A stretch of DNA of 64,000 bases from Deltaproteobacteria bacterium (lineage in GTDB: Bacteria > UBA10199 > GCA-002796325 > JACPFF01). Position numbers and translations under genes: made by a program. The notes under the pieces were generated by a model. That model did no database searches. It saw only the letters and a list, made by a program, of their open reading frames with translations, and was not told the DNA's origin. Positions 1 to 64,000 of this stretch are shown in pieces. The stretch's first letter is position 1, and each line of letters starts with the position of its first letter. Where the stretch lies: positions 1 through 64,000 of the forward strand of contig JACPFF010000017.1 in assembly GCA_016183065.1 (NCBI GenBank). The letters run 5' to 3'.

Positions 1-125
1 ACGAGGTGGAACGATTCTTTCGCCGCCTCAAAGGGTATCGCCGCATCTTTAGTCGCTTTGAGAAGCTCGATCTACTGTTTATCGGATTCTTACTCTTTGT
101 CCTTATCGTGGAGGCGTTGCGATAG
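1..125 (+). CDS. IS5-family DDE transposase, C-terminal fragment (cut by window start)
   Basis: Reading frame 3 is open from the window edge to the TAG at 123-125 and encodes about 40 residues. They begin EVERFFRRLKGYRRIFSRFE and continue with a hydrophobic LLFIGFLLFVL tail. The pattern E-R-F-F-x-x-L-K-x-x-R-R followed by a hydrophobic helix is the end of DDE transposases of the IS5 family; the first Glu of VER is the likely third catalytic acid. The rest of the gene lies upstream of the window. The fragment sits directly inside the terminal sequence described in the next entry, as expected for a transposase gene that nearly fills its element. Confidence 0.75.
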   Translation, partial: EVERFFRRLKGYRRIFSRFEKLDLLFIGFLLFVLIVEALR

Positions 126-156
126 TGTTAACACGCCCTAAGTTAGGGTCAGACCC
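1..156 (+). mobile_element. Right end of an IS5-type insertion sequence
   Basis: The transposase stop codon is followed by about 30 bp ending in GGTCAGACCC (147-156), then TCA (157-159), which fits a TNA target duplication as used by the IS1031-type branch of IS5. The same ten terminal bases close the palindromic element at 38051-38229, which is flanked by TTA. The assignment of base 156 as the boundary is an inference from that comparison; the left end and the second copy of the target duplication lie outside the window. The element inserted just beyond the stop codon of the ATP-grasp gene. Confidence 0.55.
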
Positions 157-171
157 TCACGCGATTTCGCG

Positions 172-1179
172 TCACGCAAGGGCCAATCGCAGGAGGCTGG
201 CGATGAGGGCCTCGAAGGTGAGGCCGCCTTTTTCTGCGGACTCGGCGAAGTCCTCGACACTGGAGAGGAAGGGATTGGGATTGGCTTCGAGGAGGAAGAT
301 CTGGCCATCGGCGCGGACACGTACGTCCAGGCGCCCATACCCGCGGATTTGCAGGATGCGATAGGCCCGTTTGCAGACATTGTGGATCTGCCGCTCCAAT
401 CCCGCCGGCAGATCGGTGGCAAAGCGGTACCGGATCTTCCAGCGCTTGCGGTAGTCCTCGTCCCATTTGATTTTGTACGTGGCAAAGCGGGGTTCATCGG
501 GCGGGATCTTGCCGAAATCGAGCTCGCGGAGGGGAAACGCGGTGAGACGCGTGTTGCCAAGGATGCTCACATAGCACTCGCGTCCGTCGATGTATTGTTC
601 GACGAGGGCGTCTTGATTGAGATGGTCGTGAATGAAGAGGACGCGTTCCTTGAGTTCGGCGTCATTTTCGACAAACGAGGATTTGGCAATCCCGACCGAT
701 CCCTCAATGCGGAGCCCCTTGACAAAGAGGGGATATTCCATCTTTGCCGGGCGACGAATGGTTTCCCCCCGATGAAAGACGGTAAACTTGGGGACGCGAA
801 TGCGGTGATAGGCCAGCAACGATTGCGCGACGCCCTTGTGTTTGCACAGTGTTAGACCCACCGTCCCGGTTCCTGTGATGGGGATGCCCAAGAGTTCAAT
901 GAGTGCGGCAATGTTCTTCTCAAAGACCGGATTGTCATCGAATTGTTCCACGAGATTGAAGATGAGATCCGGTTTTTGTGCGGCGATCGCATCCAGCAGC
1001 GGCTGGATGCTCTTGTAGAGACAGATGAGCTGTGCTGTGTGCCCCAGGGTCTGCAACGCGGCCAGGACATCGTGCTCGGTTTTCCAGGCCTCGTCGGTCT
1101 CAAGTTCCTTCCCGAAATCCTGACCCGTCGGATCAGAAGAGATGTCAGAGAGGACGATGATGTTGAGTCGCTGTTTCAT
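172..1179 (-). CDS. D-alanine--D-alanine ligase-like ATP-grasp protein
   Basis: A 335-residue ATP-grasp protein. The middle has the lysine and glycine-rich loop region (IEGSVGIAKSSF) and the C-terminal third carries EQYIDGRE and the metal-binding LLEANPNPF, with the catalytic Asn/Glu set of D-Ala-D-Ala ligases. Such proteins join a carboxylate to an amine using ATP. The protein lacks the strict Ddl substrate motifs, so it may not make D-Ala-D-Ala; many genomes have such Ddl-like paralogues beside a zinc peptidase gene, as here (the gene at 1346-2356 lies upstream on the same strand). The repeat element between them separates the two genes by 166 bp. Function beyond ATP-grasp ligase is not certain. 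Confidence 0.8.
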   Translation of the reverse strand: MKQRLNIIVLSDISSDPTGQDFGKELETDEAWKTEHDVLAALQTLGHTAQLICLYKSIQPLLDAIAAQKPDLIFNLVEQFDDNPVFEKNIAALIELLGIPITGTGTVGLTLCKHKGVAQSLLAYHRIRVPKFTVFHRGETIRRPAKMEYPLFVKGLRIEGSVGIAKSSFVENDAELKERVLFIHDHLNQDALVEQYIDGRECYVSILGNTRLTAFPLRELDFGKIPPDEPRFATYKIKWDEDYRKRWKIRYRFATDLPAGLERQIHNVCKRAYRILQIRGYGRLDVRVRADGQIFLLEANPNPFLSSVEDFAESAEKGGLTFEALIASLLRLALA

Positions 1180-1186
1180 GGTCGGG

Positions 1187-1382
1187 TCATCGCTTGAACT
1201 TCCCCGTGTGCAAGTAGGTCATCTATTGGCGGGGCTCGCGTCGCCCCCTCCACGGGCAAAGCCCGTGGAGCCTCCCCCTCTCGCTCGCGGAGCTCGCTGA
1301 CCGCCTTCGGCGGTCCGGACACCTGTGGCGACAAGAGCGTGGTCCTCATCGCTTGAACTTCCCCGTGTGCAAGTAGGTCATC
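1187..1382. repeat. 37-bp direct repeat flanking a palindromic repeat element
   Basis: Bases 1187-1223 and 1346-1382 are identical (37 of 37). Each starts TCATCGCTTGAACTTCC. The right copy is the 3' end of the zinc peptidase gene, including its stop codon; the left copy is therefore a duplicated gene end. Between them lies the 122-bp GC-rich palindromic element. The structure looks either like an insertion with an unusually long target duplication or like a tandem duplication of the gene end with the element between the copies. Confidence 0.9.
1224..1345. repeat. GC-rich mosaic palindromic repeat, copy 1
   Basis: The element starts with the family leader (C)TATTGGCGGGGCTCGCGT and then has the hairpin CCACGGGC-AAA-GCCCGTGG and a second hairpin around CCGCCTTCGGCGG. 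The same modules recur at 13558-13794, 21362-21478, 37919-38002, 44822-44990 and 45436-45690. It is intergenic here, downstream of the zinc peptidase gene. Stem bases differ between copies but stay paired, which points to selection for, or descent of, a folded structure. No transposase of its own is visible. Confidence 0.85.
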
Positions 1383-2356
1383 ATCAGTGCGGTCAGATAA
1401 ATCGACACATCCATGATCAGTTCGTGTTCGGGGCGGGCGACTCGGAGATCGAGTGTGCGGCAGCGCTCCATCAGTTGTCGGAGGATTGTGGCAATATGGT
1501 ATTTTCGCGTCTTCGTCCAGCGATTGACTGCGGCAAGGATCGGGCGCCGGTGCGTGCGCAAAAAGATCGCGGCGCTTCCGCGCGCAACACCTTCGGCTGC
1601 CGCCGGAAAGAGTCTGCGGAGATCATTGTCGTAAAAATCGGGAAAATCGGCGGCGTAGGTCTTGCGCTTCCGCTGATAGTGTGTCTTCAATCGTCGCGTG
1701 AGTCGCGATGCCTCATGCGCAAAATGTGTGGCCGTCACACGTGGCGCCGTGCCCGCGATCTCGCGCATCATCTGGTCAAGGGCCATGAGCTTTTCAAGCG
1801 CCTTCCAACCGACATAGCGTGCACGCCAGTCCTGATCGGGGGTCAGCCAGACCGCGAAGGTTTCGGCGAAGTCCTCGTCGGGGTGGCTCTGAGCGTACCA
1901 GTTGTCGAGATGGATGACATAGCTTTTGCTGTAGGGCCGCGGATGATAATTCTCCTCGTACGGTTCTGCGGAAGAACCGAAAATGGCACGAAACCGTCGC
2001 GTCCGGTTCAGGCGGTAGGCATACATAAGGGCGTGTCCCATTTCATGGCGGAGCAGCTTGAGGCATTCCTCCCTGGTGCCGCCTTCAACGTTGAGCATGA
2101 GCTTTTCTTCCAGGCGACTTAAACGGGAATGGGCGAGGTAAAAGGGAATACTGATGGCAGGGACACCTTCCTCGCAAAACCACTCATCTCCGAGATAACA
2201 GGGGGGTCTGGCCACGATTCCCTGCGTGGCAATCTCCTGGTGCAATTGTGTGATGAGTGGTTCGAGGCTTGAGTCGGCGAGCGAGAGGCGCAGATCGCAG
2301 ATGCGCCATTCCAGGAGGGCGTCATCGGCGAGCTCGGTCCACGGGGTGGAACTCAT
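1346..2356 (-). CDS. Putative zinc-binding metallopeptidase
   Basis: A 336-residue protein with HEMGH at residues 104-108, preceded by LLR, and a downstream DEDFAETFAVWL (around residues 160-170) that can supply the third zinc ligand, Glu165. This layout fits the family described as putative zinc-binding metallo-peptidase (PF15887-like); no membrane segment or signal peptide is seen, so it is probably cytoplasmic. The substrate is unknown. It precedes the D-Ala-D-Ala ligase-like gene on the same strand, a recurrent pairing that suggests peptide ligation and hydrolysis in one pathway. The last 11 codons and the stop are duplicated downstream as part of the 37-bp repeat, leaving the gene itself intact. 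Confidence 0.75.
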   Translation of the reverse strand: MSSTPWTELADDALLEWRICDLRLSLADSSLEPLITQLHQEIATQGIVARPPCYLGDEWFCEEGVPAISIPFYLAHSRLSRLEEKLMLNVEGGTREECLKLLRHEMGHALMYAYRLNRTRRFRAIFGSSAEPYEENYHPRPYSKSYVIHLDNWYAQSHPDEDFAETFAVWLTPDQDWRARYVGWKALEKLMALDQMMREIAGTAPRVTATHFAHEASRLTRRLKTHYQRKRKTYAADFPDFYDNDLRRLFPAAAEGVARGSAAIFLRTHRRPILAAVNRWTKTRKYHIATILRQLMERCRTLDLRVARPEHELIMDVSIYLTALMMTYLHTGKFKR

Positions 2357-2514
2357 ACCGAGGGCTTAGCAGAACTGCGGTGTCTGCGCCACTGTCACGG
2401 GTCCGGAGGTTCTGGGTCCGGCATGACGGAGATCATGCTGCTCTCTCCCGAAAGATCGAGCAAACAGGCCCCGATCTTGACGCGCGGGGGGCCGCATGCT
2501 AGCGGCCACGCGAT

Positions 2515-3825
2515 ATGGTCGACATGGAGACCCTCGCCTCACTCTGCAAACGACGCGGGATCATTTTTCAGAGCAGCGAAATTTACGGTGGTATCAACGG
2601 ATTCTGGGACTATGGCCCGGTGGGGACGGAGCTGCGCCGGCGCATCAAGGAGACGTGGTGGCGCAACATGGTCCAGTGGCGGGAGAACGTGGTGGGGCTC
2701 GATACCACGATCATTGCGCATCCGCGCACGTGGGAGGCCTCGGGCCATCTGCAGAGTTTCTCCGATCCCATGGTGGATTGCAAACAGTGCAAACGACGGT
2801 TTCGGGCCGATGAACTCGCGGAAGGGGCGCAAGTCTGCCCGGAGTGCGGTGGAGCGTTGACGGCGTTGCGCCAGTTCAATCTCATGTTCCAGACCCATGT
2901 CGGGGCCGCGGTCGATGCCGCATCGATCGCGTATTTACGTCCAGAGACCTGCCAGTCCATCTTCACCCAATTTCGCAATGTGTTGGGGACGAGCCGCATG
3001 AAAGTTCCCTTCGGTATCGCGCAGATCGGCAAGGCCTTTCGCAATGAAATCACGCCGCGCAATTTCATCTTTCGTTCGCGGGAATTCGAGCAGATGGAAA
3101 TGGAATTTTTCTGTCATCCGGACGACAGCCGGCAATGGCACGAATACTGGGTCTCGGAACGGCTGGCATGGTTCCGGTCGGTCGGCATCCGCGCCACCTC
3201 GCTTCGCATACGGTTCCATGCGGCCGATGAACTCGCCCATTACGCCAAGGCCTGCAGCGATATCGAATTCGAGATGCCGTTTGGATGGTCCGAGATGGAG
3301 GGGATTGCCGACCGGAGTACCTACGACCTGACACAGCATAGTACGCACTCAGGGACCCCCCTGGAATATTTTGACCAAGAGACGAATTCGCGATTTGTCC
3401 CCGCCGTGGTTGAGACCTCGGTGGGGGTCGATCGGACGCTCCTGGCCATCCTGGTCGATGCCTATCGTGAGGAAGAGGTGCGCGGGGAAACGCGCGTCCT
3501 CCTGGCGTTGCATCCCACCATTGCGCCCGTGCAGGTGGCGGTTTTGCCGTTATCGCAGAAGTTGGGAGACGTCGCGCTCCCACTGGCACAAGATCTTCGC
3601 CGCGAGTTTGCCACCGAGTTCGATGTGGCCGGGAGTATCGGTCGACGGTATCGCCGCCAGGACGAGATCGGGACGCCCTTCTGCGTGACCTACGATTTTC
3701 AATCGAATGAGGACCACGCCGTGACCGTGCGTCATCGCGACTCCATGCAGCAGGATCGTATGGCGATCGGGCAGGTGCAGCAATATCTGCGGGAGCATTT
3801 GACCACCGCTCTGGTGCAGTCCTGA
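2515..3825 (+). CDS. glyQS: Glycyl-tRNA synthetase, single-chain type
   Basis: A 436-residue class II synthetase that charges tRNA-Gly in the cytoplasm. The start shows the family opening (GIIFQSSEIYGGINGFWDYG), followed by a zinc-binding C-x2-C...C-x2-C segment near residues 88-113 and the motif 2 region GKAFRNEITPRNFIFRSREF. The C-terminal anticodon-binding domain is present (IAPVQVAVLPLSQ). The length fits bacterial alpha-2 enzymes. ATG at 2515 or 2524 could be the start; neither has a clear Shine-Dalgarno. The gene is followed 85 bp later by ppdK on the same strand. Confidence 0.95.
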   Translation: MVDMETLASLCKRRGIIFQSSEIYGGINGFWDYGPVGTELRRRIKETWWRNMVQWRENVVGLDTTIIAHPRTWEASGHLQSFSDPMVDCKQCKRRFRADELAEGAQVCPECGGALTALRQFNLMFQTHVGAAVDAASIAYLRPETCQSIFTQFRNVLGTSRMKVPFGIAQIGKAFRNEITPRNFIFRSREFEQMEMEFFCHPDDSRQWHEYWVSERLAWFRSVGIRATSLRIRFHAADELAHYAKACSDIEFEMPFGWSEMEGIADRSTYDLTQHSTHSGTPLEYFDQETNSRFVPAVVETSVGVDRTLLAILVDAYREEEVRGETRVLLALHPTIAPVQVAVLPLSQKLGDVALPLAQDLRREFATEFDVAGSIGRRYRRQDEIGTPFCVTYDFQSNEDHAVTVRHRDSMQQDRMAIGQVQQYLREHLTTALVQS

Positions 3826-3910
3826 ACAGAGAGCGACTGTGCAACCTCGTGCAGCCGCCCGGTCGGTGGCGGTGCGCCATGTGCAACAGGGAGTAAAGGA
3901 GATGCCCGGT

Positions 3911-6598
3911 ATGGGAAAGAAAGCCCTCTATGTCTATCGATTCGGCGGTGGGAAGGCCGATGGGAATGCGAAGTTGCGGGACCTGCTTGGCGGGAAGGGG
4001 GCGAATCTCGCCGAGATGGCGTCGCTCGGGATTCCCGTCCCGCCCGGATTCACCATGACCACGGAGGTGTGTCGGCACTATCAGCACAATAACGGGAGCT
4101 ATCCGGAGGAACTCGCGGCCCAGGTCGACGAAGGGCTGCGCGGTATTGAAAAACAGGTGGGACGCAAATTCGGCGATCCGCGATCGCCGTTGCTCCTCTC
4201 CATTCGTTCCGGCGCTGCATCGAGCATGCCAGGAATGATGGATACGATCCTGAATCTCGGTCTGAACGATGAGACGGTCGAAGGCCTGATCCGTGAGACC
4301 GGGGATCAGCGGTTCAGTTTCGACAACTACCGCCGTTTCATCCAGATGTATGGCGATGTCGTGCTTGGTGTGCATTCAGAACATTTTGAAGAACAGATCC
4401 GCGTGATCAAGACCAAGCGCGGCATCACCCTCGATACTGAGCTGACCGCCGAAGATCTGCAACAGTTGGTGCAGGCATTCAAGGCCGTTGTCGGGGAGAA
4501 GGGGGCGACCTTTCCGCAAGAACCGCGCGAGCAACTTTGGGGCGCGATTGGTGCGGTGTTCGGTTCGTGGAATGGAGATCGCGCCGTGGAGTATCGGCGC
4601 ATCGCCAATATTCCGGATGACCTCGGGACGGCGTGCAATGTGCAGGCCATGGTCTTTGGAAATCGCGGCGAACACTCCGCCACCGGCGTGGCCTTTACGC
4701 GCGATCCGGCCACGGGGGCCAATTGTTTCTTCGGTGAATATCTGATGAACGCGCAGGGCGAAGACGTGGTGGCGGGTATTCGCACGCCGCAACCGATCAA
4801 CCGCGCAAGTGCCGCCGCCCTTGGCATGTCGGCGACGCACCAGATGGAAACACTCGAAGAGCTCCTTCCCGCCTGTTATACAGAGTTGGACCAGATCCGC
4901 CATACCCTGGAAAAACATTATCGGGACATGCAGGACGTGGAGTTCACCATCGAATCGGGCAAGCTCTGGATGCTCCAGACCCGCGCGGCCAAACGGACGG
5001 CCGCCGCCGCTGTGAAAGCGGCGGTCGATTTTGTCGAGGAGGGCCTGATTTCGCAGGAAGAGGCCATACAGCGCGTGAAATCGGAGCAGATCGAGCAATT
5101 GTTGCATCATACCTTCGATCCGAATGCCAAGCAGGCGACACCGCCGATGGCCAAGGGGTTGGCCGCGTCGCCCGGGGCCGCGGTCGGCAAGGTCGTCTTT
5201 ACCGCAGACGACGCGGTTGCGTGGTGCGAGCGTGGAGAACCGGTCATCCTGGTGCGTCATGAGACCTCGCCGGAAGATATCCATGGCATGAACGTCGCCC
5301 AGGGGATCCTCACCGCCTGCGGTGGGGTGACTTCGCATGCAGCGGTCGTCGCGCGCGGGATGGGGAAGCCGTGCGTGGCCGGCTGCCACGGTATCGCGAT
5401 CGATTTGGCAAAGAAGACGGCGCACGCCGGGGCCGTCACCGTGCGCGAGGGGGAATGGCTCTCCATCGACGGAGCCACGGGCGAGGTGTTTGCGACCAGG
5501 CTCCCGCTGCAGCCGCCGGTAATGACCGCGGCCTTTCAGCGGATCATGGAATGGGCCGATCTCTTCCGCAAACTGGGCGTGCGGACCAATGCCGAAACGG
5601 CGCGCGATGTCCAGGTTGCTTTGGAGTTTGGTGCCGAGGGGATTGGCCTGGCGCGCACGGAACATATGTTTTTTGAACCGGGACGGATTGAGATCGTGCG
5701 GGAGATGATCCTGGCCGAGTCCCTCGAGGCGCGAAAAAAGGCCCTTGCCAAGCTGCTGCCGATGCAAAAAGGGGATTTCCGGAAAATTCTGGCCTTGATG
5801 GACGGTCGCCCGGTCACCATTCGCCTGCTTGATCCCCCCTTGCATGAATTTCTCCCGCACACCGACGACGAAGTGGCGGAAGTGGCCTCAGTAAGCGGCA
5901 TTGCGCCGCACAAGATTCGGGAGATCACCAAGGCCTTGCATGAGCAGAATCCGATGCTGGGGCATCGGGGCTGCCGGCTGGGCGTGACGTTTCCCGAAAT
6001 CTATGCCATGCAGGCACAGGCCATGCTGGAGGCAGCCTCTGAACTCCAGCAAGAGGAAGATATCGAGAGTGATCTCGAAATCGAGATCCCGCTCGTGGGC
6101 CATGTGAATGAGTTGCGCAAGCTGCGCAGTGTCGTGGAACATGTGGCCGCCGAGGTGATGAAACAGACCGGTGCCACCGTGAAGTATACGGTTGGCGCCA
6201 TGCTGGAATTACCGCGGGCCTGTTTGATCACCGACCAACTGGCGAAGTACGCCGACTTTTTTTCCTTCGGCACCAATGACCTGACACAAACGACGATGGG
6301 GGTTTCACGGGATGATGCAGGACGGTTCTTGAATCCCTATATCGAGGAAAAAATCGTGACCCGCGACCCCTTTGCGACGATCGATGAATCCGGGGTTGGC
6401 CGCTTGATGGGGCTGGCGGTGGAGAGCGGAAAAAAAGCCAAAAAGACCCTGTTGTTTGGCATTTGTGGCGAGCATGGAGGCGATCCGCAATCGATCGATT
6501 TTTGTCATCGATTAGGACTCGACTATGTCAGCTGTTCTCCCTATCGTGTCCCTGTGGCACGGCTTGCTGCCGCGCATGCCGCGTTACGACACCGGTAG
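3911..6598 (+). CDS. ppdK: Pyruvate, phosphate dikinase
   Basis: An 895-residue enzyme that interconverts pyruvate, ATP and phosphate with PEP, AMP and pyrophosphate in central carbon metabolism. It has the N-terminal ATP-grasp part (LLGGKGANLAEMASLGIPVP, SIRSGAASSMPGMMDTILNLG), the swivelling domain with the phosphorylated His in GGVTSHAAVVARGMGKP, and the PEP-binding TIM barrel ending with FGICGEHGGDP, whose Cys is the catalytic acid/base. The ORF could start earlier (GTG 3839), but AAAGGAG at 3895-3901 lies nine bases before ATG 3911 and homologues start at this point. Length matches the family. This suggests a pyrophosphate-linked glycolysis or gluconeogenic control. Confidence 0.95.
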   Translation: MGKKALYVYRFGGGKADGNAKLRDLLGGKGANLAEMASLGIPVPPGFTMTTEVCRHYQHNNGSYPEELAAQVDEGLRGIEKQVGRKFGDPRSPLLLSIRSGAASSMPGMMDTILNLGLNDETVEGLIRETGDQRFSFDNYRRFIQMYGDVVLGVHSEHFEEQIRVIKTKRGITLDTELTAEDLQQLVQAFKAVVGEKGATFPQEPREQLWGAIGAVFGSWNGDRAVEYRRIANIPDDLGTACNVQAMVFGNRGEHSATGVAFTRDPATGANCFFGEYLMNAQGEDVVAGIRTPQPINRASAAALGMSATHQMETLEELLPACYTELDQIRHTLEKHYRDMQDVEFTIESGKLWMLQTRAAKRTAAAAVKAAVDFVEEGLISQEEAIQRVKSEQIEQLLHHTFDPNAKQATPPMAKGLAASPGAAVGKVVFTADDAVAWCERGEPVILVRHETSPEDIHGMNVAQGILTACGGVTSHAAVVARGMGKPCVAGCHGIAIDLAKKTAHAGAVTVREGEWLSIDGATGEVFATRLPLQPPVMTAAFQRIMEWADLFRKLGVRTNAETARDVQVALEFGAEGIGLARTEHMFFEPGRIEIVREMILAESLEARKKALAKLLPMQKGDFRKILALMDGRPVTIRLLDPPLHEFLPHTDDEVAEVASVSGIAPHKIREITKALHEQNPMLGHRGCRLGVTFPEIYAMQAQAMLEAASELQQEEDIESDLEIEIPLVGHVNELRKLRSVVEHVAAEVMKQTGATVKYTVGAMLELPRACLITDQLAKYADFFSFGTNDLTQTTMGVSRDDAGRFLNPYIEEKIVTRDPFATIDESGVGRLMGLAVESGKKAKKTLLFGICGEHGGDPQSIDFCHRLGLDYVSCSPYRVPVARLAAAHAALRHR

Positions 6599-6652
6599 GG
6601 CCTGTTTGCGGCCATGAGCAGTGTTCGCGGTGTCCGTGAAAGGAGTCACCCA

Positions 6653-7795
6653 GTGAGAGGACGATGTGCAATCGGTGGAATCATCGGCGTGGTCGGTTTG
6701 AGCGTCGGGTGCACGACGGCGTCGATTTTTTCTGACATCGGTACCAATATGGCCAATCCGCTCACGGTCGCGGTCAACCCCACGCTGCAGCGCGCCTATA
6801 TCGTCAATTCCAACGCCAAATATCTCTACACCGCCGGATCGCTCCATGTGGTCGATCTCTCCACCATTACCTCGCCGACTCTGGTGCAGTCGAAGGCATT
6901 GGAGAGCTTTGGCGGCGGGATCTCTCTCGATGCGACCAACAACATGGCCTACATCGCCGACCGGTTGAGCGACGACGATCTCGACACGACCGATCAACTC
7001 CTGCAGATCAATGTCGCCGAGGGGAGCAGTGCTTTTCTTTCGGTCTCGGCCAGTGAAGCCAATGACGATCCCTTTGGTGTGGCCTTTGATGCCACCAATA
7101 ATCAGCTGGCAGTGGCCACGCGTGCCGGGACGCTCGACATCTATACCGTGAGCGGGAGTGGGGCCACGCGTGTCGCGCAGGTCGATCTCAATCGGGCATT
7201 GGATAACGGCGAGGACTTAAGCAGTGTGGAGGCCATCGAGGCCGTTATCATGGGGACGCAGGCCGTCGTGACCCTGGCCGATGGGGGCGTGTTGGTCGTC
7301 AATATGACTGAAGCCACGGCCAGCGGGGTGAATCCGGTCGACTATTACATCAGCGATATCGAGAGTCCGCGCGGAATTGCGGTGAGCGGAACCACGCTCT
7401 TTGTCGTCTCGGTCACTGCCGATGGCGAAAATCTCCTCCTGCAACTCGATGTGAGCAGTCTGGCCGCCGATGACAGTAACACCACGACCGCGGTCAAAGA
7501 CAAAGACACCGCCGGTCTCCTCGTTACGAGTTATACCGTCGGCGAGAATCCGCAGGAGGTGGTCGTGAGTGGTACGACCGCGTATGTGAGCAATCTCGAT
7601 GCCGATTCGGTGTCGGTCGTGGACACCGGTGCGGCATCGGTCAGTACGATTACGGTGGGAGAGGAACCCTTCGGTCTCGCCATCTACCAGGAGGTCGTCG
7701 GTACCGACTCGCACGTGTTGGTTTGCAATCTGCAGAGCAATTCCGTCTCCATCATCGCCCTAGCGTCGAATGCCGTGGTCGCAACGTATCCATAA
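6653..7795 (+). CDS. Lipoprotein with YVTN-type beta-propeller repeats
   Basis: A 380-residue exported protein. The GTG at 6653 is chosen because AAAGGAG (6638-6644) lies eight bases upstream and because it gives a compact lipoprotein signal: MRGRCAIGGIIGVVGLSVGC, with Cys as the lipidated residue. The rest is a run of repeats such as PRGIAVSGTTLFVVSV, GENPQEVVVSGTTAYVSNLD and EEPFGLAIY, typical of YVTN/NHL-like propellers, which act as binding scaffolds. It likely sits on the inner face of the outer membrane or the cell surface. It is the last gene of a plus-strand run after ppdK and converges with the M3-like peptidase gene. No specific function can be assigned. Confidence 0.8.
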   Translation: MRGRCAIGGIIGVVGLSVGCTTASIFSDIGTNMANPLTVAVNPTLQRAYIVNSNAKYLYTAGSLHVVDLSTITSPTLVQSKALESFGGGISLDATNNMAYIADRLSDDDLDTTDQLLQINVAEGSSAFLSVSASEANDDPFGVAFDATNNQLAVATRAGTLDIYTVSGSGATRVAQVDLNRALDNGEDLSSVEAIEAVIMGTQAVVTLADGGVLVVNMTEATASGVNPVDYYISDIESPRGIAVSGTTLFVVSVTADGENLLLQLDVSSLAADDSNTTTAVKDKDTAGLLVTSYTVGENPQEVVVSGTTAYVSNLDADSVSVVDTGAASVSTITVGEEPFGLAIYQEVVGTDSHVLVCNLQSNSVSIIALASNAVVATYP

Positions 7796-7838
7796 AGAAA
7801 AATTCGGGTACGTCATACGGTCTATAACTGCTTGGAAT

Positions 7839-9770
7839 TCAAGGTGTTTTTTCGATGTCCGCGAGATGCTGTTCGATGGCCTGGAGTGTCGAGAACGCCA
7901 CACCTTGCCGCAACAAATGGATCAGCATCTTTCCCTGTCGCTGCAACGCCGCTGTATCGTCATGGGCCAATGCTGTGGCAATCGGTGCGGTCACACGCGT
8001 GGCCAACGGAAGCCCGCCGCCATAGACGACATAATATCCGGGTGACGTGGCAAAGTGCGGCGTGGCGTAGATGCGCCCGCCCGCCGTTCCCGGCAGGGCC
8101 GCGACATGGAGGTATTGCGCGGCGAGCGTGGGCCACCGGTTGAGACGTTCGGTCAGGGGGCCATCGTCATACCACCCCATTTCGAAGGCGGCCCGGAGTA
8201 ATGTGAGCATGGTGTCGTACCGGGCGAGCGGTTCATGGACGCCGGCCATCGCCCGGCGCACGTCGGGATCGGCAAACTGCGACAGCGGCGAGAGATAGCG
8301 GTCCATCCAGGCCCGTGACACGACCAACTGGTCGAGTGCCGAGGCGATCCCTTCTCTCCACGGCTTCGGGGTGGCGGCCATCCCCATGGCGCCATTTCCG
8401 TGGCCCTCTTCAGCCGAGAGGAGGATATGTGCGGCATGGGCCAGTTCATGGACGAGTGTCTGGAGATCCGCGAGCGTGAGCGGGGCATCCGGGGCAAAGT
8501 TGGTATGCATCCAGACTGTATTGCCGGCACCAAGTCGCGTCACAAACGCATTGCCATATTTGTCCTCCCGTTTTTTCGTGTCATAATGGATGGCCTGCGC
8601 CAATGGGGCGGCCGCGAAGTCGATGCCAAGGTCGCGATAAAAGGCCTGTGCCGCATGCAGGGCCTCTGTAAAGGTCAGCGTTGGGAGCTCTCCACCGCCC
8701 AATGCCATGCGGATTTTTTTGTTGGCCAGATAGTGGACATCCCATTCATGCACGCGGGCGTCGTGGAGGAGCGTCCGCAGCGTATCAACGAAACCGGCAA
8801 TCGTGCGATCATGCGCCAGATGATATGCCTCGAGAATATCCAAAAACCGCGCGGGCGGAAGGTCATATTGGATGGCGCCCACATACGCGGGATAATTCGC
8901 AAAACCATGTGTCCGTGCCACGGCATTCAGTCGGGGCAGCGCGGGGAAAAGGGCCTGCTGATATGCTGATAACACCGCCCCGGAATATTCGCGCACCAGC
9001 CTCTCGCGCGCGGAGGCCTCTTCCGTGGTGGCCAACAGTCGATAAAATTCCCCGCGGGTGAGAGGCGTGCCGTTCCAGCGAAAGTCTGCCAGTGCCTGTT
9101 GGGCGGTGGCACTCGACTCCGCAATGATGGCCGCGATCTCCGCATGCTCTTCTTCTGCAAAGAGGAGGTGCTGCCGTGCCGATTGGAGCATGCTCTGCAT
9201 CTGCATGAGCAACCCGGGTCGCCTGGCGTTGTAATACTGCCTGAGCCCGTGTGTCGCGACAATCGCCGCGTATCGCCCGCCGAGGTGCCGCAACATTGCG
9301 GCGAGGCGGCGATAGAGGATCGGTTCTACCAGATCGGCCTGCTTACGTGCCTTATGACTGTGCGAAAATCGCGCCCCCTTCAGGATCGAAAAATAGCCGA
9401 GACTGTTGACTGCATGGGCCTGCAGTTGCCAGAGCACATCAAAAAGAGCCGCATCTTTTTCATATTGGACGCGCGGCGCATCCGTTGCGGCACCGCGCAT
9501 CTCCGTGACCATCGGCGCGTGGCCTGGCACGGTGACGGCAATCTCGAGGAGGTCGGCGCGTTCGAGCTCCGATTCTGCAGGTACCGTGGTGCCGTGCGCC
9601 CCGGCGAGCGCAAGGGTGCAGCGGATCATGGCCGTGCCGATATCGAATGTCCGCGTGACAATGAGCGGCGACGGCCCGGAAGAGGAATGGGACTGTGTCA
9701 CGAGTCGTGTGGTGATCGGGATGGTGACAGCATCCCAATCGACCTCGACCAGAGTGTGGCCACGAACCAT
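7839..9770 (-). CDS. M3-like zinc metallopeptidase (oligopeptidase-type)
   Basis: A 643-residue protein without signal peptide. The zinc motif HELAH is at residues 441-445 and a Glu (E473 in WREGIASALDQ) lies 28 residues after the second His, as in the M3/M2 oligopeptidases. The helical N-terminal half and the C-terminal segment (SPGYYVVYGGGL, with Tyr/Gly residues used for substrate binding in these enzymes) agree. It probably degrades short peptides in the cytoplasm. Similarity to oligoendopeptidase F is only general, so the substrate is open. Start at 9770 is the longest ATG frame; no strong ribosome site was seen. It is divergent from smc. Confidence 0.75.
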   Translation of the reverse strand: MVRGHTLVEVDWDAVTIPITTRLVTQSHSSSGPSPLIVTRTFDIGTAMIRCTLALAGAHGTTVPAESELERADLLEIAVTVPGHAPMVTEMRGAATDAPRVQYEKDAALFDVLWQLQAHAVNSLGYFSILKGARFSHSHKARKQADLVEPILYRRLAAMLRHLGGRYAAIVATHGLRQYYNARRPGLLMQMQSMLQSARQHLLFAEEEHAEIAAIIAESSATAQQALADFRWNGTPLTRGEFYRLLATTEEASARERLVREYSGAVLSAYQQALFPALPRLNAVARTHGFANYPAYVGAIQYDLPPARFLDILEAYHLAHDRTIAGFVDTLRTLLHDARVHEWDVHYLANKKIRMALGGGELPTLTFTEALHAAQAFYRDLGIDFAAAPLAQAIHYDTKKREDKYGNAFVTRLGAGNTVWMHTNFAPDAPLTLADLQTLVHELAHAAHILLSAEEGHGNGAMGMAATPKPWREGIASALDQLVVSRAWMDRYLSPLSQFADPDVRRAMAGVHEPLARYDTMLTLLRAAFEMGWYDDGPLTERLNRWPTLAAQYLHVAALPGTAGGRIYATPHFATSPGYYVVYGGGLPLATRVTAPIATALAHDDTAALQRQGKMLIHLLRQGVAFSTLQAIEQHLADIEKTP

Positions 9771-9960
9771 ACGTGACGTGAGTGGCCCCGTGGCATGCGC
9801 ATTTCTCGGCCCATTTCAGAAAATTCGGAGGAGAGCCAATCTGTTGACGCATCGACAATCTCCGAGTGAGAGCACCTACATTACTTCTTTACTCCTTTCA
9901 ATGAGTTATGATACTTTCTGCGCAAAATAAAGCTGCTGCCGTGGGGGGCGATAAAATATT

Positions 9961-12900
9961 ATGCGTCTTAAGTCTTTGGAATTAATTGGGTTTAAGTCCT
10001 TTGTCGATCGGACGGTGATCCACTTTGAACCCGGAGTGACTGGCGTGGTCGGTCCCAATGGGTCTGGAAAATCGAACGTCGTGGATGCCATCCGCTGGGT
10101 CATGGGCGAGCAATCGGCCAAACATTTGCGCGGTGGTGCCATGCAAGACGTCATTTTTGCGGGGAGTCAAAAACGCCCCGCGCTCGGCATGGCGAGTGTC
10201 TTTTTGACGTTCGACAATAGTGACGGACGTGCCCCCGCCGAATATAGCAACTATGCAGAAATCACGGTCGGACGGCGACTCTATCGGTCCGGCGAGAGTG
10301 AATATTACATCAACAAGACGCCGTGTCGGCTGAAAGATGTCATCGATCTCTTTTTGGGGACCGGGACCGGAACCAAGGCCTATTCCATTGTCGAACAGGG
10401 GCAGATCGGGCTGATTGTCTCGGCCAAACCGGAAGATCGCCGCTTGCTGATCGAAGAGGCCGCCGGTATCTCGAAGTTTAAGTATCGCCGCGAGGCCGCC
10501 CAGCGCAAAATGGAGGCCACGCGGGGAAACCTGCTCCGGTTGCGCGACATTACCAGCGAGCTCGACCGCCAGATTCAGTCGCTGCAGCGGCAGGTCAAAA
10601 AGGCGGAGCGGTATCAGCGTCTGACCGAAGAACTCCGCCAATTGGAGCTCTCCGAGGCGTCGCATCAGTGGACGACATGGCGATCCACCGTGACAGAGAT
10701 TGAAACACGCTGTGTAGCCCTGCGGGAAGAAGAAGGGAGCGTGGCAGCGCAGCTGGGGCAATGTGAAACAGCGATCGAGACCGGTCGATTGACGCTGGCG
10801 GAGATCGAGCGCGAATTGTCGGCGACGCAAGAACGGGCCTATGCATTGCAAAATACGATTCATCTGTTGGAGGCGACGATCACCCACAAGACGCAGGAGA
10901 TCGAGGACGTCGAAGCGCGCGGAAAGACTGCGGTGGAAGAGGTGACGCAGCTCGCCGTGCGTCGTGAAGAATGGCTGCATGCCTTGACGACCGCGAATGA
11001 CGAAAAGGTGACCGTCGATCTGGCCACGGCGGTGGCCAGCGAAGAGGCCGAACAACTGGAGCAGGAGGTGGCACAGGTCAATGCCCAGTTGGCGGCGATG
11101 GCGACGACCGCGCAGGATGTGCAGCAGCGCGTCGTGCAGTGCGTGCAGCACATTTCGGTGGCCGAGACGGGCCGACAACATGCCACGCAGCGTGCAGAGG
11201 AATTCGCGGCCGACGTAGCCGATGGCGAGACGCAGGTGACGGCGCTGGAATTGCAACTCACTGAGACGCGCAGATTGGCGGGCGAAGAGGCGACTGCTCT
11301 CGATACGTATCGTCAGCTCTCCATGCGTCTCGATGAAGAACGCGATACCTTGGTGGCGACGCTGCAGCAGCAGGAGGCCGAGCTGGCACGCCTGGAGGGC
11401 GAGCTGGAGGAACAACGATCGGTGTTGGAGCGTGCGGCCTCGCGGCTTCATTCGCTCGAAGAACTCGCGGGGAACTTTGAGGGGTATCACGAAGGCGTCC
11501 GCGCCATTCTGCAGCAGCAGGGCGGCGCGTCCCCGCTCGCGGGTGTCTTGGGCGATGTGGCGCAGATTGTGGAGACTGCTCCGGAGTACGAACGTGCCGT
11601 TGGTGCAATACTGGGCGAGCGAATCCAGGGGATCGTGGTCGAATCGCATCAGAGTGGGGTGGCGGCACTGGCCTTCCTGAAAGAGGCGTCCCGCGGGCGG
11701 GGGACGTTTATCCCGCGCACGTTGCGCACCACCTCGCGGGTCTGGCCTGATATCGCGGATGCCGGAGTGGTGGGACCGCTCACCCATTTTGTCCGTTTTC
11801 ATGACGACGATGCCGCCGTCGGCCAGTATCTCATCGGGGATGTGCTCCTCGTGCGGGACCTGACCACGGCACTCCGGTTGTGGGAAGAGGAGACGCCGCC
11901 GGCGACCTACGTGACGCTCGATGGAGAAATGGTCGATGCCGCGGGCGTCATCACGGGGGGCGGGAGCGCGGATCATGCCGCGGGGATTCTGGCCCGCCGC
12001 CGGGAGCTCGAGGGGCTCCGTCCCGATGTCATCCGCCTGCGGACGGCCGTGGAGGCCACAGAAAACATTCGTCAGCGAGTGGTTGAGCGGGTCCAGCATC
12101 TGCAGGCACAGGTCGGTGCCCTCTCCCAAAGTCGGCACGATACTGAAATCGATCTGGTCAATCGCCAGAAAGATCTCGATCACCGCCAGCGCGAGGTTGA
12201 GCGAATTTCCGCCGAGCAGGCGCAGGCCGCGCATGATCTTGCGGAGCGGCGACGCCTGCAGGCGCAGGCCGTGCGCGAAGGCGAGATGCTCCGCGTGACG
12301 CTGTGCGACGCCATCGCGGCGCGGGAAGCGGCAGAGGCACAATTGGCGCAATGCCGTGCCGGGGAGGCGGCCTGTGTAGTGCGTCGCGATGCCATGCAGG
12401 CGGCCCTGCACGAACGACGGACCATTCTCGCCTCGCACGAAGAACGCGCCCGTGCGGTGGAAAAGGAGATCCAGCGTCTCGTGGAGGTGACCACCGATGC
12501 GGTCTGCACCATGGAACGAAAGCAGCTCGACATTGAAGAGGGAAAGACGGTGGTCGTGGCCGCACGCCGGGAAATTGTGCGGCAACGCGAGGAGCTCGGT
12601 GGTGCGGTGCAGCAGGCGGAAGAAGGGTCCCGGCGACAGCAGGAAATCCAGCAGCGCTATCAGGGGCTCAGCGAAGAGGTGCGCCAGCATGAGGCATCCC
12701 TGCGCCTCGTCCGCAAACGGCATGACGAGGCGACCGCGGCGAAGCATGCCATCGAAATCGAATTGACGCAGCAGCGCGAACGGATCGGTTTTCTGGAACG
12801 GGAGATCTCCGAGAAATATCACGTCTTCCTTGCCGAACAGGCCGCGGATTTTCTCCAGGCATCCTTCGATGCTGAAACCGTCGGCACCCAGGTCGGCGAA

Positions 12901-13554
12901 CTCCGTCAAAAGATCGAACGGCTTGGTGGCGTAAATACCGATGCCATCGGCGAATGGGAAGAGTTGCAGCAGCGGCACACGTTTTTGGTCCAGCAGGGAG
13001 AAGATCTCGAGCAGTCGATCGAGGCCCTGCACCGGGCCATCCAGAAAATCAATCGCATCAGCCGGGAACGGTTCCGGGAAACCTTTGACGAGATCCGCGG
13101 GCGTTTCCAGCTCCTCTTCCCGAAACTCTTTCGTGGCGGGCAAGCCGATCTCGTGTTGACCGATGAAGATCAGGTGCTCGAGTCGGGGATCGAAATTGTC
13201 GCGCAGCCGCCGGGCAAAAAGTTGCAGAGCGTGACGCTCTTGTCGGGTGGTGAGAAGGCGTTGACCGCGGTGGCCCTGATCTTTGCCATGTTTCTCGTCC
13301 GGCCGAGTCCCTTCTGTCTCCTCGATGAGGTGGACGCCCCGCTCGACGATGCCAATATCGATCGCTTTAACGACCTCATCCGTGAGATGACCGGCTATTC
13401 GCAATTCATTTTGATCACCCATAACAAGCGGACCATGGAACTGGCCGACTCGCTCTACGGTGTGACCATGGAGGAGCCGGGCGTTTCGAAACTCGTTTCC
13501 GTGCGACTCAATCAGGAACAGACCGGCCCGGCCTCCGAAACCGTTGCGGCTTAG
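9961..13554 (+). CDS. smc: Chromosome segregation protein SMC
   Basis: A 1197-residue ATPase of the condensin complex. N-terminal Walker A is GPNGSGKSN, and the opening MRLKSLELIGFKSFVDRTVI is typical. Two long coiled coils (residues about 170-500 and 670-1010) flank a hinge (around 520-640; GVLGDVAQIV...AVGAILGERIQGIVV). The C-terminal head has the signature LLSGGEKALTAVALIFA and Walker B FCLLDEVDAPLDD. Dimers with ScpA/ScpB compact the chromosome and help segregate origins; the partners are not in this window. Length is usual. Upstream is a 190-bp divergent region; the start has only a G-rich stretch as possible ribosome site. Confidence 0.97.
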   Translation: MRLKSLELIGFKSFVDRTVIHFEPGVTGVVGPNGSGKSNVVDAIRWVMGEQSAKHLRGGAMQDVIFAGSQKRPALGMASVFLTFDNSDGRAPAEYSNYAEITVGRRLYRSGESEYYINKTPCRLKDVIDLFLGTGTGTKAYSIVEQGQIGLIVSAKPEDRRLLIEEAAGISKFKYRREAAQRKMEATRGNLLRLRDITSELDRQIQSLQRQVKKAERYQRLTEELRQLELSEASHQWTTWRSTVTEIETRCVALREEEGSVAAQLGQCETAIETGRLTLAEIERELSATQERAYALQNTIHLLEATITHKTQEIEDVEARGKTAVEEVTQLAVRREEWLHALTTANDEKVTVDLATAVASEEAEQLEQEVAQVNAQLAAMATTAQDVQQRVVQCVQHISVAETGRQHATQRAEEFAADVADGETQVTALELQLTETRRLAGEEATALDTYRQLSMRLDEERDTLVATLQQQEAELARLEGELEEQRSVLERAASRLHSLEELAGNFEGYHEGVRAILQQQGGASPLAGVLGDVAQIVETAPEYERAVGAILGERIQGIVVESHQSGVAALAFLKEASRGRGTFIPRTLRTTSRVWPDIADAGVVGPLTHFVRFHDDDAAVGQYLIGDVLLVRDLTTALRLWEEETPPATYVTLDGEMVDAAGVITGGGSADHAAGILARRRELEGLRPDVIRLRTAVEATENIRQRVVERVQHLQAQVGALSQSRHDTEIDLVNRQKDLDHRQREVERISAEQAQAAHDLAERRRLQAQAVREGEMLRVTLCDAIAAREAAEAQLAQCRAGEAACVVRRDAMQAALHERRTILASHEERARAVEKEIQRLVEVTTDAVCTMERKQLDIEEGKTVVVAARREIVRQREELGGAVQQAEEGSRRQQEIQQRYQGLSEEVRQHEASLRLVRKRHDEATAAKHAIEIELTQQRERIGFLEREISEKYHVFLAEQAADFLQASFDAETVGTQVGELRQKIERLGGVNTDAIGEWEELQQRHTFLVQQGEDLEQSIEALHRAIQKINRISRERFRETFDEIRGRFQLLFPKLFRGGQADLVLTDEDQVLESGIEIVAQPPGKKLQSVTLLSGGEKALTAVALIFAMFLVRPSPFCLLDEVDAPLDDANIDRFNDLIREMTGYSQFILITHNKRTMELADSLYGVTMEEPGVSKLVSVRLNQEQTGPASETVAA

Positions 13555-13557
13555 CGT

Positions 13558-13794
13558 CTATTGGAGGGGCTCACGTCGCCCCCCCAACGGGCAAAGCCCG
13601 TTGGGTCCCCCCCTCTCGCGCGCGGTGCGCGCTGGGTCCCCGGACTCGGTCGTCGCCACTGCCCCCCCAACGGGCAAAGCCTGGTCAAGGCCCAGCTGTG
13701 CTGGGCCGCGAAGCAAAGTCGAAGACTTTGCGGAGTGTAATGGAGCCCCCCCTCTCGCGCGCGGTGCGCGCTGGGCCGTGGGGCCCCACTATTG
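13558..13794. repeat. GC-rich mosaic palindromic repeat, copy 2 (composite)
   Basis: The element starts four bases after the smc stop codon with CTATTGGAGGGGCTCACGT. It contains CAACGGGC-AAA-GCCCGTTG, CGCGCGCGGTGCGCGC, the module CGGACTCGGTCGTCGCCAC, a second CAACGGGC half, a module with CAAAGTCGAAGACTTTG (13713-13729), and ends GTGGGGCCCCAC. It looks like two or three units fused. The hairpins could also end smc transcription. The module with the CAAAGTC/GACTTTG hairpin is shared almost unchanged with copy 6 at 45436-45690. Confidence 0.85.
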
Positions 13795-13814
13795 CACGCC
13801 TTCTCAGGGGATTC

Positions 13815-13843
13815 TTGTCATGTGCGTCGAGAGCTGTTAGTCT
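13815..13843 (+). promoter_or_regulatory. Predicted leaderless promoter of the nucleotidyltransferase gene
   Basis: TTGTCA (13815-13820) and TAGTCT (13838-13843) are 17 bp apart. The -10 box ends seven bases before ATG 13851, so transcription should start at or next to the start codon. There is no Shine-Dalgarno. The -10 match is weak (TAnnnT only). Confidence 0.45.
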
Positions 13844-13850
13844 TGTCATT

Positions 13851-14183
13851 ATGGCAATGTTGACTCCGCAAGAAGAAAATGCGATCCGCAGTTTTCAGGA
13901 CGCCCTCAAGGGTATTTGTGGTGCGTGGGGTTGGGAAGTCCGTTTATTTGGGTCGCGTGCCCGTGGTCACGGCGGGGAAGACTCTGACCTCGACCTCCTC
14001 GTTCTTCTCGATCATTATGAAGAGGCGACAAAACTGCGCATCTGGGATGCTGCCTATCACGTGTTTTCGACGACCGATATCCTCTTGTCTCCTCTCGTCA
14101 TTGCGCGGGAGCGCTTTGAGCAACTGAAACGGCGTGAGCGATTGGTCGCACAAGATATTGAACGGGAGGGCATTCGGCTATGA
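13851..14183 (+). CDS. MNT-type minimal nucleotidyltransferase (antitoxin-like)
   Basis: A 110-residue protein with GSRARG (residues 34-39) and the acidic pair D46/D48 in SDLDLLVLL, the catalytic core of the MNT branch of the polymerase-beta superfamily. In the studied MntA-HepT pairs such enzymes transfer AMP from ATP to the partner HEPN toxin and neutralise it. The downstream HEPN gene overlaps by four bases (ATGA), which supports a toxin-antitoxin pair. The frame is open further upstream through the repeat element, but ATG 13851 fits the family and the predicted promoter. It lies between smc and a secreted-protein gene. Confidence 0.8.
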   Translation: MAMLTPQEENAIRSFQDALKGICGAWGWEVRLFGSRARGHGGEDSDLDLLVLLDHYEEATKLRIWDAAYHVFSTTDILLSPLVIARERFEQLKRRERLVAQDIEREGIRL

Positions 14184-14596
14184 ATGCAACAAATCGGGAA
14201 GAAAATGCAATACTCGAACAGGCAAAGGGTGATGGTGCCTTTGAAGAGGCCGAAATCCTTTTCCGGCATGGAAAATGCGATGGCGCCGTCTCGAGGGGGT
14301 ATTACGCTGCATTTCACTATGCCTGCGCCTGCTTGCTTACAAAGGGGTTGGAGGCGCGTTCTCATCATGCACTTCAGCGGTTGTTTCACTTGCATTTCGT
14401 GAGGAGCAAGATTTTTCACGAGAAGACAGGTGTCCTGCTGAGTCACGCCCAAAAGGCCCGTGAAGAGGCCGATTATTTTCCGGAGGTGACATTTACCGTC
14501 GAAATTGCCGGGGATCGATTGGAGGAAGTTCGGCAATTCATAGCCACGGCACGGCAGTATCTCTCGCAGGCGAGATTGTCACATCCCGATGGATGA
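14180..14596 (+). CDS. HEPN-domain protein (toxin-like partner of the nucleotidyltransferase)
   Basis: A 138-residue, mostly helical protein with the HEPN signature SRGYYAAFHYACACLLTKGL (residues about 39-58) and a following SHHALQRLFHLHFV. HEPN domains pair with minimal nucleotidyltransferases; several are RNases, others only bind the partner. The typical R-x4-6-H RNase motif is not obvious, so RNase activity is not assured. It overlaps the upstream nucleotidyltransferase by 4 nt. Its 3' end overlaps the convergent beta-helix gene by 59 bp as that gene is sequenced, but not if the frameshift described there is undone. Confidence 0.75.
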   Translation: MNATNREENAILEQAKGDGAFEEAEILFRHGKCDGAVSRGYYAAFHYACACLLTKGLEARSHHALQRLFHLHFVRSKIFHEKTGVLLSHAQKAREEADYFPEVTFTVEIAGDRLEEVRQFIATARQYLSQARLSHPDG

Positions 14597-16436
14597 CCAT
14601 TGACTTACCGGACGATGAGTGAACAGCCGCCGCCTCCCTTTGTTGCCGCCTGTGGTGCGGGTTGTGGCGGGACGGTTGAGGCGGGACGGTTGAGGCGGGC
14701 GGTCCAGGTTCGTACGGCGGACTGACCGTTGGCACGACCTCGCACAGTCCGGTGAGCGGGTTGAAAGTCTCGGCGACATTGCTGCAACAGACGAGACCGG
14801 TGAGGATCGTCTCCACACTGGTGCACCCGTCGGTCGGTGGCGGCGGTGTTGGATCATCATCACCTTCTTCCTCTTCATCGTCGGTCTGGTCTTCGTCGTC
14901 TGCCGGCGGATCGTCGCCCTCGTCGTCTCCTCCCTTCGGCATGACGCATGTCCCAAAGGGGTCTGGGGTGGATCCATCCGTGCACTGACAGACGCTTTTG
15001 GTGATGGTGAAGCCTTCTGCGGTGCTGCCACACTTCGCGAGGGTTTCCGTGAGTGTTACGGGCATTGAGTACGAGGGGAGCTTGCCAGTCTCGCTGGCGC
15101 GCAGGCGGATGGCGGCATTGACCAGCGTTGCACCGTTCTCTTCAGTACCAAACCCACTGGTCGTCACGGTGCAATCGACTGTTCCCCCATTGACTTGGCA
15201 CGTGCTGTTTGTGTTCGAGATCGGCAGAAAGGCCTCATAGTCGGCACTTCCTGTGGGATGCTGGACCACACTGACCTGAACGGACTTGATGGTCGTCACA
15301 CCGAGGATGCGATATGTATCGTCATTTTTGTACGCGTGGACCTCTGTGATGGCAGGGGTTGTGGCAAGTGCCGTGCTTTCGTTCTCAATCGGCTTCGTCC
15401 CTTTCGGTCCCCAGAAGATCAACTTTTCATTCGAGAATGTTGGCATCTCTGCGCCGGCTTCGAGCAAAATTCCACCTTTGGTATTGTCGGCGACTTGAAT
15501 CGTGCCGAGCGTCACATTACTCGCCTCCTTACCAATGACGATGCCATACGTCCCATTCTCACGGTATGAGCCCGCTATCGTGATATTTTTCCCCTTCTTG
15601 ATGTAAATTCCCGCTTGACCCATCTTGGCAACATTCACCGTATCGAGCATGACATTGTCTGCCTCGATGCAGATCCCATGGCCGGGCCATGTTGCCTTGA
15701 GATTGGCTGGCATAACGGTTTCTGCATCAGCCACTGGTGATTTGCAGTTTTGATTGGCCTTATCAAATTGCGGCTGACAGTCTGCTGTAACAGCTTCTCC
15801 TGCTTTTGGTCGGCATTCCTGAGCTATATTCTCATCGATACACGCATAAAATATCTTGAATGCTTCCTTATTCCAATTCTTGTACCAATAGGGATAATCC
15901 CAGATCGGGTTTTTCAGTACGGTTACGCGGATCGCCGTGCCGGTGAATTTGTCCTGTGAAATGGTCACCAGGCAGGCATCTGTCGCCGGAGCTGATTGCT
16001 GCCGATCGACGTAGAAAAAATTGAGGAAATGGGCCCCGTTAAGAATGTATCCTCCTGAATTGATGGTGAGACTCGTTGCAGAGCTTGATGTCAATGCAAT
16101 ACCCGAGGTCAATGGCACGTTGACTGATGTGAATGACCGCTCTTCTTGAGAAGACTTTCCTTCTTCATCGTAGATCGTCTCTGTATAGGTCGTCGTTTCC
16201 GATAATTTGTCAGACAGTGTGAGTGGCATTTGCGCATTCCCGGTACAGGTCGAGAGCGTGCTCAGAAAGTCTTCTTGGGAGAGGTCGAGATTGGAATAAT
16301 CGACACGAGGATAGGAGAAACCGGTTGTATGATTTTGCGAGTATCCAACAACTGTGCATGGCGCCTCTCCCCGCGCGAGTGTCGGAACACTGGCAACCAT
16401 AGGAAAGAGTAATAGGGGTATCAGGCGTTTCAGCAT
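14538..16436 (-). CDS. Secreted parallel beta-helix protein with frameshifted C-terminus
   Basis: A 632-residue protein as read. The ATG at 16436 follows GAGGTG and gives a signal peptide (MLKRLIPLLLFPMVASVPTL). Residues about 260-340 have right-handed beta-helix turns (GIYIKKGKNITIAGSYRENG, VTLGTIQVADNT). Later come a Cys-containing segment, an Asp/Glu-rich linker and a Pro-rich tail. Two adjacent copies of a 14-nt unit (14667-14680, 14681-14694) shift the frame near the end. With a single copy the protein would end KGGGGCSLIVR at a TAA at 14605-14607, clear of the HEPN gene. As read it ends in an unrelated basic tail that overlaps the HEPN gene. No function beyond a surface or secreted beta-helix can be given. 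Confidence 0.75.
   Translation of the reverse strand: MLKRLIPLLLFPMVASVPTLARGEAPCTVVGYSQNHTTGFSYPRVDYSNLDLSQEDFLSTLSTCTGNAQMPLTLSDKLSETTTYTETIYDEEGKSSQEERSFTSVNVPLTSGIALTSSSATSLTINSGGYILNGAHFLNFFYVDRQQSAPATDACLVTISQDKFTGTAIRVTVLKNPIWDYPYWYKNWNKEAFKIFYACIDENIAQECRPKAGEAVTADCQPQFDKANQNCKSPVADAETVMPANLKATWPGHGICIEADNVMLDTVNVAKMGQAGIYIKKGKNITIAGSYRENGTYGIVIGKEASNVTLGTIQVADNTKGGILLEAGAEMPTFSNEKLIFWGPKGTKPIENESTALATTPAITEVHAYKNDDTYRILGVTTIKSVQVSVVQHPTGSADYEAFLPISNTNSTCQVNGGTVDCTVTTSGFGTEENGATLVNAAIRLRASETGKLPSYSMPVTLTETLAKCGSTAEGFTITKSVCQCTDGSTPDPFGTCVMPKGGDDEGDDPPADDEDQTDDEEEEGDDDPTPPPPTDGCTSVETILTGLVCCSNVAETFNPLTGLCEVVPTVSPPYEPGPPASTVPPQPSRHNPHHRRQQREAAAVHSSSGKSMVIHRDVTISPARDTAVPWL
14667..14694. 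repeat. Tandem duplication of a 14-nt unit causing a frameshift
   Basis: The unit GCGGGACGGTTGAG occurs twice without a gap. Fourteen is not a multiple of three, so gain or loss of one copy switches the reading frame of the beta-helix protein between a basic tail and the tail GGGGCSLIVR. It could be slipped-strand variation in the population, a recent mutation, or an assembly error. Confidence 0.9.
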
Positions 16437-16645
16437 AAGCACCTCATGTCGGATAAGCAGCAATCTGTGTGCCAAGCCAGCATGATTAAAATAATCAATG
16501 GGATCATTATGTTATAGGACATATCATGACCTGTTGCTCCGCAGATCGAGGTCTCATGACCCCATGACAGGACCCATCCCTTCCCGCCCTGGCATGGCAA
16601 TGCCACAGTTTACAGACCGTGCGGACTCCCCTACAAGGACGGCCC

Positions 16646-17488
16646 ATGTGGCAGCGGCTCAAAAATCTGCTCCGGCGGCGCGAGGCCGACGCGGCGTTCT
16701 TCGCGGAACTCGAGGCTACGCTTCTGGCCGCCGACGTGGGGCCTGCGCTGACCGAACGCTGGCTGCAGCAGGTGCGGAAATGGAAGCGTGGGGAAGATGT
16801 GGAACGGGAGCTGCGTGAGGCCATGCTCATGCTCTTGCAAAAGGTCGCCCAGCCACCGCAACCCGTCAAGGTGCGACCGCGTGTGGTGATGGTGCTCGGG
16901 GTCAATGGCGCGGGGAAGACGACGACGATTGCCAAGTTGGCATCCCGGGCGATGGCGCAGGGACAACAGCCACTCCTCGTGGCCGCCGATACCTTTCGTG
17001 CCGCAGCCATCGAGCAATTGCAGGTGTGGGGCAATCGGCTCGGTGTCCCGGTCATCGCGCAAAAAATGGGATCTGATGCCGCCGCCGTGGCCTTTGATGG
17101 TGTGAAGGCGGCCACAGCGAGAAGCTGCGACGTGGTTTTTGTCGATACCGCCGGACGGTTGCATACGAAAACGCCACTGATGGATGAACTGGCCAAGGTC
17201 CGGCGCGTGATGGGGAAGGCACTGGAGGGCGCGCCCCACGAACGCTGGTGCGTGCTCGACGCCATGATCGGCCAGAACGCGATCCCGCAGGCCCGCCATT
17301 TTCACGAAACCGTGCAGCTCACGGGACTCATCGTCACCAAGCTCGATGGGACCGCACGTGCCGGCGTCCTCTTCACGCTGGCCGATACGCTGGCCCTTCC
17401 GGTGCACTATCTCGGCCGTGGCGAAACGGCCCACGACCTGGAACTCTTCGACCCGGCATCTTTTATCGACGCGATTCTCAGCCACTAG
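16646..17488 (+). CDS. ftsY: Signal recognition particle receptor FtsY
   Basis: A 280-residue SRP GTPase with a short helical N domain and the G domain: P-loop GVNGAGKTTTIAKLA, ADTFRAAAIEQL, DTAGR, and TKLDGTARAGVL. It docks ribosome-SRP complexes to the inner membrane; the SRP RNA partner is at 21785-21897. The ATG at 16646 (MWQRLKNLLRR) has AAGGA seven bases upstream and is preferred over GTG 16619. The acidic A domain is almost absent, as in many short FtsY. The conserved ATTGQ element, normally DATTGQNA, reads DAMIGQNA here. Confidence 0.93.
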   Translation: MWQRLKNLLRRREADAAFFAELEATLLAADVGPALTERWLQQVRKWKRGEDVERELREAMLMLLQKVAQPPQPVKVRPRVVMVLGVNGAGKTTTIAKLASRAMAQGQQPLLVAADTFRAAAIEQLQVWGNRLGVPVIAQKMGSDAAAVAFDGVKAATARSCDVVFVDTAGRLHTKTPLMDELAKVRRVMGKALEGAPHERWCVLDAMIGQNAIPQARHFHETVQLTGLIVTKLDGTARAGVLFTLADTLALPVHYLGRGETAHDLELFDPASFIDAILSH

Positions 17489-17629
17489 GGCGAGCCGACC
17501 GCGTACGCGACGAGCGATCCCCAGACCATATGGAGATGGCGAGGTCAGGATCCGCCCACCCGTGTACCACTTCCGCACACGCGCCATCATCTTGCAGAAT
17601 GTTTCATTCTTCAGTACACCTCACCGACA

Positions 17630-19285
17630 ATGCAAATCATTTCCTGGGCCATCCTCTGGGGTGGCATGGCATTTTTCTTTTACGGCCTCTTTCTTCTCCG
17701 CGAGGGGTTGCAACATGTGGCGGGCGATCGGCTCCGCGGTCTCTTGCTCCGTCTGACGAACAATCGCCTGAAGGGCTTCGGGTTTGGGGCGCTGGTGACG
17801 ATGATTTTCCAGAGCAGCTCGGCCACGACCGCCATGTTGGTCAGTTTTGCCGGCGCAGGGCTCCTCTCGTTGCCACAGGCCTTTGCCGTGATTCTCGGTT
17901 CGGATGTTGGCACCACCGCCGTGGTGTTTGTGATCGCGGAGCGACAACTGACGCACTATGCGCTCTTCGGTGTGGCGGTTGGCGTTGGCCTGCGGTTGTG
18001 GGGCCCCCGCAGCTGGTGGCGCTATCTCGGTGAAGTGCTCTTCGGTTTCGGTCTCGTTTGTTACGGGATCTCGCTGATGGTCGAGGCCATGCAGCCCCTG
18101 CGGGAGAGCGAACTCGTTTCCATCGTCTTTGCCCATCTGGCGACACATCCGCTCCTCTCCATTGTTGGGGCCGCACTCTTTGCCGCCGCCGTCCATTCGA
18201 GCGCCGCTACACTCGGCGTGGCCTTGAGTCTTGCCATGGCCGGGATTGTCGATCTGGCCGGCGCGCTCCCGATCGTGCTCGGCGCCAATATCGGCACGAC
18301 GATTACGGCGGTGATGGCGGCCGTGGGGCGCGACCTCAATTCGCAACGGGTGGCGGCAGCACATGTCATCACGAAGCTGGGTGGGGCCATCGCGGTATTT
18401 CCGCTCCTGCCGCTGGCGGCGGCCAGTCTGCAACATGTGACCAACACATTGCCATGGCTGCAAGGACCGTTTCACGGTGCACTGAGTCTCCAGATCGCCC
18501 TGGCCCACCTCTCTTTTAATCTGGCAATCGCGCTCCTTTTCCTCCCCTTTCTCCCCCTCGGATTGCGTCTGGTCATCCGTCTCCTTCCGGGCGAGCCGCA
18601 ACCGATCGCGGCCTTTACGCCGCGCTATCTCGACGCGCGCACGCTCGAGACGCCGTCGCTGGCCTTCACGCAGGTGCATCGGGAGGTGGTGCGACTCGGC
18701 AACATTGCGCATGAGCTCTTTCTCAACTCTCTCGATCTCTTTGAGAAAAAGGAAAAAGTGGAACAGTTGATTGCCGATGTGGATCAACAAGACGACTATA
18801 TCGATCGCCTGGAAAAAGCGATCCGCTTCTTTTTGGCACGCCTTTCACAGGAATCCCTGACACCGCAGCAGAGCCGGACACAAATTCGTCTGCTGCGCAT
18901 TGCGGGTAATTTTGAGGAGATTGGCGATGCCATCTCCAAAGAGATGAAAGTCCTTGCGCGCAAGCAGTGTGACAAACAATGTACATTTTCCGGGGAAGGG
19001 TGGCGGGAACTCCGGAATTTCCACAGTCATGTGGATGAAATTTTTACCATGACCATTGCCTGTCTGACAACGCGCGATGCGGTCCTGGCGGGAAAGATCG
19101 AGGTCAAAACCGAGGCATTGACCGAACTGGAGACGTACTCGCGCGCCACCCATTTGCAGCGACTCAACGAAAAACTACGGGAAAGCATTGAGACGAGTTC
19201 AATCCACCTCGATCTCCTCCGGATTCTCGCGCGGGTGGCCGCAAAACTCCAGCAGATCGCCAAACTCGCCATTAGTGGGGATTAG
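17630..19285 (+). CDS. Na+/phosphate cotransporter family protein (NptA/PhoU fusion)
   Basis: A 551-residue membrane protein. Two inverted halves carry the family motifs QSSSATTAML (residues about 64-73) and HSSAATLGVAL (around 189-199), each followed by a helix pair with GSDVGTT and GANIGTT. About nine to ten membrane segments cover residues 1-320. The C-terminal 220 residues are PhoU-like helices (FEEIGDAISKEMKVLARK). It probably takes up phosphate with sodium, with the PhoU part for control. The gene stands alone, 141 bp after ftsY, and its stop overlaps the convergent HEPN gene by 3 bases. Confidence 0.88.
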   Translation: MQIISWAILWGGMAFFFYGLFLLREGLQHVAGDRLRGLLLRLTNNRLKGFGFGALVTMIFQSSSATTAMLVSFAGAGLLSLPQAFAVILGSDVGTTAVVFVIAERQLTHYALFGVAVGVGLRLWGPRSWWRYLGEVLFGFGLVCYGISLMVEAMQPLRESELVSIVFAHLATHPLLSIVGAALFAAAVHSSAATLGVALSLAMAGIVDLAGALPIVLGANIGTTITAVMAAVGRDLNSQRVAAAHVITKLGGAIAVFPLLPLAAASLQHVTNTLPWLQGPFHGALSLQIALAHLSFNLAIALLFLPFLPLGLRLVIRLLPGEPQPIAAFTPRYLDARTLETPSLAFTQVHREVVRLGNIAHELFLNSLDLFEKKEKVEQLIADVDQQDDYIDRLEKAIRFFLARLSQESLTPQQSRTQIRLLRIAGNFEEIGDAISKEMKVLARKQCDKQCTFSGEGWRELRNFHSHVDEIFTMTIACLTTRDAVLAGKIEVKTEALTELETYSRATHLQRLNEKLRESIETSSIHLDLLRILARVAAKLQQIAKLAISGD

Positions 19286-19719
19286 GGGGTTCTCTCCGAC
19301 CTCGCGACGTAGAGAAAAAAATCCTCCGCTGCGGAGACCAGTTTTCGGGCGCCGGATTCCGAGAAGTGGGCTTCATAATCAGCGTTTTCTCGGAGTTCCT
19401 TAGCAACCTGGAACGCGTCAACAATATGTACCGGGAGATCACCATCTTCGACGTACAGTGCCTCGAGGGCGACGCGAAGGCAATAGTGACTTTTCTCTCT
19501 ATACCCCTTTGCGTAGAGCAAGGCACGCGCCAAATGGAACATGGCATAATAACTTTGGATAGTGCTCCATTTATATGACTGCCGCGCCAGCCCGGCCTTG
19601 GCTTCTTGCAGATCGGTTGCTGCCGCCTCTATTTCTTTCCCGACCAATTGTGTTGCAGCAGACGCAATTTTCAATCCATTTTTCTTCAGGCACTTTTCAA
19701 ATGCTACTTTCGATCCCAT
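19282..19719 (-). CDS. HEPN-domain protein of a second nucleotidyltransferase module
   Basis: A 145-residue helical protein with STIQSYYAMFHLARALLYAK and YREKSHYCLRVALEAL, the two core helices of the HEPN domain. The ATG at 19719 lies inside the upstream nucleotidyltransferase gene (16-base overlap), so the two are translated as a pair. By analogy to HEPN/MNT systems it would be the toxin or the bound partner. It is less similar to the HEPN protein at 14180-14596 than two copies of one system would be, so the modules are independent acquisitions. Confidence 0.75.
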   Translation of the reverse strand: MGSKVAFEKCLKKNGLKIASAATQLVGKEIEAAATDLQEAKAGLARQSYKWSTIQSYYAMFHLARALLYAKGYREKSHYCLRVALEALYVEDGDLPVHIVDAFQVAKELRENADYEAHFSESGARKLVSAAEDFFLYVARSERTP

Positions 19720-20246
19720 AGCACGATTCCTTGTTGGAGGGATTGATAGAATTCGGGTTCCGTGTGCCGCAGGTCGAGCCATTCCTCGGGAGTTTTCAAT
19801 ATCAATTGAACATGCCTTTTCAACGTGCTCTGTGAGAGTTTTCGGCGCACCTCCCTGTCCCGTGCACTCACGACGAAGAGATCATAATCGCTGGTGGAGG
19901 TATACTGACCGGTGGCGCGACTACCAAAGAGGAGAACCTTCACGGCAATAGGCGCAAGGGTCTGTATGAGGGGCTGGAGGGTAAGAAGCGTGTCTGCCAC
20001 CATGAGATAGCGAAGCCAGGCATGATCGATGTTGAGTGAAAAACCATCGCGATTTTTTTCCCGTATCAATACGCCGATTTTTTCCAATGCCCGTATAGCA
20101 TTATAAATAGACGATTGCGAAATGTTTGGAAGGAGGGTCGTAATCTGGGAACCTCGCATCATGAGATCTGGATGGTGCAATACGCAACCCAGAACCTTCC
20201 ATAATGGGGTATTGTAGAGCGTTTTTTTTATTTTAGACGATTTCAT
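19704..20246 (-). CDS. Winged-helix nucleotidyltransferase (antitoxin/autoregulator-like)
   Basis: A 180-residue two-domain protein. Residues about 5-65 form a winged helix (ISQSSIYNAIRALEKIGVLI), and residues 95-150 form an MNT nucleotidyltransferase with LLFGSRATGQ and the DxD in TSDYDLFVV. The fusion of a DNA-binding domain to the antitoxin enzyme suggests self-regulation from the palindrome in the promoter (20259-20278). It is followed with 16-base overlap by the HEPN gene. The coding region and promoter are clearly more AT-rich than the flanking pyrF and transporter genes, a sign of transfer. Confidence 0.8.
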   Translation of the reverse strand: MKSSKIKKTLYNTPLWKVLGCVLHHPDLMMRGSQITTLLPNISQSSIYNAIRALEKIGVLIREKNRDGFSLNIDHAWLRYLMVADTLLTLQPLIQTLAPIAVKVLLFGSRATGQYTSTSDYDLFVVSARDREVRRKLSQSTLKRHVQLILKTPEEWLDLRHTEPEFYQSLQQGIVLWDRK

Positions 20247-20254
20247 ATATATAG

Positions 20255-20283
20255 AATATATTCCTTTTATATGGAATAGTCAC
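20255..20283 (-). promoter_or_regulatory. Predicted leaderless promoter with inverted repeat, nucleotidyltransferase/HEPN unit
   Basis: On the minus strand GTGACT and TATATT are 17 bp apart; the -10 box ends eight bases before ATG 20246. TATTCC (20259-20264) and GGAATA (20273-20278) form an inverted repeat in the spacer, a plausible operator for the winged-helix product. Confidence 0.5.
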
Positions 20284-20296
20284 GGGTTTTTTCAAA

Positions 20297-20325
20297 TTGC
20301 CTTTATCGTGTGGCTGAATTACAGT
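20297..20325 (+). promoter_or_regulatory. Predicted leaderless promoter of pyrF
   Basis: TTGCCT (20297-20302), a 17-bp spacer and TACAGT (20320-20325). The -10 box ends eight bases before ATG 20334 and no Shine-Dalgarno is present. It is divergent from the promoter of the nucleotidyltransferase/HEPN unit. Confidence 0.45.
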
Positions 20326-20333
20326 GAGCTACC

Positions 20334-21068
20334 ATGCAGCCGAAGGATCGCATCTTTGTTGCGCTTGACGTTCCAAATCTCCCGAGGGCACTGGGCATCG
20401 TCGCTGCGGTGCAGGATCAGATTGGGGGCGTGAAGGTGGGGCTCGAGCTCCTGACTAGTGTCGGGGCTCCGACGGTGGTCGAAGCCATGTCGGCCTCGGG
20501 GCTCCCGATTTTTTTTGATGCCAAATTTTGCGACATGCCCAATACGGTTGCCGGGGCCGTCGAGGCCGCGACACGCCTTGGTGTGGCCATGATGACCGTG
20601 CATGCCCTCGGGGGGATCCCGATGCTGGAGGCCGCTGTGGCCGCAGCAGACCGGGCTGCGTTATTGGGACCGCGGCCGAAAATCCTGGCAGTGACCATAT
20701 TGACAAGCCTGACGTGGGAGGCCCTCGGCCAGTTGCGTGTCGCACCGCTCGCGAGTGAAGAGGCCCTGCAAGAGTATGTCGTCCATCTCGCGTGCATGGC
20801 CCAGCAGGCCGGTTGTCACGGCGTGGTGGCCTCGCCGCACGAAGTGGCGGCGATCCGTGCCGCGTGCGGGCCGGATCTCACCATCGTGACGCCGGGGGTT
20901 CGTCCGGCATGGAGTGTGCGTGGCGACCAGCAGCGTTTTTCAAGCCCGCGCGATGCGTGCGAAGCCGGCGCAGATTATCTCGTGATCGGCCGGCCGATCA
21001 CCCAGCCGCCCCCGGAAATCGGGACCCCGGCTGCGGCCGTGGCACGCATTGTCGGGGAACTGGCATGA
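20334..21068 (+). CDS. pyrF: Orotidine 5'-phosphate decarboxylase
   Basis: A 244-residue TIM-barrel enzyme that converts OMP to UMP, the last step of pyrimidine synthesis. It has the opening FVALDVPNLPRAL, the K of VKVGLELL, the catalytic stretch DAKFCDMPNTV (usually D-x-K-x-x-D) and the C-terminal VTPGVRPAW and ADYLVIGRPIT. All key residues are present. It overlaps pyrE by four bases (ATGA), so the last two de novo steps are coupled. Confidence 0.95.
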   Translation: MQPKDRIFVALDVPNLPRALGIVAAVQDQIGGVKVGLELLTSVGAPTVVEAMSASGLPIFFDAKFCDMPNTVAGAVEAATRLGVAMMTVHALGGIPMLEAAVAAADRAALLGPRPKILAVTILTSLTWEALGQLRVAPLASEEALQEYVVHLACMAQQAGCHGVVASPHEVAAIRAACGPDLTIVTPGVRPAWSVRGDQQRFSSPRDACEAGADYLVIGRPITQPPPEIGTPAAAVARIVGELA

Positions 21069-21781
21069 CGACCTCCTCCATTGAGCAACTTCTCATGACA
21101 TCGGGAGCACTCTTGAGAGACGGCCATTTTCTCTATGCCTCCGGACGGCATGGCAATGCCTACTTCAACAAGGATGCCCTCTATACCGATCCCGTGCTGA
21201 TGAAACAGCTCGGTGAGGCCATGGCCTTGCCGTTTATCGGGACAGCGATCGAGGCCGTGGCTGGGCCGACGGTGGGTGGGGTCATCCTGGCACAGTGGGT
21301 GGCCTATCATCTGCAAGAGAAGACCGGACGCCGCATTGTGGCCTGCTTTGCCGAGGAGCGCCCCACTATTGGAGGGGCTCACGTACCCTGCGGCTCCGCC
21401 TCCGGGTACTCCCTCGTCCACCCGCTTCGTGGGTGCCCGGACTCGGTCGTCGCCACTGCGGCAGGCACAAAGGAGCGCTTTTTTGGTCGGGGGTATGATC
21501 GCCTGATTGCCAGTCGCCGGGTCTTGGTGGTGGAGGATGTCCTGACCACTGGTGGGTCCGTGCGGCAGGTTGTGGATGCCGTGCGACGTGTCGGTGGCAT
21601 TCCCGTGGGGGTCAGCGCCCTCTGTAATCGTGGAGGTGTGACGATAGAGTCGCTCGCGGTCCCCACATTACACGCCCTATTGTCCCTGATCCTGGAGAGT
21701 TGGCCCGCGCAAGATTGTCCCTTGTGTCGCCGCGGTATTCCGATTAATACCTCGCTCGGAAAAGGTGGGAAATCCGCCTGA
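21065..21781 (+). CDS. pyrE: Orotate phosphoribosyltransferase with an in-frame repeat insertion
   Basis: A 238-residue enzyme that makes OMP from orotate and PRPP. It has the short-type OPRT pattern (SGRHGNAYFNKDALYTDP, VAGPTVGGVILAQ) and the PRPP-binding VLVVEDVLTTGGS. Residues 100-138 are encoded by a copy of the palindromic repeat (21362-21478) flanked by AGGAGCGC direct repeats. Removing one repeat and the element (117 bp, 39 codons) restores CFAEER-FFGRGYD, a normal sequence at this point. The site is the flexible loop that closes over the active site in OPRTs, so activity may be affected unless the loop tolerates the insert. The frame stays open to a normal C-terminus (CPLCRRGIPI), which argues for a functional gene. 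Confidence 0.93.
   Translation: MTTSSIEQLLMTSGALLRDGHFLYASGRHGNAYFNKDALYTDPVLMKQLGEAMALPFIGTAIEAVAGPTVGGVILAQWVAYHLQEKTGRRIVACFAEERPTIGGAHVPCGSASGYSLVHPLRGCPDSVVATAAGTKERFFGRGYDRLIASRRVLVVEDVLTTGGSVRQVVDAVRRVGGIPVGVSALCNRGGVTIESLAVPTLHALLSLILESWPAQDCPLCRRGIPINTSLGKGGKSA
21362..21478. repeat. GC-rich mosaic palindromic repeat, copy 3, inside pyrE
   Basis: The element includes CCACTATTGGAGGGGCTCACGT-type leader, paired arms around GGAGG/CCTCC-like segments and the module CGGACTCGGTCGTCGCCAC. AGGAGCGC at 21354-21361 and 21471-21478 may be the target duplication (8 bp). Size 117 bp keeps the pyrE frame open. It is read as about 39 residues rich in Gly, Ser and Val. Confidence 0.85.
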
Positions 21782-21784
21782 AGA

Positions 21785-21897
<113 letters not shown>

Positions 21898-21903
21898 CCT
21901 TTA

Positions 21904-22079
21904 CTAAGGAGTTTGTACCCCACTATACAGATGACACAGGATGATGAGCCGAGACAAGGAAGATGAGCGAAAAAATTCGAGGCGTAGCCGTCGCTACGTT
22001 GAGGATTTTTTCGTGAAATCTGACGCAGTCGCAGGCCATCAGCCGAAGTCAGATGTATAGTGGGGTATGAACTCCTTAG
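21904..22079. mobile_element. Palindromic MITE with TA target duplication (176 bp)
   Basis: The ends are inverted repeats: CTAAGGAGTTTGTACCCC at the left against the complement of GGGGTATGAACTCCTTAG at the right, and pairing goes on to ACTATACA. TA flanks both sides (21902-21903 and 22080-22081), the signature of IS630/mariner-type insertion. The centre (21968-22013) is a further hairpin with CGAAAAAATTCGAGGCGTAG and its partner. No coding capacity. The right TA provides the A of the dnaX ATG. Confidence 0.7.
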
Positions 22080-22080
22080 T

Positions 22081-23778
22081 ATGTACCAAGCTCTCGCACG
22101 AAAATATCGCCCCCAAACCTGGGGCGAGGTGATCGGTCAAGACCATGTGACGCAGACGCTGCAGAACGCTGTTGTGCAGCAGCGACTGCATCATGCCTAT
22201 CTCTTTTGCGGCGCGCGCGGGGTCGGAAAGACGACAGTGGCACGGCTCCTGGCCAAGACGGTCAATTGCGTGCAGCGCGGCGCGTCGAGCGAACCGTGCA
22301 ATGCGTGCGAGAGCTGCCGCGAGATCACCAATGGCCATGCCCTCGATGTGCAGGAGATCGACGGGGCCTCCAATACGGGCGTCGACGACGTGCGGGAAAT
22401 CCGCGAACGGATCCAGTATCTCCCCGCGGAGACGCGCTACAAGGTCTATATCATCGATGAAGTGCACATGTTGTCCAAGGCGGCTTTCAATGCTCTCCTC
22501 AAGACACTGGAAGAACCGCCACCCCATGTCCTCTTTATCTTTGCGACGACCGAGCCGCAAAAAATTCCTGCCACGATCCTGTCGCGCTGCCAACGCTACG
22601 ATTTTCGCCGGGTTGCGGCGGAAGAGATCGTCTCGACACTTCGTCATATTGCGACCGCCGAGGGGATGACCGTGGGTGATGATCTCCTCCATCTCCTGGC
22701 TTACGAGGCCGAGGGGGGATTACGCGATGCGGAATCGCTCTTTGATCAGGTCATTGCCGCGTGCGGGACGGCCGTCACGGTCCCCCAGGTACGCAATTTG
22801 CTGGGATTGACTGATCGCATCATGCTGCTCGAATTGGTCCGCGCCATTGTGAAGCGTGACGCAAAGACGGCACTGGGCCATCTGGAGACCGCATTTCAGA
22901 GCGGGGGGAATCTCCCCCAATTGGCCCACGATCTTCTCGAATTTTTTCGCCATCTCTGGGTGCGGGTCTCCTGCGGCGAGCTCCCGCATCGTGCCACTAT
23001 GCCGACCGATGAAGTCGAGGCGGTGGAGACCCTGGCGTGCGGGATGACCGTGGAAGAGGGAGCGCAGTGGTTTGCCATCCTCTTTCGCGGCATCGACAGC
23101 GTGATTCGCGGGCGATTCCCCAAACTGGCCATGGAAGCGGTCCTGCTCCAGATGGTGCAAGTCACGCCGATGACGTCCATTTCGGCGTTAATCGATCGTG
23201 TGGAGGCGATGCTCGCCACGGGCGCTGGGACGCAAACGCCGACCTCAGCTGCCACCATGCCGCAGACACCCACGTCGCGTGCGTCGGCACCGAGTGCAGC
23301 GGCACAGGGGAGAGCCCCCATCAACGCACCGTCTCCTGCGCCTTCGGTGGCGGGGTCCGCGGAGGCATCCGCAGGCGAACCGGGATTTGCCTGGAATGCG
23401 TTTTTCCAGAAACTGAGGAGGTCGCGTCCGCAACTGGCCTCCATCGTTGAGCACGGGCACGTGCAGCGTGCGGATGTGGAGCGGGTGGAACTCCGGTTTC
23501 CGCGCGATTCATTGTATGCGGCCATGTTGCAGGAAGCGGACCGGTTGGCACAATTCGAGGCATTGGTGCACGAACAGTTTGGGAGCACGTGCCGGGTACA
23601 GATTCGTCAGATCGACGGACTGACCTCGGCCGAGCGGCAGGCCACAGTGCGGGCCGAGCGGCAGAAGGACCAGCATCGCCGGCATTCGGCGGCGCTTGAG
23701 CACGCGTTGGTGCGGGAGGCCGGGGAAGTTTTTGGGGCAGAGATTGCCGAGGTCAAGGTCTATGGTGAATCCACTTGA
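22081..23778 (+). CDS. dnaX: DNA polymerase III subunit gamma/tau
   Basis: A 565-residue clamp-loader ATPase. MYQALARKYRPQTWGEVIGQ opens the protein, then come P-loop GARGVGKTT, a zinc knuckle with Cys residues in CVQRGASSEPCNACESC, Walker B YIIDEVHMLS and sensor-1 LFIFATTEPQKIPATILSRC. Domain III and a Pro/Ala-rich linker (residues about 385-430) lead to a tau-like C-terminal domain. No Shine-Dalgarno is present before ATG 22081 because a palindromic element ends directly there. A GTG at 22060 is in frame but lies in the element. The 3' end overlaps recR by 17 bases, and no ybaB gene lies between as in many bacteria. Confidence 0.95.
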   Translation: MYQALARKYRPQTWGEVIGQDHVTQTLQNAVVQQRLHHAYLFCGARGVGKTTVARLLAKTVNCVQRGASSEPCNACESCREITNGHALDVQEIDGASNTGVDDVREIRERIQYLPAETRYKVYIIDEVHMLSKAAFNALLKTLEEPPPHVLFIFATTEPQKIPATILSRCQRYDFRRVAAEEIVSTLRHIATAEGMTVGDDLLHLLAYEAEGGLRDAESLFDQVIAACGTAVTVPQVRNLLGLTDRIMLLELVRAIVKRDAKTALGHLETAFQSGGNLPQLAHDLLEFFRHLWVRVSCGELPHRATMPTDEVEAVETLACGMTVEEGAQWFAILFRGIDSVIRGRFPKLAMEAVLLQMVQVTPMTSISALIDRVEAMLATGAGTQTPTSAATMPQTPTSRASAPSAAAQGRAPINAPSPAPSVAGSAEASAGEPGFAWNAFFQKLRRSRPQLASIVEHGHVQRADVERVELRFPRDSLYAAMLQEADRLAQFEALVHEQFGSTCRVQIRQIDGLTSAERQATVRAERQKDQHRRHSAALEHALVREAGEVFGAEIAEVKVYGEST

Positions 23779-24352
23779 TCGTCTCGTACATGCGCTCTGC
23801 AAGTTGCCGGGCGTTGGGGAGAAGAGCGCCACACGGTATGCCTTTCATCTCCTGCGGTCGTCGCGGGACGACGTGCGCGAGCTGGCCGAAGCCCTGCTCG
23901 CCGTCACCCGCGAGATGCGCTATTGTGCCGAGTGCCTTGTCCCTTCACCGACCGATCCCTGTCGCATCTGCCGCGACCACCAACGCGACCGCGATTGCAT
24001 TTGCGTGGTCGAAGAACCGGCCGATGTCACGGCCATTGAAAAAAGCGGGGCCTTTCGCGGGGTCTATCATATTCTCCATGGGGCTCTCTCTCCCCTCGAG
24101 GGTGTCGGCCCCGATGCGCTCAAGGTTCACGAACTGATCCATCGTCTGCGCAGCAATGTCGTGGGAGAGGTCATCCTGGCGACCAACGCAACGGTGGAGG
24201 GGGAGGCGACGGCGGCCTATGTGGCGCAGATGATCCGTCCCATGGGCATCCGGATCACCCGCCTGGCGAGTGGCATGCCGGCGGGCGCGGAAGTCGAGTA
24301 TGTCGACGCTCGCACGCTGGCCTATGCACTCCACGAGCGGCGCACGTTTTGA
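23762..24352 (+). CDS. recR: Recombination protein RecR
   Basis: A 196-residue protein with the N-terminal helix-hairpin-helix (LCKLPGVGEKSATRYAFHLL), the C4 zinc finger (CAECLVPSPTDPCRIC) and the Toprim domain (CICVVEEPADVTAIE; GEVILATNATVEGEATAAY). It forms the RecFOR complex that loads RecA at gaps. The start overlaps dnaX, so its translation is coupled. The length is normal. Confidence 0.95.
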   Translation: MVNPLDRLVHALCKLPGVGEKSATRYAFHLLRSSRDDVRELAEALLAVTREMRYCAECLVPSPTDPCRICRDHQRDRDCICVVEEPADVTAIEKSGAFRGVYHILHGALSPLEGVGPDALKVHELIHRLRSNVVGEVILATNATVEGEATAAYVAQMIRPMGIRITRLASGMPAGAEVEYVDARTLAYALHERRTF

Positions 24353-24371
24353 CAAGAGTGTGCGAAGATGC

Positions 24372-24401
24372 TTGACACCCGCTTCTCCCGGCCCGTACAA
24401 T
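24372..24401 (+). promoter_or_regulatory. Predicted leaderless promoter of mglA
   Basis: TTGACA (24372-24377), an 18-bp spacer and TACAAT (24396-24401), a near-perfect sigma70-type pair. The -10 box ends nine bases before ATG 24411 and no Shine-Dalgarno fits, so the mRNA should begin at or within two bases of the start codon. Confidence 0.7.
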
Positions 24402-24410
24402 TTCCCGTCT

Positions 24411-24998
24411 ATGTCATTTGTCAACGATTCGACCAAGGAAATTAACTGCAAAGTGGTCTATTTCGGGCCGGCCTTGTGCGGCAAGTCGACGTCGCTCCGG
24501 TCCATTTACGATCAAGTGAAAGAAAAATCGAAGGGGGAGATGATCTCGCTCGCCACGGACGACGATCGGACCCTCTTTTTTGATTTTATTCCCCTCTATC
24601 TGGGCCAGATCAAAAACTACACGATCCGGCTCCATCTCTACACCGTCCCCGGCCAGGTGGCCTACGATGCCCAGCGCTCCCTCATTGCCAAGGGGACCGA
24701 TGGGGTGGTCTTTGTCGCCGACTCGCAGATTCCGCGGATGGAGGCCAACCTCGCGAGCCTTGTCGATTTGCGCCGCATTCTGAAACGGGAGTTGGAAGAT
24801 GATGAGGTGGTCGAGACCTTTCCACTGGTGATACAATACAACAAACGCGACCTTCCGCAGGCCGCGCCCCTCAATGAGATGCGGGACCTCCTGAATACGC
24901 GCCGTGTCCCGGACTTTGAAAGCGTGGCCACCTCGGGCGACGGGGTCTTCGATGCCCTCAAGGCCATCAGCGTCCAGGTCCTGCAGGCCATTCGGTAG
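24411..24998 (+). CDS. mglA: MglA-type small Ras-like GTPase
   Basis: A 195-residue GTPase. It starts MSFVNDSTKEINCKVVYFGP, has P-loop GPALCGKST, the MglA-specific SLATDDDRTLFFDFIPL and HLYTVPGQVAYDAQR (the G3 box with TVPGQ in place of DTAGQ), and G4 NKRD. MglA is the polarity switch for gliding and twitching in Myxococcus and for cell polarity in other Gram-negatives. MglB, the usual GAP, is not next to it. It is transcribed from its own promoter just after recR and converges with a lipoprotein gene. Confidence 0.9.
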   Translation: MSFVNDSTKEINCKVVYFGPALCGKSTSLRSIYDQVKEKSKGEMISLATDDDRTLFFDFIPLYLGQIKNYTIRLHLYTVPGQVAYDAQRSLIAKGTDGVVFVADSQIPRMEANLASLVDLRRILKRELEDDEVVETFPLVIQYNKRDLPQAAPLNEMRDLLNTRRVPDFESVATSGDGVFDALKAISVQVLQAIR

Positions 24999-25003
24999 GT
25001 ATC

Positions 25004-27244
25004 CTATTGCAGCACGCCGCCGATCACGGCGGGGGCAGTGGTCACTGTCGGTGCCGCGTCGAGTTCCGGATCGGTAAAGCCGTTGGTTGGCGCCTCGATC
25101 CCCTCCGTGCTTAAACCGGCACAGGTACTCACATCCACCTCGGCCATGGTCTGCTCAATCGCCATCGCCTTGGTGTACATGGGAGTTCCGTCACAATCGA
25201 GTTCGGTCCCTTCATCAAGGATAAACTGTGCGATCCAGAGTGTGAACTCACCGTCTTCACTCGCCACTTCCTCGAACGGGATACCAAAGAGCCGTCCTTC
25301 CCCATGGTAATCGAGATAATAGGTGCCATTCTCGGCGTTCTGGTAGAGACACTTGAGTGGCGCTTCGAACTCGACGGCTTCCCCGTTCGCATCGAGGAGA
25401 CCGGTGTAAAAGTTCCAGGTGTTGGGGCCCGCCTCCCACATGTACTGTGTCTCTTGCGACCAGGCCTCCCAGAAATTTTCGAGGGTGGCGCTGGTGGGGA
25501 GCATGGCCCCACTGCGCATGCCCCAGAAGTTCGGGCTCGATGCGTCGACCTCGGCTCCCAAGGCAATGCTGACGTCCTCCCCTTCACGTTTCAGCGTCAT
25601 GTCATCGGCGCTGACGGTGTAGGTGTACGGTGCTGTGTCATTATCCATGATATCCTCTTCAAAGAGGGCGCCGGTGTCGAAAAGCTCTGCCGTCAATGGG
25701 GCTACGGGGCACATGGAATAACACTTGAGGTCGAGATCGCCGGAGGCAAAAATCGCGTCGCTCGGCGTGACGAACTCCTCCTTGTACAGTGGCACCGACA
25801 GGTCGTTCGAGAGGACGCCACTTTCCGGGACCACAATGTCCAGATTCCCCAGCCCTTGTTTCCAGAGCCCGATAAAGGCAAAGGGGGTGAGCGTCACGAC
25901 TTCTTCGGGGATCGTTATCTGACTGCAACCGGTCGGGCCGCATTGGTCGATGGCGAATTTGACGAGGTTTGTTCCGTCCCAGCGGACCAGATAGGTCTGT
26001 GCTGATTCCTGTTCCCACAGATAGAAGATGTCGTTGAGAAAATCTCCCAGGGTCAAGTCTTCCCGCGTGCGCCGGATCAACCGGCCACCACCCTGGAAAA
26101 TGGTATAGGAAGCTGTTCCATCCCCATTGGTCACGGTATCGCCCGGCGACAAGGCCCCCAGATGTTCCGGCAGCCAGACGCCATAATAATCGGCCCATCC
26201 AAAATCTTCCTCCGAACTCCCCACGCGAATTTCCATCCCTGAATCTCGCGCCACCCGGGCGCCATCCGCCGTATAGAGATTGTACTCCCAGACATTCTTT
26301 CGAAAATTTTCACGATCCAGACATTTTGTCTTATCCCCAAAATCCGCCAAATAATGCGCGCTATCGAAGGCCACGCTCACCGTCTCATGGAACGCCCCCC
26401 CGCCGTCCTTCCCCATTGCTCCGCTGTTGTTCACATACGCCGTTCCCGAAGAACCATCTGGCGTAATTATGGCGTGCGTCTCTTCCTGAAAAAATTCTCC
26501 TCCGTCGATGACCATCTGGAAATCGGCGAGGCCATCCTCGGTATTTGACGATGTCAGGTTTCCGGTCATGAGTGCGGCACCATCGAGATAGCCGACAAAA
26601 TTCATCGAAAAAATCCCGAAGGGATTGGTGTCGCTTTTCCCCTCCGTAATCGTCAACTCGGCACGAATTTCCTCAAAGGGGTCCTCTTGGGTCGGTTCGC
26701 TTTCAACCCAGAATCTGACGATCTGCGGACTTGCATCGTCGGTCCGGGAGGAATTCACCACCCAGCTCTCGAATTCCCGCTGCTCGCCCGATGACTGGTT
26801 GGATCCTTCGCTCGACTGGTCTTCATGTCGTCCACTGCAGGCGTCGATATCGATCATGGCCAGATAGTTTCCATCATTCACCATATCCCCGTATTTTGTC
26901 TGTTCGACACTGCACAGAATCTCGTTGATCAGATCGAGGACCTGCATCGACTCATCGTACACCCACAGTTCCGCCTCATCGGTCTCGTAATCACTCCCGG
27001 ACGGTGCGGTGAATTTCATCAGCGACACCAGCTTGGAGAGGTTTGCCGCCGTCCCACTCTCAGCTGCGGTTACAAGGGACATTTGATCGGCAATCTCAAG
27101 TGCGGTGCCATTGCCCGTTGTCGTTGTGGTCGTGCTCGAACCGCTGCCGCTACCGCAACCTCCGGCACCACCGAGAGTCACGGCCGTGCCAAGCATCGTG
27201 ATGAACGTCAAATAGGTGATACGCCACCGGAGTGTTCTGTTCAT
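25004..27244 (-). CDS. Large lipoprotein of unknown function
   Basis: A 746-residue exported protein. The ATG at 27244 follows AAGGGGG and gives a lipoprotein signal with lipobox LGGAGGC; a Gly/Ser/Thr-rich linker follows. The rest is acidic and rich in aromatic residues with repeated short beta-strand patterns (WGMRSGAMLP, GVWLPEHLGALSPGD), but no family was recognised. There are several Cys near CSVEQ, DACSG and CYSMCPVAP. It probably sits in the outer membrane facing the periplasm or surface. It is a single gene between mglA and the divergent gene at 27522. Confidence 0.7.
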   Translation of the reverse strand: MNRTLRWRITYLTFITMLGTAVTLGGAGGCGSGSGSSTTTTTTGNGTALEIADQMSLVTAAESGTAANLSKLVSLMKFTAPSGSDYETDEAELWVYDESMQVLDLINEILCSVEQTKYGDMVNDGNYLAMIDIDACSGRHEDQSSEGSNQSSGEQREFESWVVNSSRTDDASPQIVRFWVESEPTQEDPFEEIRAELTITEGKSDTNPFGIFSMNFVGYLDGAALMTGNLTSSNTEDGLADFQMVIDGGEFFQEETHAIITPDGSSGTAYVNNSGAMGKDGGGAFHETVSVAFDSAHYLADFGDKTKCLDRENFRKNVWEYNLYTADGARVARDSGMEIRVGSSEEDFGWADYYGVWLPEHLGALSPGDTVTNGDGTASYTIFQGGGRLIRRTREDLTLGDFLNDIFYLWEQESAQTYLVRWDGTNLVKFAIDQCGPTGCSQITIPEEVVTLTPFAFIGLWKQGLGNLDIVVPESGVLSNDLSVPLYKEEFVTPSDAIFASGDLDLKCYSMCPVAPLTAELFDTGALFEEDIMDNDTAPYTYTVSADDMTLKREGEDVSIALGAEVDASSPNFWGMRSGAMLPTSATLENFWEAWSQETQYMWEAGPNTWNFYTGLLDANGEAVEFEAPLKCLYQNAENGTYYLDYHGEGRLFGIPFEEVASEDGEFTLWIAQFILDEGTELDCDGTPMYTKAMAIEQTMAEVDVSTCAGLSTEGIEAPTNGFTDPELDAAPTVTTAPAVIGGVLQ

Positions 27245-27521
27245 GGGATCCCCCTTCATCGTAACGACATGAAGACAGCAAAAATTGCACCAAGGTCCCC
27301 GGATTCAATCTTCCTGCGATATCAACGTATTGAACGCTATTCGGTGCGATAAGTGGGTGATGATTCACTGAAAACATACCGAAATCGCTGGGATCTGGAG
27401 GTATGTTTTACCCATGCAGGGTTGCCAACGGCGGTCCCCCGATCGCACACAACTTTTCCGGCATCTTGCCGATACTCTCCATAAGGGGGCATATTGCCCG
27501 TTTTGGCCTTTCTGGTAGAGC

Positions 27522-29363
27522 ATGGGTGCATCGTCCAACATATCGCCATCGCCCGTAACGGTCCGGCAGGCCCGGAGCGCACTGACGCCCGTCCGGGTGG
27601 AACAGCTCTGGCGGAGACGACCGCCACTGCTGGCGTCATCGCTACAACAGGCCGGGGCCGACCACTATCTTCGGGCACTTCCGCAGTGGCGAGATCCGCT
27701 CGATGTCCCGCCGCGGCAGTTCCATGGCCCCTTTCAGGTGCCACCGGTGCGGGTCTACAGTAACAGGGGGTTGGTCCCTGTGGGTGAGGAGCATGCCCAG
27801 GTCGTGGAGATGGTCTGTGACGTCCTCCCATTTATGCGAACAGCCCTTGTCGATGCGCGCTTGATCCGTCCGGCCCATTCGCTCTCCGAAGGACGGGCCT
27901 CTGATCTTGTCGCAGAGAAGGTCGCCGGCATGCGTGCCACATTGGCGCGCTGGCAGGGACGCTATCCGCGCGATTGGGAACGCCGTGGCGTGCGGATTAT
28001 GGAGGCGCTGACGCGTGGCGACAAATCCGGGAAAAATAGTCGGCTCCTCATCGGTGGCGTTGCGGATGATCCGGCCTCCTGCTTCCTGCTGAATGGGCAC
28101 CGCCGCTTTGCGGCGCTCCTCTTCCTCGCAGCAACCGGTGAAATCCCCCTCGAATGGCTACGGCATATCCCGGTCTATTTTGTCGAACTCCACTCTCATC
28201 GGGAAATCGAGAAAATGTTACGGGGTACTCGACTCTCCCTCTCCGAAGTGCTTGCCGAAATCTGGGTGGAGGAGACCACGCCAGCCACAGCCCTTGCGGC
28301 ATTGCGTGCCTCGTGTTCCGCACCGAAGATGTTTTTGGGACCTGTGGACCTCCGATTGTGGCTCAAGGGCCCGATGTTGACCAATTGGGCCATGCAGAGG
28401 CTCCTTGCCCTCCATCAGGCCAACAAACTCGTCGGGGTGGCCGATGTGGAGGCAACCCTCTTTGCCATGTTTCTCCATTTCGACGTGATTCCGCTGAAAG
28501 ATGAACAGGACATTATTCAATGGCTCTCTGCCCGTCCGCACTGTGTGGAACAGATCTTCGAACGTATTCGCGGGGATTGGCGGTCGATCCTCACCTACTT
28601 TGAAGTGCTCCGGGTATGGGATGAGGCATCGGTCATCCTCCTGCTCCGCGAGGGATTGGCGTGCGCCATCTCTCCGGCGATTTTTCTCGAGAAGAGCATT
28701 GAGTATCTCGCAGAGCACCCACAGCCGGAGATGGCCCTTTTGTTTCTTCCGCACTATGTCTCACCGATTTTACACGCGCGCTATGCCATGATGGATCGCA
28801 ATCCGGCCCGGTTGCCGATTGCGGAGGTCATCCGGTGCGTGTCACAGCCATGGAGCTCCGGCAGTCCTGATGACGTGGCGAGTTTAGAGGATCGGATCCG
28901 TGCGTATCTCGGTTCGTTGGTCGATCCATTGGAGAAACAGCCTGGATGGCCCATGGCCACGCCCAATTTCTGGCATGCAGCGCGCGATGAAGAGACCGTG
29001 CGTGCGATCGCAGGCGATTTGACATCGTACTGGGGAACGGCCGCGCAGTGGCACGCACTGGTGACGCAGTTTCCGTCTTCAGGTGCAATATGCCATAGCT
29101 CGACCGAAGATATCCAACAGTATTGCCACAACATTGCCGAGGATCTTGCGTGGTGGGAGAGTATCGACCGTGAAGAGGTTCGTCAGCATACCGCGCGGCG
29201 CATCTGGTGGGTGAACCGCATCCTCGATTCGACGGACTCCGCTGCATGGATGGAACTACGCGATTATTATCAGAGCCGTGGGTACGCCGAGGCCGTCGAG
29301 TGGGCTGAGGGGTGGCGACAAGAACTCGTTCTCAGGGAGGACTCGGAGCCGAAGGGTCAGTAG
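27522..29363 (+). CDS. Unknown protein with a ParB/sulfiredoxin-like motif
   Basis: A 613-residue, Trp- and Leu-rich soluble protein. Residues about 185-215 read FLLNGHRRFAALLFLAATGE followed by HIPVYFVEL, which resembles the box with GHRR or DGHHR of ParB/sulfiredoxin-fold proteins, some of which bind or cleave nucleotides. The remaining helical C-terminal two thirds match no family I recognise. The gene is divergent from the large lipoprotein gene, separated by 277 bp in which no promoter was recognised, and converges tightly (8 bp) with the RNA ligase gene. The start is uncertain; no ribosome site is evident before ATG 27522. Confidence 0.6.
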   Translation: MGASSNISPSPVTVRQARSALTPVRVEQLWRRRPPLLASSLQQAGADHYLRALPQWRDPLDVPPRQFHGPFQVPPVRVYSNRGLVPVGEEHAQVVEMVCDVLPFMRTALVDARLIRPAHSLSEGRASDLVAEKVAGMRATLARWQGRYPRDWERRGVRIMEALTRGDKSGKNSRLLIGGVADDPASCFLLNGHRRFAALLFLAATGEIPLEWLRHIPVYFVELHSHREIEKMLRGTRLSLSEVLAEIWVEETTPATALAALRASCSAPKMFLGPVDLRLWLKGPMLTNWAMQRLLALHQANKLVGVADVEATLFAMFLHFDVIPLKDEQDIIQWLSARPHCVEQIFERIRGDWRSILTYFEVLRVWDEASVILLLREGLACAISPAIFLEKSIEYLAEHPQPEMALLFLPHYVSPILHARYAMMDRNPARLPIAEVIRCVSQPWSSGSPDDVASLEDRIRAYLGSLVDPLEKQPGWPMATPNFWHAARDEETVRAIAGDLTSYWGTAAQWHALVTQFPSSGAICHSSTEDIQQYCHNIAEDLAWWESIDREEVRQHTARRIWWVNRILDSTDSAAWMELRDYYQSRGYAEAVEWAEGWRQELVLREDSEPKGQ

Positions 29364-29371
29364 ACCACTGG

Positions 29372-30337
29372 TTATGATTTGGACGACTTGAGGTATGCCA
29401 TCAGCAGCTGCTTCGTCTGCTGCACGATCAACGGGCTCACGGTTTTCCACTCGAGGCCGGTCTGTTCCAGGGCCCGCGCGCCTTCGCGTTTGATATCCTG
29501 GCCCATCCGTTTCATCACCTCGCCCATGGCCGCCATGGTGATTGGGATGCCGGCCTCGCGCAATTGGTCGAGGACGTGCTGCAGGCGCATGTCGGTGACA
29601 AACTCCTCGACAAATGCCGTGGCGGATGGTGGCGCGGCTTCGCGCGGTTTCTTGGGCGTCTTGGGGTGACGCTGTTGGGAGGCGCGCTCCGCCCATTTGC
29701 CGACCTTGTATTTGGCAATGAGCATGTTCCCCTTGTCGTCCCACATCGGCACCGGTGGCCGGATGACGATCCCCTCGATTGTGTTCTCCGGATCGACGAT
29801 ACCGTTTTCCTCGCCGACGCGCGACATGGTATCGATCAGGCCATCGAACGCGGCCTGATCGGGCCGTCCCCGGTAGAGGATCGGCATGGTGCGGAGGCCC
29901 ACCCGCGCGGCCAGGGCGGGGAGCGCATCCTGCGGCACGTATTGGCCGTCCATCTTGGCATCGAAGAGCCGAAAGTCATTTCCCTGGCAGTAACGGATCC
30001 CTTTCTGGATCTGCGGCCACCCCTTTTCGGGCGTCCCGCTCCCGTGCCATTCGCCAAAGAGGAGGGCATCGTGCCCCTCGAAGGCCGTCCATATCCGCAC
30101 GCCCAGGCCGGTGTCGAGGACCCACGCGACAAATCCCTGCCCCTCTTTGGACGTCGGCGTCAGGTTGGCAAATTCGAGCCGGCGGCCGCCGATCCGCAAG
30201 ACGCCGTCGATCCAGCCGATCCGCATGGCACTGCCGTGCACTTTTTCCGTGGCAATGACTTCGGGCCACTCAAAGAGCGTGGTGACTTCCTCGATATTTT
30301 CGATGTGCGGATATTGCGTGAATTTGTCTCGCGTCAT
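29372..30337 (-). CDS. Rnl2-like RNA ligase
   Basis: A 321-residue nucleotidyltransferase-fold ligase. Motif I is ATEKVHGSAMRI with Lys32 as the predicted adenylated residue; motif IV is EGIVIRPP and motif V LIAKYKV. The E-K-x-H-G pattern is that of T4 Rnl2-type RNA ligases, which seal 3'-OH/5'-phosphate RNA ends, rather than DNA ligases. A helical C-terminal domain of about 100 residues follows, as in Rnl2. It starts 5 bp after the transaldolase stop and is the last gene of the dap-folK-tal run. No kinase or phosphatase partner for RNA repair is adjacent. Confidence 0.82.
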   Translation of the reverse strand: MTRDKFTQYPHIENIEEVTTLFEWPEVIATEKVHGSAMRIGWIDGVLRIGGRRLEFANLTPTSKEGQGFVAWVLDTGLGVRIWTAFEGHDALLFGEWHGSGTPEKGWPQIQKGIRYCQGNDFRLFDAKMDGQYVPQDALPALAARVGLRTMPILYRGRPDQAAFDGLIDTMSRVGEENGIVDPENTIEGIVIRPPVPMWDDKGNMLIAKYKVGKWAERASQQRHPKTPKKPREAAPPSATAFVEEFVTDMRLQHVLDQLREAGIPITMAAMGEVMKRMGQDIKREGARALEQTGLEWKTVSPLIVQQTKQLLMAYLKSSKS

Positions 30338-30342
30338 ACGGC

Positions 30343-30993
30343 CTACGATCGCTTCGGCACCTTTTCCCAGTCGGCCAGAAACTTGGCCAGACCGGTATCG
30401 GTCAGCGGATGTTTCACCAACTGGGCAAAGACGCTCCACGGGATCGTGCAGACATCTGCGCCGAGGAGTGCGGCATCGCGGACATGGAGCGGGTTGCGGA
30501 CACTCGCGACCAGGACCTTCGTGGCGAAATCGTAGTTGTGGTAGATCGTCACGATCTCCTCGATCAACTCCATCCCCTCTGCGGAGATGTCGTCGAGCCG
30601 GCCGATGAACGGACTCACGTAGGTCGCACCCGCCTTGGCGGCGAGGAGGGCCTGCGTGGGAGAGAAGCAGAGCGTCACATTGGTGTTGATCCCCGCTTTG
30701 GTCAGGGTACGGACGGCCTTCAGACCTTCGGCGATCAAGGGGACCTTGACCACGACGTTGGACCCCAGTTCAACGAGTTGATGGGCCTCCGCAACAATGC
30801 CGTCGTGCTCCGTGCCGACCACTTCGAGACTCACGGGACCTTTGACCTCGGCCAGGATCTCCCGCACCACGCCGTGAAAATCCCGCCCGGTCTTGGCGAC
30901 CAGGCTCGGATTGGTCGTAACGCCGTCGAGCAGGCCCATAGCATTGGCCTGGCGAATTTCATGAATATCAGCGGTATCTAAGAAGAACTCCAT
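30343..30993 (-). CDS. Transaldolase, short TalC/FSA type
   Basis: A 216-residue TIM-barrel enzyme of the short family. It starts [20 protein letters not shown] and has [14 protein letters not shown], the [14 protein letters not shown] strand and the Schiff-base Lys region [15 protein letters not shown]. It moves a dihydroxyacetone unit between sugar phosphates in the pentose phosphate pathway; members of this family are either transaldolases or fructose-6-phosphate aldolases. It overlaps folK by 16 bases. Confidence 0.9.
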
Positions 30994-31463
30994 AGTGCCT
31001 CCAATAACGCGGTTGCGGTCCGCTTGAGGATCGGATGTTCCCAGTCGGGTGCGATCTCCGCGAGCGGCTCTAGCACAAACGGGCGCTGATGCAACTCCGG
31101 ATGTGGCAAGGTGGGCCGGCCCTGCGCCGGTGTCCACACCAGATCGTCATAGGCCAGGAGATCGATATCGATCGGCCGAGGTCCCCATCGACGCCCTGAC
31201 CGCACCCGTCCCAGACGCTTTTCGATATCATCGCAGATATCAAGGAGGAGTTCGGGCATGAGTGACGTCCGAATGGCGATCACCCCGTTGATATAGGGGG
31301 CCTGCATGTCATGCGGATCTGGCGTCAGGGCCGGGTACTCGCGCAACTGCGACTGGGCCACCAGATCGATCCCGCTGTGCCGGCTCAATGTGTCGATGGC
31401 CGCCTGGCACAGCCTGCGCCGATTCCCCTCGTTTGACCCGATGCCGAGATAGACAAGCGCCAT
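30978..31463 (-). CDS. folK: 2-amino-4-hydroxy-6-hydroxymethyldihydropteridine pyrophosphokinase
   Basis: A 161-residue HPPK of folate synthesis that transfers pyrophosphate from ATP to the pterin alcohol. It shows [13 protein letters not shown] at the N-terminus and the signature [16 protein letters not shown] with the two metal-binding Asp residues, then [16 protein letters not shown]. It lies 32 bp after dapL and overlaps the transaldolase start. Other folate genes are not in the window. Confidence 0.95.
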
Positions 31464-31495
31464 GCGCGGAATATCCTAGTTTTTTCAACCACCTG

Positions 31496-32659
31496 CTAGA
31501 GGACCCTGGCGATACGATCGGCCGCTTCCTCCAGCCGGTCGGCGTCCGCCGTGAGTGTGAAGCGGACGTATCCTTCGCCATGTGCACCAAAACCGACGCC
31601 CGGTGTCAGAATGACTCCGGCCTGTTCCATGATGCGTGTGACAAAAGTCGTGGAGCTCTCCGATGTGGGGACCCGCGTCCAAAGATAGAAGGTTGCCTTG
31701 GGCACGGCAACATCCCACCCTCCTTTGCGCAGGCGGTCGACAAACCGGTCCCGGCGATGCTGGTACGAGGCGCGAATGCTCTCCACCGTCGGTGCGGCAA
31801 TGGTGAGCGCTGTCACACCAGCGTCTTGCACGGCCGTGAAGACGCCCGAGTCGACATTCGTCTTGATCTTTGCCAGGCCACTGACGAGGCTTTGGTGCCC
31901 CACGGCAAATCCGATCCGCCAGCCGGTCATGTTGAAGGTCTTCGAGAGTGAATGAAATTCGATGGCCACATCGCGCGCGCCCTCCACCTCGAAAATCGAG
32001 GGGGGGCGCTCGTTGTCGAAGAAGATTTCCATGTAGGCCGCATCATGCACGATGCAGAGCCGATGCGCGCGCGCAAAGGCGACCGCCTCGGCAAAAAATG
32101 TCCGCGTGGCACAGGCCGCTGTGGGATTGTTGGGATAGTTGAGAAAGAGGATCCGTGCGCGGGCCGCAATATCGGCCGGGATCTCCCGGAACGACGGGAG
32201 AAACCCGTGCTCCGCGCGGAGAGGGAGATAGTACGGCACGGCACCGCAAAATTGCGTGCTCGTGTTGTAGACCGGATATCCCGGATCGGGGAGAAGCGCG
32301 ATGTCGCCGGGATTCAAAAAGGCGAGGGGAAAGTGCGCAATCCCTTCCTTGCTCCCGATCAGCGCGATGCACTCTTCCTCTGGTGAGAATGCCGCACGGT
32401 AATGCCGCTCGATCCAGTCGCACGCCGCCTGCCGAAATGCATGTGCGCCGATATAGGAGGGATATTGATGGTAGGCGGGGCGCCGAATGGCCGTTCCCAT
32501 GGCCTCCACAATCGGTGCCGGTGTCGGTTGATCCGGATCGCCGATGCTCAAGCTGATCAGGTTGATTCCCTTTGCCTGGAGTGCGGCCTTTTTTTTATCG
32601 AGATCGGCAAAGAGATAGGGCGGTAAATCACGAACGCGGTCCGCCAGGGGGAATGTCAT
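31496..32659 (-). CDS. dapL: LL-diaminopimelate aminotransferase
   Basis: A 387-residue class I/II PLP enzyme. It has SIGDPDQPTPAPIVEAM, IGSKEGIAHFPLAFLNPGD, NYPNNPTAA and the PLP-Lys motif SLSKTFNMTGWRIGF. Taken together with dapA, dapB and dapF on both sides it is best read as the aminotransferase that converts tetrahydrodipicolinate directly to LL-DAP and bypasses the succinylase or acetylase steps. ATG 32659 has GGAG six bases upstream. Alanine or aspartate transaminase activity is the main alternative. Confidence 0.88.
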   Translation of the reverse strand: MTFPLADRVRDLPPYLFADLDKKKAALQAKGINLISLSIGDPDQPTPAPIVEAMGTAIRRPAYHQYPSYIGAHAFRQAACDWIERHYRAAFSPEEECIALIGSKEGIAHFPLAFLNPGDIALLPDPGYPVYNTSTQFCGAVPYYLPLRAEHGFLPSFREIPADIAARARILFLNYPNNPTAACATRTFFAEAVAFARAHRLCIVHDAAYMEIFFDNERPPSIFEVEGARDVAIEFHSLSKTFNMTGWRIGFAVGHQSLVSGLAKIKTNVDSGVFTAVQDAGVTALTIAAPTVESIRASYQHRRDRFVDRLRKGGWDVAVPKATFYLWTRVPTSESSTTFVTRIMEQAGVILTPGVGFGAHGEGYVRFTLTADADRLEEAADRIARVL

Positions 32660-32672
32660 CGTGGTCTCCAGA

Positions 32673-33431
32673 TTACGGCTTCGTGAGCCCCAACATGTCG
32701 GCCATGGCATAACGCCCGGCGGGTTTTCCCACGAGCCATTGGGCGGCGGCCACGGCGCCACGGGCAAAAATCACCCGTTCCTTGGCCTGATGCCGAATGG
32801 TGATGACATCGCCAGGGCTTTCAAACGTGATGGTGTGATCGCCGATGACCTCACCTTCGCGATACGATTGCATACGCACGGACTCCGGTGTACGCCCGGC
32901 CGCGGCCGTGACGAGTTCACGCAATTTTTTTGCCGTTCCGCTCGGGGCATCCTTCTTGTGGACGTGATGCGTCTCGTCAATGCGGATGGCATAATCGCCA
33001 CCGCAGACGTTGGCCAGTCGCTCCGCCACATGCCAGAAGAGATTGACCCCTATGCTCATGTTGGGACTCAGGAGGATGGCCGTGTGCGCGGCGGTCTTGC
33101 GCAAGCCGGTCAGTTGCTCAGTCGAGAAACCGGTCGTGCCGATGACCAACGGCACGTGCTCCTCAGCAGCGCATGCAGCATGGACGACCGAGGCCTCCGG
33201 CGCGGTAAAGTCGATGACGACATCGCACCGGGCCATCACGGCGTGCGGGCGGTCGGCAAAGGTCACCCCGAGTGCGCCATGCCCGAGTGCGGTCCCGACA
33301 TCCTGGCCAATGAGCGCATGGCCGGCGTGTTCAGTGACCCCGGTGAGGGTGCACGCCGGCGACTCCAACACGGCCGCCACCAACGCGCGTCCCATCCGTC
33401 CGGCTCCTCCCACAATCGCCACGCGGATCAT
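32673..33431 (-). CDS. dapB: 4-hydroxy-tetrahydrodipicolinate reductase
   Basis: A 252-residue NAD(P)H enzyme. The Rossmann motif VAIVGGAGRMGRALV is at the start, DFTAPEASV in the middle and the catalytic segment ETHHVHKKDAPSGTAKKL around residue 150. It forms tetrahydrodipicolinate for lysine and peptidoglycan synthesis. The start overlaps the dapA stop by 4 bases. Confidence 0.95.
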   Translation of the reverse strand: MIRVAIVGGAGRMGRALVAAVLESPACTLTGVTEHAGHALIGQDVGTALGHGALGVTFADRPHAVMARCDVVIDFTAPEASVVHAACAAEEHVPLVIGTTGFSTEQLTGLRKTAAHTAILLSPNMSIGVNLFWHVAERLANVCGGDYAIRIDETHHVHKKDAPSGTAKKLRELVTAAAGRTPESVRMQSYREGEVIGDHTITFESPGDVITIRHQAKERVIFARGAVAAAQWLVGKPAGRYAMADMLGLTKP

Positions 33432-34324
33432 GCGCACTCCCTGGCCGATGGTGTCAGCACTCCGGCCGCGCGCAAGACTTGCGCGAGCCGCTCGCGAGTG
33501 CCCGGTTCCATGGCGCACAAGGGGAGGCGCCACTCTTCCGCACAACGTCCCATCATGGCGAGTGCGGTTTTGACAGGTATCGGATTTGGTTCATAGAACA
33601 TGGCGGCATCGATCGGGAGGAGGGTCTCTTGCCACTGTTTTGCCGCAGCGGCCTTTCCCGCATGCCATGCCTCCCAGCAGTCGGCGACCTCTTTGGGCAT
33701 CACGTTTGCCGTCACGGAAATCGCACCCCGATAGCCGAGTTGATAGAGGGGGAGATTGAAATCGTCATTCCCCGAAAAAAGGGTGAAACCGGCGGGAACG
33801 CTCTGCATATGGGCACGGGACTGATCCATGTTTCCTGCCGCATCCTTCAGGCCGACAATGTTTTCCACCGTGGCCAGGTGTGTCACGGTTTCCGGCAGCA
33901 TGTTGACGCCGGTCCGGCCCGGGACATTGTAAAGGATAATGGGGAGCGGGGTCGCCCGCGCAACGGCCTCAAAATGGAGCCGGAGTCCGCGTTGCGTCGG
34001 CTTGTTGTAGTAGGGGGTCACATGGAGCAGTCCGTCGGCGCCGCAGTCGGCGCACAGTTTCGACCACTCGATGGCCTTGGCGGTGATATTGGCGCCTGCA
34101 CCGGCAACAACCGGCACGCGACCACGCGCGGTTTCCACGGCCAGCGTCACCACGCGACGATATTCGTCCGGCGTGAGGGCACCGGCCTCGCCGGTCGTGC
34201 CGCACGGTACAATCCCGTGGACGCCCGACGCAATGACCCACTCAATGTGACGCCGCAACGCGGCTTCGTCGAGGAGACCATGATGCATGGGGGTGATGAG
34301 GGCGGGAAAGACACCTGTCAACAT
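33428..34324 (-). CDS. dapA: 4-hydroxy-tetrahydrodipicolinate synthase
   Basis: A 298-residue aldolase that condenses pyruvate and aspartate semialdehyde. It shows CGTTGEAGALTPDEY, the substrate loop YYNKPTQRGL, LYNVPGRTGVN and the Schiff-base Lys in IVGLKDAAGN. The ATG at 34324 has a perfect AGGAGG nine bases upstream. It sits 10 bp after dapF. Confidence 0.96.
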   Translation of the reverse strand: MLTGVFPALITPMHHGLLDEAALRRHIEWVIASGVHGIVPCGTTGEAGALTPDEYRRVVTLAVETARGRVPVVAGAGANITAKAIEWSKLCADCGADGLLHVTPYYNKPTQRGLRLHFEAVARATPLPIILYNVPGRTGVNMLPETVTHLATVENIVGLKDAAGNMDQSRAHMQSVPAGFTLFSGNDDFNLPLYQLGYRGAISVTANVMPKEVADCWEAWHAGKAAAAKQWQETLLPIDAAMFYEPNPIPVKTALAMMGRCAEEWRLPLCAMEPGTRERLAQVLRAAGVLTPSARECA

Positions 34325-34334
34325 CGACAACCTC

Positions 34335-35177
34335 CTAAATCTCCACTGTGCCGGAAAAGAGTTGCTGCGCCGGTCCGGCCAATGTGACTTCATTGGATGT
34401 GCGGTCCCATGTCACGTTGACCTTCCCGCCGGGCATGTTGACGCTCACCTCGCGATCGGTCAGGCCGTTGAGCACTGCGGCAATGACGGTGGCGCACGCA
34501 CCAGTGCCGCATCCGAAGGTCTCCCCGGTGCCGCGCTCCCAGACGCGCATGTCGATTTCCGTGTTGGACAACACCTCCGCAAACTCCACGTTGATGCGTC
34601 GCGGAAAGGCATGATACGTCTCGATCATCGGTCCGTATTTGATGACCGGGAACTCTTTTGGGCGCTCAATGAAAATGACGCAGTGGGGATTGCCGAGTCC
34701 GCAACAGGTGATGCGGAACTCGCGGCCCTCCATTTTGAGCGGCCGGTTGATGACACGCCCGTTGAGATTGATGCCAATTTCTTTCCCCTTTACCGCCGGT
34801 TCGCCCATATTGACAACATAGTGTTTGCCGCGCTGTTGCACTGTTCGCATGCCACCTTTGGTCTCAAAGGGAATGATTTTTTTGCGGGAGAGGTTGTTGT
34901 CGAAGATATATTTGGCAATGGCGCGAATCCCGTTGCCGCACATCTCGGCCTCACCCCCATCGGGATTGAAGAACTGGGCCTTGAACTCCGTGTCCTTTCG
35001 TCGTGACTTGGTCAGCAGCAGGAGCTGATCGCCGCCGATGCCAAAGGGACGGTTAAGCAAGGCCTTGGCGGTTTTCTGCGGGACCGCGAGTGTCCAGCCG
35101 AGGGCGTCGAGCAAGATGAAATCATTCCCCGTGGCATACATTTTGACAAACGGGCGTGGTTTCGTTTTTGAGGCCAT
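34335..35177 (-). CDS. dapF: Diaminopimelate epimerase
   Basis: A 280-residue epimerase that turns LL-DAP into meso-DAP for peptidoglycan and lysine. Both catalytic Cys motifs are present: EMCGNGIRAIAKY and GCGTGACATVIA. It opens the seven-gene unit dapF-dapA-dapB-dapL-folK-transaldolase-RNA ligase. ATG 35177 has GGGAG eight bases upstream. A small ORF and a palindrome lie ahead of it. Confidence 0.95.
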   Translation of the reverse strand: MASKTKPRPFVKMYATGNDFILLDALGWTLAVPQKTAKALLNRPFGIGGDQLLLLTKSRRKDTEFKAQFFNPDGGEAEMCGNGIRAIAKYIFDNNLSRKKIIPFETKGGMRTVQQRGKHYVVNMGEPAVKGKEIGINLNGRVINRPLKMEGREFRITCCGLGNPHCVIFIERPKEFPVIKYGPMIETYHAFPRRINVEFAEVLSNTEIDMRVWERGTGETFGCGTGACATVIAAVLNGLTDREVSVNMPGGKVNVTWDRTSNEVTLAGPAQQLFSGTVEI

Positions 35178-35224
35178 ATGGAGGCTCCCGGCTGTGGATA
35201 AGATCTCGTAAGTTATTGAAAATA

Positions 35225-35443
35225 CTATATAAATATAACTGGCGAAAGATTGTAACAATGCACGACCGGTTTGTCAAAGAATTCTCGTGACAAGAAAACT
35301 CGGCGCGCCGTCTGTTCCGGCGGCTCCTCCAAGAGCAATAAGGTATGCAGCACATTTTCGCGATCCGCTTCCCTCAAGGCCTGCTCGAGTGTCAGCCCGT
35401 GGTGTTTGAGGAGCTTTTGAATCATGTGTCGATCGATCTGCAC
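35225..35443 (-). CDS. Possible small protein ahead of dapF
   Basis: A 72-residue frame (GTG 35443; ATG 35425 gives 66 residues) ending 47 bp before dapF on the same strand. It reads MIQKLLKHHGLTLEQALREA and continues as helices, then a Phe-rich tail. No family was recognised. Codon use is not clearly coding and the start is uncertain. A perfect inverted repeat just upstream overlaps a -10-like box. It may be a small regulator, a leader peptide or not a gene. Confidence 0.3.
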   Translation of the reverse strand: MQIDRHMIQKLLKHHGLTLEQALREADRENVLHTLLLLEEPPEQTARRVFLSREFFDKPVVHCYNLSPVIFI

Positions 35444-35451
35444 GGTCTGAA

Positions 35452-35470
35452 TGTGCTAAAATATAGCACA
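35452..35470. promoter_or_regulatory. Palindrome over a possible extended -10 box upstream of the dap unit
   Basis: TGTGCTA (35452-35458) and TAGCACA (35464-35470) are perfect inverted arms of 7 bp around AAATA. On the minus strand the centre contains TGCTATATT, an extended -10-like sequence. This could be an operator controlling the small ORF and the dap genes, or it could act on the divergent peptidase gene. Confidence 0.4.
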
Positions 35471-35571
35471 GCATACAACGGGAATCTTTTGCCGTCCCTA
35501 TGGACCTCCCCGTACGCATTGGCAATATTCCCGACTTTACTCGATGCCGACACTCCCAGTATGGGTTGGGG

Positions 35572-36501
35572 ATGATGAGATACCGATGGGTCTGTGGAGT
35601 GGTATTCATGGTGTGGAGTCTCACGACGTGGTCCGCCCATGCCGATCCACTCCCCCGTTTTCGCGTCACAGGCGATGGTGTCCTCCATGTGCAACGCGGG
35701 CGCGAAGTGGTGAGCGTTCACTATCGTCAGGGCGATGGGGCATATTCCCCGGAGGGAGCGACGCAGCTCGCGCGGTTATGGGGCGTGCGCGGTCATGATC
35801 CGATGCGTATAGAACCGCGGTTGCTCGAGGCGCTCGATCATCTCCAGGATCATTTTGCGAATCGGCCATTCGTCATTGTCTCGGGCTATCGCAGTCGGGA
35901 GCAGAATGCTGGGCTGCGGCGCCGACGCCTGCTGGCTGCACAGTCGAGCATGCACATCGAAGGGGGCGCGGTCGATCTCTTTTTTCCCGGGCTGGCGTCG
36001 GCAACCGTGGCCGAATACGCGCGGTCGCTCGAGTGTTGCGGGGTGGGCTATTATCACGGGAAGACGATTCACATCGATACCGGACCCGTCCGCTTCTGGG
36101 ATGAAAAGACCTCTGGCACCGAAGACCAGACGCCGCAGCGCAATGCCAAGATCATTGCGCGAACGGTGTATGATCGATACCCGCGCGATGAACCGGTGGT
36201 GATTCGTCTCATGCGGATTACCGAGTTCCCGGTGGTCGTTGCGACGGAGTGGACGCTGGAATGTGGGCGTGACAAGACATGGGATCGCGTCGGTCGGGTG
36301 CGGATCGGCTACCGGAATGTCTCCGGAAGGTGCGCCGTGCTGTCAGATCCGACGGTGGCGCGTGAGGGGATGTGGCTTCAAGCGTCTACCGACCGACACT
36401 GTCGTAACAAGGCGTATCGACTTGCCATTCCTTTTTGCCAGCGCACTGCCGAGACCATGCCGACCGAGATCGTGACCAATCATTTTGAAATCGGGAGTTG
36501 A
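35572..36501 (+). CDS. M15-type (MepK/DUF882-like) peptidoglycan endopeptidase
   Basis: A 309-residue exported protein with a signal peptide (MMRYRWVCGVVFMVWSL...SAHA). Residues about 95-165 have VSGYRSREQN, SSMHIEGGAVDLF and GKTIHIDTG, which give the zinc set H-x6-D and H-x-D/H of M15A enzymes such as MepK, which cut peptidoglycan cross-links. The C-terminal 140 residues form an extra domain that I do not recognise (TEFPVVVATEWTLE). ATG 35572 or 35575 may be used. It is divergent from the dap unit, which makes peptidoglycan precursors. Confidence 0.78.
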   Translation: MMRYRWVCGVVFMVWSLTTWSAHADPLPRFRVTGDGVLHVQRGREVVSVHYRQGDGAYSPEGATQLARLWGVRGHDPMRIEPRLLEALDHLQDHFANRPFVIVSGYRSREQNAGLRRRRLLAAQSSMHIEGGAVDLFFPGLASATVAEYARSLECCGVGYYHGKTIHIDTGPVRFWDEKTSGTEDQTPQRNAKIIARTVYDRYPRDEPVVIRLMRITEFPVVVATEWTLECGRDKTWDRVGRVRIGYRNVSGRCAVLSDPTVAREGMWLQASTDRHCRNKAYRLAIPFCQRTAETMPTEIVTNHFEIGS

Positions 36502-36659
36502 CGTCTCCGGTGATCTCGGCCATACTCTCCTCCGCCTAGAGACGTCGATTGGCCAGGTAGGACGCATCCCCGACAAGCAAATGGATCACACAACCGCCTG
36601 ACGCATCGAAACCTTTCGTATCTCCACATGAACCGCATGAGTCCTGCAGGAGGCCAGCA

Positions 36660-37910
36660 ATGCATTTGAGTGAATTGAAGCGGAAAAAAATCGGCGATCT
36701 CGTCCAATTGGCCAGCGAGCTCAACATCGACAATGCGTCCGGATTACGCAAACAGGATCTGATCTTTGCCTTGTTGCAACATCAGGCCGACCAAAAAAAG
36801 TCGATCTACGGCGAAGGGGTGCTGGAAATCCTGCCGGACGGATTCGGCTTCCTGCGGTCACCCGACTACAGCTATCTCCCCGGTCCGGACGATATCTATG
36901 TCTCGCCGTCGCAGATTCGGCGGTTTGCCTTGCGTACGGGCGACACCATTGCCGGCGAAATCCGGCCACCGAAAGAGGGTGAACGCTATTTTGCCTTGTT
37001 GAAAGTGTCGACGATCAACTTTGAAACGCCGGAAAAAGCGAAGACGAAAATTTTGTTCGACAACCTGACGCCACTCTATCCGAACGAACGGTTCAAGATG
37101 GAGGTCGAGGATCCGAAGTCGTTTTCCACGCGGATCATCGATCTGCTGACACCGCTCGGCAAGGGACAGCGGGCGCTGATTGTGTCGCCGCCGCGCGCGG
37201 GCAAGACCGTGCTCTTGCAAAACATTGCCAACGCGCTCACCAAAAACCATCCGCAAGTGAAGTTGATTGTGTTGCTCATCGACGAGCGTCCGGAAGAGGT
37301 CACGGACATGCAGCGCTCGGTCGAGGGCGAGGTCGTCAGCTCGACGTTCGACGAACAGGCCTCGCGCCACGTGCAGGTCGCGGAAATGGTCCTCGAAAAG
37401 GCGAAGCGATTGGTCGAGCATCAGAACGATGTCGTCATTCTTCTCGACAGCATCACGCGGCTCGCGCGTGCGTACAACGCGGTCGTGCCGCCGTCGGGCA
37501 AGATCCTCTCCGGCGGTGTCGATGCCAACGCACTCCATAAACCGAAGCGTTTCTTTGGGGCGGCACGCAATATCGAAGAGGGCGGGAGTCTCACGATCAT
37601 CGGGACGGCGCTGGTCGATACCGGGAGTCGCATGGATGAAGTCATCTTCGAGGAATTCAAGGGGACCGGCAACATGGAGATCCACCTTGATCGGAAACTG
37701 ATGGAAAAGCGGATCTTCCCCTGCATGGACATCAACAAATCCGGCACGCGGAAGGAGGAGCTGCTTCTGGAAGACAACATCCTCAAGCGCGTCTGGCTCT
37801 TGCGCAAGCTCTTACAGCCACTCAACCAGATCGACTCCATGGAGTTCCTCCTCAACAAAATGGAACCGTGCAAGACGAATCAGGACTTTCTCGATAGCAT
37901 GAACAAATAG
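36660..37910 (+). CDS. rho: Transcription termination factor Rho
   Basis: A 416-residue hexameric RNA helicase. It has the N-terminal helix bundle ([20 protein letters not shown]), the cold-shock-like RNA-binding fold ([20 protein letters not shown]), P-loop [14 protein letters not shown], Walker [18 protein letters not shown] and the R-loop [19 protein letters not shown]. The length is typical and there is no inserted domain. CAGGAGG sits six bases before the ATG. The 158-bp leader may serve for autogenous attenuation, as in other bacteria, but I see no clear structure in it. Confidence 0.97.
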
Positions 37911-37918
37911 CCCTGCGG

Positions 37919-38002
37919 CTATTACAGGGGCTCACGTACCCTGCAGCGAAGCCTCCGGGGACTTTCTCGTCCACCCCGCTGCGCTGGGTCGTGGGGCCCC
38001 AC
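37919..38002. repeat. GC-rich mosaic palindromic repeat, copy 4
   Basis: It starts CTATTACAGGGGCTCACGT nine bases after the rho stop codon and ends GTGGGGCCCCAC. Inner parts are shorter and more diverged than in the other copies (CAGCGAAGCCTCC, CCCCGCTGCGCTGGG). It may act as a terminator of rho. With the MITE at 38051-38229 it fills the 319-bp gap between rho and the next gene. Confidence 0.8.
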
Positions 38003-38050
38003 TCTCCGCCGGAGGAGATCGAATGCGAAATTTGTTGATGCGGGATCTTA

Positions 38051-38229
38051 GGGTCTGACCGGAAATACCTATTCATTTTGGCATCTCATCTTGGGACCAT
38101 CTTTGCCCGATCTTCACTCGCAAAATCCTCAACATAGCCTGGCTATGCCTCCGGTTTTGCTCCCTCAGATCGGCCACATCTGGCCCCAAGCTGAGCGCCA
38201 AAACAGAACAGGTATTTCCGGTCAGACCC
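38051..38229. mobile_element. Palindromic MITE with TNA target duplication (179 bp)
   Basis: Perfect 20-bp terminal inverted repeats start GGGTCTGACCGGAAATAC (38051-38070) and end with the complement (38210-38229). TTA flanks both sides (38048-38050 and 38230-38232). The centre is a hairpin (38120-38160) around CAAAATCCTCAACATAGCC and GGCTATGCCTCCGGTTTTG. No ORF. The right TTA is the stop codon of the DUF2233 gene. Its end GGTCAGACCC equals the end of the IS fragment at 147-156, so an IS5/IS1031-like transposase could have moved it. Confidence 0.8.
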
Positions 38230-39009
38230 TTACTTTGGCACGACAATGACCGCATCGGTGACGGTGCTCAAGTTTGGCACATGCACACGGAACCTGCCGA
38301 TGCGGGCGTAGAGTTGCGTGGAGCGGCCACCGTCAAGATTGAGGGCATCGCGACAGGCAAAACCGCCCTCGGCCGTCGCACGGCGGAGGAGGTCCGCCAG
38401 GGTGCTGGTCGACATGGGGGCGTTTTCGGTGGCGGCAACAACGATGCGATGTTCAGGGGTAATGCAGAGTGCGGAGCGTTCGGCCATGCCCTCTTTGAGG
38501 GGGGGCACCCGTCCGTCGACAATGAGGCGCGGGCCGGACTGGACAGCCATGCGCGTTTGCGACGAGGGCCGATAGGCCCATGGTGGGGCAATGTGTGGCG
38601 TGGTCCCTTCAAGCGAAAAGATCCCCCACCAACTGGTCGATTTGAGGGGCGTGCGTCTCTTCCCGTTTTGAATGCGCAGGCCGAGTGGCTGGAGTTCCGG
38701 GCTGAAAAACCCGCCGTTGATGGCAACGCGTGCCTTGGTTCGCTCGGCGAGTTCTCTGACCGATGCGCTCTGTTGGCCAAAGTCGCTGGCAAAGGCCACG
38801 TCGAGGCGATAGTGTTGGGGATCCACGCGGAAGGCGTGCAGAAAGCTCCCCATGTTATCGCTGCCGAACGAGACCATGGCATATTCGAGACCGGGCGCCA
38901 GGGTCCGCCACGTCGTGGCCTTGGCGTGGGCCGTACATGGTGCACAGATCACCATGCAACACAACGCGAGGAGGCGGGAATATGGTGCGTTAACTTTTCC
39001 TGAGTACAT
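38230..39009 (-). CDS. Phosphodiester glycosidase / DUF2233 family protein
   Basis: A 259-residue exported protein with a signal peptide (residues about 8-29, ending TAHA). It carries the DUF2233 marks RVAINGGFF, MAVQSGPRLIVDG and DALNLDGGRSTQLY, shared with the lysosomal uncovering enzyme and bacterial exopolysaccharide-linked proteins. It likely acts on a phosphodiester-linked sugar in the periplasm. The stop codon is formed by the target duplication of the adjacent MITE. A large inverted repeat lies upstream. Confidence 0.85.
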   Translation of the reverse strand: MYSGKVNAPYSRLLALCCMVICAPCTAHAKATTWRTLAPGLEYAMVSFGSDNMGSFLHAFRVDPQHYRLDVAFASDFGQQSASVRELAERTKARVAINGGFFSPELQPLGLRIQNGKRRTPLKSTSWWGIFSLEGTTPHIAPPWAYRPSSQTRMAVQSGPRLIVDGRVPPLKEGMAERSALCITPEHRIVVAATENAPMSTSTLADLLRRATAEGGFACRDALNLDGGRSTQLYARIGRFRVHVPNLSTVTDAVIVVPK

Positions 39010-39016
39010 GCGTTTT

Positions 39017-39080
39017 ACTGTACCATAAGTATTTCTAACGTTTCATGAGCACATGTGTACTCATGAAACGTTGAAATACT
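39017..39080 (-). promoter_or_regulatory. -10 box and large inverted repeat upstream of the DUF2233 gene
   Basis: On the minus strand TACAGT (39017-39022) ends seven bases before ATG 39009. No good -35 is seen; instead an inverted repeat of 21-22 bp per arm (39028-39049 and 39060-39080, one bulged base) with core CGTTTCATGAG / CTCATGAAACG is centred about 45 bp upstream of the predicted start. This is where an activator would bind. It could equally be a terminator for the adaptor gene, whose stop is 36 bp further upstream. Confidence 0.5.
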
Positions 39081-39115
39081 ATATTGTCGGACATTTCGTC
39101 TGCGCATCACCATCG

Positions 39116-40180
39116 CTATCGCCGCATATCGACAATGGCACCGTCGGCCAGGTCCTCTTGACCCTTCACCGCCACCCACGCGTTGGCCGTGACTCCGCCC
39201 GTCAAGACCGCTTCCTGTTTGGTGATCGACTTGACAACGACGCGCCGCAATCGGGCAATCCCCTCCTCGATGACGAAGAGATGGGGTTGATTTCGCTGCA
39301 TGACGATGGCCGAGGCCGGGATCACATAGACGTCGTGCTCCTTTGTGGAATTGAATTCCGCAAAGCCGCGCATGCCGAGTTTGAGCGTCCGCTCCGGATT
39401 GGGGATGATCGCCCAGACGGCAAACGTGCGGTCCGGCAGATGGAGTTCCGGACCGACAAAGCGGACGCTCGCATCAAAGGTCTCCCCGCCGAGTTCGTCG
39501 ATGCGCACCTTCACTGTATCGCCAATCGCAATGCCGCCGGCCTCATCGGCATCGAGGTGAAAGGTCGCGAGAATGGGGTCGACATTGACCAATTCGAGGA
39601 TCGGTTTCTCGGCCCCCACGGTCTCATTGGGCGCCACATGCCGCTTGATGACCATCCCATTCAGCGGACTGGGGACGGTGGTCTGACTGAGGGCGTGTTC
39701 GATCGCCGCGATATCGGCATCAACCCGTGCGAGTTCCGCTTCATCGAGTGCCACCTCTTTTTCGATGCCGGTCGATTGAATGTCCGACATTTTCCCCGCC
39801 TCACGCAGTTCACTGCGATGTTCGAGCAGGTACTGGTTTTTTTCCGTCCGTGCCTGGACCTCGCGACGCGCAGTGCGTTCTTGGTGCAATTGCGTGCGGA
39901 GCTCGCTCTCGTCGAGATGGAGCAGGGGATCGCCTTTTAGGACTTCATCGCCCACATCGGCCGCAAATTTCTCCACGCGGACATCCTGGGGAAAATTGAT
40001 GGTGGCCGTGTCGCTGGCATTCAGCGTTGCCGTGACGGTCATGGTGGGTGCGGTCTTGCGCGTTTCCACCTGGGCCACGGTCACGGCCTGTCCGAGCCCG
40101 CCGCGCGAAAAAAAATTCCGGCATCCGCTGGCGGTGGATGCGAGGACGATCAAACCGATGATCAGAGAAAAATGCCCCAC
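39116..40180 (-). CDS. Periplasmic adaptor (membrane fusion) lipoprotein
   Basis: A 354-residue HlyD/AcrA-type adaptor. The start has a hydrophobic stretch ending in a lipobox (LASTASGC). Then follow a lipoyl half (ADVGDEVLKGDPLLHLDE), a coiled-coil hairpin (residues about 85-160), the second lipoyl half (SPLNGMVIKRHVAPNETV) and beta-barrel parts (ATFHLDADEAGGIAIGDTV, VIPASAIVMQRNQPHLFVIE). It would link an inner-membrane pump to an outer-membrane channel; no pump is next to it on this strand. Start GTG 40180 matches a promoter but the signal lacks basic residues; a TTG 16 codons upstream (L of LIFSAAL) is an alternative. Confidence 0.85.
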   Translation of the reverse strand: MGHFSLIIGLIVLASTASGCRNFFSRGGLGQAVTVAQVETRKTAPTMTVTATLNASDTATINFPQDVRVEKFAADVGDEVLKGDPLLHLDESELRTQLHQERTARREVQARTEKNQYLLEHRSELREAGKMSDIQSTGIEKEVALDEAELARVDADIAAIEHALSQTTVPSPLNGMVIKRHVAPNETVGAEKPILELVNVDPILATFHLDADEAGGIAIGDTVKVRIDELGGETFDASVRFVGPELHLPDRTFAVWAIIPNPERTLKLGMRGFAEFNSTKEHDVYVIPASAIVMQRNQPHLFVIEEGIARLRRVVVKSITKQEAVLTGGVTANAWVAVKGQEDLADGAIVDMRR

Positions 40181-40187
40181 GGCGCGA

Positions 40188-40216
40188 ATTGTAGAGAGCG
40201 CCGCAGAAAATATCAA
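40188..40216 (-). promoter_or_regulatory. Predicted leaderless promoter of the adaptor gene
   Basis: On the minus strand TTGATA and TACAAT are 17 bp apart; the -10 box ends seven bases before GTG 40180. No Shine-Dalgarno. It is back to back with the promoter of the ABC operon. Confidence 0.6.
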
Positions 40217-40241
40217 CCAGAGACTGGATGGTGAGTAGGGC

Positions 40242-40270
40242 TTGACACTCACCGAAGTTTTGATCAGAAT
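40242..40270 (+). promoter_or_regulatory. Predicted leaderless promoter of the ABC operon
   Basis: TTGACA (40242-40247), 17 bp, CAGAAT (40265-40270). The -10 box ends eight bases before ATG 40279; no Shine-Dalgarno is present. Confidence 0.6.
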
Positions 40271-40278
40271 CCGCCGCC

Positions 40279-41202
40279 ATGATTGAGGTCTCGGAAGTGT
40301 CCAAACGGTTTGGTCCGGTCTCTGCCGTTGATCAGGTCTCCATGATGGTCGCGCGCGGTGAGATCGTGGGCCTGTTGGGCCCGAACGGTGCGGGGAAGAC
40401 GACGACCATGCGGATGATGACCGGTTTTCTCCAGGCCGATGCCGGGAGATTGCGCATTGACGAGATCGATGTCGCCAGCGAGCCGCTGCGAGCCCGCAGT
40501 CGGATTGGATATCTGCCGGAGAATGCGCCGCTCTACCATGACATGGAGGTGACCGACTTTCTCCGCTACGTGGCGCGTCTGCGCAAACTCCCGCGCGGCG
40601 AGCATCTCCCCCGCTTGCGCGACATGGTGGAGCGTTGCAGTCTCGGAGAGGTCGTTGGGCGCCCCATCGGGCAACTGTCGAAAGGGTATCGTCAGCGGGT
40701 CGGTCTGGCAGCGGCCATGTTGCATCGGCCACCGGTGCTGATTCTGGATGAACCGACGAGCGGCCTCGACCCGAACCAGATCCAGGAGATCCGGCAGTTG
40801 ATCCGTGAAATCGGCCGGGAATGCACCGTGGTTTTGTCGACCCATATCCTGCAGGAGGTCGAGGCCGTCTGTCAGCGGGCCGTAATCATCAATCGGGGGA
40901 AAGTCGTGGGCGAGGGGACCATTGGGGAGCTGATGGCCCGTGGGCGTGGTCGCGTTCGTTACCACCTCCATCTCCAGGCCACCGAACCTGCGGTGCGCGA
41001 GCATGCCAGGGCCTTGCACGGCGCACAACTCATCGACTGCCGGTCCACCAATGGGGAGTGGCATGAAGTGGTTTTCGAAGCAACCAATGGCATGGCCGGT
41101 ACGGATTTTTTTGACTGGACTGTGGCGCACGGCTGGAAGCTGCAGGAGTTACGCCGCGAGGCGGCGAGTTTGGAAGAGGTCTTCCGTCAATTAACCGCAT
41201 AG
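40279..41202 (+). CDS. ABC transporter ATP-binding protein (GldA/NosF-like)
   Basis: A 307-residue ATPase with Walker A GPNGAGKTTTMRMM, signature LSKGYRQRVGLA, Walker B VLILDEPTSGLDP and the switch His in VVLSTHILQEVEA. The C-terminal 80 residues are the extra domain of ABC-2 ATPases (EVVFEATNGMAGTDFFDW). It drives the permease encoded 56 bp downstream. With the two following genes it resembles the GldA-GldFG group, linked to gliding in Bacteroidetes but widespread with unknown substrate. Confidence 0.92.
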   Translation: MIEVSEVSKRFGPVSAVDQVSMMVARGEIVGLLGPNGAGKTTTMRMMTGFLQADAGRLRIDEIDVASEPLRARSRIGYLPENAPLYHDMEVTDFLRYVARLRKLPRGEHLPRLRDMVERCSLGEVVGRPIGQLSKGYRQRVGLAAAMLHRPPVLILDEPTSGLDPNQIQEIRQLIREIGRECTVVLSTHILQEVEAVCQRAVIINRGKVVGEGTIGELMARGRGRVRYHLHLQATEPAVREHARALHGAQLIDCRSTNGEWHEVVFEATNGMAGTDFFDWTVAHGWKLQELRREAASLEEVFRQLTA

Positions 41203-41258
41203 TACTACAGGTGGAGAGAGACTAGAGACCACTGTAGTTATAGGAGCATTGCAGATCC

Positions 41259-41969
41259 ATGCAGACCATCGTGGCAGTCGCACAACGGGAGTTTTTGGCC
41301 TACTTTCGATCCCCCATCGCCTACATTTTTGTGACGACCTTCCTCGTTTTGACCTATTTTCTCTTCTTTCGGGGATTTTTTCTCATGGGTGAGGCTGATT
41401 TGCGGCCTTTTTTCAGTCTGATGCCCTGGATTTTCCTTTTTTATATTCCGGCCGTGGCCATGGGGAAGTGGGCCGAAGAACGTCGACAGGGGACGTTGGA
41501 ATTGCTCCTGACCCTCCCGGTGGCGGACCGCGACGTGGTCTTGGGGAAATTTTTTGCCGGACTGGGACTCATCGCCACGGCAATCATGGGGACGTTGCCG
41601 CTTGCCGTGACGGTCAGCCTCCTGGGGAATCTCGATTGGGGCCCCGTCATTGGCGGCTATTTGGGCCTTCTCTTTTTGGGCGGGGCCTATTTGTCGGTCG
41701 GCTTGGTCGTGTCGAGTGGTACACAGAATCAGATCATTGCCTTTATTGTCAGCGTTATCGCCGCCTTTGTCCTGTTGATCATCGGCGAACCGATTGTCAC
41801 AGTGGCCGTTCCGAAGGTCTTGGTGACAGCGATCCAATATTTCGGCCTGACCTATCATTTTGAATCGATTCGGCGGGGCGTGATCGACTCGAGCGATCTC
41901 CTCTATTACCTCTCGGTGATCGGATTCTTTTTGTGGGTCAATTGCCGGATTGTGCGGGAGCGGCGATGA
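41259..41969 (+). CDS. ABC-2 type permease (GldF-like)
   Basis: A 236-residue inner-membrane protein with six predicted membrane helices. It shows the N-terminal AQREFLAYFRSPIAYIFVT and WAEERRQGTLELLLTLPVADRDVVLGKF, both common in GldF-type permeases. It overlaps the next gene by four bases. It would form the transport path with the ATPase encoded before it. Confidence 0.9.
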   Translation: MQTIVAVAQREFLAYFRSPIAYIFVTTFLVLTYFLFFRGFFLMGEADLRPFFSLMPWIFLFYIPAVAMGKWAEERRQGTLELLLTLPVADRDVVLGKFFAGLGLIATAIMGTLPLAVTVSLLGNLDWGPVIGGYLGLLFLGGAYLSVGLVVSSGTQNQIIAFIVSVIAAFVLLIIGEPIVTVAVPKVLVTAIQYFGLTYHFESIRRGVIDSSDLLYYLSVIGFFLWVNCRIVRERR

Positions 41970-43543
41970 AGCGGAACATGGTCATCACGGGGATCACCCT
42001 TGCCATCCTCATGATTGTGGGGAACTATCTGGCCTCCCGACATTTTTTCCGGATCGATCTGACGGAAAACCGGGAATTCACCTTGTCCGAGTCGACCAAG
42101 ACCATCCTCCGCAACCTCAAGGATGTGGTCACGATGCGGGTCTATTTCAGCACGAATCTTCCCCCGCAACTCACCCCCATGCAGCGTGGCATTGAGGACC
42201 TCTTGGCGGAATATCGGCAGTATGCCGGGGAGAATTTTCAGGTGGAATACCACGATCCGCAGGCCGACCCCCAGACCGAGCGAGAACTGATGATGCTGGG
42301 GATCCAGCCGATGCAACTCAACGTGGTCGAACGCGACAAACAGGAGGTCGCCCGGATTTTCCTGGGGCTCGTCCTCTTTCACAACGATCGCAAAGAGGTC
42401 ATCCCGGTCAACCCCCGGGAGCCGACACGGCATCTGGAAGAGTGGATGACCGGGGCGGTTGTGAAACTGACGCGGGAGAAGCCGCCGACCATCGGGTGGT
42501 GGGCCGCAGAGACGCGGGCCGAGGGGGAAGGCTTTACCCTGGTGCGTCAGCTCCTGGCCCAACGCTATACCATCACGGAGGTTCCGCTCACGACCGAGGC
42601 CTTGTCGCCGGCAAAGCTCGAGGCCGCAGTCCTTTTTGCACCAAAGACTCTGACCCCCGAACAACTGGCGGCCATCGATCAGTACCTCGATCAGGGGGGA
42701 TCCGTGCTGATGCTCGTCGGCTCCGTCGAATTGGGGGGGAACGCGGCGGCGGTGAAGCGGGAGACCGGATTGGAACCGCTCCTTGCCGCCTATGGCCTCG
42801 AAGTCCCGGCACGACTTGTGGCCGATGCCGTCAGCGATTATGCCACGTTCCGTTCCGGGTATTTCAATTATACGGTCCCCTATCCCCTCTGGCCGGCAGT
42901 GCGTGGAGCGGGGTTGCATCCAGAGAATCCGGTGGTCAGTCAGTTGGAATCGCTCACCCTCCCATGGGTGAGTCCGATTTATGTGAAGGACCCACTCCCG
43001 CAGGGATTGCAGGCCACCGTTTTGGCCAAGAGTTCCCCCAAGTCGGCAGAAACGCCGGGAGAGCCCCCGTTTGCGCTCGACCCGGAGGCTGCAGGGCTCC
43101 TGGTGCCACGGTCCGAGGCGACACCACGTAACCTGATCGTCTCCCTCCATGGCGTGTTCCCGGATCCGTACGGCGATGCGCTCCCCCGACCGAAGCAAGT
43201 CCCTGCCACCCGTGCGGGGAAGGAGGGGACCGTCATCGTTGTCGGGACGGCCGCATTTTTGGAAGATCGCTTTGCCGGTCAGGGGCAATTTCAGGATGGG
43301 CTGACCTTTTTTGAAAATGTGGTCGATCATTTCACGGTGGGCGATGAACTCTTGGGGATCCGCTCCAGACCGGTCTCGCGACGGCCCCTGGCCCAACTGA
43401 CTGCAGGAGAGATGGGAGCCATCCGCTATGCCCATATGTTGGGCATTCCGCTGCTGGTGATTAGTGGTGGTCTGGGGGGACTCGTCGCACGTCGACGTCG
43501 GTGGCAGCGGTTGCGCTCCCTCTTTGCCCCATCATCGAGGTGA
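41966..43543 (+). CDS. GldG-like ABC transporter auxiliary protein
   Basis: A 525-residue protein with one N-terminal membrane helix, a large periplasmic part and one C-terminal helix (LGIPLLVISGGLGGLV) followed by basic residues. The segment RIDLTENREFTLSESTKTIL is the family mark of the GldG/ABC_transp_aux proteins. The inside is similar to a beta-barrel/ThuA-like fold (LDQGGSVLMLVGSV). ATG 41966 overlaps the permease stop. It probably forms a complex with the permease. Confidence 0.88.
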   Translation: MKRNMVITGITLAILMIVGNYLASRHFFRIDLTENREFTLSESTKTILRNLKDVVTMRVYFSTNLPPQLTPMQRGIEDLLAEYRQYAGENFQVEYHDPQADPQTERELMMLGIQPMQLNVVERDKQEVARIFLGLVLFHNDRKEVIPVNPREPTRHLEEWMTGAVVKLTREKPPTIGWWAAETRAEGEGFTLVRQLLAQRYTITEVPLTTEALSPAKLEAAVLFAPKTLTPEQLAAIDQYLDQGGSVLMLVGSVELGGNAAAVKRETGLEPLLAAYGLEVPARLVADAVSDYATFRSGYFNYTVPYPLWPAVRGAGLHPENPVVSQLESLTLPWVSPIYVKDPLPQGLQATVLAKSSPKSAETPGEPPFALDPEAAGLLVPRSEATPRNLIVSLHGVFPDPYGDALPRPKQVPATRAGKEGTVIVVGTAAFLEDRFAGQGQFQDGLTFFENVVDHFTVGDELLGIRSRPVSRRPLAQLTAGEMGAIRYAHMLGIPLLVISGGLGGLVARRRRWQRLRSLFAPSSR

Positions 43544-43545
43544 GT

Positions 43546-44610
43546 ATGTGGAAGCGTTTTCGTCCCTATGGCTACCTCCTGGGCGCGATTGCCCTTGCGG
43601 GCATCGTCTTCGCCCTCGAGCGACCGGAATCCCCGCGCGTCGCGACCGAGGCTACCGTCCTCTTCCCTGGGTTGTTGCCGGACGCTGTGGAGACCATTGA
43701 AATCGAACAACTGCTCGACGGTGTCCGTTTGGAACGTCGGGCGTCCGTATGGGAGGTCAAGACACTCCAGACCGATCTGCAGAAAGAGGTGATACATGCC
43801 GAGCACGCCGCGGCGGACAAGAAGGAGGCCGCCGAGAGATCGACAGCGGACGCACAGGATGCACAGGCGTCGCCCGAGAGTGCCACCGAGGCCGGGCCTT
43901 TCTTCCGTGCGGAGGGCGATCGCGTGGAACGCCTGTTGACCCTGCTTCAGACCTTGCAGGTCGGCGCAGCAGCGAGTCGCAGCGCCGACGCCCACAACAC
44001 GCTCCAGGTGGGGGCCGTCGGTCTGCAGGTCCGCGTGTATGGGGCGATGGGTAAGGTCTTGGCCCATCTCTATGTCGGCAAACAGGGGCCCGACTACTTT
44101 AGCACCTACATCCGTCGCAGTGACGACATCACCAGTTATCTGATTCGGGAGACCTTGGCAGGACGATTTCCCACGCAGCTCGACGCCTGGCGCGACAAGG
44201 AAGTCTGGGCCCTCGATGCGGACCAGGTCGCATCAATCCGGATCGATCGCAAAGATGGTGGCCTCGTCTTGGAGCGCGACCCCAGTGATCATTTTGTGGC
44301 CACCGACGCCAAGGCAACCTCGCTCGACGACGAACGCCTCCGCGGGTGGTTCGCCCGTTGGCTCCAGTTCGATGCCTTGGAGATCGTGCAGGGGGTGAGC
44401 GCCGAGCAGGCAGGGCTGGAAAAGCCGGCCATGACCGTCACAGTGACCATGAAAGATGGAGAGATGCACACGCTCCTTCTGGGGAGCGAGTCACCCCGTG
44501 GGGCGCTCTATGGCAAGCGGCTCGAGGGGAACGAATTGGTGATCATCCCCCAAGATGTGGCACAGGCCCTGCGGTCCGATGTGGAATCCTTGACCAAGGA
44601 TGAAGGATAG
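43546..44610 (+). CDS. DUF4340-type membrane-anchored protein
   Basis: A 354-residue protein with one N-terminal anchor (YGYLLGAIALAGIVFAL) and a periplasmic domain with repeated beta units (VGKQGPDYFSTYIRRSDD, LDAWRDKEVWALDADQV), which is the DUF4340 pattern. A charged Ala/Glu-rich segment lies at residues about 85-120. It starts 3 bp after the GldG-like gene and closes the operon; the same gene order recurs in many Gram-negatives. The function is unknown but it is tied to the ABC system. Confidence 0.82.
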   Translation: MWKRFRPYGYLLGAIALAGIVFALERPESPRVATEATVLFPGLLPDAVETIEIEQLLDGVRLERRASVWEVKTLQTDLQKEVIHAEHAAADKKEAAERSTADAQDAQASPESATEAGPFFRAEGDRVERLLTLLQTLQVGAAASRSADAHNTLQVGAVGLQVRVYGAMGKVLAHLYVGKQGPDYFSTYIRRSDDITSYLIRETLAGRFPTQLDAWRDKEVWALDADQVASIRIDRKDGGLVLERDPSDHFVATDAKATSLDDERLRGWFARWLQFDALEIVQGVSAEQAGLEKPAMTVTVTMKDGEMHTLLLGSESPRGALYGKRLEGNELVIIPQDVAQALRSDVESLTKDEG

Positions 44611-44745
44611 CGTTTGACAGGCCATCAAGGTGATTCCTGTGGATTATTATCTATAATTGTTTGATATCATTATCAGATTAAGAAATAACTGTTTTGTGGA
44701 CAACTTGTTGACGAATGGGCCGATCTGGTACACGAAGGAGGTCCC

Positions 44746-45648
44746 ATGCGACAACGAGTCTTCACGCGACTATTTTGGATCGGTCTCGGATCCCTTGTCT
44801 CTCTGACCAGTCCCCATGCCACTATTGGAGGGGCTCACGTTGCCCCCTCCAGCGGCAAAGCCGCTGGAGCCTCCCCCTCAGCGCCGCGGTGCGGCTGGGT
44901 CGTGGGGCCCCGGACGTCAATCCGGGGGGTGTCGTGCCCAGGCGAAGCCTCCTCCCAGGGTGCCACGGGCGTGAGCCCGTGGGGCCCCACGATCATCACC
45001 CTGCTCAAACGGACAATTCCCCCGACCGCCGTGACGACCGCCGCCTGGATGGACGATGAATTCCGGGCGATCATCCAGGAGGTGGCACGTCTCTATGCCA
45101 TCGATCCGGCGATCATCGCGGCCATCATCCATGTGGAGTCGAACTTTAACCCGCGGGCCCGCTCGCATCGAGGGGCGATGGGACTGATGCAGCTGATGCC
45201 GGGGACGGCCCGGATGATGGGGGTCTCGGCGCCTTTTGACCCCGTCCAAAATATTCGGGGGGGGACCCGGTATTTCCGGTCGCTGCTCGACCAATTTGAG
45301 GGAGATATCCTGCTGGCGCTGGCCGCCTATAATGCCGGACCTGGGGCGGTCGCCCGCTACGGACGGATTCCCCCATATGGGGAAACGGAGCGGTACGTCC
45401 CCAAGGTCGTCCACTATTACCACCGCTTTGCCAGACTATTACAGGGGCTCGCGTCGCCCCCCCAACGGGCAAAGCCCGTTGGGTCCCCCCCTCTCGCGCG
45501 CAGTGCGCGCTGGGGTACTTCCTCGTCCACCCAGCTTCGCTGGGTCCCCGGACTCGGTCGTCGCCACACCCCCCTCCAGCGGCACAGCCGGGTCAAGGCC
45601 CAGCTTTGCTGGGCCGCGAAGCAAAGTCGAAGACTTTGCGGAGTGTGA
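44746..45648 (+). CDS. Lytic transglycosylase (SLT) with two in-frame repeat insertions
   Basis: A 300-residue exported muramidase-like enzyme. AAGGAGGT lies before the ATG and the signal peptide runs to about residue 24. Residues about 100-225 are the SLT domain: the catalytic Glu in AIIHVESNFNPRA, GAMGLMQLMPGTARMMG, and ALAAYNAGPGAVARYG. Residues about 26-82 and from 231 to the end are encoded by palindromic repeat copies 5 and 6, giving a Gly/Ala/Pro-rich linker after the signal peptide and a basic 70-residue tail. The enzyme domain itself is intact. The 135-bp AT-rich stretch upstream contains two DnaA-box-like sequences but no clear promoter. Confidence 0.88.
   Translation: MRQRVFTRLFWIGLGSLVSLTSPHATIGGAHVAPSSGKAAGASPSAPRCGWVVGPRTSIRGVSCPGEASSQGATGVSPWGPTIITLLKRTIPPTAVTTAAWMDDEFRAIIQEVARLYAIDPAIIAAIIHVESNFNPRARSHRGAMGLMQLMPGTARMMGVSAPFDPVQNIRGGTRYFRSLLDQFEGDILLALAAYNAGPGAVARYGRIPPYGETERYVPKVVHYYHRFARLLQGLASPPQRAKPVGSPPLARSARWGTSSSTQLRWVPGLGRRHTPLQRHSRVKAQLCWAAKQSRRLCGV
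44822..44990. repeat. GC-rich mosaic palindromic repeat, copy 5, inside the transglycosylase gene
   Basis: It starts CTATTGGAGGGGCTCACGT and ends GTGGGGCCCCAC. Inside are CAGCGGC-AAA-GCCGCTG, GGACGTCAATCC, and CACGGGC-GTGA-GCCCGTG. It lies between the signal peptide and the SLT domain and is open in the coding frame. Compared with copies 1 and 2 the stem bases have changed on both sides. Confidence 0.85.
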
Positions 45649-45690
45649 TGGAGCCCCCCCCCTCTCGCGCGCAGTGCGCGCTGGGTCGTA
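45436..45690. repeat. GC-rich mosaic palindromic repeat, copy 6, end of the transglycosylase gene
   Basis: It starts CTATTACAGGGGCTCGCGT and holds CAACGGGC-AAA-GCCCGTTG, CAGCTTCGCTGGG, CGGACTCGGTCGTCGCCAC, the CAAAGTCGAAGACTTTG hairpin module and CGCGCGCAGTGCGCGC. It supplies the last 70 codons and the stop of the transglycosylase. Its module order matches copy 2 at 13558-13794. Confidence 0.85.
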
Positions 45691-45721
45691 GTGTAGTCGT
45701 CCCTGATAAGAGCCTAAACTT

Positions 45722-46024
45722 TTAGCGGGTATAGAGGACCTGACCGTATCGATCGATGTGGTGCCGCAGTTCGGCATTGGTGATGGTATGGTAATCGATG
45801 ACATCGAAGAAATAGGGTAATGGGATTTCTTCATTCAATTTGGCGCTGACTTGCGTCACGAGACTGGCGATGGCGTCGCCCTTGAGGGCAAGATCGATGT
45901 CAGAACCCCTTTTATAATTTCCCATTGCCCGAGAGCCGAAGAGCGTCACCGTTGCGATATGAGGGAAGGAGTGGAATACCTGTCGCACCTGCTTGATGTC
46001 GTCGTCGGTCAACCCAAATGGCAT
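45722..46024 (-). CDS. MNT nucleotidyltransferase of a HI0073/HI0074-type pair
   Basis: A 100-residue protein with VTLFGSRAMGNYKRGSDIDLAL, the G-S and D-x-D core of minimal nucleotidyltransferases, and a short C-terminal sheet (FFDVIDYHTI). It starts 4 bp after the helical partner gene. Proteins of this type pair with HI0074-like substrate-binding proteins. ATG 46024 (MPFGLTDDDI) is chosen over an upstream GTG. No terminator is seen between it and repeat copy 6. Confidence 0.83.
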   Translation of the reverse strand: MPFGLTDDDIKQVRQVFHSFPHIATVTLFGSRAMGNYKRGSDIDLALKGDAIASLVTQVSAKLNEEIPLPYFFDVIDYHTITNAELRHHIDRYGQVLYTR

Positions 46025-46028
46025 AGGA

Positions 46029-46424
46029 TCACATCTTACTCTTGAGGACGCCATAGAGCGCTTGGAAGAGCGGGAAATAGGTTTCTTTTACAAGCTTTTC
46101 TACTTTGAGACTTGTGGCCTCATCGTACGTGTGCGCCGTTAAATGACGATCTTCCAGCATTTTCATCCACTGCTGGCCATCGTCAATCAGGTCGATCTGG
46201 AACGCGTGTTTGATGGCCTCGCGCGGCGTTCCGGCCGTCAGTCCCTGCGCCTCGAGATAATCCTTCAGGGTCTTCCACGAGAGCTCGAAAACGGTTTCGA
46301 AAAACTGGATCAGTCCCCCACGTTCAGCGGGAGAAGGATGAACAATTCCTCTGGCTTGTTCCAGAAGGCGATACGCCTTTTCCAAATTGGCAAAACGCTG
46401 CCGCCAGCGAATATCCTTGTTCAT
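46029..46424 (-). CDS. HI0074-type nucleotidyltransferase substrate-binding protein (HEPN-like)
   Basis: A 131-residue four-helix protein: RWRQRFANLEKAYRLLEQA at the start, GLIQFFETVFELSWKTLKDY, and DRHLTAHTYDEATS. These are the marks of the HI0074 family, whose HEPN-like fold binds the minimal nucleotidyltransferase; the R-x4-H-type motif (DRHLTAHTY) is the RNase site in related HEPN toxins. It precedes the nucleotidyltransferase gene, the reverse of the order at 13851-14596. Probably a toxin-antitoxin-like module. Confidence 0.85.
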   Translation of the reverse strand: MNKDIRWRQRFANLEKAYRLLEQARGIVHPSPAERGGLIQFFETVFELSWKTLKDYLEAQGLTAGTPREAIKHAFQIDLIDDGQQWMKMLEDRHLTAHTYDEATSLKVEKLVKETYFPLFQALYGVLKSKM

Positions 46425-46499
46425 TTCGGGTCCCCTCGCATATTTGCCGCCGGGATGTCGAGGGCAATTTCGAGAGACTGCTGCAGCCTGTATCATCGG

Positions 46500-46529
46500 T
46501 TGCGCAAAACCCCAGGCTCATGGCACAAT
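46500..46529 (+). promoter_or_regulatory. Weak leaderless promoter candidate of the cyclase gene
   Basis: TTGCGC (46500-46505), 18 bp, CACAAT (46524-46529). The -10 box ends nine bases before GTG 46539. The -35 match is poor, so this rests mainly on the spacing pattern shared with other genes in the window. Confidence 0.3.
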
Positions 46530-46538
46530 AAACAATAC

Positions 46539-49500
46539 GTGGATGAAAAGAGCCTGAATCTCGGTCAGTTAGCGGAGGATTTCGCCAAGCTTTTGGTCGA
46601 TGTCCCCCACGAGACGGCGCCAGATGAGACCATTGATCTGGAAGAGGGGGAGCGACGCGACGTCACGATCCTCTTTCTCGATCTCGTCGGCTATACCCGT
46701 CTTGCTGAGCGACTCGACCCCGAACAACTCAAGTTTGTCGTCTCGAATACGCTCCAGGTCTTTACCAATCAGATCAAGAAGTGCGGCGGGACCATCGAAA
46801 AGTTTGTGGGGGATGCCATTATGGCCCTTTTTGGCCGCTCGGAGGCGCATGAAGACGATTCGCGACGTGCCATTGTCGCGGCGCGACTGATTCTCGACCG
46901 CATCGACGATATCAACAGCATTTTGTCACAGAAAGAGATCACGCTGAACGCCCGCATCGGGATCAACCGTGGTCTGGTTGTGACCGGCCAGTTGGGAGAA
47001 CACGAGACCGTCACCGGTGAATCGATCAATATTGCCCAGCGTCTTGAGGCCAATGCCCCGGTCGACGGGATTCTCATCTCCGCGCCGGTCTATCGCGACG
47101 TGGCGACCTACTACCGCTGCGAAGCGCTCCCGCCACTGCATGTGAAAAACAAGACGGCGCCGCTGACGGTCTACCGCGTGCGGGACGAAATTCCGAAGCC
47201 AGATCGCCCACCGCACGATCAGACCGGGCCGATTGTGGGACGCGATGCGGAGATCGCGATGCTGAAAGCGGCCTGGGCCCGTGCGGCGGCCGCACAGATG
47301 AGCAGCATGCAACTGGTGGGCGAGGCGGGTGTGGGGAAGCGGGCATTGATCAATGCCATGCTGGAGGGAGTCCACCGCGAGGGGACGGATGTCCAGCCGA
47401 TTTTCGTCACCGCTGATTCGTTCGGCATGACGCCCTATCATGCACTGACCGACATGCTCCAGGCGTATCTGATGCAACACCGGCTCACACTCGACCAATT
47501 GGTGGTGGAGAGTGATGAGGTCACGGAAGAGAGTCTTCCGGGATACCAGTACTACCTCGAGGATTTGTTGGGCCGTGTGCACGAACCATCACAGCGGGCG
47601 CAGCTCGAACAGATGGATCCCCACGCCCGGCAACAGGAGACCATCCTGGCCGTGAAGCATTTTCTGCGCATTGCGGCGGCACGCGAGATGCGCGCGTCGC
47701 GGGGACCCTTAGTGGTTGTCGTGACCCATTGCGAATGGATGACCCATGCGTCACAGGGTGCCCTGCGACAATTGATCGAGATACTTCCGGAGCACCTGGC
47801 TCTGCTCTGGATCCTGAGTGGCCGTCAGCAGGAGGCCATGCAATGGATCCCGACACGGGCCTCCGTCTCCACTCTGCACCTGGGGCCCCTGACCCGTGAG
47901 GCCACGGCCGCATGGCTCGCCGCGCACTTCCCCGATCAGTCGTGGCGCCCCAGCATCATCGCGCAACTCCATGAGCGTACGGGCGGGAATCCGTTCTATC
48001 TTGAAGAACTCCTGCGGGCATTGGTTGGGAGCGGTGGGACATGTGACATCGACCTTGCGCATCTCGATGACCATCTCTCCGGTTCCATCAAGTCACTGGT
48101 GCTCTCCCGGCTCGATCGCCTGCCGCGACCGGTGAAATTTTCGCTACAAGTCAGCGCCGTGGCCGGGCGGGAATTTTCTCTCCCACTCCTTCGCCATATT
48201 CTTTCGCGGGTGCAACTCTCCTATCGTGTCGAGGAGATTGTCGAGGCGCTCCGTACGGAAAATTTGCTGACAGACGCCGGTGAGTGGCTGATCATGCACC
48301 GCCCGATGTTGAGCGAGGTGGCGTATTCGACGATCCTCTACGCGAATCGGCAAAAACTGCACCGGCTCGTGGCGGAATGGGTGGAAGATCAGCAGCGGGA
48401 CCGGTTGACGCAATATGCGCCCTATCTGGCAAGCCAGTGGGAGCGCGCCGAAGAATGGCGCAAGGCCGTCGGGTATTATCTGGAGGCCGGACGTGCGGCG
48501 CGATGGCAATATGCGTATCGCGAGGCCGCGCTCTATCTTGAGCGCGTCCTGCAACTGGCGGCGCGCGATCCGGCCGTATTAAACGCCAACGACACGCTCA
48601 ATGTGCATATGCTGATGAATGATCTGGGCGAGGCATTGGGCGAACCGGATCGATGGCGGATGCACGTGGAAGAAGGCCTCCGCCTTACCAAGCCGGGCGA
48701 CATGGCCCATGCGGCATTGCAACTGCGTCGCATCGAGTATGAGCACCGATACGGAAAACGGTCAGTGGCGCAGGAGGCCATTGCCCAGCTGGTGCTCGAC
48801 GCGCGTCACCATCTGCCACAATGGCCCGAATTGCAGGTGAAGATCCTGCAGACCGCGGCCGCCTTTGCTCTGGAGCGCGGGACCGATGCGACGGCCTATA
48901 TTGAGGCCGCGATCGCCTTGCGCCCGAAATTGCGCGAACCGCGCCATCAATATCTGCTCGATAATGCCGTCTTTAATCATTACAAAAATGCCGATGAACT
49001 CAAGCGCGCCGAGGCCCATCTGACCCGCATGCTCTCGGCATCATCGAACGACACCTATACGCGCCAGAGTAATCAGCTCCTCTCCTGTTCCTATCTGTGG
49101 GATCGGGGCATCGATTTTGCGGTCATTGCCGACCGCGCGGCCCAGGCGGCGGCCTATTTCCGGGAGGTCGGATGGGCGCGCGGTGTCGGGTGGGGGGCCT
49201 TTTATGAAGCCGCGGCCCGGTTGCGGCGGGGCGAATTTACGCAGGTCCGTCGTATCTTGCAGGACGGGCTGCGGGACATGCGCCGCGCCCGCGATGAATA
49301 TATCGTCGGGCTGCTGGAACTCCTGCAGGCCGCCACCGAGCTCTTTTCCGGGGAGATGGTGGCGTATCAGGTGCAACGCAAGGCGATCCTCGACCGTGCG
49401 GCAACGGAAAAGATGGAGATCCAGTTGGCGCTGCAGCGGGAGCTGGCGATGTTTGAGGGGCTGGTCCTTGTACAACCGGAGGAGTTGGGCCGCATCCATG

Positions 49501-49919
49501 AGACGCTGCTGCGCACCGAGTCTGTGCCACTGGCCAAAGTACAACGCGACGAGTATTATGTGATCTTGGCGTTGGTGGTCGTCCAGATCGGCCAGGTGGA
49601 GGGAGGCAAACGCTATCTGGCCGATGTGGTGCCGCATATCGAGGAGAATGAAAAGGGGTGGCTTTCGGGGGTGGTCAGTCAGGTGGAGGGACTCATTGCC
49701 TCGGCACAACAAGATATCGCGACCATGAATCGTCTCTTTGGAGAGAGTGTCGTGCAGTTGCACGCCATTGGCGCGGAATATAGTTGTTATCTCACCTACC
49801 GTTCCTGGCGCGCGGCATTGTGTGGCCACCAGCTCGGAGAGAGCCGGGAAGGGGCCGCCGTGGCACAGCAGCTGGCGCATTTTCCGCACGGACATCATCG
49901 GGAAACGAGGCGCGTATGA
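46539..49919 (+). CDS. Class III adenylate/guanylate cyclase fused to an AAA-type ATPase and TPR-like repeats
   Basis: A 1126-residue multidomain protein. Residues 40-215 form a class III cyclase with both metal Asp (D48 in ILFLDLVGYT; D92 in KFVGDAIMALFG), Lys88 for base recognition and the transition-state N164/R168 in TGESINIAQRLE, so it should be active. Residues about 235-560 are a STAND/AAA ATPase, but its P-loop reads GEAGVGKR with Arg instead of Ser/Thr. The C-terminal half is helical TPR-like. The start is uncertain: GTG 46539 gives a protein that begins near SLNLGQLAEDF; ATG 46455 is in frame. It overlaps the cNMP-domain gene by 4 nt. Confidence 0.88.
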   Translation: MDEKSLNLGQLAEDFAKLLVDVPHETAPDETIDLEEGERRDVTILFLDLVGYTRLAERLDPEQLKFVVSNTLQVFTNQIKKCGGTIEKFVGDAIMALFGRSEAHEDDSRRAIVAARLILDRIDDINSILSQKEITLNARIGINRGLVVTGQLGEHETVTGESINIAQRLEANAPVDGILISAPVYRDVATYYRCEALPPLHVKNKTAPLTVYRVRDEIPKPDRPPHDQTGPIVGRDAEIAMLKAAWARAAAAQMSSMQLVGEAGVGKRALINAMLEGVHREGTDVQPIFVTADSFGMTPYHALTDMLQAYLMQHRLTLDQLVVESDEVTEESLPGYQYYLEDLLGRVHEPSQRAQLEQMDPHARQQETILAVKHFLRIAAAREMRASRGPLVVVVTHCEWMTHASQGALRQLIEILPEHLALLWILSGRQQEAMQWIPTRASVSTLHLGPLTREATAAWLAAHFPDQSWRPSIIAQLHERTGGNPFYLEELLRALVGSGGTCDIDLAHLDDHLSGSIKSLVLSRLDRLPRPVKFSLQVSAVAGREFSLPLLRHILSRVQLSYRVEEIVEALRTENLLTDAGEWLIMHRPMLSEVAYSTILYANRQKLHRLVAEWVEDQQRDRLTQYAPYLASQWERAEEWRKAVGYYLEAGRAARWQYAYREAALYLERVLQLAARDPAVLNANDTLNVHMLMNDLGEALGEPDRWRMHVEEGLRLTKPGDMAHAALQLRRIEYEHRYGKRSVAQEAIAQLVLDARHHLPQWPELQVKILQTAAAFALERGTDATAYIEAAIALRPKLREPRHQYLLDNAVFNHYKNADELKRAEAHLTRMLSASSNDTYTRQSNQLLSCSYLWDRGIDFAVIADRAAQAAAYFREVGWARGVGWGAFYEAAARLRRGEFTQVRRILQDGLRDMRRARDEYIVGLLELLQAATELFSGEMVAYQVQRKAILDRAATEKMEIQLALQRELAMFEGLVLVQPEELGRIHETLLRTESVPLAKVQRDEYYVILALVVVQIGQVEGGKRYLADVVPHIEENEKGWLSGVVSQVEGLIASAQQDIATMNRLFGESVVQLHAIGAEYSCYLTYRSWRAALCGHQLGESREGAAVAQQLAHFPHGHHRETRRV

Positions 49920-50548
49920 TTGATCTCTTTGTCGGACTCAATGTACCGCAGCGGGATGGATTGGCCCGACTCATGCGGCACGAGCAACACAAGGCCGATG
50001 TCATTGTCATCCGTGCCGGGGATCCCGGGGAGACGTTGTATTTCGTCGAAGACGGGGCTGTTGCGGTCACCACGCGCGGAGAAAACGGCAAGATGGAGCT
50101 CCTGAACCTCCTCTCGCATGGCGATTGTTTTGGCGAGATGGCCCTGCTCAATGTCGAGCCCTATTCGGCGACGGTGACCACGGTTGAGCCGACGACCCTC
50201 ACCGCGATCACGCACGAGGCACTGCGACAGTTTGTCGATGCCGACCCTTCGGCCGGCCGGGAGATATATCGGACGTTTGCGTTGACGCTGAGTGAACGGT
50301 TGCGCCAGCTCACGGCGCGGGTCGATCTCTGGTTGGCGCGGGGGAAACACGCAGAACCGGTTCTGACCGGCGAGACTGCCACATTTGCCGCCAACGAACT
50401 GCGATCGGCGACGATCCTGTTGAAAGGGATGACGGATCTCCTGTTGGTGCGGGATCTGCCCAAAGAACGGGTGGCGTTTTTTTTGAAGACCATGCAAGCA
50501 CAGGCCGAACACGTGGCGACGGCCATCCGGTCTCTGCAACCGGGCTGA
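49916..50548 (+). CDS. Cyclic-nucleotide-binding domain protein lacking the phosphate-contact Arg
   Basis: A 210-residue protein. Residues about 20-125 are a cNMP-binding beta-roll: AGDPGETLYFVEDGAVAV and the phosphate-binding cassette GDCFGEMALLNVEPYSATV. The Glu is kept (E74) but the position of the usual Arg before S/A-A-T-V is Tyr83. The C-terminal 80 residues are helical and have no HTH, so it is not a CRP-type regulator. It overlaps the cyclase gene by ATGA and is most likely the receptor or regulator of that cyclase. Missing Arg means cNMP binding is doubtful or altered. Confidence 0.85.
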   Translation: MIDLFVGLNVPQRDGLARLMRHEQHKADVIVIRAGDPGETLYFVEDGAVAVTTRGENGKMELLNLLSHGDCFGEMALLNVEPYSATVTTVEPTTLTAITHEALRQFVDADPSAGREIYRTFALTLSERLRQLTARVDLWLARGKHAEPVLTGETATFAANELRSATILLKGMTDLLLVRDLPKERVAFFLKTMQAQAEHVATAIRSLQPG

Positions 50549-50560
50549 TGGGAGCGCGTC

Positions 50561-50992
50561 ATGCGGTCGACCGTTTTTCTCCTGGTGGTGCTGACGATTG
50601 CGGGATGGTACTCGGGCGGATGCCGCGATCGGCGCCCCTATGCAGGTCCGGAGGCGCTTATCCTGGACGCAACACCCGTGGATGTCGAGGATCTGCTGCA
50701 ACTCACGGTGAAAGGGATGGTCACCTGTCCGACCTGCCCGCATGCCTCGTCATCGATGATCCTCGAGGTCTACTCGCAGCAATCCTTTGCAGACGGACCG
50801 ATTGCGCAGTTTCTCTTTCCCTTTGTGGGGGCCTATGAGATCAGCGTTAATGTGCGGTATGGCGAGACGCTGACGATCACGGCGCGGATCTTTACCGATG
50901 GCGGCGTGCGTACTGCGTCCGAAGACCTTGTGACGCCCGACGACGAAAACCTCGAGGAGGCCTTTCTTACGCTGGACCTGAAGACCGAGTAG
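50561..50992 (+). CDS. Small lipoprotein of unknown function
   Basis: A 143-residue exported protein with signal FLLVVLTIAGWYSGGC as lipobox. After it come a short acidic domain with CPTCPH (residues about 56-61) and beta-strand patterns (GAYEISVNVRYGETLTITAR), an immunoglobulin-like or transthyretin-like layout. It starts 12 bp after the cNMP-domain gene and likely belongs to that unit. The 3' end overlaps the convergent MMPL gene by 26 bp. No family recognised. Confidence 0.65.
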   Translation: MRSTVFLLVVLTIAGWYSGGCRDRRPYAGPEALILDATPVDVEDLLQLTVKGMVTCPTCPHASSSMILEVYSQQSFADGPIAQFLFPFVGAYEISVNVRYGETLTITARIFTDGGVRTASEDLVTPDDENLEEAFLTLDLKTE

Positions 50993-53681
50993 GGGCGCGG
51001 CATGCCATGACCTCTGCAGGTGCCAATCGTCGCAGGCGGGCGAGGAGTGCCGGGAGGACGATGGCCGTGGCGATGAGGATACAGAAGGCCCCGAGCGTCA
51101 TGACGATCCCCAGGCCACGGATGCCCCGATGCTGGGCAAAGATGAGCATGCCGAAGCTGACCACGACGGTCAGGGAAGTCAGGAGGACGGCGAGACCCGT
51201 GCTCCGCAGCATCAAGGTTGGACAAAATCCCCCATCCTCCTTAAGTCGATGGATCATCTGCGCACCATTATCGATGCCGAGCCCAATGAGGATGGGGATG
51301 GCGAAAAAATTGGCCAGTGTGAACGGGATACGACACCACCCCATGAGGGCGAAGAGCCACAGGAGCCCGAGGGCCAGGGGAAATGCCGCAAGGAGGGCCA
51401 ATGTCACCGAACGGAGATCGATCCACGCAATGAGGAGGATGGCCACAAAGGCCATGACCGCCACGCGCAGAAAACTCTGCTCGAGGAGTCGACTCGATTC
51501 ATGCACCTCGATCGGGACCCCCGTGACCATGGGGTCGATCCGGCGCAGATCGGTCACGAACGCCGCGAGCAAGCCGGGGTCCCAGACATTCTCCCGGGGC
51601 GTGCTGTAGATCGCGAATTTTCCGGAACGACTGATATAATGTTGCAGGAACACCGTGGGGAGTTGTTTGAGGAGGTCGGGCTGCGGATGAAGGCCGGCCA
51701 GAAAATGCCCGAGCACCCCTTGATAGCGCTCCATAAACATTGTCTGGTAGGCCGTGAGGGCCTTGAGCGTCGCGGGATTGCCGCGTCGCAGCAGCCCACG
51801 CAGGGTCTCGAGCTGGTCGGCAATATGCTGGAGGGCAAGGACCCCCTCCGCATCGCCGCTGCGGAGGGCCTGATCGGCAAGGGTCATGCATCGATGATGG
51901 AGCGCCGTGAATGTCGTGAGCAGGGCGGGGACCTGCATGGTCGCGCGAACCGGCGGTAAGGCCACGTGGCCCACTGCTTCGGCGAGTTCCGCAATCAGCG
52001 GCATCTTTTCCGGGATCTCTCCGGGAACGAGCGAACGGATGGAATCCACCGATGCCACCGTTGGGAGGGCCTGTAGTCGCGCAGCAAGTGCCGCGGCATC
52101 GTCCGGGGTGTCGACAATCGAGACCGCCTGCCACGTCGATTCTTCCGTCTCCTTGAGGAGCCGTTGTTCAAATTGGACCGACTCCAATCCCTCGGCCTGC
52201 AGATTGAGGAGATTGTGATCGATGGTGAGCCACAGCAAGCCCGGCAGCAGCAGGAGGGTCAGCACGACGGTCCCGCGCATGACCGGTCGCGGACGGCGGG
52301 CGCATTGTTCCAACCACCGCAGCGATACGTGCGCGGGACTCGTGAGCGGACGGTGTGGCACGCGCTCGGTCACGGCAATCATGGCGGGGAGGACGAGGAG
52401 CATGGAAAGGAGGGAGAAGAGAATGCCGCTCCCCGCAATGATGCCGAGCTCGCGCAGGGCAAGAAAGTCGGTGAAAAGGGCCGAGAAAAACGCCGCGGCC
52501 GTGGTGAGCGCGGCCACCAGGTTCCCGCGTCCCGTCTGCATGATAGTGGTCCTGAGCGCAGCAGCCGCTTCCGCTCCGGCGAGACGTTCTTCCCGGTATC
52601 GCGCAATAATATGGAGCCCGAATTCCATGCCGGAGCCGACGAGGATCACGGTAAAGATGCTCGAGAGGAGATTGAGCGAGCCGACGGCAAGTGTTGTGAG
52701 TCCATAGGTCCAGGCAATGCCCATGGTCAGTGCGAGCGCGGCAAAGACCGGATGCCAGAGTTGACGAAAATAGGCGACAAAGAGGAGGAGCGCAGCAGCA
52801 AAGGCCAGGAGTGTCGCGATGGTCATGTCCCTCCGGGTGATCGCCATTTCGTCGGCTGCGAGGACCGGTCGACCGGTGAGGCCCGCCGTAATATCGGGAA
52901 ACTCGCGGCGCGTCAGGTCGAGTGCATGACGGATTTTTTCGAGCGGTGCGGCAATGACTTCGAGCGTGGTGTAATCTTTTTCCGGCATGACCAACACGAG
53001 ATGAAATCGACCGTGTCCCAGCGTCAGGTAGCCATCACGGTCTACCGGCGCAGCGGCAAGGGCCTCGGTCATGGGGGCGAGCGGTGTCTCCGGCGGCGGC
53101 GAACCTGTGGCTGCAGCGAGCATGCCGTCGATCATGCGCGAAAAAAAATCGAAACCCTCCGTGAGGAGCGCGCGATCCTGTGGCGCGAACGACTGTGAGA
53201 GCGCGCGGGTCATGGTCTCGAGCAGTGAGGTCAGATCGGGCGCGGTCAGGAGGGCCGTGAACGGGATACGGTCATCGGCGGCCAGGGTCGTCAGTTGTTG
53301 CAGGTCCTTGGTGCCCAGATGGAGCAGGGCATTGCGCGAGAGGAATGTCGGGTCGATCCGCGTCACGACTTCCTTGATTTCGGGGATGGCTGTGAGTCGC
53401 GTGGTCAGGTTGTTGACAAACTGTCGCGCGGTGTCGGGCGTGCCACCCCGTTCAACGAGGATGTAGAGGAATTCCTGGTCGCCGAAATCGCGCAAGTACG
53501 CCTTGTACCGTTGATGATAGGGGAGCGTCTCGGAGACGAGTTCGTCCTGATCCGTGTTTGTCTGCAAACGGGTCGCCGCAAGCCAGAGCGAGACGACCAT
53601 GAGCACGCCGCCGATGGTGAGCACCGAGCGCGGCCACCGCAGGACCACGGACGCGCACCATCGCAGAAATCTCTCTTGCAT
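50967..53681 (-). CDS. MMPL/RND-family exporter (HpnN-like)
   Basis: A 904-residue inner-membrane protein. Two repeats each have a first helix, a periplasmic loop of about 220-300 residues and a five-helix bundle; residue stretches GSGMEFGLHIIARYREER and IGLGIDNGAQMIHRLKEDG are the GXXXD-type proton-relay motifs. It lacks the Mycobacterium C-terminal tail. Opening helices with TNTDQDELVSETLPY resemble the hopanoid-linked RND exporter HpnN. ATG 53681 is used instead of the TTG 5 codons upstream. It follows the aminotransferase on the same strand by 38 bp. Confidence 0.85.
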   Translation of the reverse strand: MQERFLRWCASVVLRWPRSVLTIGGVLMVVSLWLAATRLQTNTDQDELVSETLPYHQRYKAYLRDFGDQEFLYILVERGGTPDTARQFVNNLTTRLTAIPEIKEVVTRIDPTFLSRNALLHLGTKDLQQLTTLAADDRIPFTALLTAPDLTSLLETMTRALSQSFAPQDRALLTEGFDFFSRMIDGMLAAATGSPPPETPLAPMTEALAAAPVDRDGYLTLGHGRFHLVLVMPEKDYTTLEVIAAPLEKIRHALDLTRREFPDITAGLTGRPVLAADEMAITRRDMTIATLLAFAAALLLFVAYFRQLWHPVFAALALTMGIAWTYGLTTLAVGSLNLLSSIFTVILVGSGMEFGLHIIARYREERLAGAEAAAALRTTIMQTGRGNLVAALTTAAAFFSALFTDFLALRELGIIAGSGILFSLLSMLLVLPAMIAVTERVPHRPLTSPAHVSLRWLEQCARRPRPVMRGTVVLTLLLLPGLLWLTIDHNLLNLQAEGLESVQFEQRLLKETEESTWQAVSIVDTPDDAAALAARLQALPTVASVDSIRSLVPGEIPEKMPLIAELAEAVGHVALPPVRATMQVPALLTTFTALHHRCMTLADQALRSGDAEGVLALQHIADQLETLRGLLRRGNPATLKALTAYQTMFMERYQGVLGHFLAGLHPQPDLLKQLPTVFLQHYISRSGKFAIYSTPRENVWDPGLLAAFVTDLRRIDPMVTGVPIEVHESSRLLEQSFLRVAVMAFVAILLIAWIDLRSVTLALLAAFPLALGLLWLFALMGWCRIPFTLANFFAIPILIGLGIDNGAQMIHRLKEDGGFCPTLMLRSTGLAVLLTSLTVVVSFGMLIFAQHRGIRGLGIVMTLGAFCILIATAIVLPALLARLRRLAPAEVMACRAPTRSSGPA

Positions 53682-53719
53682 GGCGTTTTCTCTCAATCCG
53701 TCCGAGGCGGGTCTTCAGT

Positions 53720-55093
53720 TTACGAGGCCCGCAGCGCCCGTTTTGCCAGATCCATACCGACATCCCACACGCCGCCGGGAAAACGATGGGCCTCGGCAAT
53801 GACGGCGCGCAGGGCGGTGAGGAGATGTTCAACATCGGCATCGCCGAGTGTCAAGGGGGGGAGGAGTTTGACAATGGCATTGTGTCCAGCGACCTGGGTC
53901 AGGATGCGGTGCTTCGTGAAGAGCGGTACAACAATCAATTGCCCAAAGAGATTGGCATTCAATGTGTGAATGAGTTTCCAGCCCGTACGGAGTCGGAGCG
54001 ATTGCGGCTCGCCAAACTCGATCCCGATCATGCATCCCTCTCCGCGGACCTCCTTGATCATCTCGAATTCTGTCGCGAGCGTGCGCAGGCCGTCGAGGAT
54101 GGCTCTCCCACGGTGCACCGCGTTTTCCACGAGCCCATCGTCCTGGGTGACCTCGAGGGCTGCGAGTCCCGCGACCATGGCCAGCGTGTTCCGACCGAAC
54201 GTGTTCGAATGGACCACGCAACGGTCCATGGACGAGTAGACGCGGTCATAGATGGTCCGCGAATAACAGAGCGCCCCCACCGGGACATAGCCCCCGGAGA
54301 GGGCCTTGGCCACGCAGAGGAGGTCGGGCGGTTCCTGCCAGGCCTGGCAGGCAAACCACCGTCCTGTGCGGCCCAGGCCGGTCTGCACCTCGTCCGCGAT
54401 GACGAGCGTGCCATGCTGACGGCAGAGATGGATCGCCTCGTTGAAATAGGTCGTGGGTGCGGTGTAGACCCCTTTCCCCTGGATCGGCTCGACAATAAAC
54501 GCCGCGATCGTGCGCGACGCCAGGGCCGTGCGGAGCGCGTCCAGATCGCCGAAGGGGACACGCCGGCCCGGGAGGAGCGGTTCGAATCCATCGCGAAACT
54601 CGGCATTGCCATTGCAGGAGAGCGATCCGTTGGTGAGTCCGTGAAAGGCGTGCTCTGTGCAGAGGATCTCGCCCCGTCCGGTGGCGCATTTCGCGAATTT
54701 GATCGCGGCCTCCACGGCCTCGGTCCCGGAGTTGGTGAAGAAGACGGTATCGAGTGCCGGGAGGGCGACACGTGCCAGGAGACGTTCGGCAAGGAGGCCG
54801 GCGAGTGGTGGCGCATGCATCTGGAGCATATTCGGCAGATCGAGTTCCAGCGCGCGCTGCAACGCCGCCTTGATGCGGGGATGATTGCGCCCCATGTTGA
54901 AGACGCCGTAGCCGGCCAGGCAGTCGAGATATTGATTCCCCCGGGCATCGTAGAGATAGGCCCCATTGGCCCGGGTAAACGCGATGTCGAACCCGATGGT
55001 ACGCAAGACCTTGGCGAATTGCGGGTTGACGTACTGGCTGTAGCGGGCGAGTGGGTGATCGGTTGCGGCATGTAGCCATTGGTCCAGAGGCAT
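53720..55093 (-). CDS. Class III PLP-dependent aminotransferase
   Basis: A 457-residue enzyme of the acetylornithine/ornithine aminotransferase fold. It has YLDCLAGYGVFNMGRNHP, FFTNSGTEAVEAAIKFA, IVEPIQGKGVYTAP, IADEVQTGLGRTG and the PLP-Lys in VAKALSGGYVPVGAL. Substrate is unclear. It is co-directional with the MMPL exporter. Hopanoid clusters contain an aminotransferase (HpnO) and an exporter (HpnN), so hopanoid side-chain synthesis is one option, but no squalene-hopene cyclase or other hpn gene is in the window. Confidence 0.85.
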   Translation of the reverse strand: MPLDQWLHAATDHPLARYSQYVNPQFAKVLRTIGFDIAFTRANGAYLYDARGNQYLDCLAGYGVFNMGRNHPRIKAALQRALELDLPNMLQMHAPPLAGLLAERLLARVALPALDTVFFTNSGTEAVEAAIKFAKCATGRGEILCTEHAFHGLTNGSLSCNGNAEFRDGFEPLLPGRRVPFGDLDALRTALASRTIAAFIVEPIQGKGVYTAPTTYFNEAIHLCRQHGTLVIADEVQTGLGRTGRWFACQAWQEPPDLLCVAKALSGGYVPVGALCYSRTIYDRVYSSMDRCVVHSNTFGRNTLAMVAGLAALEVTQDDGLVENAVHRGRAILDGLRTLATEFEMIKEVRGEGCMIGIEFGEPQSLRLRTGWKLIHTLNANLFGQLIVVPLFTKHRILTQVAGHNAIVKLLPPLTLGDADVEHLLTALRAVIAEAHRFPGGVWDVGMDLAKRALRAS

Positions 55094-55174
55094 GGAGGTC
55101 TCTCCCTATTCTCCGTGGCCATAGCAGTGGAGGGAGTGAAAAGAAACAGCTTTTTAAGTCGTATAACCGCAATA

Positions 55175-55206
55175 TGCCAAATTGTTATAAATATTTACAT
55201 TTGGCA
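55175..55206. promoter_or_regulatory. Inverted repeat over the -35 region of the DUF4143 ATPase gene
   Basis: TGCCAAAT (55175-55182) and ATTTGGCA (55199-55206) are perfect 8-bp arms. TTTACA (55194-55199) overlaps the right arm and TAATAC or GATAAT lies 9-11 bases before ATG 55232. A regulator binding here would control the ATPase gene. Confidence 0.4.
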
Positions 55207-55231
55207 TGCCAAGTGATAATACGTATTTACA

Positions 55232-56386
55232 ATGGGTGTTGACCGAAATATTTTTCATTCCATCGATACCGACCTTCAAAAGAAGTTCGTTTTTCTCTCC
55301 GGTCCGAGGCAGGTGGGGAAAACCACGCTGGCCAAAAGACTTATTCGAGAAAGAAAGGGGACGTATTTACTGTATGACGATAATGACGATCGACGTGTGA
55401 TCCTGGAAAAAAACTATGTGACCCAACAATGGGTCTGTCTCGATGAATTTCACAAGTATCCCCGCTGGAAGAACCATATCAAGTCCATCTTTGATAAGTA
55501 CCATGAGACGTTGCACCTTCTTCTTACAGGGAGTGCGCGACTCGATATCTTTCAAAAGTCCGGCGACAGTCTTTTCGGGCGTTATTATTTGCATCATCTC
55601 CACCCGTTGAGTCTGGGAGAGCTCCACACCAACACCATCCCCAAGTTTTCCGCGGATCTGTGCAATGCCCATGAACCCTTGTCTCACATGGCGGAGTTGA
55701 TGCGCTTTGGCGGATTTCCGGAACCGTTTTTTGCGCAGTCGCAGGAAGAACATTTGCGATGGTCCAATATGCGTCGCCAATTGCTCGTACGGGAAGATTT
55801 GAGGGAACTGACGCATATTGAATTGTTGGTCTTGTTGGAACAATTGATGTTGCTCCTGCCAAGACGCATCGGGTCGTTGTTTAGCTACAGATCGCTTGCA
55901 GAGGACATTCAGGTGAGTCCACCAACCATCCAGCACTGGATGCAGGTGTTCGAGCATCTCTTTATCGTCTTCAAGATCCAGCCATATTCCAAAAATATTA
56001 CCCGCTCGATTCGGAAACAACCAAAATATTTTCTGACCGATTGGTCACAGATTGATGACGAGGGGGCGCGGTTTGAAAATTTTATTGCCAGCCATCTGTG
56101 GAAGGCCGTTCAGGTCTGGACCGATTTGGGGAAAGCGAATGCGGGATTGTATTTTATTCGGGATCGTGACCAACGAGAAGTGGACTTTCTGTTGACCCGT
56201 GATCAAAAGCCGATGTTATTGATCGAAACTAAAATTGCCGATGCGCAACCTTCCTCCACGCTACAATACTTTTGTCGGCGCCTACAAATACCGGCGATGC
56301 AATTACTGCAAAAACCAGGCATTGTCACTAAGCGCGACGGTATTTTTGTGGCGAGCGCCGATCAGTGGCTCGCCCAATTGCCATGA
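55232..56386 (+). CDS. AAA ATPase of the DUF4143 family
   Basis: A 384-residue protein. Walker A SGPRQVGKTTLAKRL is near residue 23, Walker B WVCLDEFHKYP around 70 and sensor LLLTGSARLD around 94. The C-terminal part has a winged-helix region (YRSLAEDIQVSPPTIQHWMQ) and a PD-(D/E)xK-like nuclease fold (REVDFLL...LLIETK). Such ATPases are widespread in accessory DNA; their role is unknown, perhaps in defence or gene mobility. Its base composition is more AT-rich than the flanking aminotransferase. It overlaps the convergent nucleotidyltransferase remnant by 25 bp. Confidence 0.85.
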   Translation: MGVDRNIFHSIDTDLQKKFVFLSGPRQVGKTTLAKRLIRERKGTYLLYDDNDDRRVILEKNYVTQQWVCLDEFHKYPRWKNHIKSIFDKYHETLHLLLTGSARLDIFQKSGDSLFGRYYLHHLHPLSLGELHTNTIPKFSADLCNAHEPLSHMAELMRFGGFPEPFFAQSQEEHLRWSNMRRQLLVREDLRELTHIELLVLLEQLMLLLPRRIGSLFSYRSLAEDIQVSPPTIQHWMQVFEHLFIVFKIQPYSKNITRSIRKQPKYFLTDWSQIDDEGARFENFIASHLWKAVQVWTDLGKANAGLYFIRDRDQREVDFLLTRDQKPMLLIETKIADAQPSSTLQYFCRRLQIPAMQLLQKPGIVTKRDGIFVASADQWLAQLP

Positions 56387-56571
56387 ATCAGCGTGGCAAC
56401 AGACGTGCGCACTGCAGAAGCCAATTTTTTGACAAGTTTCAGGCGCGTCTGCAAGGTCTCGGTATGGACCACGTTGTGGTTGATCAGGGCACGACAGAAT
56501 TCCACATCCTTCCGGCGATGGGCAATGGCTCCGGCGGCGCGAATGGTATGGACAAATTCACGCCGTTTCAT
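56362..56571 (-). pseudogene. Remnant of a DUF6036-like nucleotidyltransferase with internal deletion
   Basis: A 69-residue frame that starts with a 4-base overlap to the XRE gene (ATGA). Residues 1-14 (MKRREFVHTIRAAGAI) match the start of the nucleotidyltransferases that accompany such regulators; residues from KDVEFCRALINHNVV on match their C-terminal end. The roughly 100-plus residues between, with the G-S and D-x-D active site, are missing. The joint keeps the frame. It is best read as a decayed toxin or antitoxin enzyme; the comparison is from memory of the family. Confidence 0.55.
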
Positions 56572-57068
56572 GCCGCAGACTCTTTGCGAAACTGCCGCAA
56601 AATTTGGGCACGTTCCTTCGGGGTGAGCACGCCGGCGAAGGGTGTGACCTGCCGCATCTCCCGTGCCGGGACGCCTGGATCGAGGAGGCGGGCGAGTAAC
56701 TCTTCTGTGGGAAGTGCCAGCCACATACGCCAGCGTTTGCAGAGCGCCTCCGTCCCAGGGTGCTCTCTGTGCATCTTCTCCAGGGTCTCTTTCGCCCGCT
56801 TGAGACCGACGACGGGGTCGCGCCGCAATTTTTCTGCCACAACGCGGTGGTAGGCGAGGCTCCTGCGATCCTCCCGTGTCATCCGGGGCGTGTAGGTGAC
56901 GACCAGTTCGAGTCCCAGTGCGGCTGCCAGTCGCTGTACGGTTGCTACGGTGGGGGATTTGCCTCCGGATTCGTAGAGGGCGATGGTGGGCTGCGAGGTC
57001 CCGGCCCGCTCAGCCAGCGTCTGCTGTGTGACCCCGGACTGGGATCGTAAAAGACGGACAACATTCAT
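56568..57068 (-). CDS. XRE-family helix-turn-helix regulator
   Basis: A 166-residue protein. Residues 4-60 are an HTH_3 domain (QSGVTQQTLAERAGTSQPTI, then YESGGKSPTVATVQRLAAAL). The remaining 100 residues are basic and helical with HREHPGTEALCKRW. It is translationally coupled to the nucleotidyltransferase remnant. A perfect palindrome in its promoter (57079-57094) is the likely self-binding site. It would be the antitoxin/regulator of this module. Confidence 0.85.
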   Translation of the reverse strand: MNVVRLLRSQSGVTQQTLAERAGTSQPTIALYESGGKSPTVATVQRLAAALGLELVVTYTPRMTREDRRSLAYHRVVAEKLRRDPVVGLKRAKETLEKMHREHPGTEALCKRWRMWLALPTEELLARLLDPGVPAREMRQVTPFAGVLTPKERAQILRQFRKESAA

Positions 57069-57075
57069 GGAGGCT

Positions 57076-57104
57076 ATAATATCCGAACGGATATATTCCG
57101 TCAA
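57076..57104 (-). promoter_or_regulatory. Leaderless promoter with operator palindrome, XRE gene
   Basis: On the minus strand TTGACG and TATTAT are 17 bp apart and the -10 box ends seven bases before ATG 57068. No Shine-Dalgarno. ATATCCGAACGGATAT (57079-57094) is a perfect palindrome, 7-bp arms around AA, that overlaps the -10 box: a typical autorepressor site. Confidence 0.65.
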
Positions 57105-57204
57105 CAGATCCGCAAAAGTTGTCCGGTGTGACAGCAGTGACATGTAGTGATCTCTTCAACACGGTGTCCTCGGTACACGCTCGGTCCGGACGGTCGTCAC
57201 AGGA

Positions 57205-57221
57205 TTTTAAGTCGCATAACC
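57205..57221. repeat. Second copy of a 17-bp direct repeat flanking the ATPase/XRE patch
   Basis: TTTTAAGTCGCATAACC here and TTTTAAGTCGTATAACC at 55152-55168 differ in one base. They are in the same orientation 2.05 kb apart and enclose the DUF4143 ATPase, the remnant and the XRE gene. The remaining 57069-57487 gap (419 bp) holds the XRE promoter, a lone perfect DnaA-box sequence (TTATCCACA, 57240-57248) and an A/T-rich stretch; no gene was seen. Confidence 0.6.
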
Positions 57222-57487
57222 AATTGAATTCATTCTGAATTATCCACAGGGTCTGTTTTTTTTCAGAAAGGACGCAACTTTTTTTCTGCTACGCCGATGT
57301 ACGTATTGCTGAGAGCCGACTTGCGGAAAGTGGCGTCGGCAAACGGAGATCATGCGTGCATTTGCAGGATTTGATGGTGAAGAGATTTTGTGAAGAAAAA
57401 GTGACGGTGACAAATAAATGACGACAGATGTCAAGACTTCAGCAGTGATGAAAATGTGACCAGGGGATTGATGGAAGGAGCGAGGCT

Positions 57488-59953
57488 ATGGGCACACCGA
57501 ACAGGATAGGTATCATTGGTGAACCGAAGATCAATACATCGGAAACGCGGGATGACGAGAACACATTGGGCACACTGGGCGTGAATGGCGGGAGTGGTGT
57601 TGCTGCTCTGCCAAAGGCAGCGCCCAAATTGTCGGCGCCAACACGCACCGCGTCGGTGTCTCCTGCGCCGCGGTCCGCTCCTGCAATACCAGCTGATAAC
57701 TTTGTTCCTCCTCCACCCCAACCTGGTCCGGAGGCTATTCCTGATGGGACCACCCCACCCCAACCGGGTCCTGCTACCACTCCAGCCGATGGGGCTGCTG
57801 CACCAGCCGCACCGGTCCCTGAGGAGAAGAAAGCGCCTGACAAGCATCAGTTGCCGGTCATCAACCCACCCGATTACCAGGCACACGCCAAGGCTCAGGG
57901 GATGTTGACGGATGGTGGCCCTCTCGGTTTACGGGGTCCCGTGGTCGATCTCCTCTTCATGCGCCAGGGAGAGACCTACGGTGACCAAGATATTCGGGAA
58001 ACATTTCATATCTGGCTCAAGGCCAAGGCCAGCTCTCTCGAGACTACCGGGTTGACTCTCCCGGCCGGGGTGATTGAGTCCCTGCGGACCGACTCGGCTG
58101 AGGGAATCCTCTTTCTGACCAAGGCCCTGGTTCTGTTTGATACATATCTCAATACCACACAGGCGGCAAAAAAGAAGGGTGAGAAGCCGAGAAGCCCCGC
58201 GATTGAGAATCTGGTCGATGCAGTGGTGAAAAGTGGGGATATCGCTACTTTTGAAGATATCCTCTTTGTGCGCGGGGTGAAGCGGGGACAATTCACAGAG
58301 CGCATTAACGCGATTCGTAAGCTCGTCGAAGAACGGACAAGTGCCGCGACAACGGCAACAACGCCGAAGGAGAAGAAGGCGCTCGAGGCCCTGGGCACTA
58401 AGATTGAGACGAAAACCAGGGAGTTGATTGATGGGACGGGGCAGGGGAGGAATCAAGTCCGCGGCGTGCAGGAGGCCGATAATCTGGGGCGGATGAATCC
58501 CTATGTGCGACTGGCCCGGACTGATGCCGAGTATGTGAAGAAATATGCCGCCGAGATGGAGACCGGGCTTGCGGCCGCCGCAGACAAGCTCAATGCGATT
58601 GAGGACAAGACGGAGTGGACCGCTGCGAAGGTGCTCAATGCCATCCAGGGCGACGTTGCTGAAGCAAAGCGCGTTCTAATCGACGGGCTCCGAAACCAGG
58701 ACCTCCAGACCCTCACCGCATTGCAGGCAAAGTATGCCAAGTGGCGGAAGGAAGGGACGAAGGAGCATAATTTTGTCGCTGGCACCAAGGTTGAATCCGT
58801 TTTTGGTACGGCCTATGACGATTACTTTGGGAAGTTTTATGCCCGTCTAGTCCTCGGCCTCCCGTTCGATGATGAAGAGATGTTTGGGATGATGCTGGTC
58901 GCCAGTACCATTGTCAAGCATGCGCGAGCTGGAGGGAGTAAAAAAGATGTGGGGACGATCATTAAGGCCAAAGAGGCCGCGCTCTTATTGACACCACTCG
59001 ATTGTCGTTTCGACTTCTACTATCAGGGCAATAATAGTGCCGAAGCTTCAGCCAATCCCGACACGGTTACTCCTATCAGTCACCGGATCGCATTGGGGTT
59101 CGGCATTCTCGATCTTGATCGGCGCGATGGGTGGTACGGACCTCATATGGGTGACAATTGGCGCTATGGCGGTGACATCACGCGCGGCGGCCTCGATAAT
59201 CTGGGTGTCGGTTTTCAACTGAGAGATGAAGGTTTCGTTGGTATGTTCAAGTGGAGCGCTTGGGCGGCCTTCGAGTTTTTAAGTGATCCAAATCTTACGT
59301 ACGATCCCAAAGCAACCCTTGATGCCCCTGTTGAGAGCGGGAATTCTGATTTCAATGGGAATCTCGTCCTCCAACTGACTCCGGCGGAGGAAATTGCCCT
59401 TATTAGTGCAGCGCATTTCCAGTACATCTGGGGTGACTCGCCAGACATCCTCCGAGGGACACTTGCCTTTCGCGTCGCGCTTGCCATGCTGGGTAATGTG
59501 GCGAAGCCAACCAAAGAAGGTTTCTTTGGAGCTGATCTGAGTTATGTTCATTCTTTTCTGGAAAATGGAGCGTATGACAATGGGGTCCATGCTGATTTAG
59601 CATACCAATCATTTGCCGACCGGTCATGGGGCGGACTCCGTGTCCGCGCTGGTGTCAGCTATGCCTCCAATGTTGCGAATATATTGCAAGGCACCATTGG
59701 AACAGCAGAGGATGGATTGAGTCATCCCCCCGGCAGTGGTGATCCTGTAGGTCCGAAGACGATATTAAGCGATGTTGATGCCGTTGAGTTCCTCGCAGGT
59801 GCCGCGTGGACGACCCCATGGAATGCTCTTACGGCTGCGCTGCGTGCTGGTGTCGGATGCTATCAGATGGTCGAGAATCCAATATCTGGTGAACGCTCTG
59901 GCGAGATGCTCTGCGATCCGATCGTGACAGGCAGTATGACATTAAAATTCTAA
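57488..59953 (+). CDS. Large protein with Pro-rich N-terminus and barrel-like C-terminus, unknown
   Basis: An 821-residue protein. GAAGGAGC precedes ATG 57488. There is no signal peptide: the first 60 residues are polar. Residues about 60-120 are rich in Pro and Ala, about 130-500 are helical and charged, and residues about 510-821 show alternating beta-strands with aromatic girdle-like patterns ending in Phe (MTLKF), as outer-membrane barrels do. How it would be exported is unclear. It is followed 26 bp later by a lipoprotein gene, so both may form a surface complex. No homologue recognised. Confidence 0.7.
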   Translation: MGTPNRIGIIGEPKINTSETRDDENTLGTLGVNGGSGVAALPKAAPKLSAPTRTASVSPAPRSAPAIPADNFVPPPPQPGPEAIPDGTTPPQPGPATTPADGAAAPAAPVPEEKKAPDKHQLPVINPPDYQAHAKAQGMLTDGGPLGLRGPVVDLLFMRQGETYGDQDIRETFHIWLKAKASSLETTGLTLPAGVIESLRTDSAEGILFLTKALVLFDTYLNTTQAAKKKGEKPRSPAIENLVDAVVKSGDIATFEDILFVRGVKRGQFTERINAIRKLVEERTSAATTATTPKEKKALEALGTKIETKTRELIDGTGQGRNQVRGVQEADNLGRMNPYVRLARTDAEYVKKYAAEMETGLAAAADKLNAIEDKTEWTAAKVLNAIQGDVAEAKRVLIDGLRNQDLQTLTALQAKYAKWRKEGTKEHNFVAGTKVESVFGTAYDDYFGKFYARLVLGLPFDDEEMFGMMLVASTIVKHARAGGSKKDVGTIIKAKEAALLLTPLDCRFDFYYQGNNSAEASANPDTVTPISHRIALGFGILDLDRRDGWYGPHMGDNWRYGGDITRGGLDNLGVGFQLRDEGFVGMFKWSAWAAFEFLSDPNLTYDPKATLDAPVESGNSDFNGNLVLQLTPAEEIALISAAHFQYIWGDSPDILRGTLAFRVALAMLGNVAKPTKEGFFGADLSYVHSFLENGAYDNGVHADLAYQSFADRSWGGLRVRAGVSYASNVANILQGTIGTAEDGLSHPPGSGDPVGPKTILSDVDAVEFLAGAAWTTPWNALTAALRAGVGCYQMVENPISGERSGEMLCDPIVTGSMTLKF

Positions 59954-59979
59954 TCCCTTGAAACGAAGGAGTGTCGGTT

Positions 59980-62904
59980 ATGCGATTAGTCGAACGAAAG
60001 CACTGGCAATGGGTCGGACATGTGGTTCTCGCCTGCAGTGTCGCACTGATCAGCGCGTGCGGTGACGGGGCCGGCGGGGATATTGAGAAACCCGCCGAGC
60101 CGGCGGTTGCGGCACCGGTCATCGAATCCTTCGAGGCCATGAGCCTTGCGGACCCGACGCTTGCCGGCGACGACCTGCTGATCGGGTCCGGTGAGGGGAT
60201 CCTCCTGACCTGGTCGGTCTCTGGCGCGAAAAGCATCATCCTCGCGTCCGATGGCCTCAGTTTTGGGGCGGGGGACGAGGTGGACGCCAGCGGCAGTCGC
60301 GAGATCGCCAGTCTCACCGCCAGTGAGACCTTTACCCTCACCGCCAATAATCAGGGGACCATTGTGGAGCAAAAGGTCATCATTACCGTGGCCGCACCAA
60401 AGCCCGCGGCCGCGGTGATCAGCTTTACGGGGACACCGCAGACTGTGGCGCTCGGGGAAGAGACGCAACTCTGCTTCGAGGTCGTCCCGTCCGATGCCAC
60501 GGTGGAGATCATCGAGTCAGAGACCGGGACCACGGTTGAGCTGGCACAGAGTGGTCCGGCCGCCCCCGAAGAGGTGGAGACCGAAGATGGCACAAACGTC
60601 GGGAACCCGGATGCCACGGGGGGTGTTGCGCCGGATGAGACCGGTGACGAAGAGCCCACGGTCGACGACGGTGCAACCGGTGCGGGAGATGCGGGAGATG
60701 CGACCTCTGGCGAAGAGGACGCCATCGCTAATGGCGCCCTTGGCGCCATGGCGAAGCTCTCGCTGGCCGCGACGCTGGACGAGTCCGCGGCGGACGCCGA
60801 GACACCGCCGCTTAAGGACGTCTCGCCAGGCGATCTCGTCACACCGGAGACGCCGGGAGAACCGATTGTCGATGAAACCACGGTGACCGATGAACCAGAC
60901 GACGCCGAAATCCTGCCGCCATCACCGAGCGAGAGCTATGTCGGTTGCTCCGTGCCGCTCACCCTTGGGGCGGGCGAACACGGATTTACCCTGACGGTCA
61001 AAAGTCCCGATGGGACCAAGCAGACCGCGGAGACCACGATCTCCGTGACCGCGCCGATTGCGGTGAAGAGCTTCACCGTCAACGGGAGCAAAGAAGTCAC
61101 GGTGGAGAGCGGGGCGCCACTGGCCTTTGCATGGGCCGTGGAACCGCCCGATGCGACGATAACGATCGAGCCGGACTTTGGCGATGTGACACAAAACACA
61201 AATGCGCAGGGTGAGGGGACGATCAACACCAAGGCCGAGAAGGCGGCGGTCTATACCCTGACCGCCACGCATCCGCTGACCGGTGAGACGGCAACCGAGA
61301 CGGTGACCGTCAACATCGAGGTGAAGAAGCCGGAGGTTGTCGAACTGAACGTGACGACCAGTGCACGAGAGGTCTTTGCCGGCGAGTCGGTGACATTCAC
61401 CGTAGCCGAGACGGTCGAAGGGACCGTGACGTTGCAGGCGCCCGATGGCACGACGCAGGAGATCACCGATGGGAGCGTGACCATCCCGGTCACGGTGGCC
61501 GGTGGATATTCGGTGGTGGCCACGGATGCCGATGGCGCCACCATCGGCTTTACAAAGACCCCGCCGACCGTCAACGTGCAGACGTGGGGTGTGGGAAAAG
61601 GGAGCGGGAAGTCATGGAGCACGGTCGACATGCATCCGTCATCGGATGTGGTCCTCGCTGGTGCACCAGACGCCATTATCGGGGTGCATGGTGGTGGTGA
61701 AGACTGGTCGGTGAACCCCCTGGCCGGTGATCCGGCCGGGAGCGGCGAGCCGGTCGGATTTGCGCAGCTCTTCGAATATGCCTCGAATTCCGGCAAACAG
61801 GGGGCGCTCGCCAGTGTCGCCGGAAAGTATGGTCCCTACCCGATCCACGCCTTTGCCTTTGATCCCAATAAAAACGAGGGCCAGCGGGTCTATGCCGCCA
61901 TGGGCGGTGGATTCATGGCCTCGAAAGATGGTGGGGCCAACTGGATTGCCATTGATCACATCCTGATCTGGGATACCAAAGGGGAATATCGCGACAAAGA
62001 GTACGTCTTCACGAGCTGCGATGGTCTTGAAGTCAAGGGAATCAATAGCTCGGAGACCGATATCATCGGGATTGGCCATGTCTGCGATGTGGTGGTCGAT
62101 CCGTCCTCGAGTCGGGTGATTGTTGCCACCGACAATGGGGTGGCCTATCTCGACGATCCGGACAAAACGATCGAGACCATGTCGAAGACCGGCGATCAGG
62201 CCACACGCAAGATCGGCTGGAAGGGCGCCAAGAAGGGCGAGGGGAATCTCTACGGCGGGATCGTCGTCCATGCGCTGACCATTGCCGGGTCTTCTGTGTA
62301 TGCGGGGACCGATACGGGCGTGTACGTCAACGCGCAGGGTGGCCAGGAGGGTGCCTGGAGCGAAGACTCCGGTGGTGAGCTCGGACAGAGCGCGATCTAT
62401 GCCCTGGCGGCCGACAATGACGATGGCATCGTCTACGCCGGGACGGCCACCGGAGAGATTGCCACACGATCGACGTCGGAAGGGAGCTGGACCACGAAGT
62501 ACACAGTGGATGCACCGGTCTACGACCTCGCGGTCGATGCGGAGACCAAGGTGGTCATCGCCGGCACGGGTGCCGGGGTCTTCATCAGCCGTGATGGCGG
62601 CGAGACGTGGAGCGACGTGAGTGCCTCGATAAAGGCCGATGAGGCACCCGTGGTCCATGGTGTGGCCGTACGTGGCGGGACGTTCGCCGCAGGGACCGCG
62701 CAGGGGGTCTTTATCTCGCAGGCGCAGGCGCTGTTGCCCGCACCGGAAGTCGTGATTGAAGAGGAGACGCCTGCGGAGACGGAACCGACACCGCCGGAAG
62801 ATGGCGGGACCGTGACCCCGCCGGAAACCCCCGAGACGCCAACCGTTGAGGGTGGCGCTGCCACCGGGAGCGGTGCGGCCGTCTTGGGTACGAAGATATT
62901 GTGA
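59980..62904 (+). CDS. Large lipoprotein with Ig-like segments and Asp-box propeller
   Basis: A 974-residue exported protein with GAAGGAG nine bases before ATG 59980 and lipobox LISAC. Residues about 40-140 and 350-530 are Ig-like or bacterial Ig-fold segments (VKSFTVNGSKEVTVESG, VELNVTTSAREVFAGES). Residues about 180-320 are an acidic, Pro/Glu-rich linker. Residues about 540-920 contain Asp-box motifs (SKDGGANWI, SRDGGETWSDV) as in sortilin/BNR propellers. A Pro/Glu/Thr-rich tail ends the protein. It probably sits on the cell surface and binds a partner or a polymer. Confidence 0.78.
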   Translation: MRLVERKHWQWVGHVVLACSVALISACGDGAGGDIEKPAEPAVAAPVIESFEAMSLADPTLAGDDLLIGSGEGILLTWSVSGAKSIILASDGLSFGAGDEVDASGSREIASLTASETFTLTANNQGTIVEQKVIITVAAPKPAAAVISFTGTPQTVALGEETQLCFEVVPSDATVEIIESETGTTVELAQSGPAAPEEVETEDGTNVGNPDATGGVAPDETGDEEPTVDDGATGAGDAGDATSGEEDAIANGALGAMAKLSLAATLDESAADAETPPLKDVSPGDLVTPETPGEPIVDETTVTDEPDDAEILPPSPSESYVGCSVPLTLGAGEHGFTLTVKSPDGTKQTAETTISVTAPIAVKSFTVNGSKEVTVESGAPLAFAWAVEPPDATITIEPDFGDVTQNTNAQGEGTINTKAEKAAVYTLTATHPLTGETATETVTVNIEVKKPEVVELNVTTSAREVFAGESVTFTVAETVEGTVTLQAPDGTTQEITDGSVTIPVTVAGGYSVVATDADGATIGFTKTPPTVNVQTWGVGKGSGKSWSTVDMHPSSDVVLAGAPDAIIGVHGGGEDWSVNPLAGDPAGSGEPVGFAQLFEYASNSGKQGALASVAGKYGPYPIHAFAFDPNKNEGQRVYAAMGGGFMASKDGGANWIAIDHILIWDTKGEYRDKEYVFTSCDGLEVKGINSSETDIIGIGHVCDVVVDPSSSRVIVATDNGVAYLDDPDKTIETMSKTGDQATRKIGWKGAKKGEGNLYGGIVVHALTIAGSSVYAGTDTGVYVNAQGGQEGAWSEDSGGELGQSAIYALAADNDDGIVYAGTATGEIATRSTSEGSWTTKYTVDAPVYDLAVDAETKVVIAGTGAGVFISRDGGETWSDVSASIKADEAPVVHGVAVRGGTFAAGTAQGVFISQAQALLPAPEVVIEEETPAETEPTPPEDGGTVTPPETPETPTVEGGAATGSGAAVLGTKIL

Positions 62905-62950
62905 CGATGTTGTAAAGAAGGGGACTACTGCATAAAGTATAGTTTATATA

Positions 62951-62979
62951 TTGACGTTTTATCAGTACTATTATAAATT
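62951..62979 (+). promoter_or_regulatory. Predicted leaderless promoter of hipA
   Basis: TTGACG (62951-62956), 17 bp, TAAATT (62974-62979). The -10 box ends nine bases before ATG 62989 and no Shine-Dalgarno is present. The surrounding 80 bases are very AT-rich, unlike the flanks. Confidence 0.5.
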
Positions 62980-62988
62980 ATATTTTAT

Positions 62989-64000
62989 ATGGCAAAGGTC
63001 CGTTGGGGGAAAGTCTATTTACACGATCGATACGTTGGTCGACTCCAGGAGGAGCCTGGCGGTCGGTGTCGCTTTACCTACGACGTCTCCTATCTCGAAG
63101 CGGGCGCACCGCCCGTTGCGTTCACATTACCTCTGCGAAAAAGTCCGTACATTTCAGAACGAGGCCTCCCCCCTTTTTTTGATAATCTCGTTGCTGAGGG
63201 GTGGCTGCAAAATGCCCAGGCACGGGCACTTGGCGTCGATCCGAATAATCGTTTCGCATTGCTGTTGGGCTTTGGCATTGATCTCATTGGGGCGATTTCG
63301 ATTGTCGATCCGGAACCAGATCCTCGAGTGCCTATGAGTCATGACAGCGATGGAGCGACATTAGCTGCTCTCAGGGGGCACGCCTCCCTTTCCGGCGTCC
63401 AGCGGAAACTCCTGATGCTACAGGAAGGTACGGCATACCGTCCGGTCGGAGAGGATGAACTGAGCACGCATATCGCCAAATTGGTCTCCGGCAATCTGAC
63501 CGATGTGATTGAAGTGGAGCATCTCTCTACGCTCGCCGTTGCGCAGCTTCTCCCCAATGATGCAGTTGTTGACACGCACATTGTATCGCTTCCCGACATC
63601 AATGAGACGGCGCTGATGATTCCACGGTTTGACCGAACACGATCAGGAAAGCGGATCCACTTTGAGGAGTTCAACCAGTTGTTGGGTCACTATTCGGGAG
63701 ACGACAAATATCGCGGATCATACGAACAGATGGGGCAATTTGTTTCCCATACGCATGGTTGCATGCCTGCGGAAGCCGGCAAGCTCTTTCGCCGTCTGCT
63801 GGCCAATCTGCTCATAGGGAACACTGATGCGCATTTCAAAAACTTTGCGATGTTTCATACTCAGGACGGCTTGAGATTGACACCTCTCTATGATGTGGTC
63901 TCTTCGGCACATTACGTCAATTACCGATCTATTGCACTTCAAATAACGGGTGCCAATAATCTCGATCTTCACAAACTGGAGCCGAAACATATTCTTGGAC
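62989..64000 (+). CDS. hipA: HipA-type Ser/Thr kinase toxin (cut by window end)
   Basis: At least 337 residues are encoded; the stop lies beyond the window. The N-terminal domain (GRLQEEPGGRCRFTYDVSYL) and the kinase domain are both present: SGVQRKLLML, THIAKLVSG, the RFDR box, the catalytic GNTDAHFKNFAMF with Asp and Asn, and LTPLYDVVSS. HipA phosphorylates glutamyl-tRNA synthetase and causes dormancy in E. coli. Here the gene starts its own transcript and no hipB-like HTH gene precedes it; a partner may lie beyond 64000. The upstream region is AT-rich, consistent with transfer. Confidence 0.88.
   Translation, partial: MAKVRWGKVYLHDRYVGRLQEEPGGRCRFTYDVSYLEAGAPPVAFTLPLRKSPYISERGLPPFFDNLVAEGWLQNAQARALGVDPNNRFALLLGFGIDLIGAISIVDPEPDPRVPMSHDSDGATLAALRGHASLSGVQRKLLMLQEGTAYRPVGEDELSTHIAKLVSGNLTDVIEVEHLSTLAVAQLLPNDAVVDTHIVSLPDINETALMIPRFDRTRSGKRIHFEEFNQLLGHYSGDDKYRGSYEQMGQFVSHTHGCMPAEAGKLFRRLLANLLIGNTDAHFKNFAMFHTQDGLRLTPLYDVVSSAHYVNYRSIALQITGANNLDLHKLEPKHILG

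Follow-up and report, generated by a model that had tools for sequence, protein, structure and literature searches.

The orotate phosphoribosyltransferase (OPRT) gene pyrE (21065..21781, plus strand, in the 64,000-nucleotide stretch that was analysed and is called the window here) very probably harbours a short-form copy of a palindromic, non-autonomous mobile element, inserted in frame in a loop of the enzyme and read through. The gene is an uninterrupted ORF for 238 amino acids with a match to Pfam Pribosyltran, and its ATG overlaps the stop codon of an upstream ORF (20334-21068) that was assigned to pyrF by its sequence. A bacterial small SRP RNA gene (21793-21892, Rfam match) is located directly 3' of pyrE. 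NCBIfam pyrE_Therm and pyrE match the protein in two stretches, one on each side of the insert. The PRPP-binding motif VLVVEDVLTTGGS is intact and the OPRT fold family is recognised by Pfam, NCBIfam and PDB matches. By the PDB matches, the insert lies after the strand that ends in AEER and before the RRGF/GRGYD segment. We take the region from AEER to GRGYD to be the mobile loop of OPRTs that closes over PRPP. Structure prediction from the single PyrE sequence reached a pLDDT of 36, too low for the model to be of use.

Extent and architecture of the insert in pyrE

The repeat copy covers positions 21361..21459 of the plus strand, is a short form without the downstream modules of longer copies and is translated to RPTIGGAHVPCGSASGYSLVHPLRGCPDSVVATA; the insert-encoded stretch of PyrE includes GCPDSVVATAAGTK. 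An alignment of orthologues, which the initial annotation had proposed as a check, upheld the insertion: all 16 relatives are free of the insert and have the short OPRT form that had been predicted for the protein without it. PyrE reads CFAEER, followed by 33 residues and AGTKERFFGRGYD, and the nearest relative, G001 of the same family, reads CYAEER-VII-AGSKERCFGRGYD (DNA of G001: GAA GAG CGC GTT ATA ATA GCG GGT TCT AAG GAG CGC, coding for E E R V I I A G S K E R). The extra residues were correctly placed by the initial annotation directly after AEER, and they lie before the native AGTKERFFGRGYD. Their number was overestimated, as the net gain relative to G001 is 90 bp or 30 codons instead of 117 bp or 39 codons, and the stretch from ~21458 to 21478 is native sequence by comparison with G001. 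The same 90 bp separate a left CCACT (21363..21367) from a right CCACT (21453..21457), both on the plus strand.

The insert had also been described as flanked by an 8-bp direct repeat. The 8-mer AGGAGCGC is indeed present at both positions of the plus strand, 21354..21361 (native codons for EER) and 21471..21478 (native codons for KER). However, the insert-free pyrE of G001 already has both motifs, the right one as AGGAGCGC and the left one with a difference of one base. They therefore represent ancestral EER/KER coding sequence and no product of the insertion, and the pair was ruled out as a target-site duplication. In the whole window, 6 occurrences of the 8-mer were counted (3.1 expected).

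The copy starts with a 5' tag, CCCCACTATTGGAGGGG (21361..21377), in which CCCC and GGGG can pair and after which the conserved tag continues with CTCACGT. The tag is followed on the plus strand by hairpin A, the inverted repeat GTACCCTGCGGCTCCGCCTCCGGGTAC (21383..21409), and by hairpin B, CCACCCGCTTCGTGGGTG (21418..21435, direct reading). In the copies L011 and L016 hairpin A shows a paired change to GTCCCC...GGGGAC, and hairpin B is ACCCAGCTTCGCTGGGT in other copies, with pairing kept. The pyrE copy ends after hairpin B, at GTCGCCAC. It may derive from a longer copy that lost internal sequence, or it may be a short form that was inserted directly. Removal of the segment between GTCGCCAC CCAC and the terminal CCAC from a 240-bp copy would give the pyrE form; direct insertion is equally possible.

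The repeat family in the genome

Counting itself, the pyrE segment has 47 matching places in this genome, and the best of them reach 98-99% identity over ~95 bp; positions 8-106 of the query, for example, match C27:79629-79727 at 99%. The matches at 46 further places mean that the repeat nature of the segment is not due to chance. The 5' tag AGGGGCTCACGT has ~158 matches in the genome with at most one mismatch, compared to 12 for the reversed pattern, and 115 elements were counted in the 335 kb of sequence taken around copies. The modules follow each other in the order tag CTATTGGAGGGGCTCACGT, hairpin A, hairpin B with GGACTCGGTCGTCGCCAC, third module CTCCAGCGGCAAAGCCGCTGGAG and end ...GGGGCCCCAC. 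The elements are modular overall and about 65-360 bp long; net lengths of 168 and 240 bp are usual in this genome, and the pyrE copy is a short version of this 168-240 bp element. Five further copies are present on the plus strand of the window: a copy of the core type with a 32-bp direct repeat on its flanks (1219..1299), one of the intergenic type (13547..13792), a short one (37915..37990), one with an open frame that continues into the downstream ORF (44815..44994) and one of which the matched part covers 45430..45567. Nearly all elements outside the verified genes appear intergenic, as is expected if most insertions into genes are lost. At L076 (G000:C9:30884-30934) a 16-bp 5' tag, TACAGGGGCTCACGTC, is present in tandem triplicate.

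RNA folding of the 125-nt stretch gave no support for structure (z of -0.1); support for structure came instead from covariation among copies. Rfam models did not match the element, the sole match being the SRP RNA that adjoins pyrE. Phage and plasmid collections searched with the element yielded none, and a repeat-pattern scan of genome contigs gave one match, in Streptomyces, that was judged to be chance.

In-frame copies in other genes

The genes carA, murF, acpS and that for a PRK10673-like esterase each have a copy in frame between two stretches of recognised protein sequence. In-frame copies in a ribonucleotide reductase (RNR) intein, a MltD/LysM transglycosylase and a FAS-like protein are supported by Pfam, and so is one in cinA near its C-terminus. 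The alignments of the relatives' MurF and CarA break at the insert site. The view of the initial annotation that this is a rare case thus holds for pyrE itself and fails for the event, which recurs in eight or more further genes of this genome and in genes of sister families. Most in-gene copies use the sense frame TIGGAHV.... Of 66 full copies, 59 have no stop in frame 0, compared to about 37 predicted by composition; the copies are not independent of each other. Among verified in-gene copies of which both ends are recognised, all eight have a net length divisible by three, as have 26 of 58 others (Fisher p = 0.005, an indicative value since the in-gene set was partly chosen for open frames). 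Two candidate in-gene cases, C23:41545 and C15:220539, were dropped: one has no recognised upstream homologue and a net length that is not a multiple of three, and the other appears upstream of its gene. The argument that genes are oriented along the open strand was also abandoned, as all three sense frames are open in the core, too. In the RNR intein (L009, G000:C3:12000-12249) the copy lies antisense yet in frame, one mobile element inside another.

The insertion of a palindromic repeat in frame in the PyrE loop, as claimed initially, is thus confirmed by the genome copies together with the 16 insert-free orthologues, and the uninterrupted ORF from 21065 to 21781 agrees with the further claim that the frame is open, the C-terminus intact and the insert tolerated. 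The initial annotation went on to propose that the repeat has been turned into an enzyme segment. In this form selection would keep the loop for a change in PRPP binding, in contacts of the oligomer or in the regulation of the enzyme. The insert does sit where the PRPP-covering loop begins, and carA, also a gene of pyrimidine synthesis, bears a copy. Against this, the same sequence is present in unrelated proteins such as MurF, AcpS, CinA, the intein and LysM linkers, and the differences among 168- and 240-bp copies are spread about evenly over the three codon positions (23, 22 and 30). The pyrE copy is 99% identical to the acpS copy and so bears no sign of loop-specific change. We consider such a service improbable, and because the copies have no clear excess of change at third codon positions, a tolerated passenger is the simpler reading.

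Removal of the segment by RNA splicing or after translation, which would leave a normal enzyme, could be suspected from the strong hairpins and from the RNR intein, which itself contains a copy. However, the verified in-gene copies are free of stops and those of which both ends are recognised are multiples of three, neither of which splicing would require; the element has no splicing domain and no Rfam family; and genes that lost their frame appear broken, namely the IS200-type tnpA and the gamma-glutamyltranspeptidase gene (ggt), in which an out-of-frame copy severs the apparent C-terminal part. Removal is therefore very unlikely. Repeats do cause misassembly, and the assembly is 89% complete in 30 contigs, so that an inactive pyrE, a pseudogene or an artefact had to be considered. 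This is hardly credible, since both halves come from one PyrE and are in frame with VLVVEDVLTTGGS intact, the upstream ORF is overlapped, no second pyrE was seen in the genome (in the assembly of this completeness) and several housekeeping genes show the same arrangement. Given near-identical DNA at dozens of other places and 16 orthologues without the segment, there is a practically negligible chance that the loop is native to this PyrE subgroup; only the variation of OPRT loop lengths speaks for it.

Insertion of a mobile element and read-through thus remains the preferred explanation, for which we assume the following course. The element would have multiplied in this genome and, as a related three-hairpin form, across the class, and it presumably entered pyrE at a CCAC-type site within the mobile loop. 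As the copy has a whole number of codons and a stop-free main sense frame, pyrE could be read through to an OPRT with about 30 additional loop residues. Selection would purge most intragenic insertions, and the survivors would be in frame and at sites where the fold bears them. Judged from the sequence, the insert-bearing PyrE is presumably translated in the cell and enzymatically active. The pyrE case on its own is an ordinary member of the in-frame set and is notable for its position in a catalytic loop.

A three-hairpin core conserved in the class

With the acpS copy as query, 24 of 60 relatives, belonging to many families, had a match to the third module, with identities of roughly 80-97%. 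The corresponding class-wide core, TAYAGGGGCTCGCGTCGCCCCCTCCANCGGCAAAGCCGNTGGAGCCTCCCCCTCAACGCCGCNNTGCGGCTG, has ~70 bp and three hairpins (L167-L206 of the relatives, alignment A2) and is without Rfam match. It is conserved across families far more strongly than proteins are; PyrE itself is 46-58% identical in same-order and nearest same-class relatives. Watson-Crick covariation is evident from 33 aligned copies with the three hairpins: 8 pairs have changed on both sides in 27 cells and on one side in a single cell. The scarcity of wobble intermediates suggests a constraint on DNA hairpins and not on RNA.

Eight of ~40 sampled copies of the relatives, distributed over seven genomes, are in frame in genes recognised by NCBIfam (those for TypA, IspE, Mfd, NadC, ArsS, ArfB, a QrcB-like oxidoreductase and crotonyl-CoA reductase). 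Most of these copies encode, from the antisense strand, a peptide similar to GEGEAPxALPxEGATxAP, and places coding for it are present in 19 of 46 genomes of the class. The class probably carries structure-conserved palindromic elements that insert repeatedly in frame, a system like the Rickettsia palindromic elements (RPE) outside Rickettsia. If this is true, one mobile peptide recurs in many unrelated housekeeping proteins, and the in-frame spread of palindromic DNA through coding genes would not be peculiar to Rickettsia and its reductive genomes. The element would be a natural survey of protein sites that accept 30-80 foreign residues. With PyrE, CarA, MurF, AcpS, TypA, NadC and Mfd and their insert-free orthologues, simple assays could measure what a transposed loop costs the enzyme or does for it. 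Repeat-encoded segments are to be expected in gene calls and structure models for this class.

Element ends and mode of movement

The left boundary between flank and element is CNA|CTATTGGAGGGGCTC, and the right end of the element is GGGGCCCCAC. In the family of this genome the left flank prefers C-N-A at positions -3 to -1 (0.88, 0.26 and 1.29 bits), and the right flank is near random. A target duplication at fixed offset was not found in this family (best z of 2.2 over several hundred offset pairs). The palindromes sit at or near the element ends, and the combination of terminal inverted repeats with target duplications that defines classic DDE-type MITEs is absent. A target preference on the left only, palindromes near the ends and the lack of a transposase gene form, by analogy, the pattern of IS200/IS605-derived elements. 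We tentatively infer that the element may be moved in trans by an IS200/IS605-like (Y1/HUH) transposase, a possibility to which we give less than even weight. Exact flanking direct repeats of 19-32 bp are present at 6 of 43 copies of the relatives and at 2 of 108 own copies (8 of 151 together, among them the copy at 1219-1299 of the window, L173, L180, L194, L196, L198 and L205), with about none in mismatched controls among the relatives. Such long and variable duplications do not fit the rule of no duplication and an IS200/IS605-like mechanism. The flanking repeats at L198 and L205 apparently are 3' parts of tRNAs.

No transposase bearing the element ends and no TnpB were found in this genome, the assembly of which is fragmented and 89% complete. 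The Y1_Tnp matches comprise a RAYT-like gene with another repeat on its flanks and the IS200-type tnpA relic broken by a copy. In the latter (L136, G000:C8:65820-66180), the repeat interrupts the relic at an apparent HUH motif.

Comparison with known palindromic elements

According to PMC10969869 and PMC3733652, which describe the work of Ogata et al. (2000, 2002), RPE are palindromes of ~100-150 bp that are present between genes and in frame in unrelated metabolic genes and are tolerated by the host. As described there, the likeness to our element extends to a dispersed palindromic repeat, in-frame copies in unrelated genes with insert-free relatives and a preferred translated frame that yields a recognisable peptide. 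In contrast to these accounts, the present element belongs to an unrelated class, in many families of which it is present, is modular with ~65-360 bp and has a CNA preference on the left flank in its own genome. It is likened to RPE in kind, by these descriptions, and is not claimed as a member of RPE-1 to RPE-10.

The PATEs of Haloquadratum are palindrome-associated and related to IS605-type transposons (PMC3119063). They resemble our element by the lack of classic terminal inverted repeats, palindromes near the ends, no target duplication, a short 5' target sequence and an absent transposase gene (PMC3119063). They differ in that no IS605-type transposon with matching ends is found in the present genome, where in-frame intragenic copies are prominent. 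As ends shared with a Y1-transposase or TnpB transposon were not found in the 89% complete genome, the element is not filed as a PATE or as IS200/IS605-derived. REPs tagged with GTAG/CGTC and associated with RAYTs are also hairpin repeats, some of them within ORFs including DNA repair genes (PMC3733652), whereas the present elements are longer, have several hairpins and are without an established GTAG/CGTC end tag. Unlike in REP-RAYT pairs, the RAYT-like gene here carries a different flanking repeat. QMITE1/2 of Coxiella burnetii are similar with about 50-80 copies and an occasional in-frame gene fusion (PMC5896051), but possess terminal inverted repeats as well as direct repeats, and where they occur in genes of known function they are located at the 3' ends (PMC5896051). 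The type of event has thus been described before in Rickettsia (PMC10969869, PMC3733652) and, in a less striking form, for REPs and the MITEs of Coxiella (PMC3733652, PMC5896051). Novel aspects of the present case are its lineage, how many housekeeping genes are affected and a core whose hairpins are conserved throughout the class.

Other features of the window

A different, MITE-like element is located between the SRP RNA gene and dnaX (21902-22081); its inverted repeat arms of 54 bp are 78% complementary and 72 nt apart. A long imperfect palindrome with two 90-nt arms of 72% complementarity is present at 38050-38230. Two adjoining small ORFs on the minus strand (19282-20246) are HEPN-like and MNT nucleotidyltransferase-like by reading of the sequence and possibly constitute a toxin-antitoxin pair.
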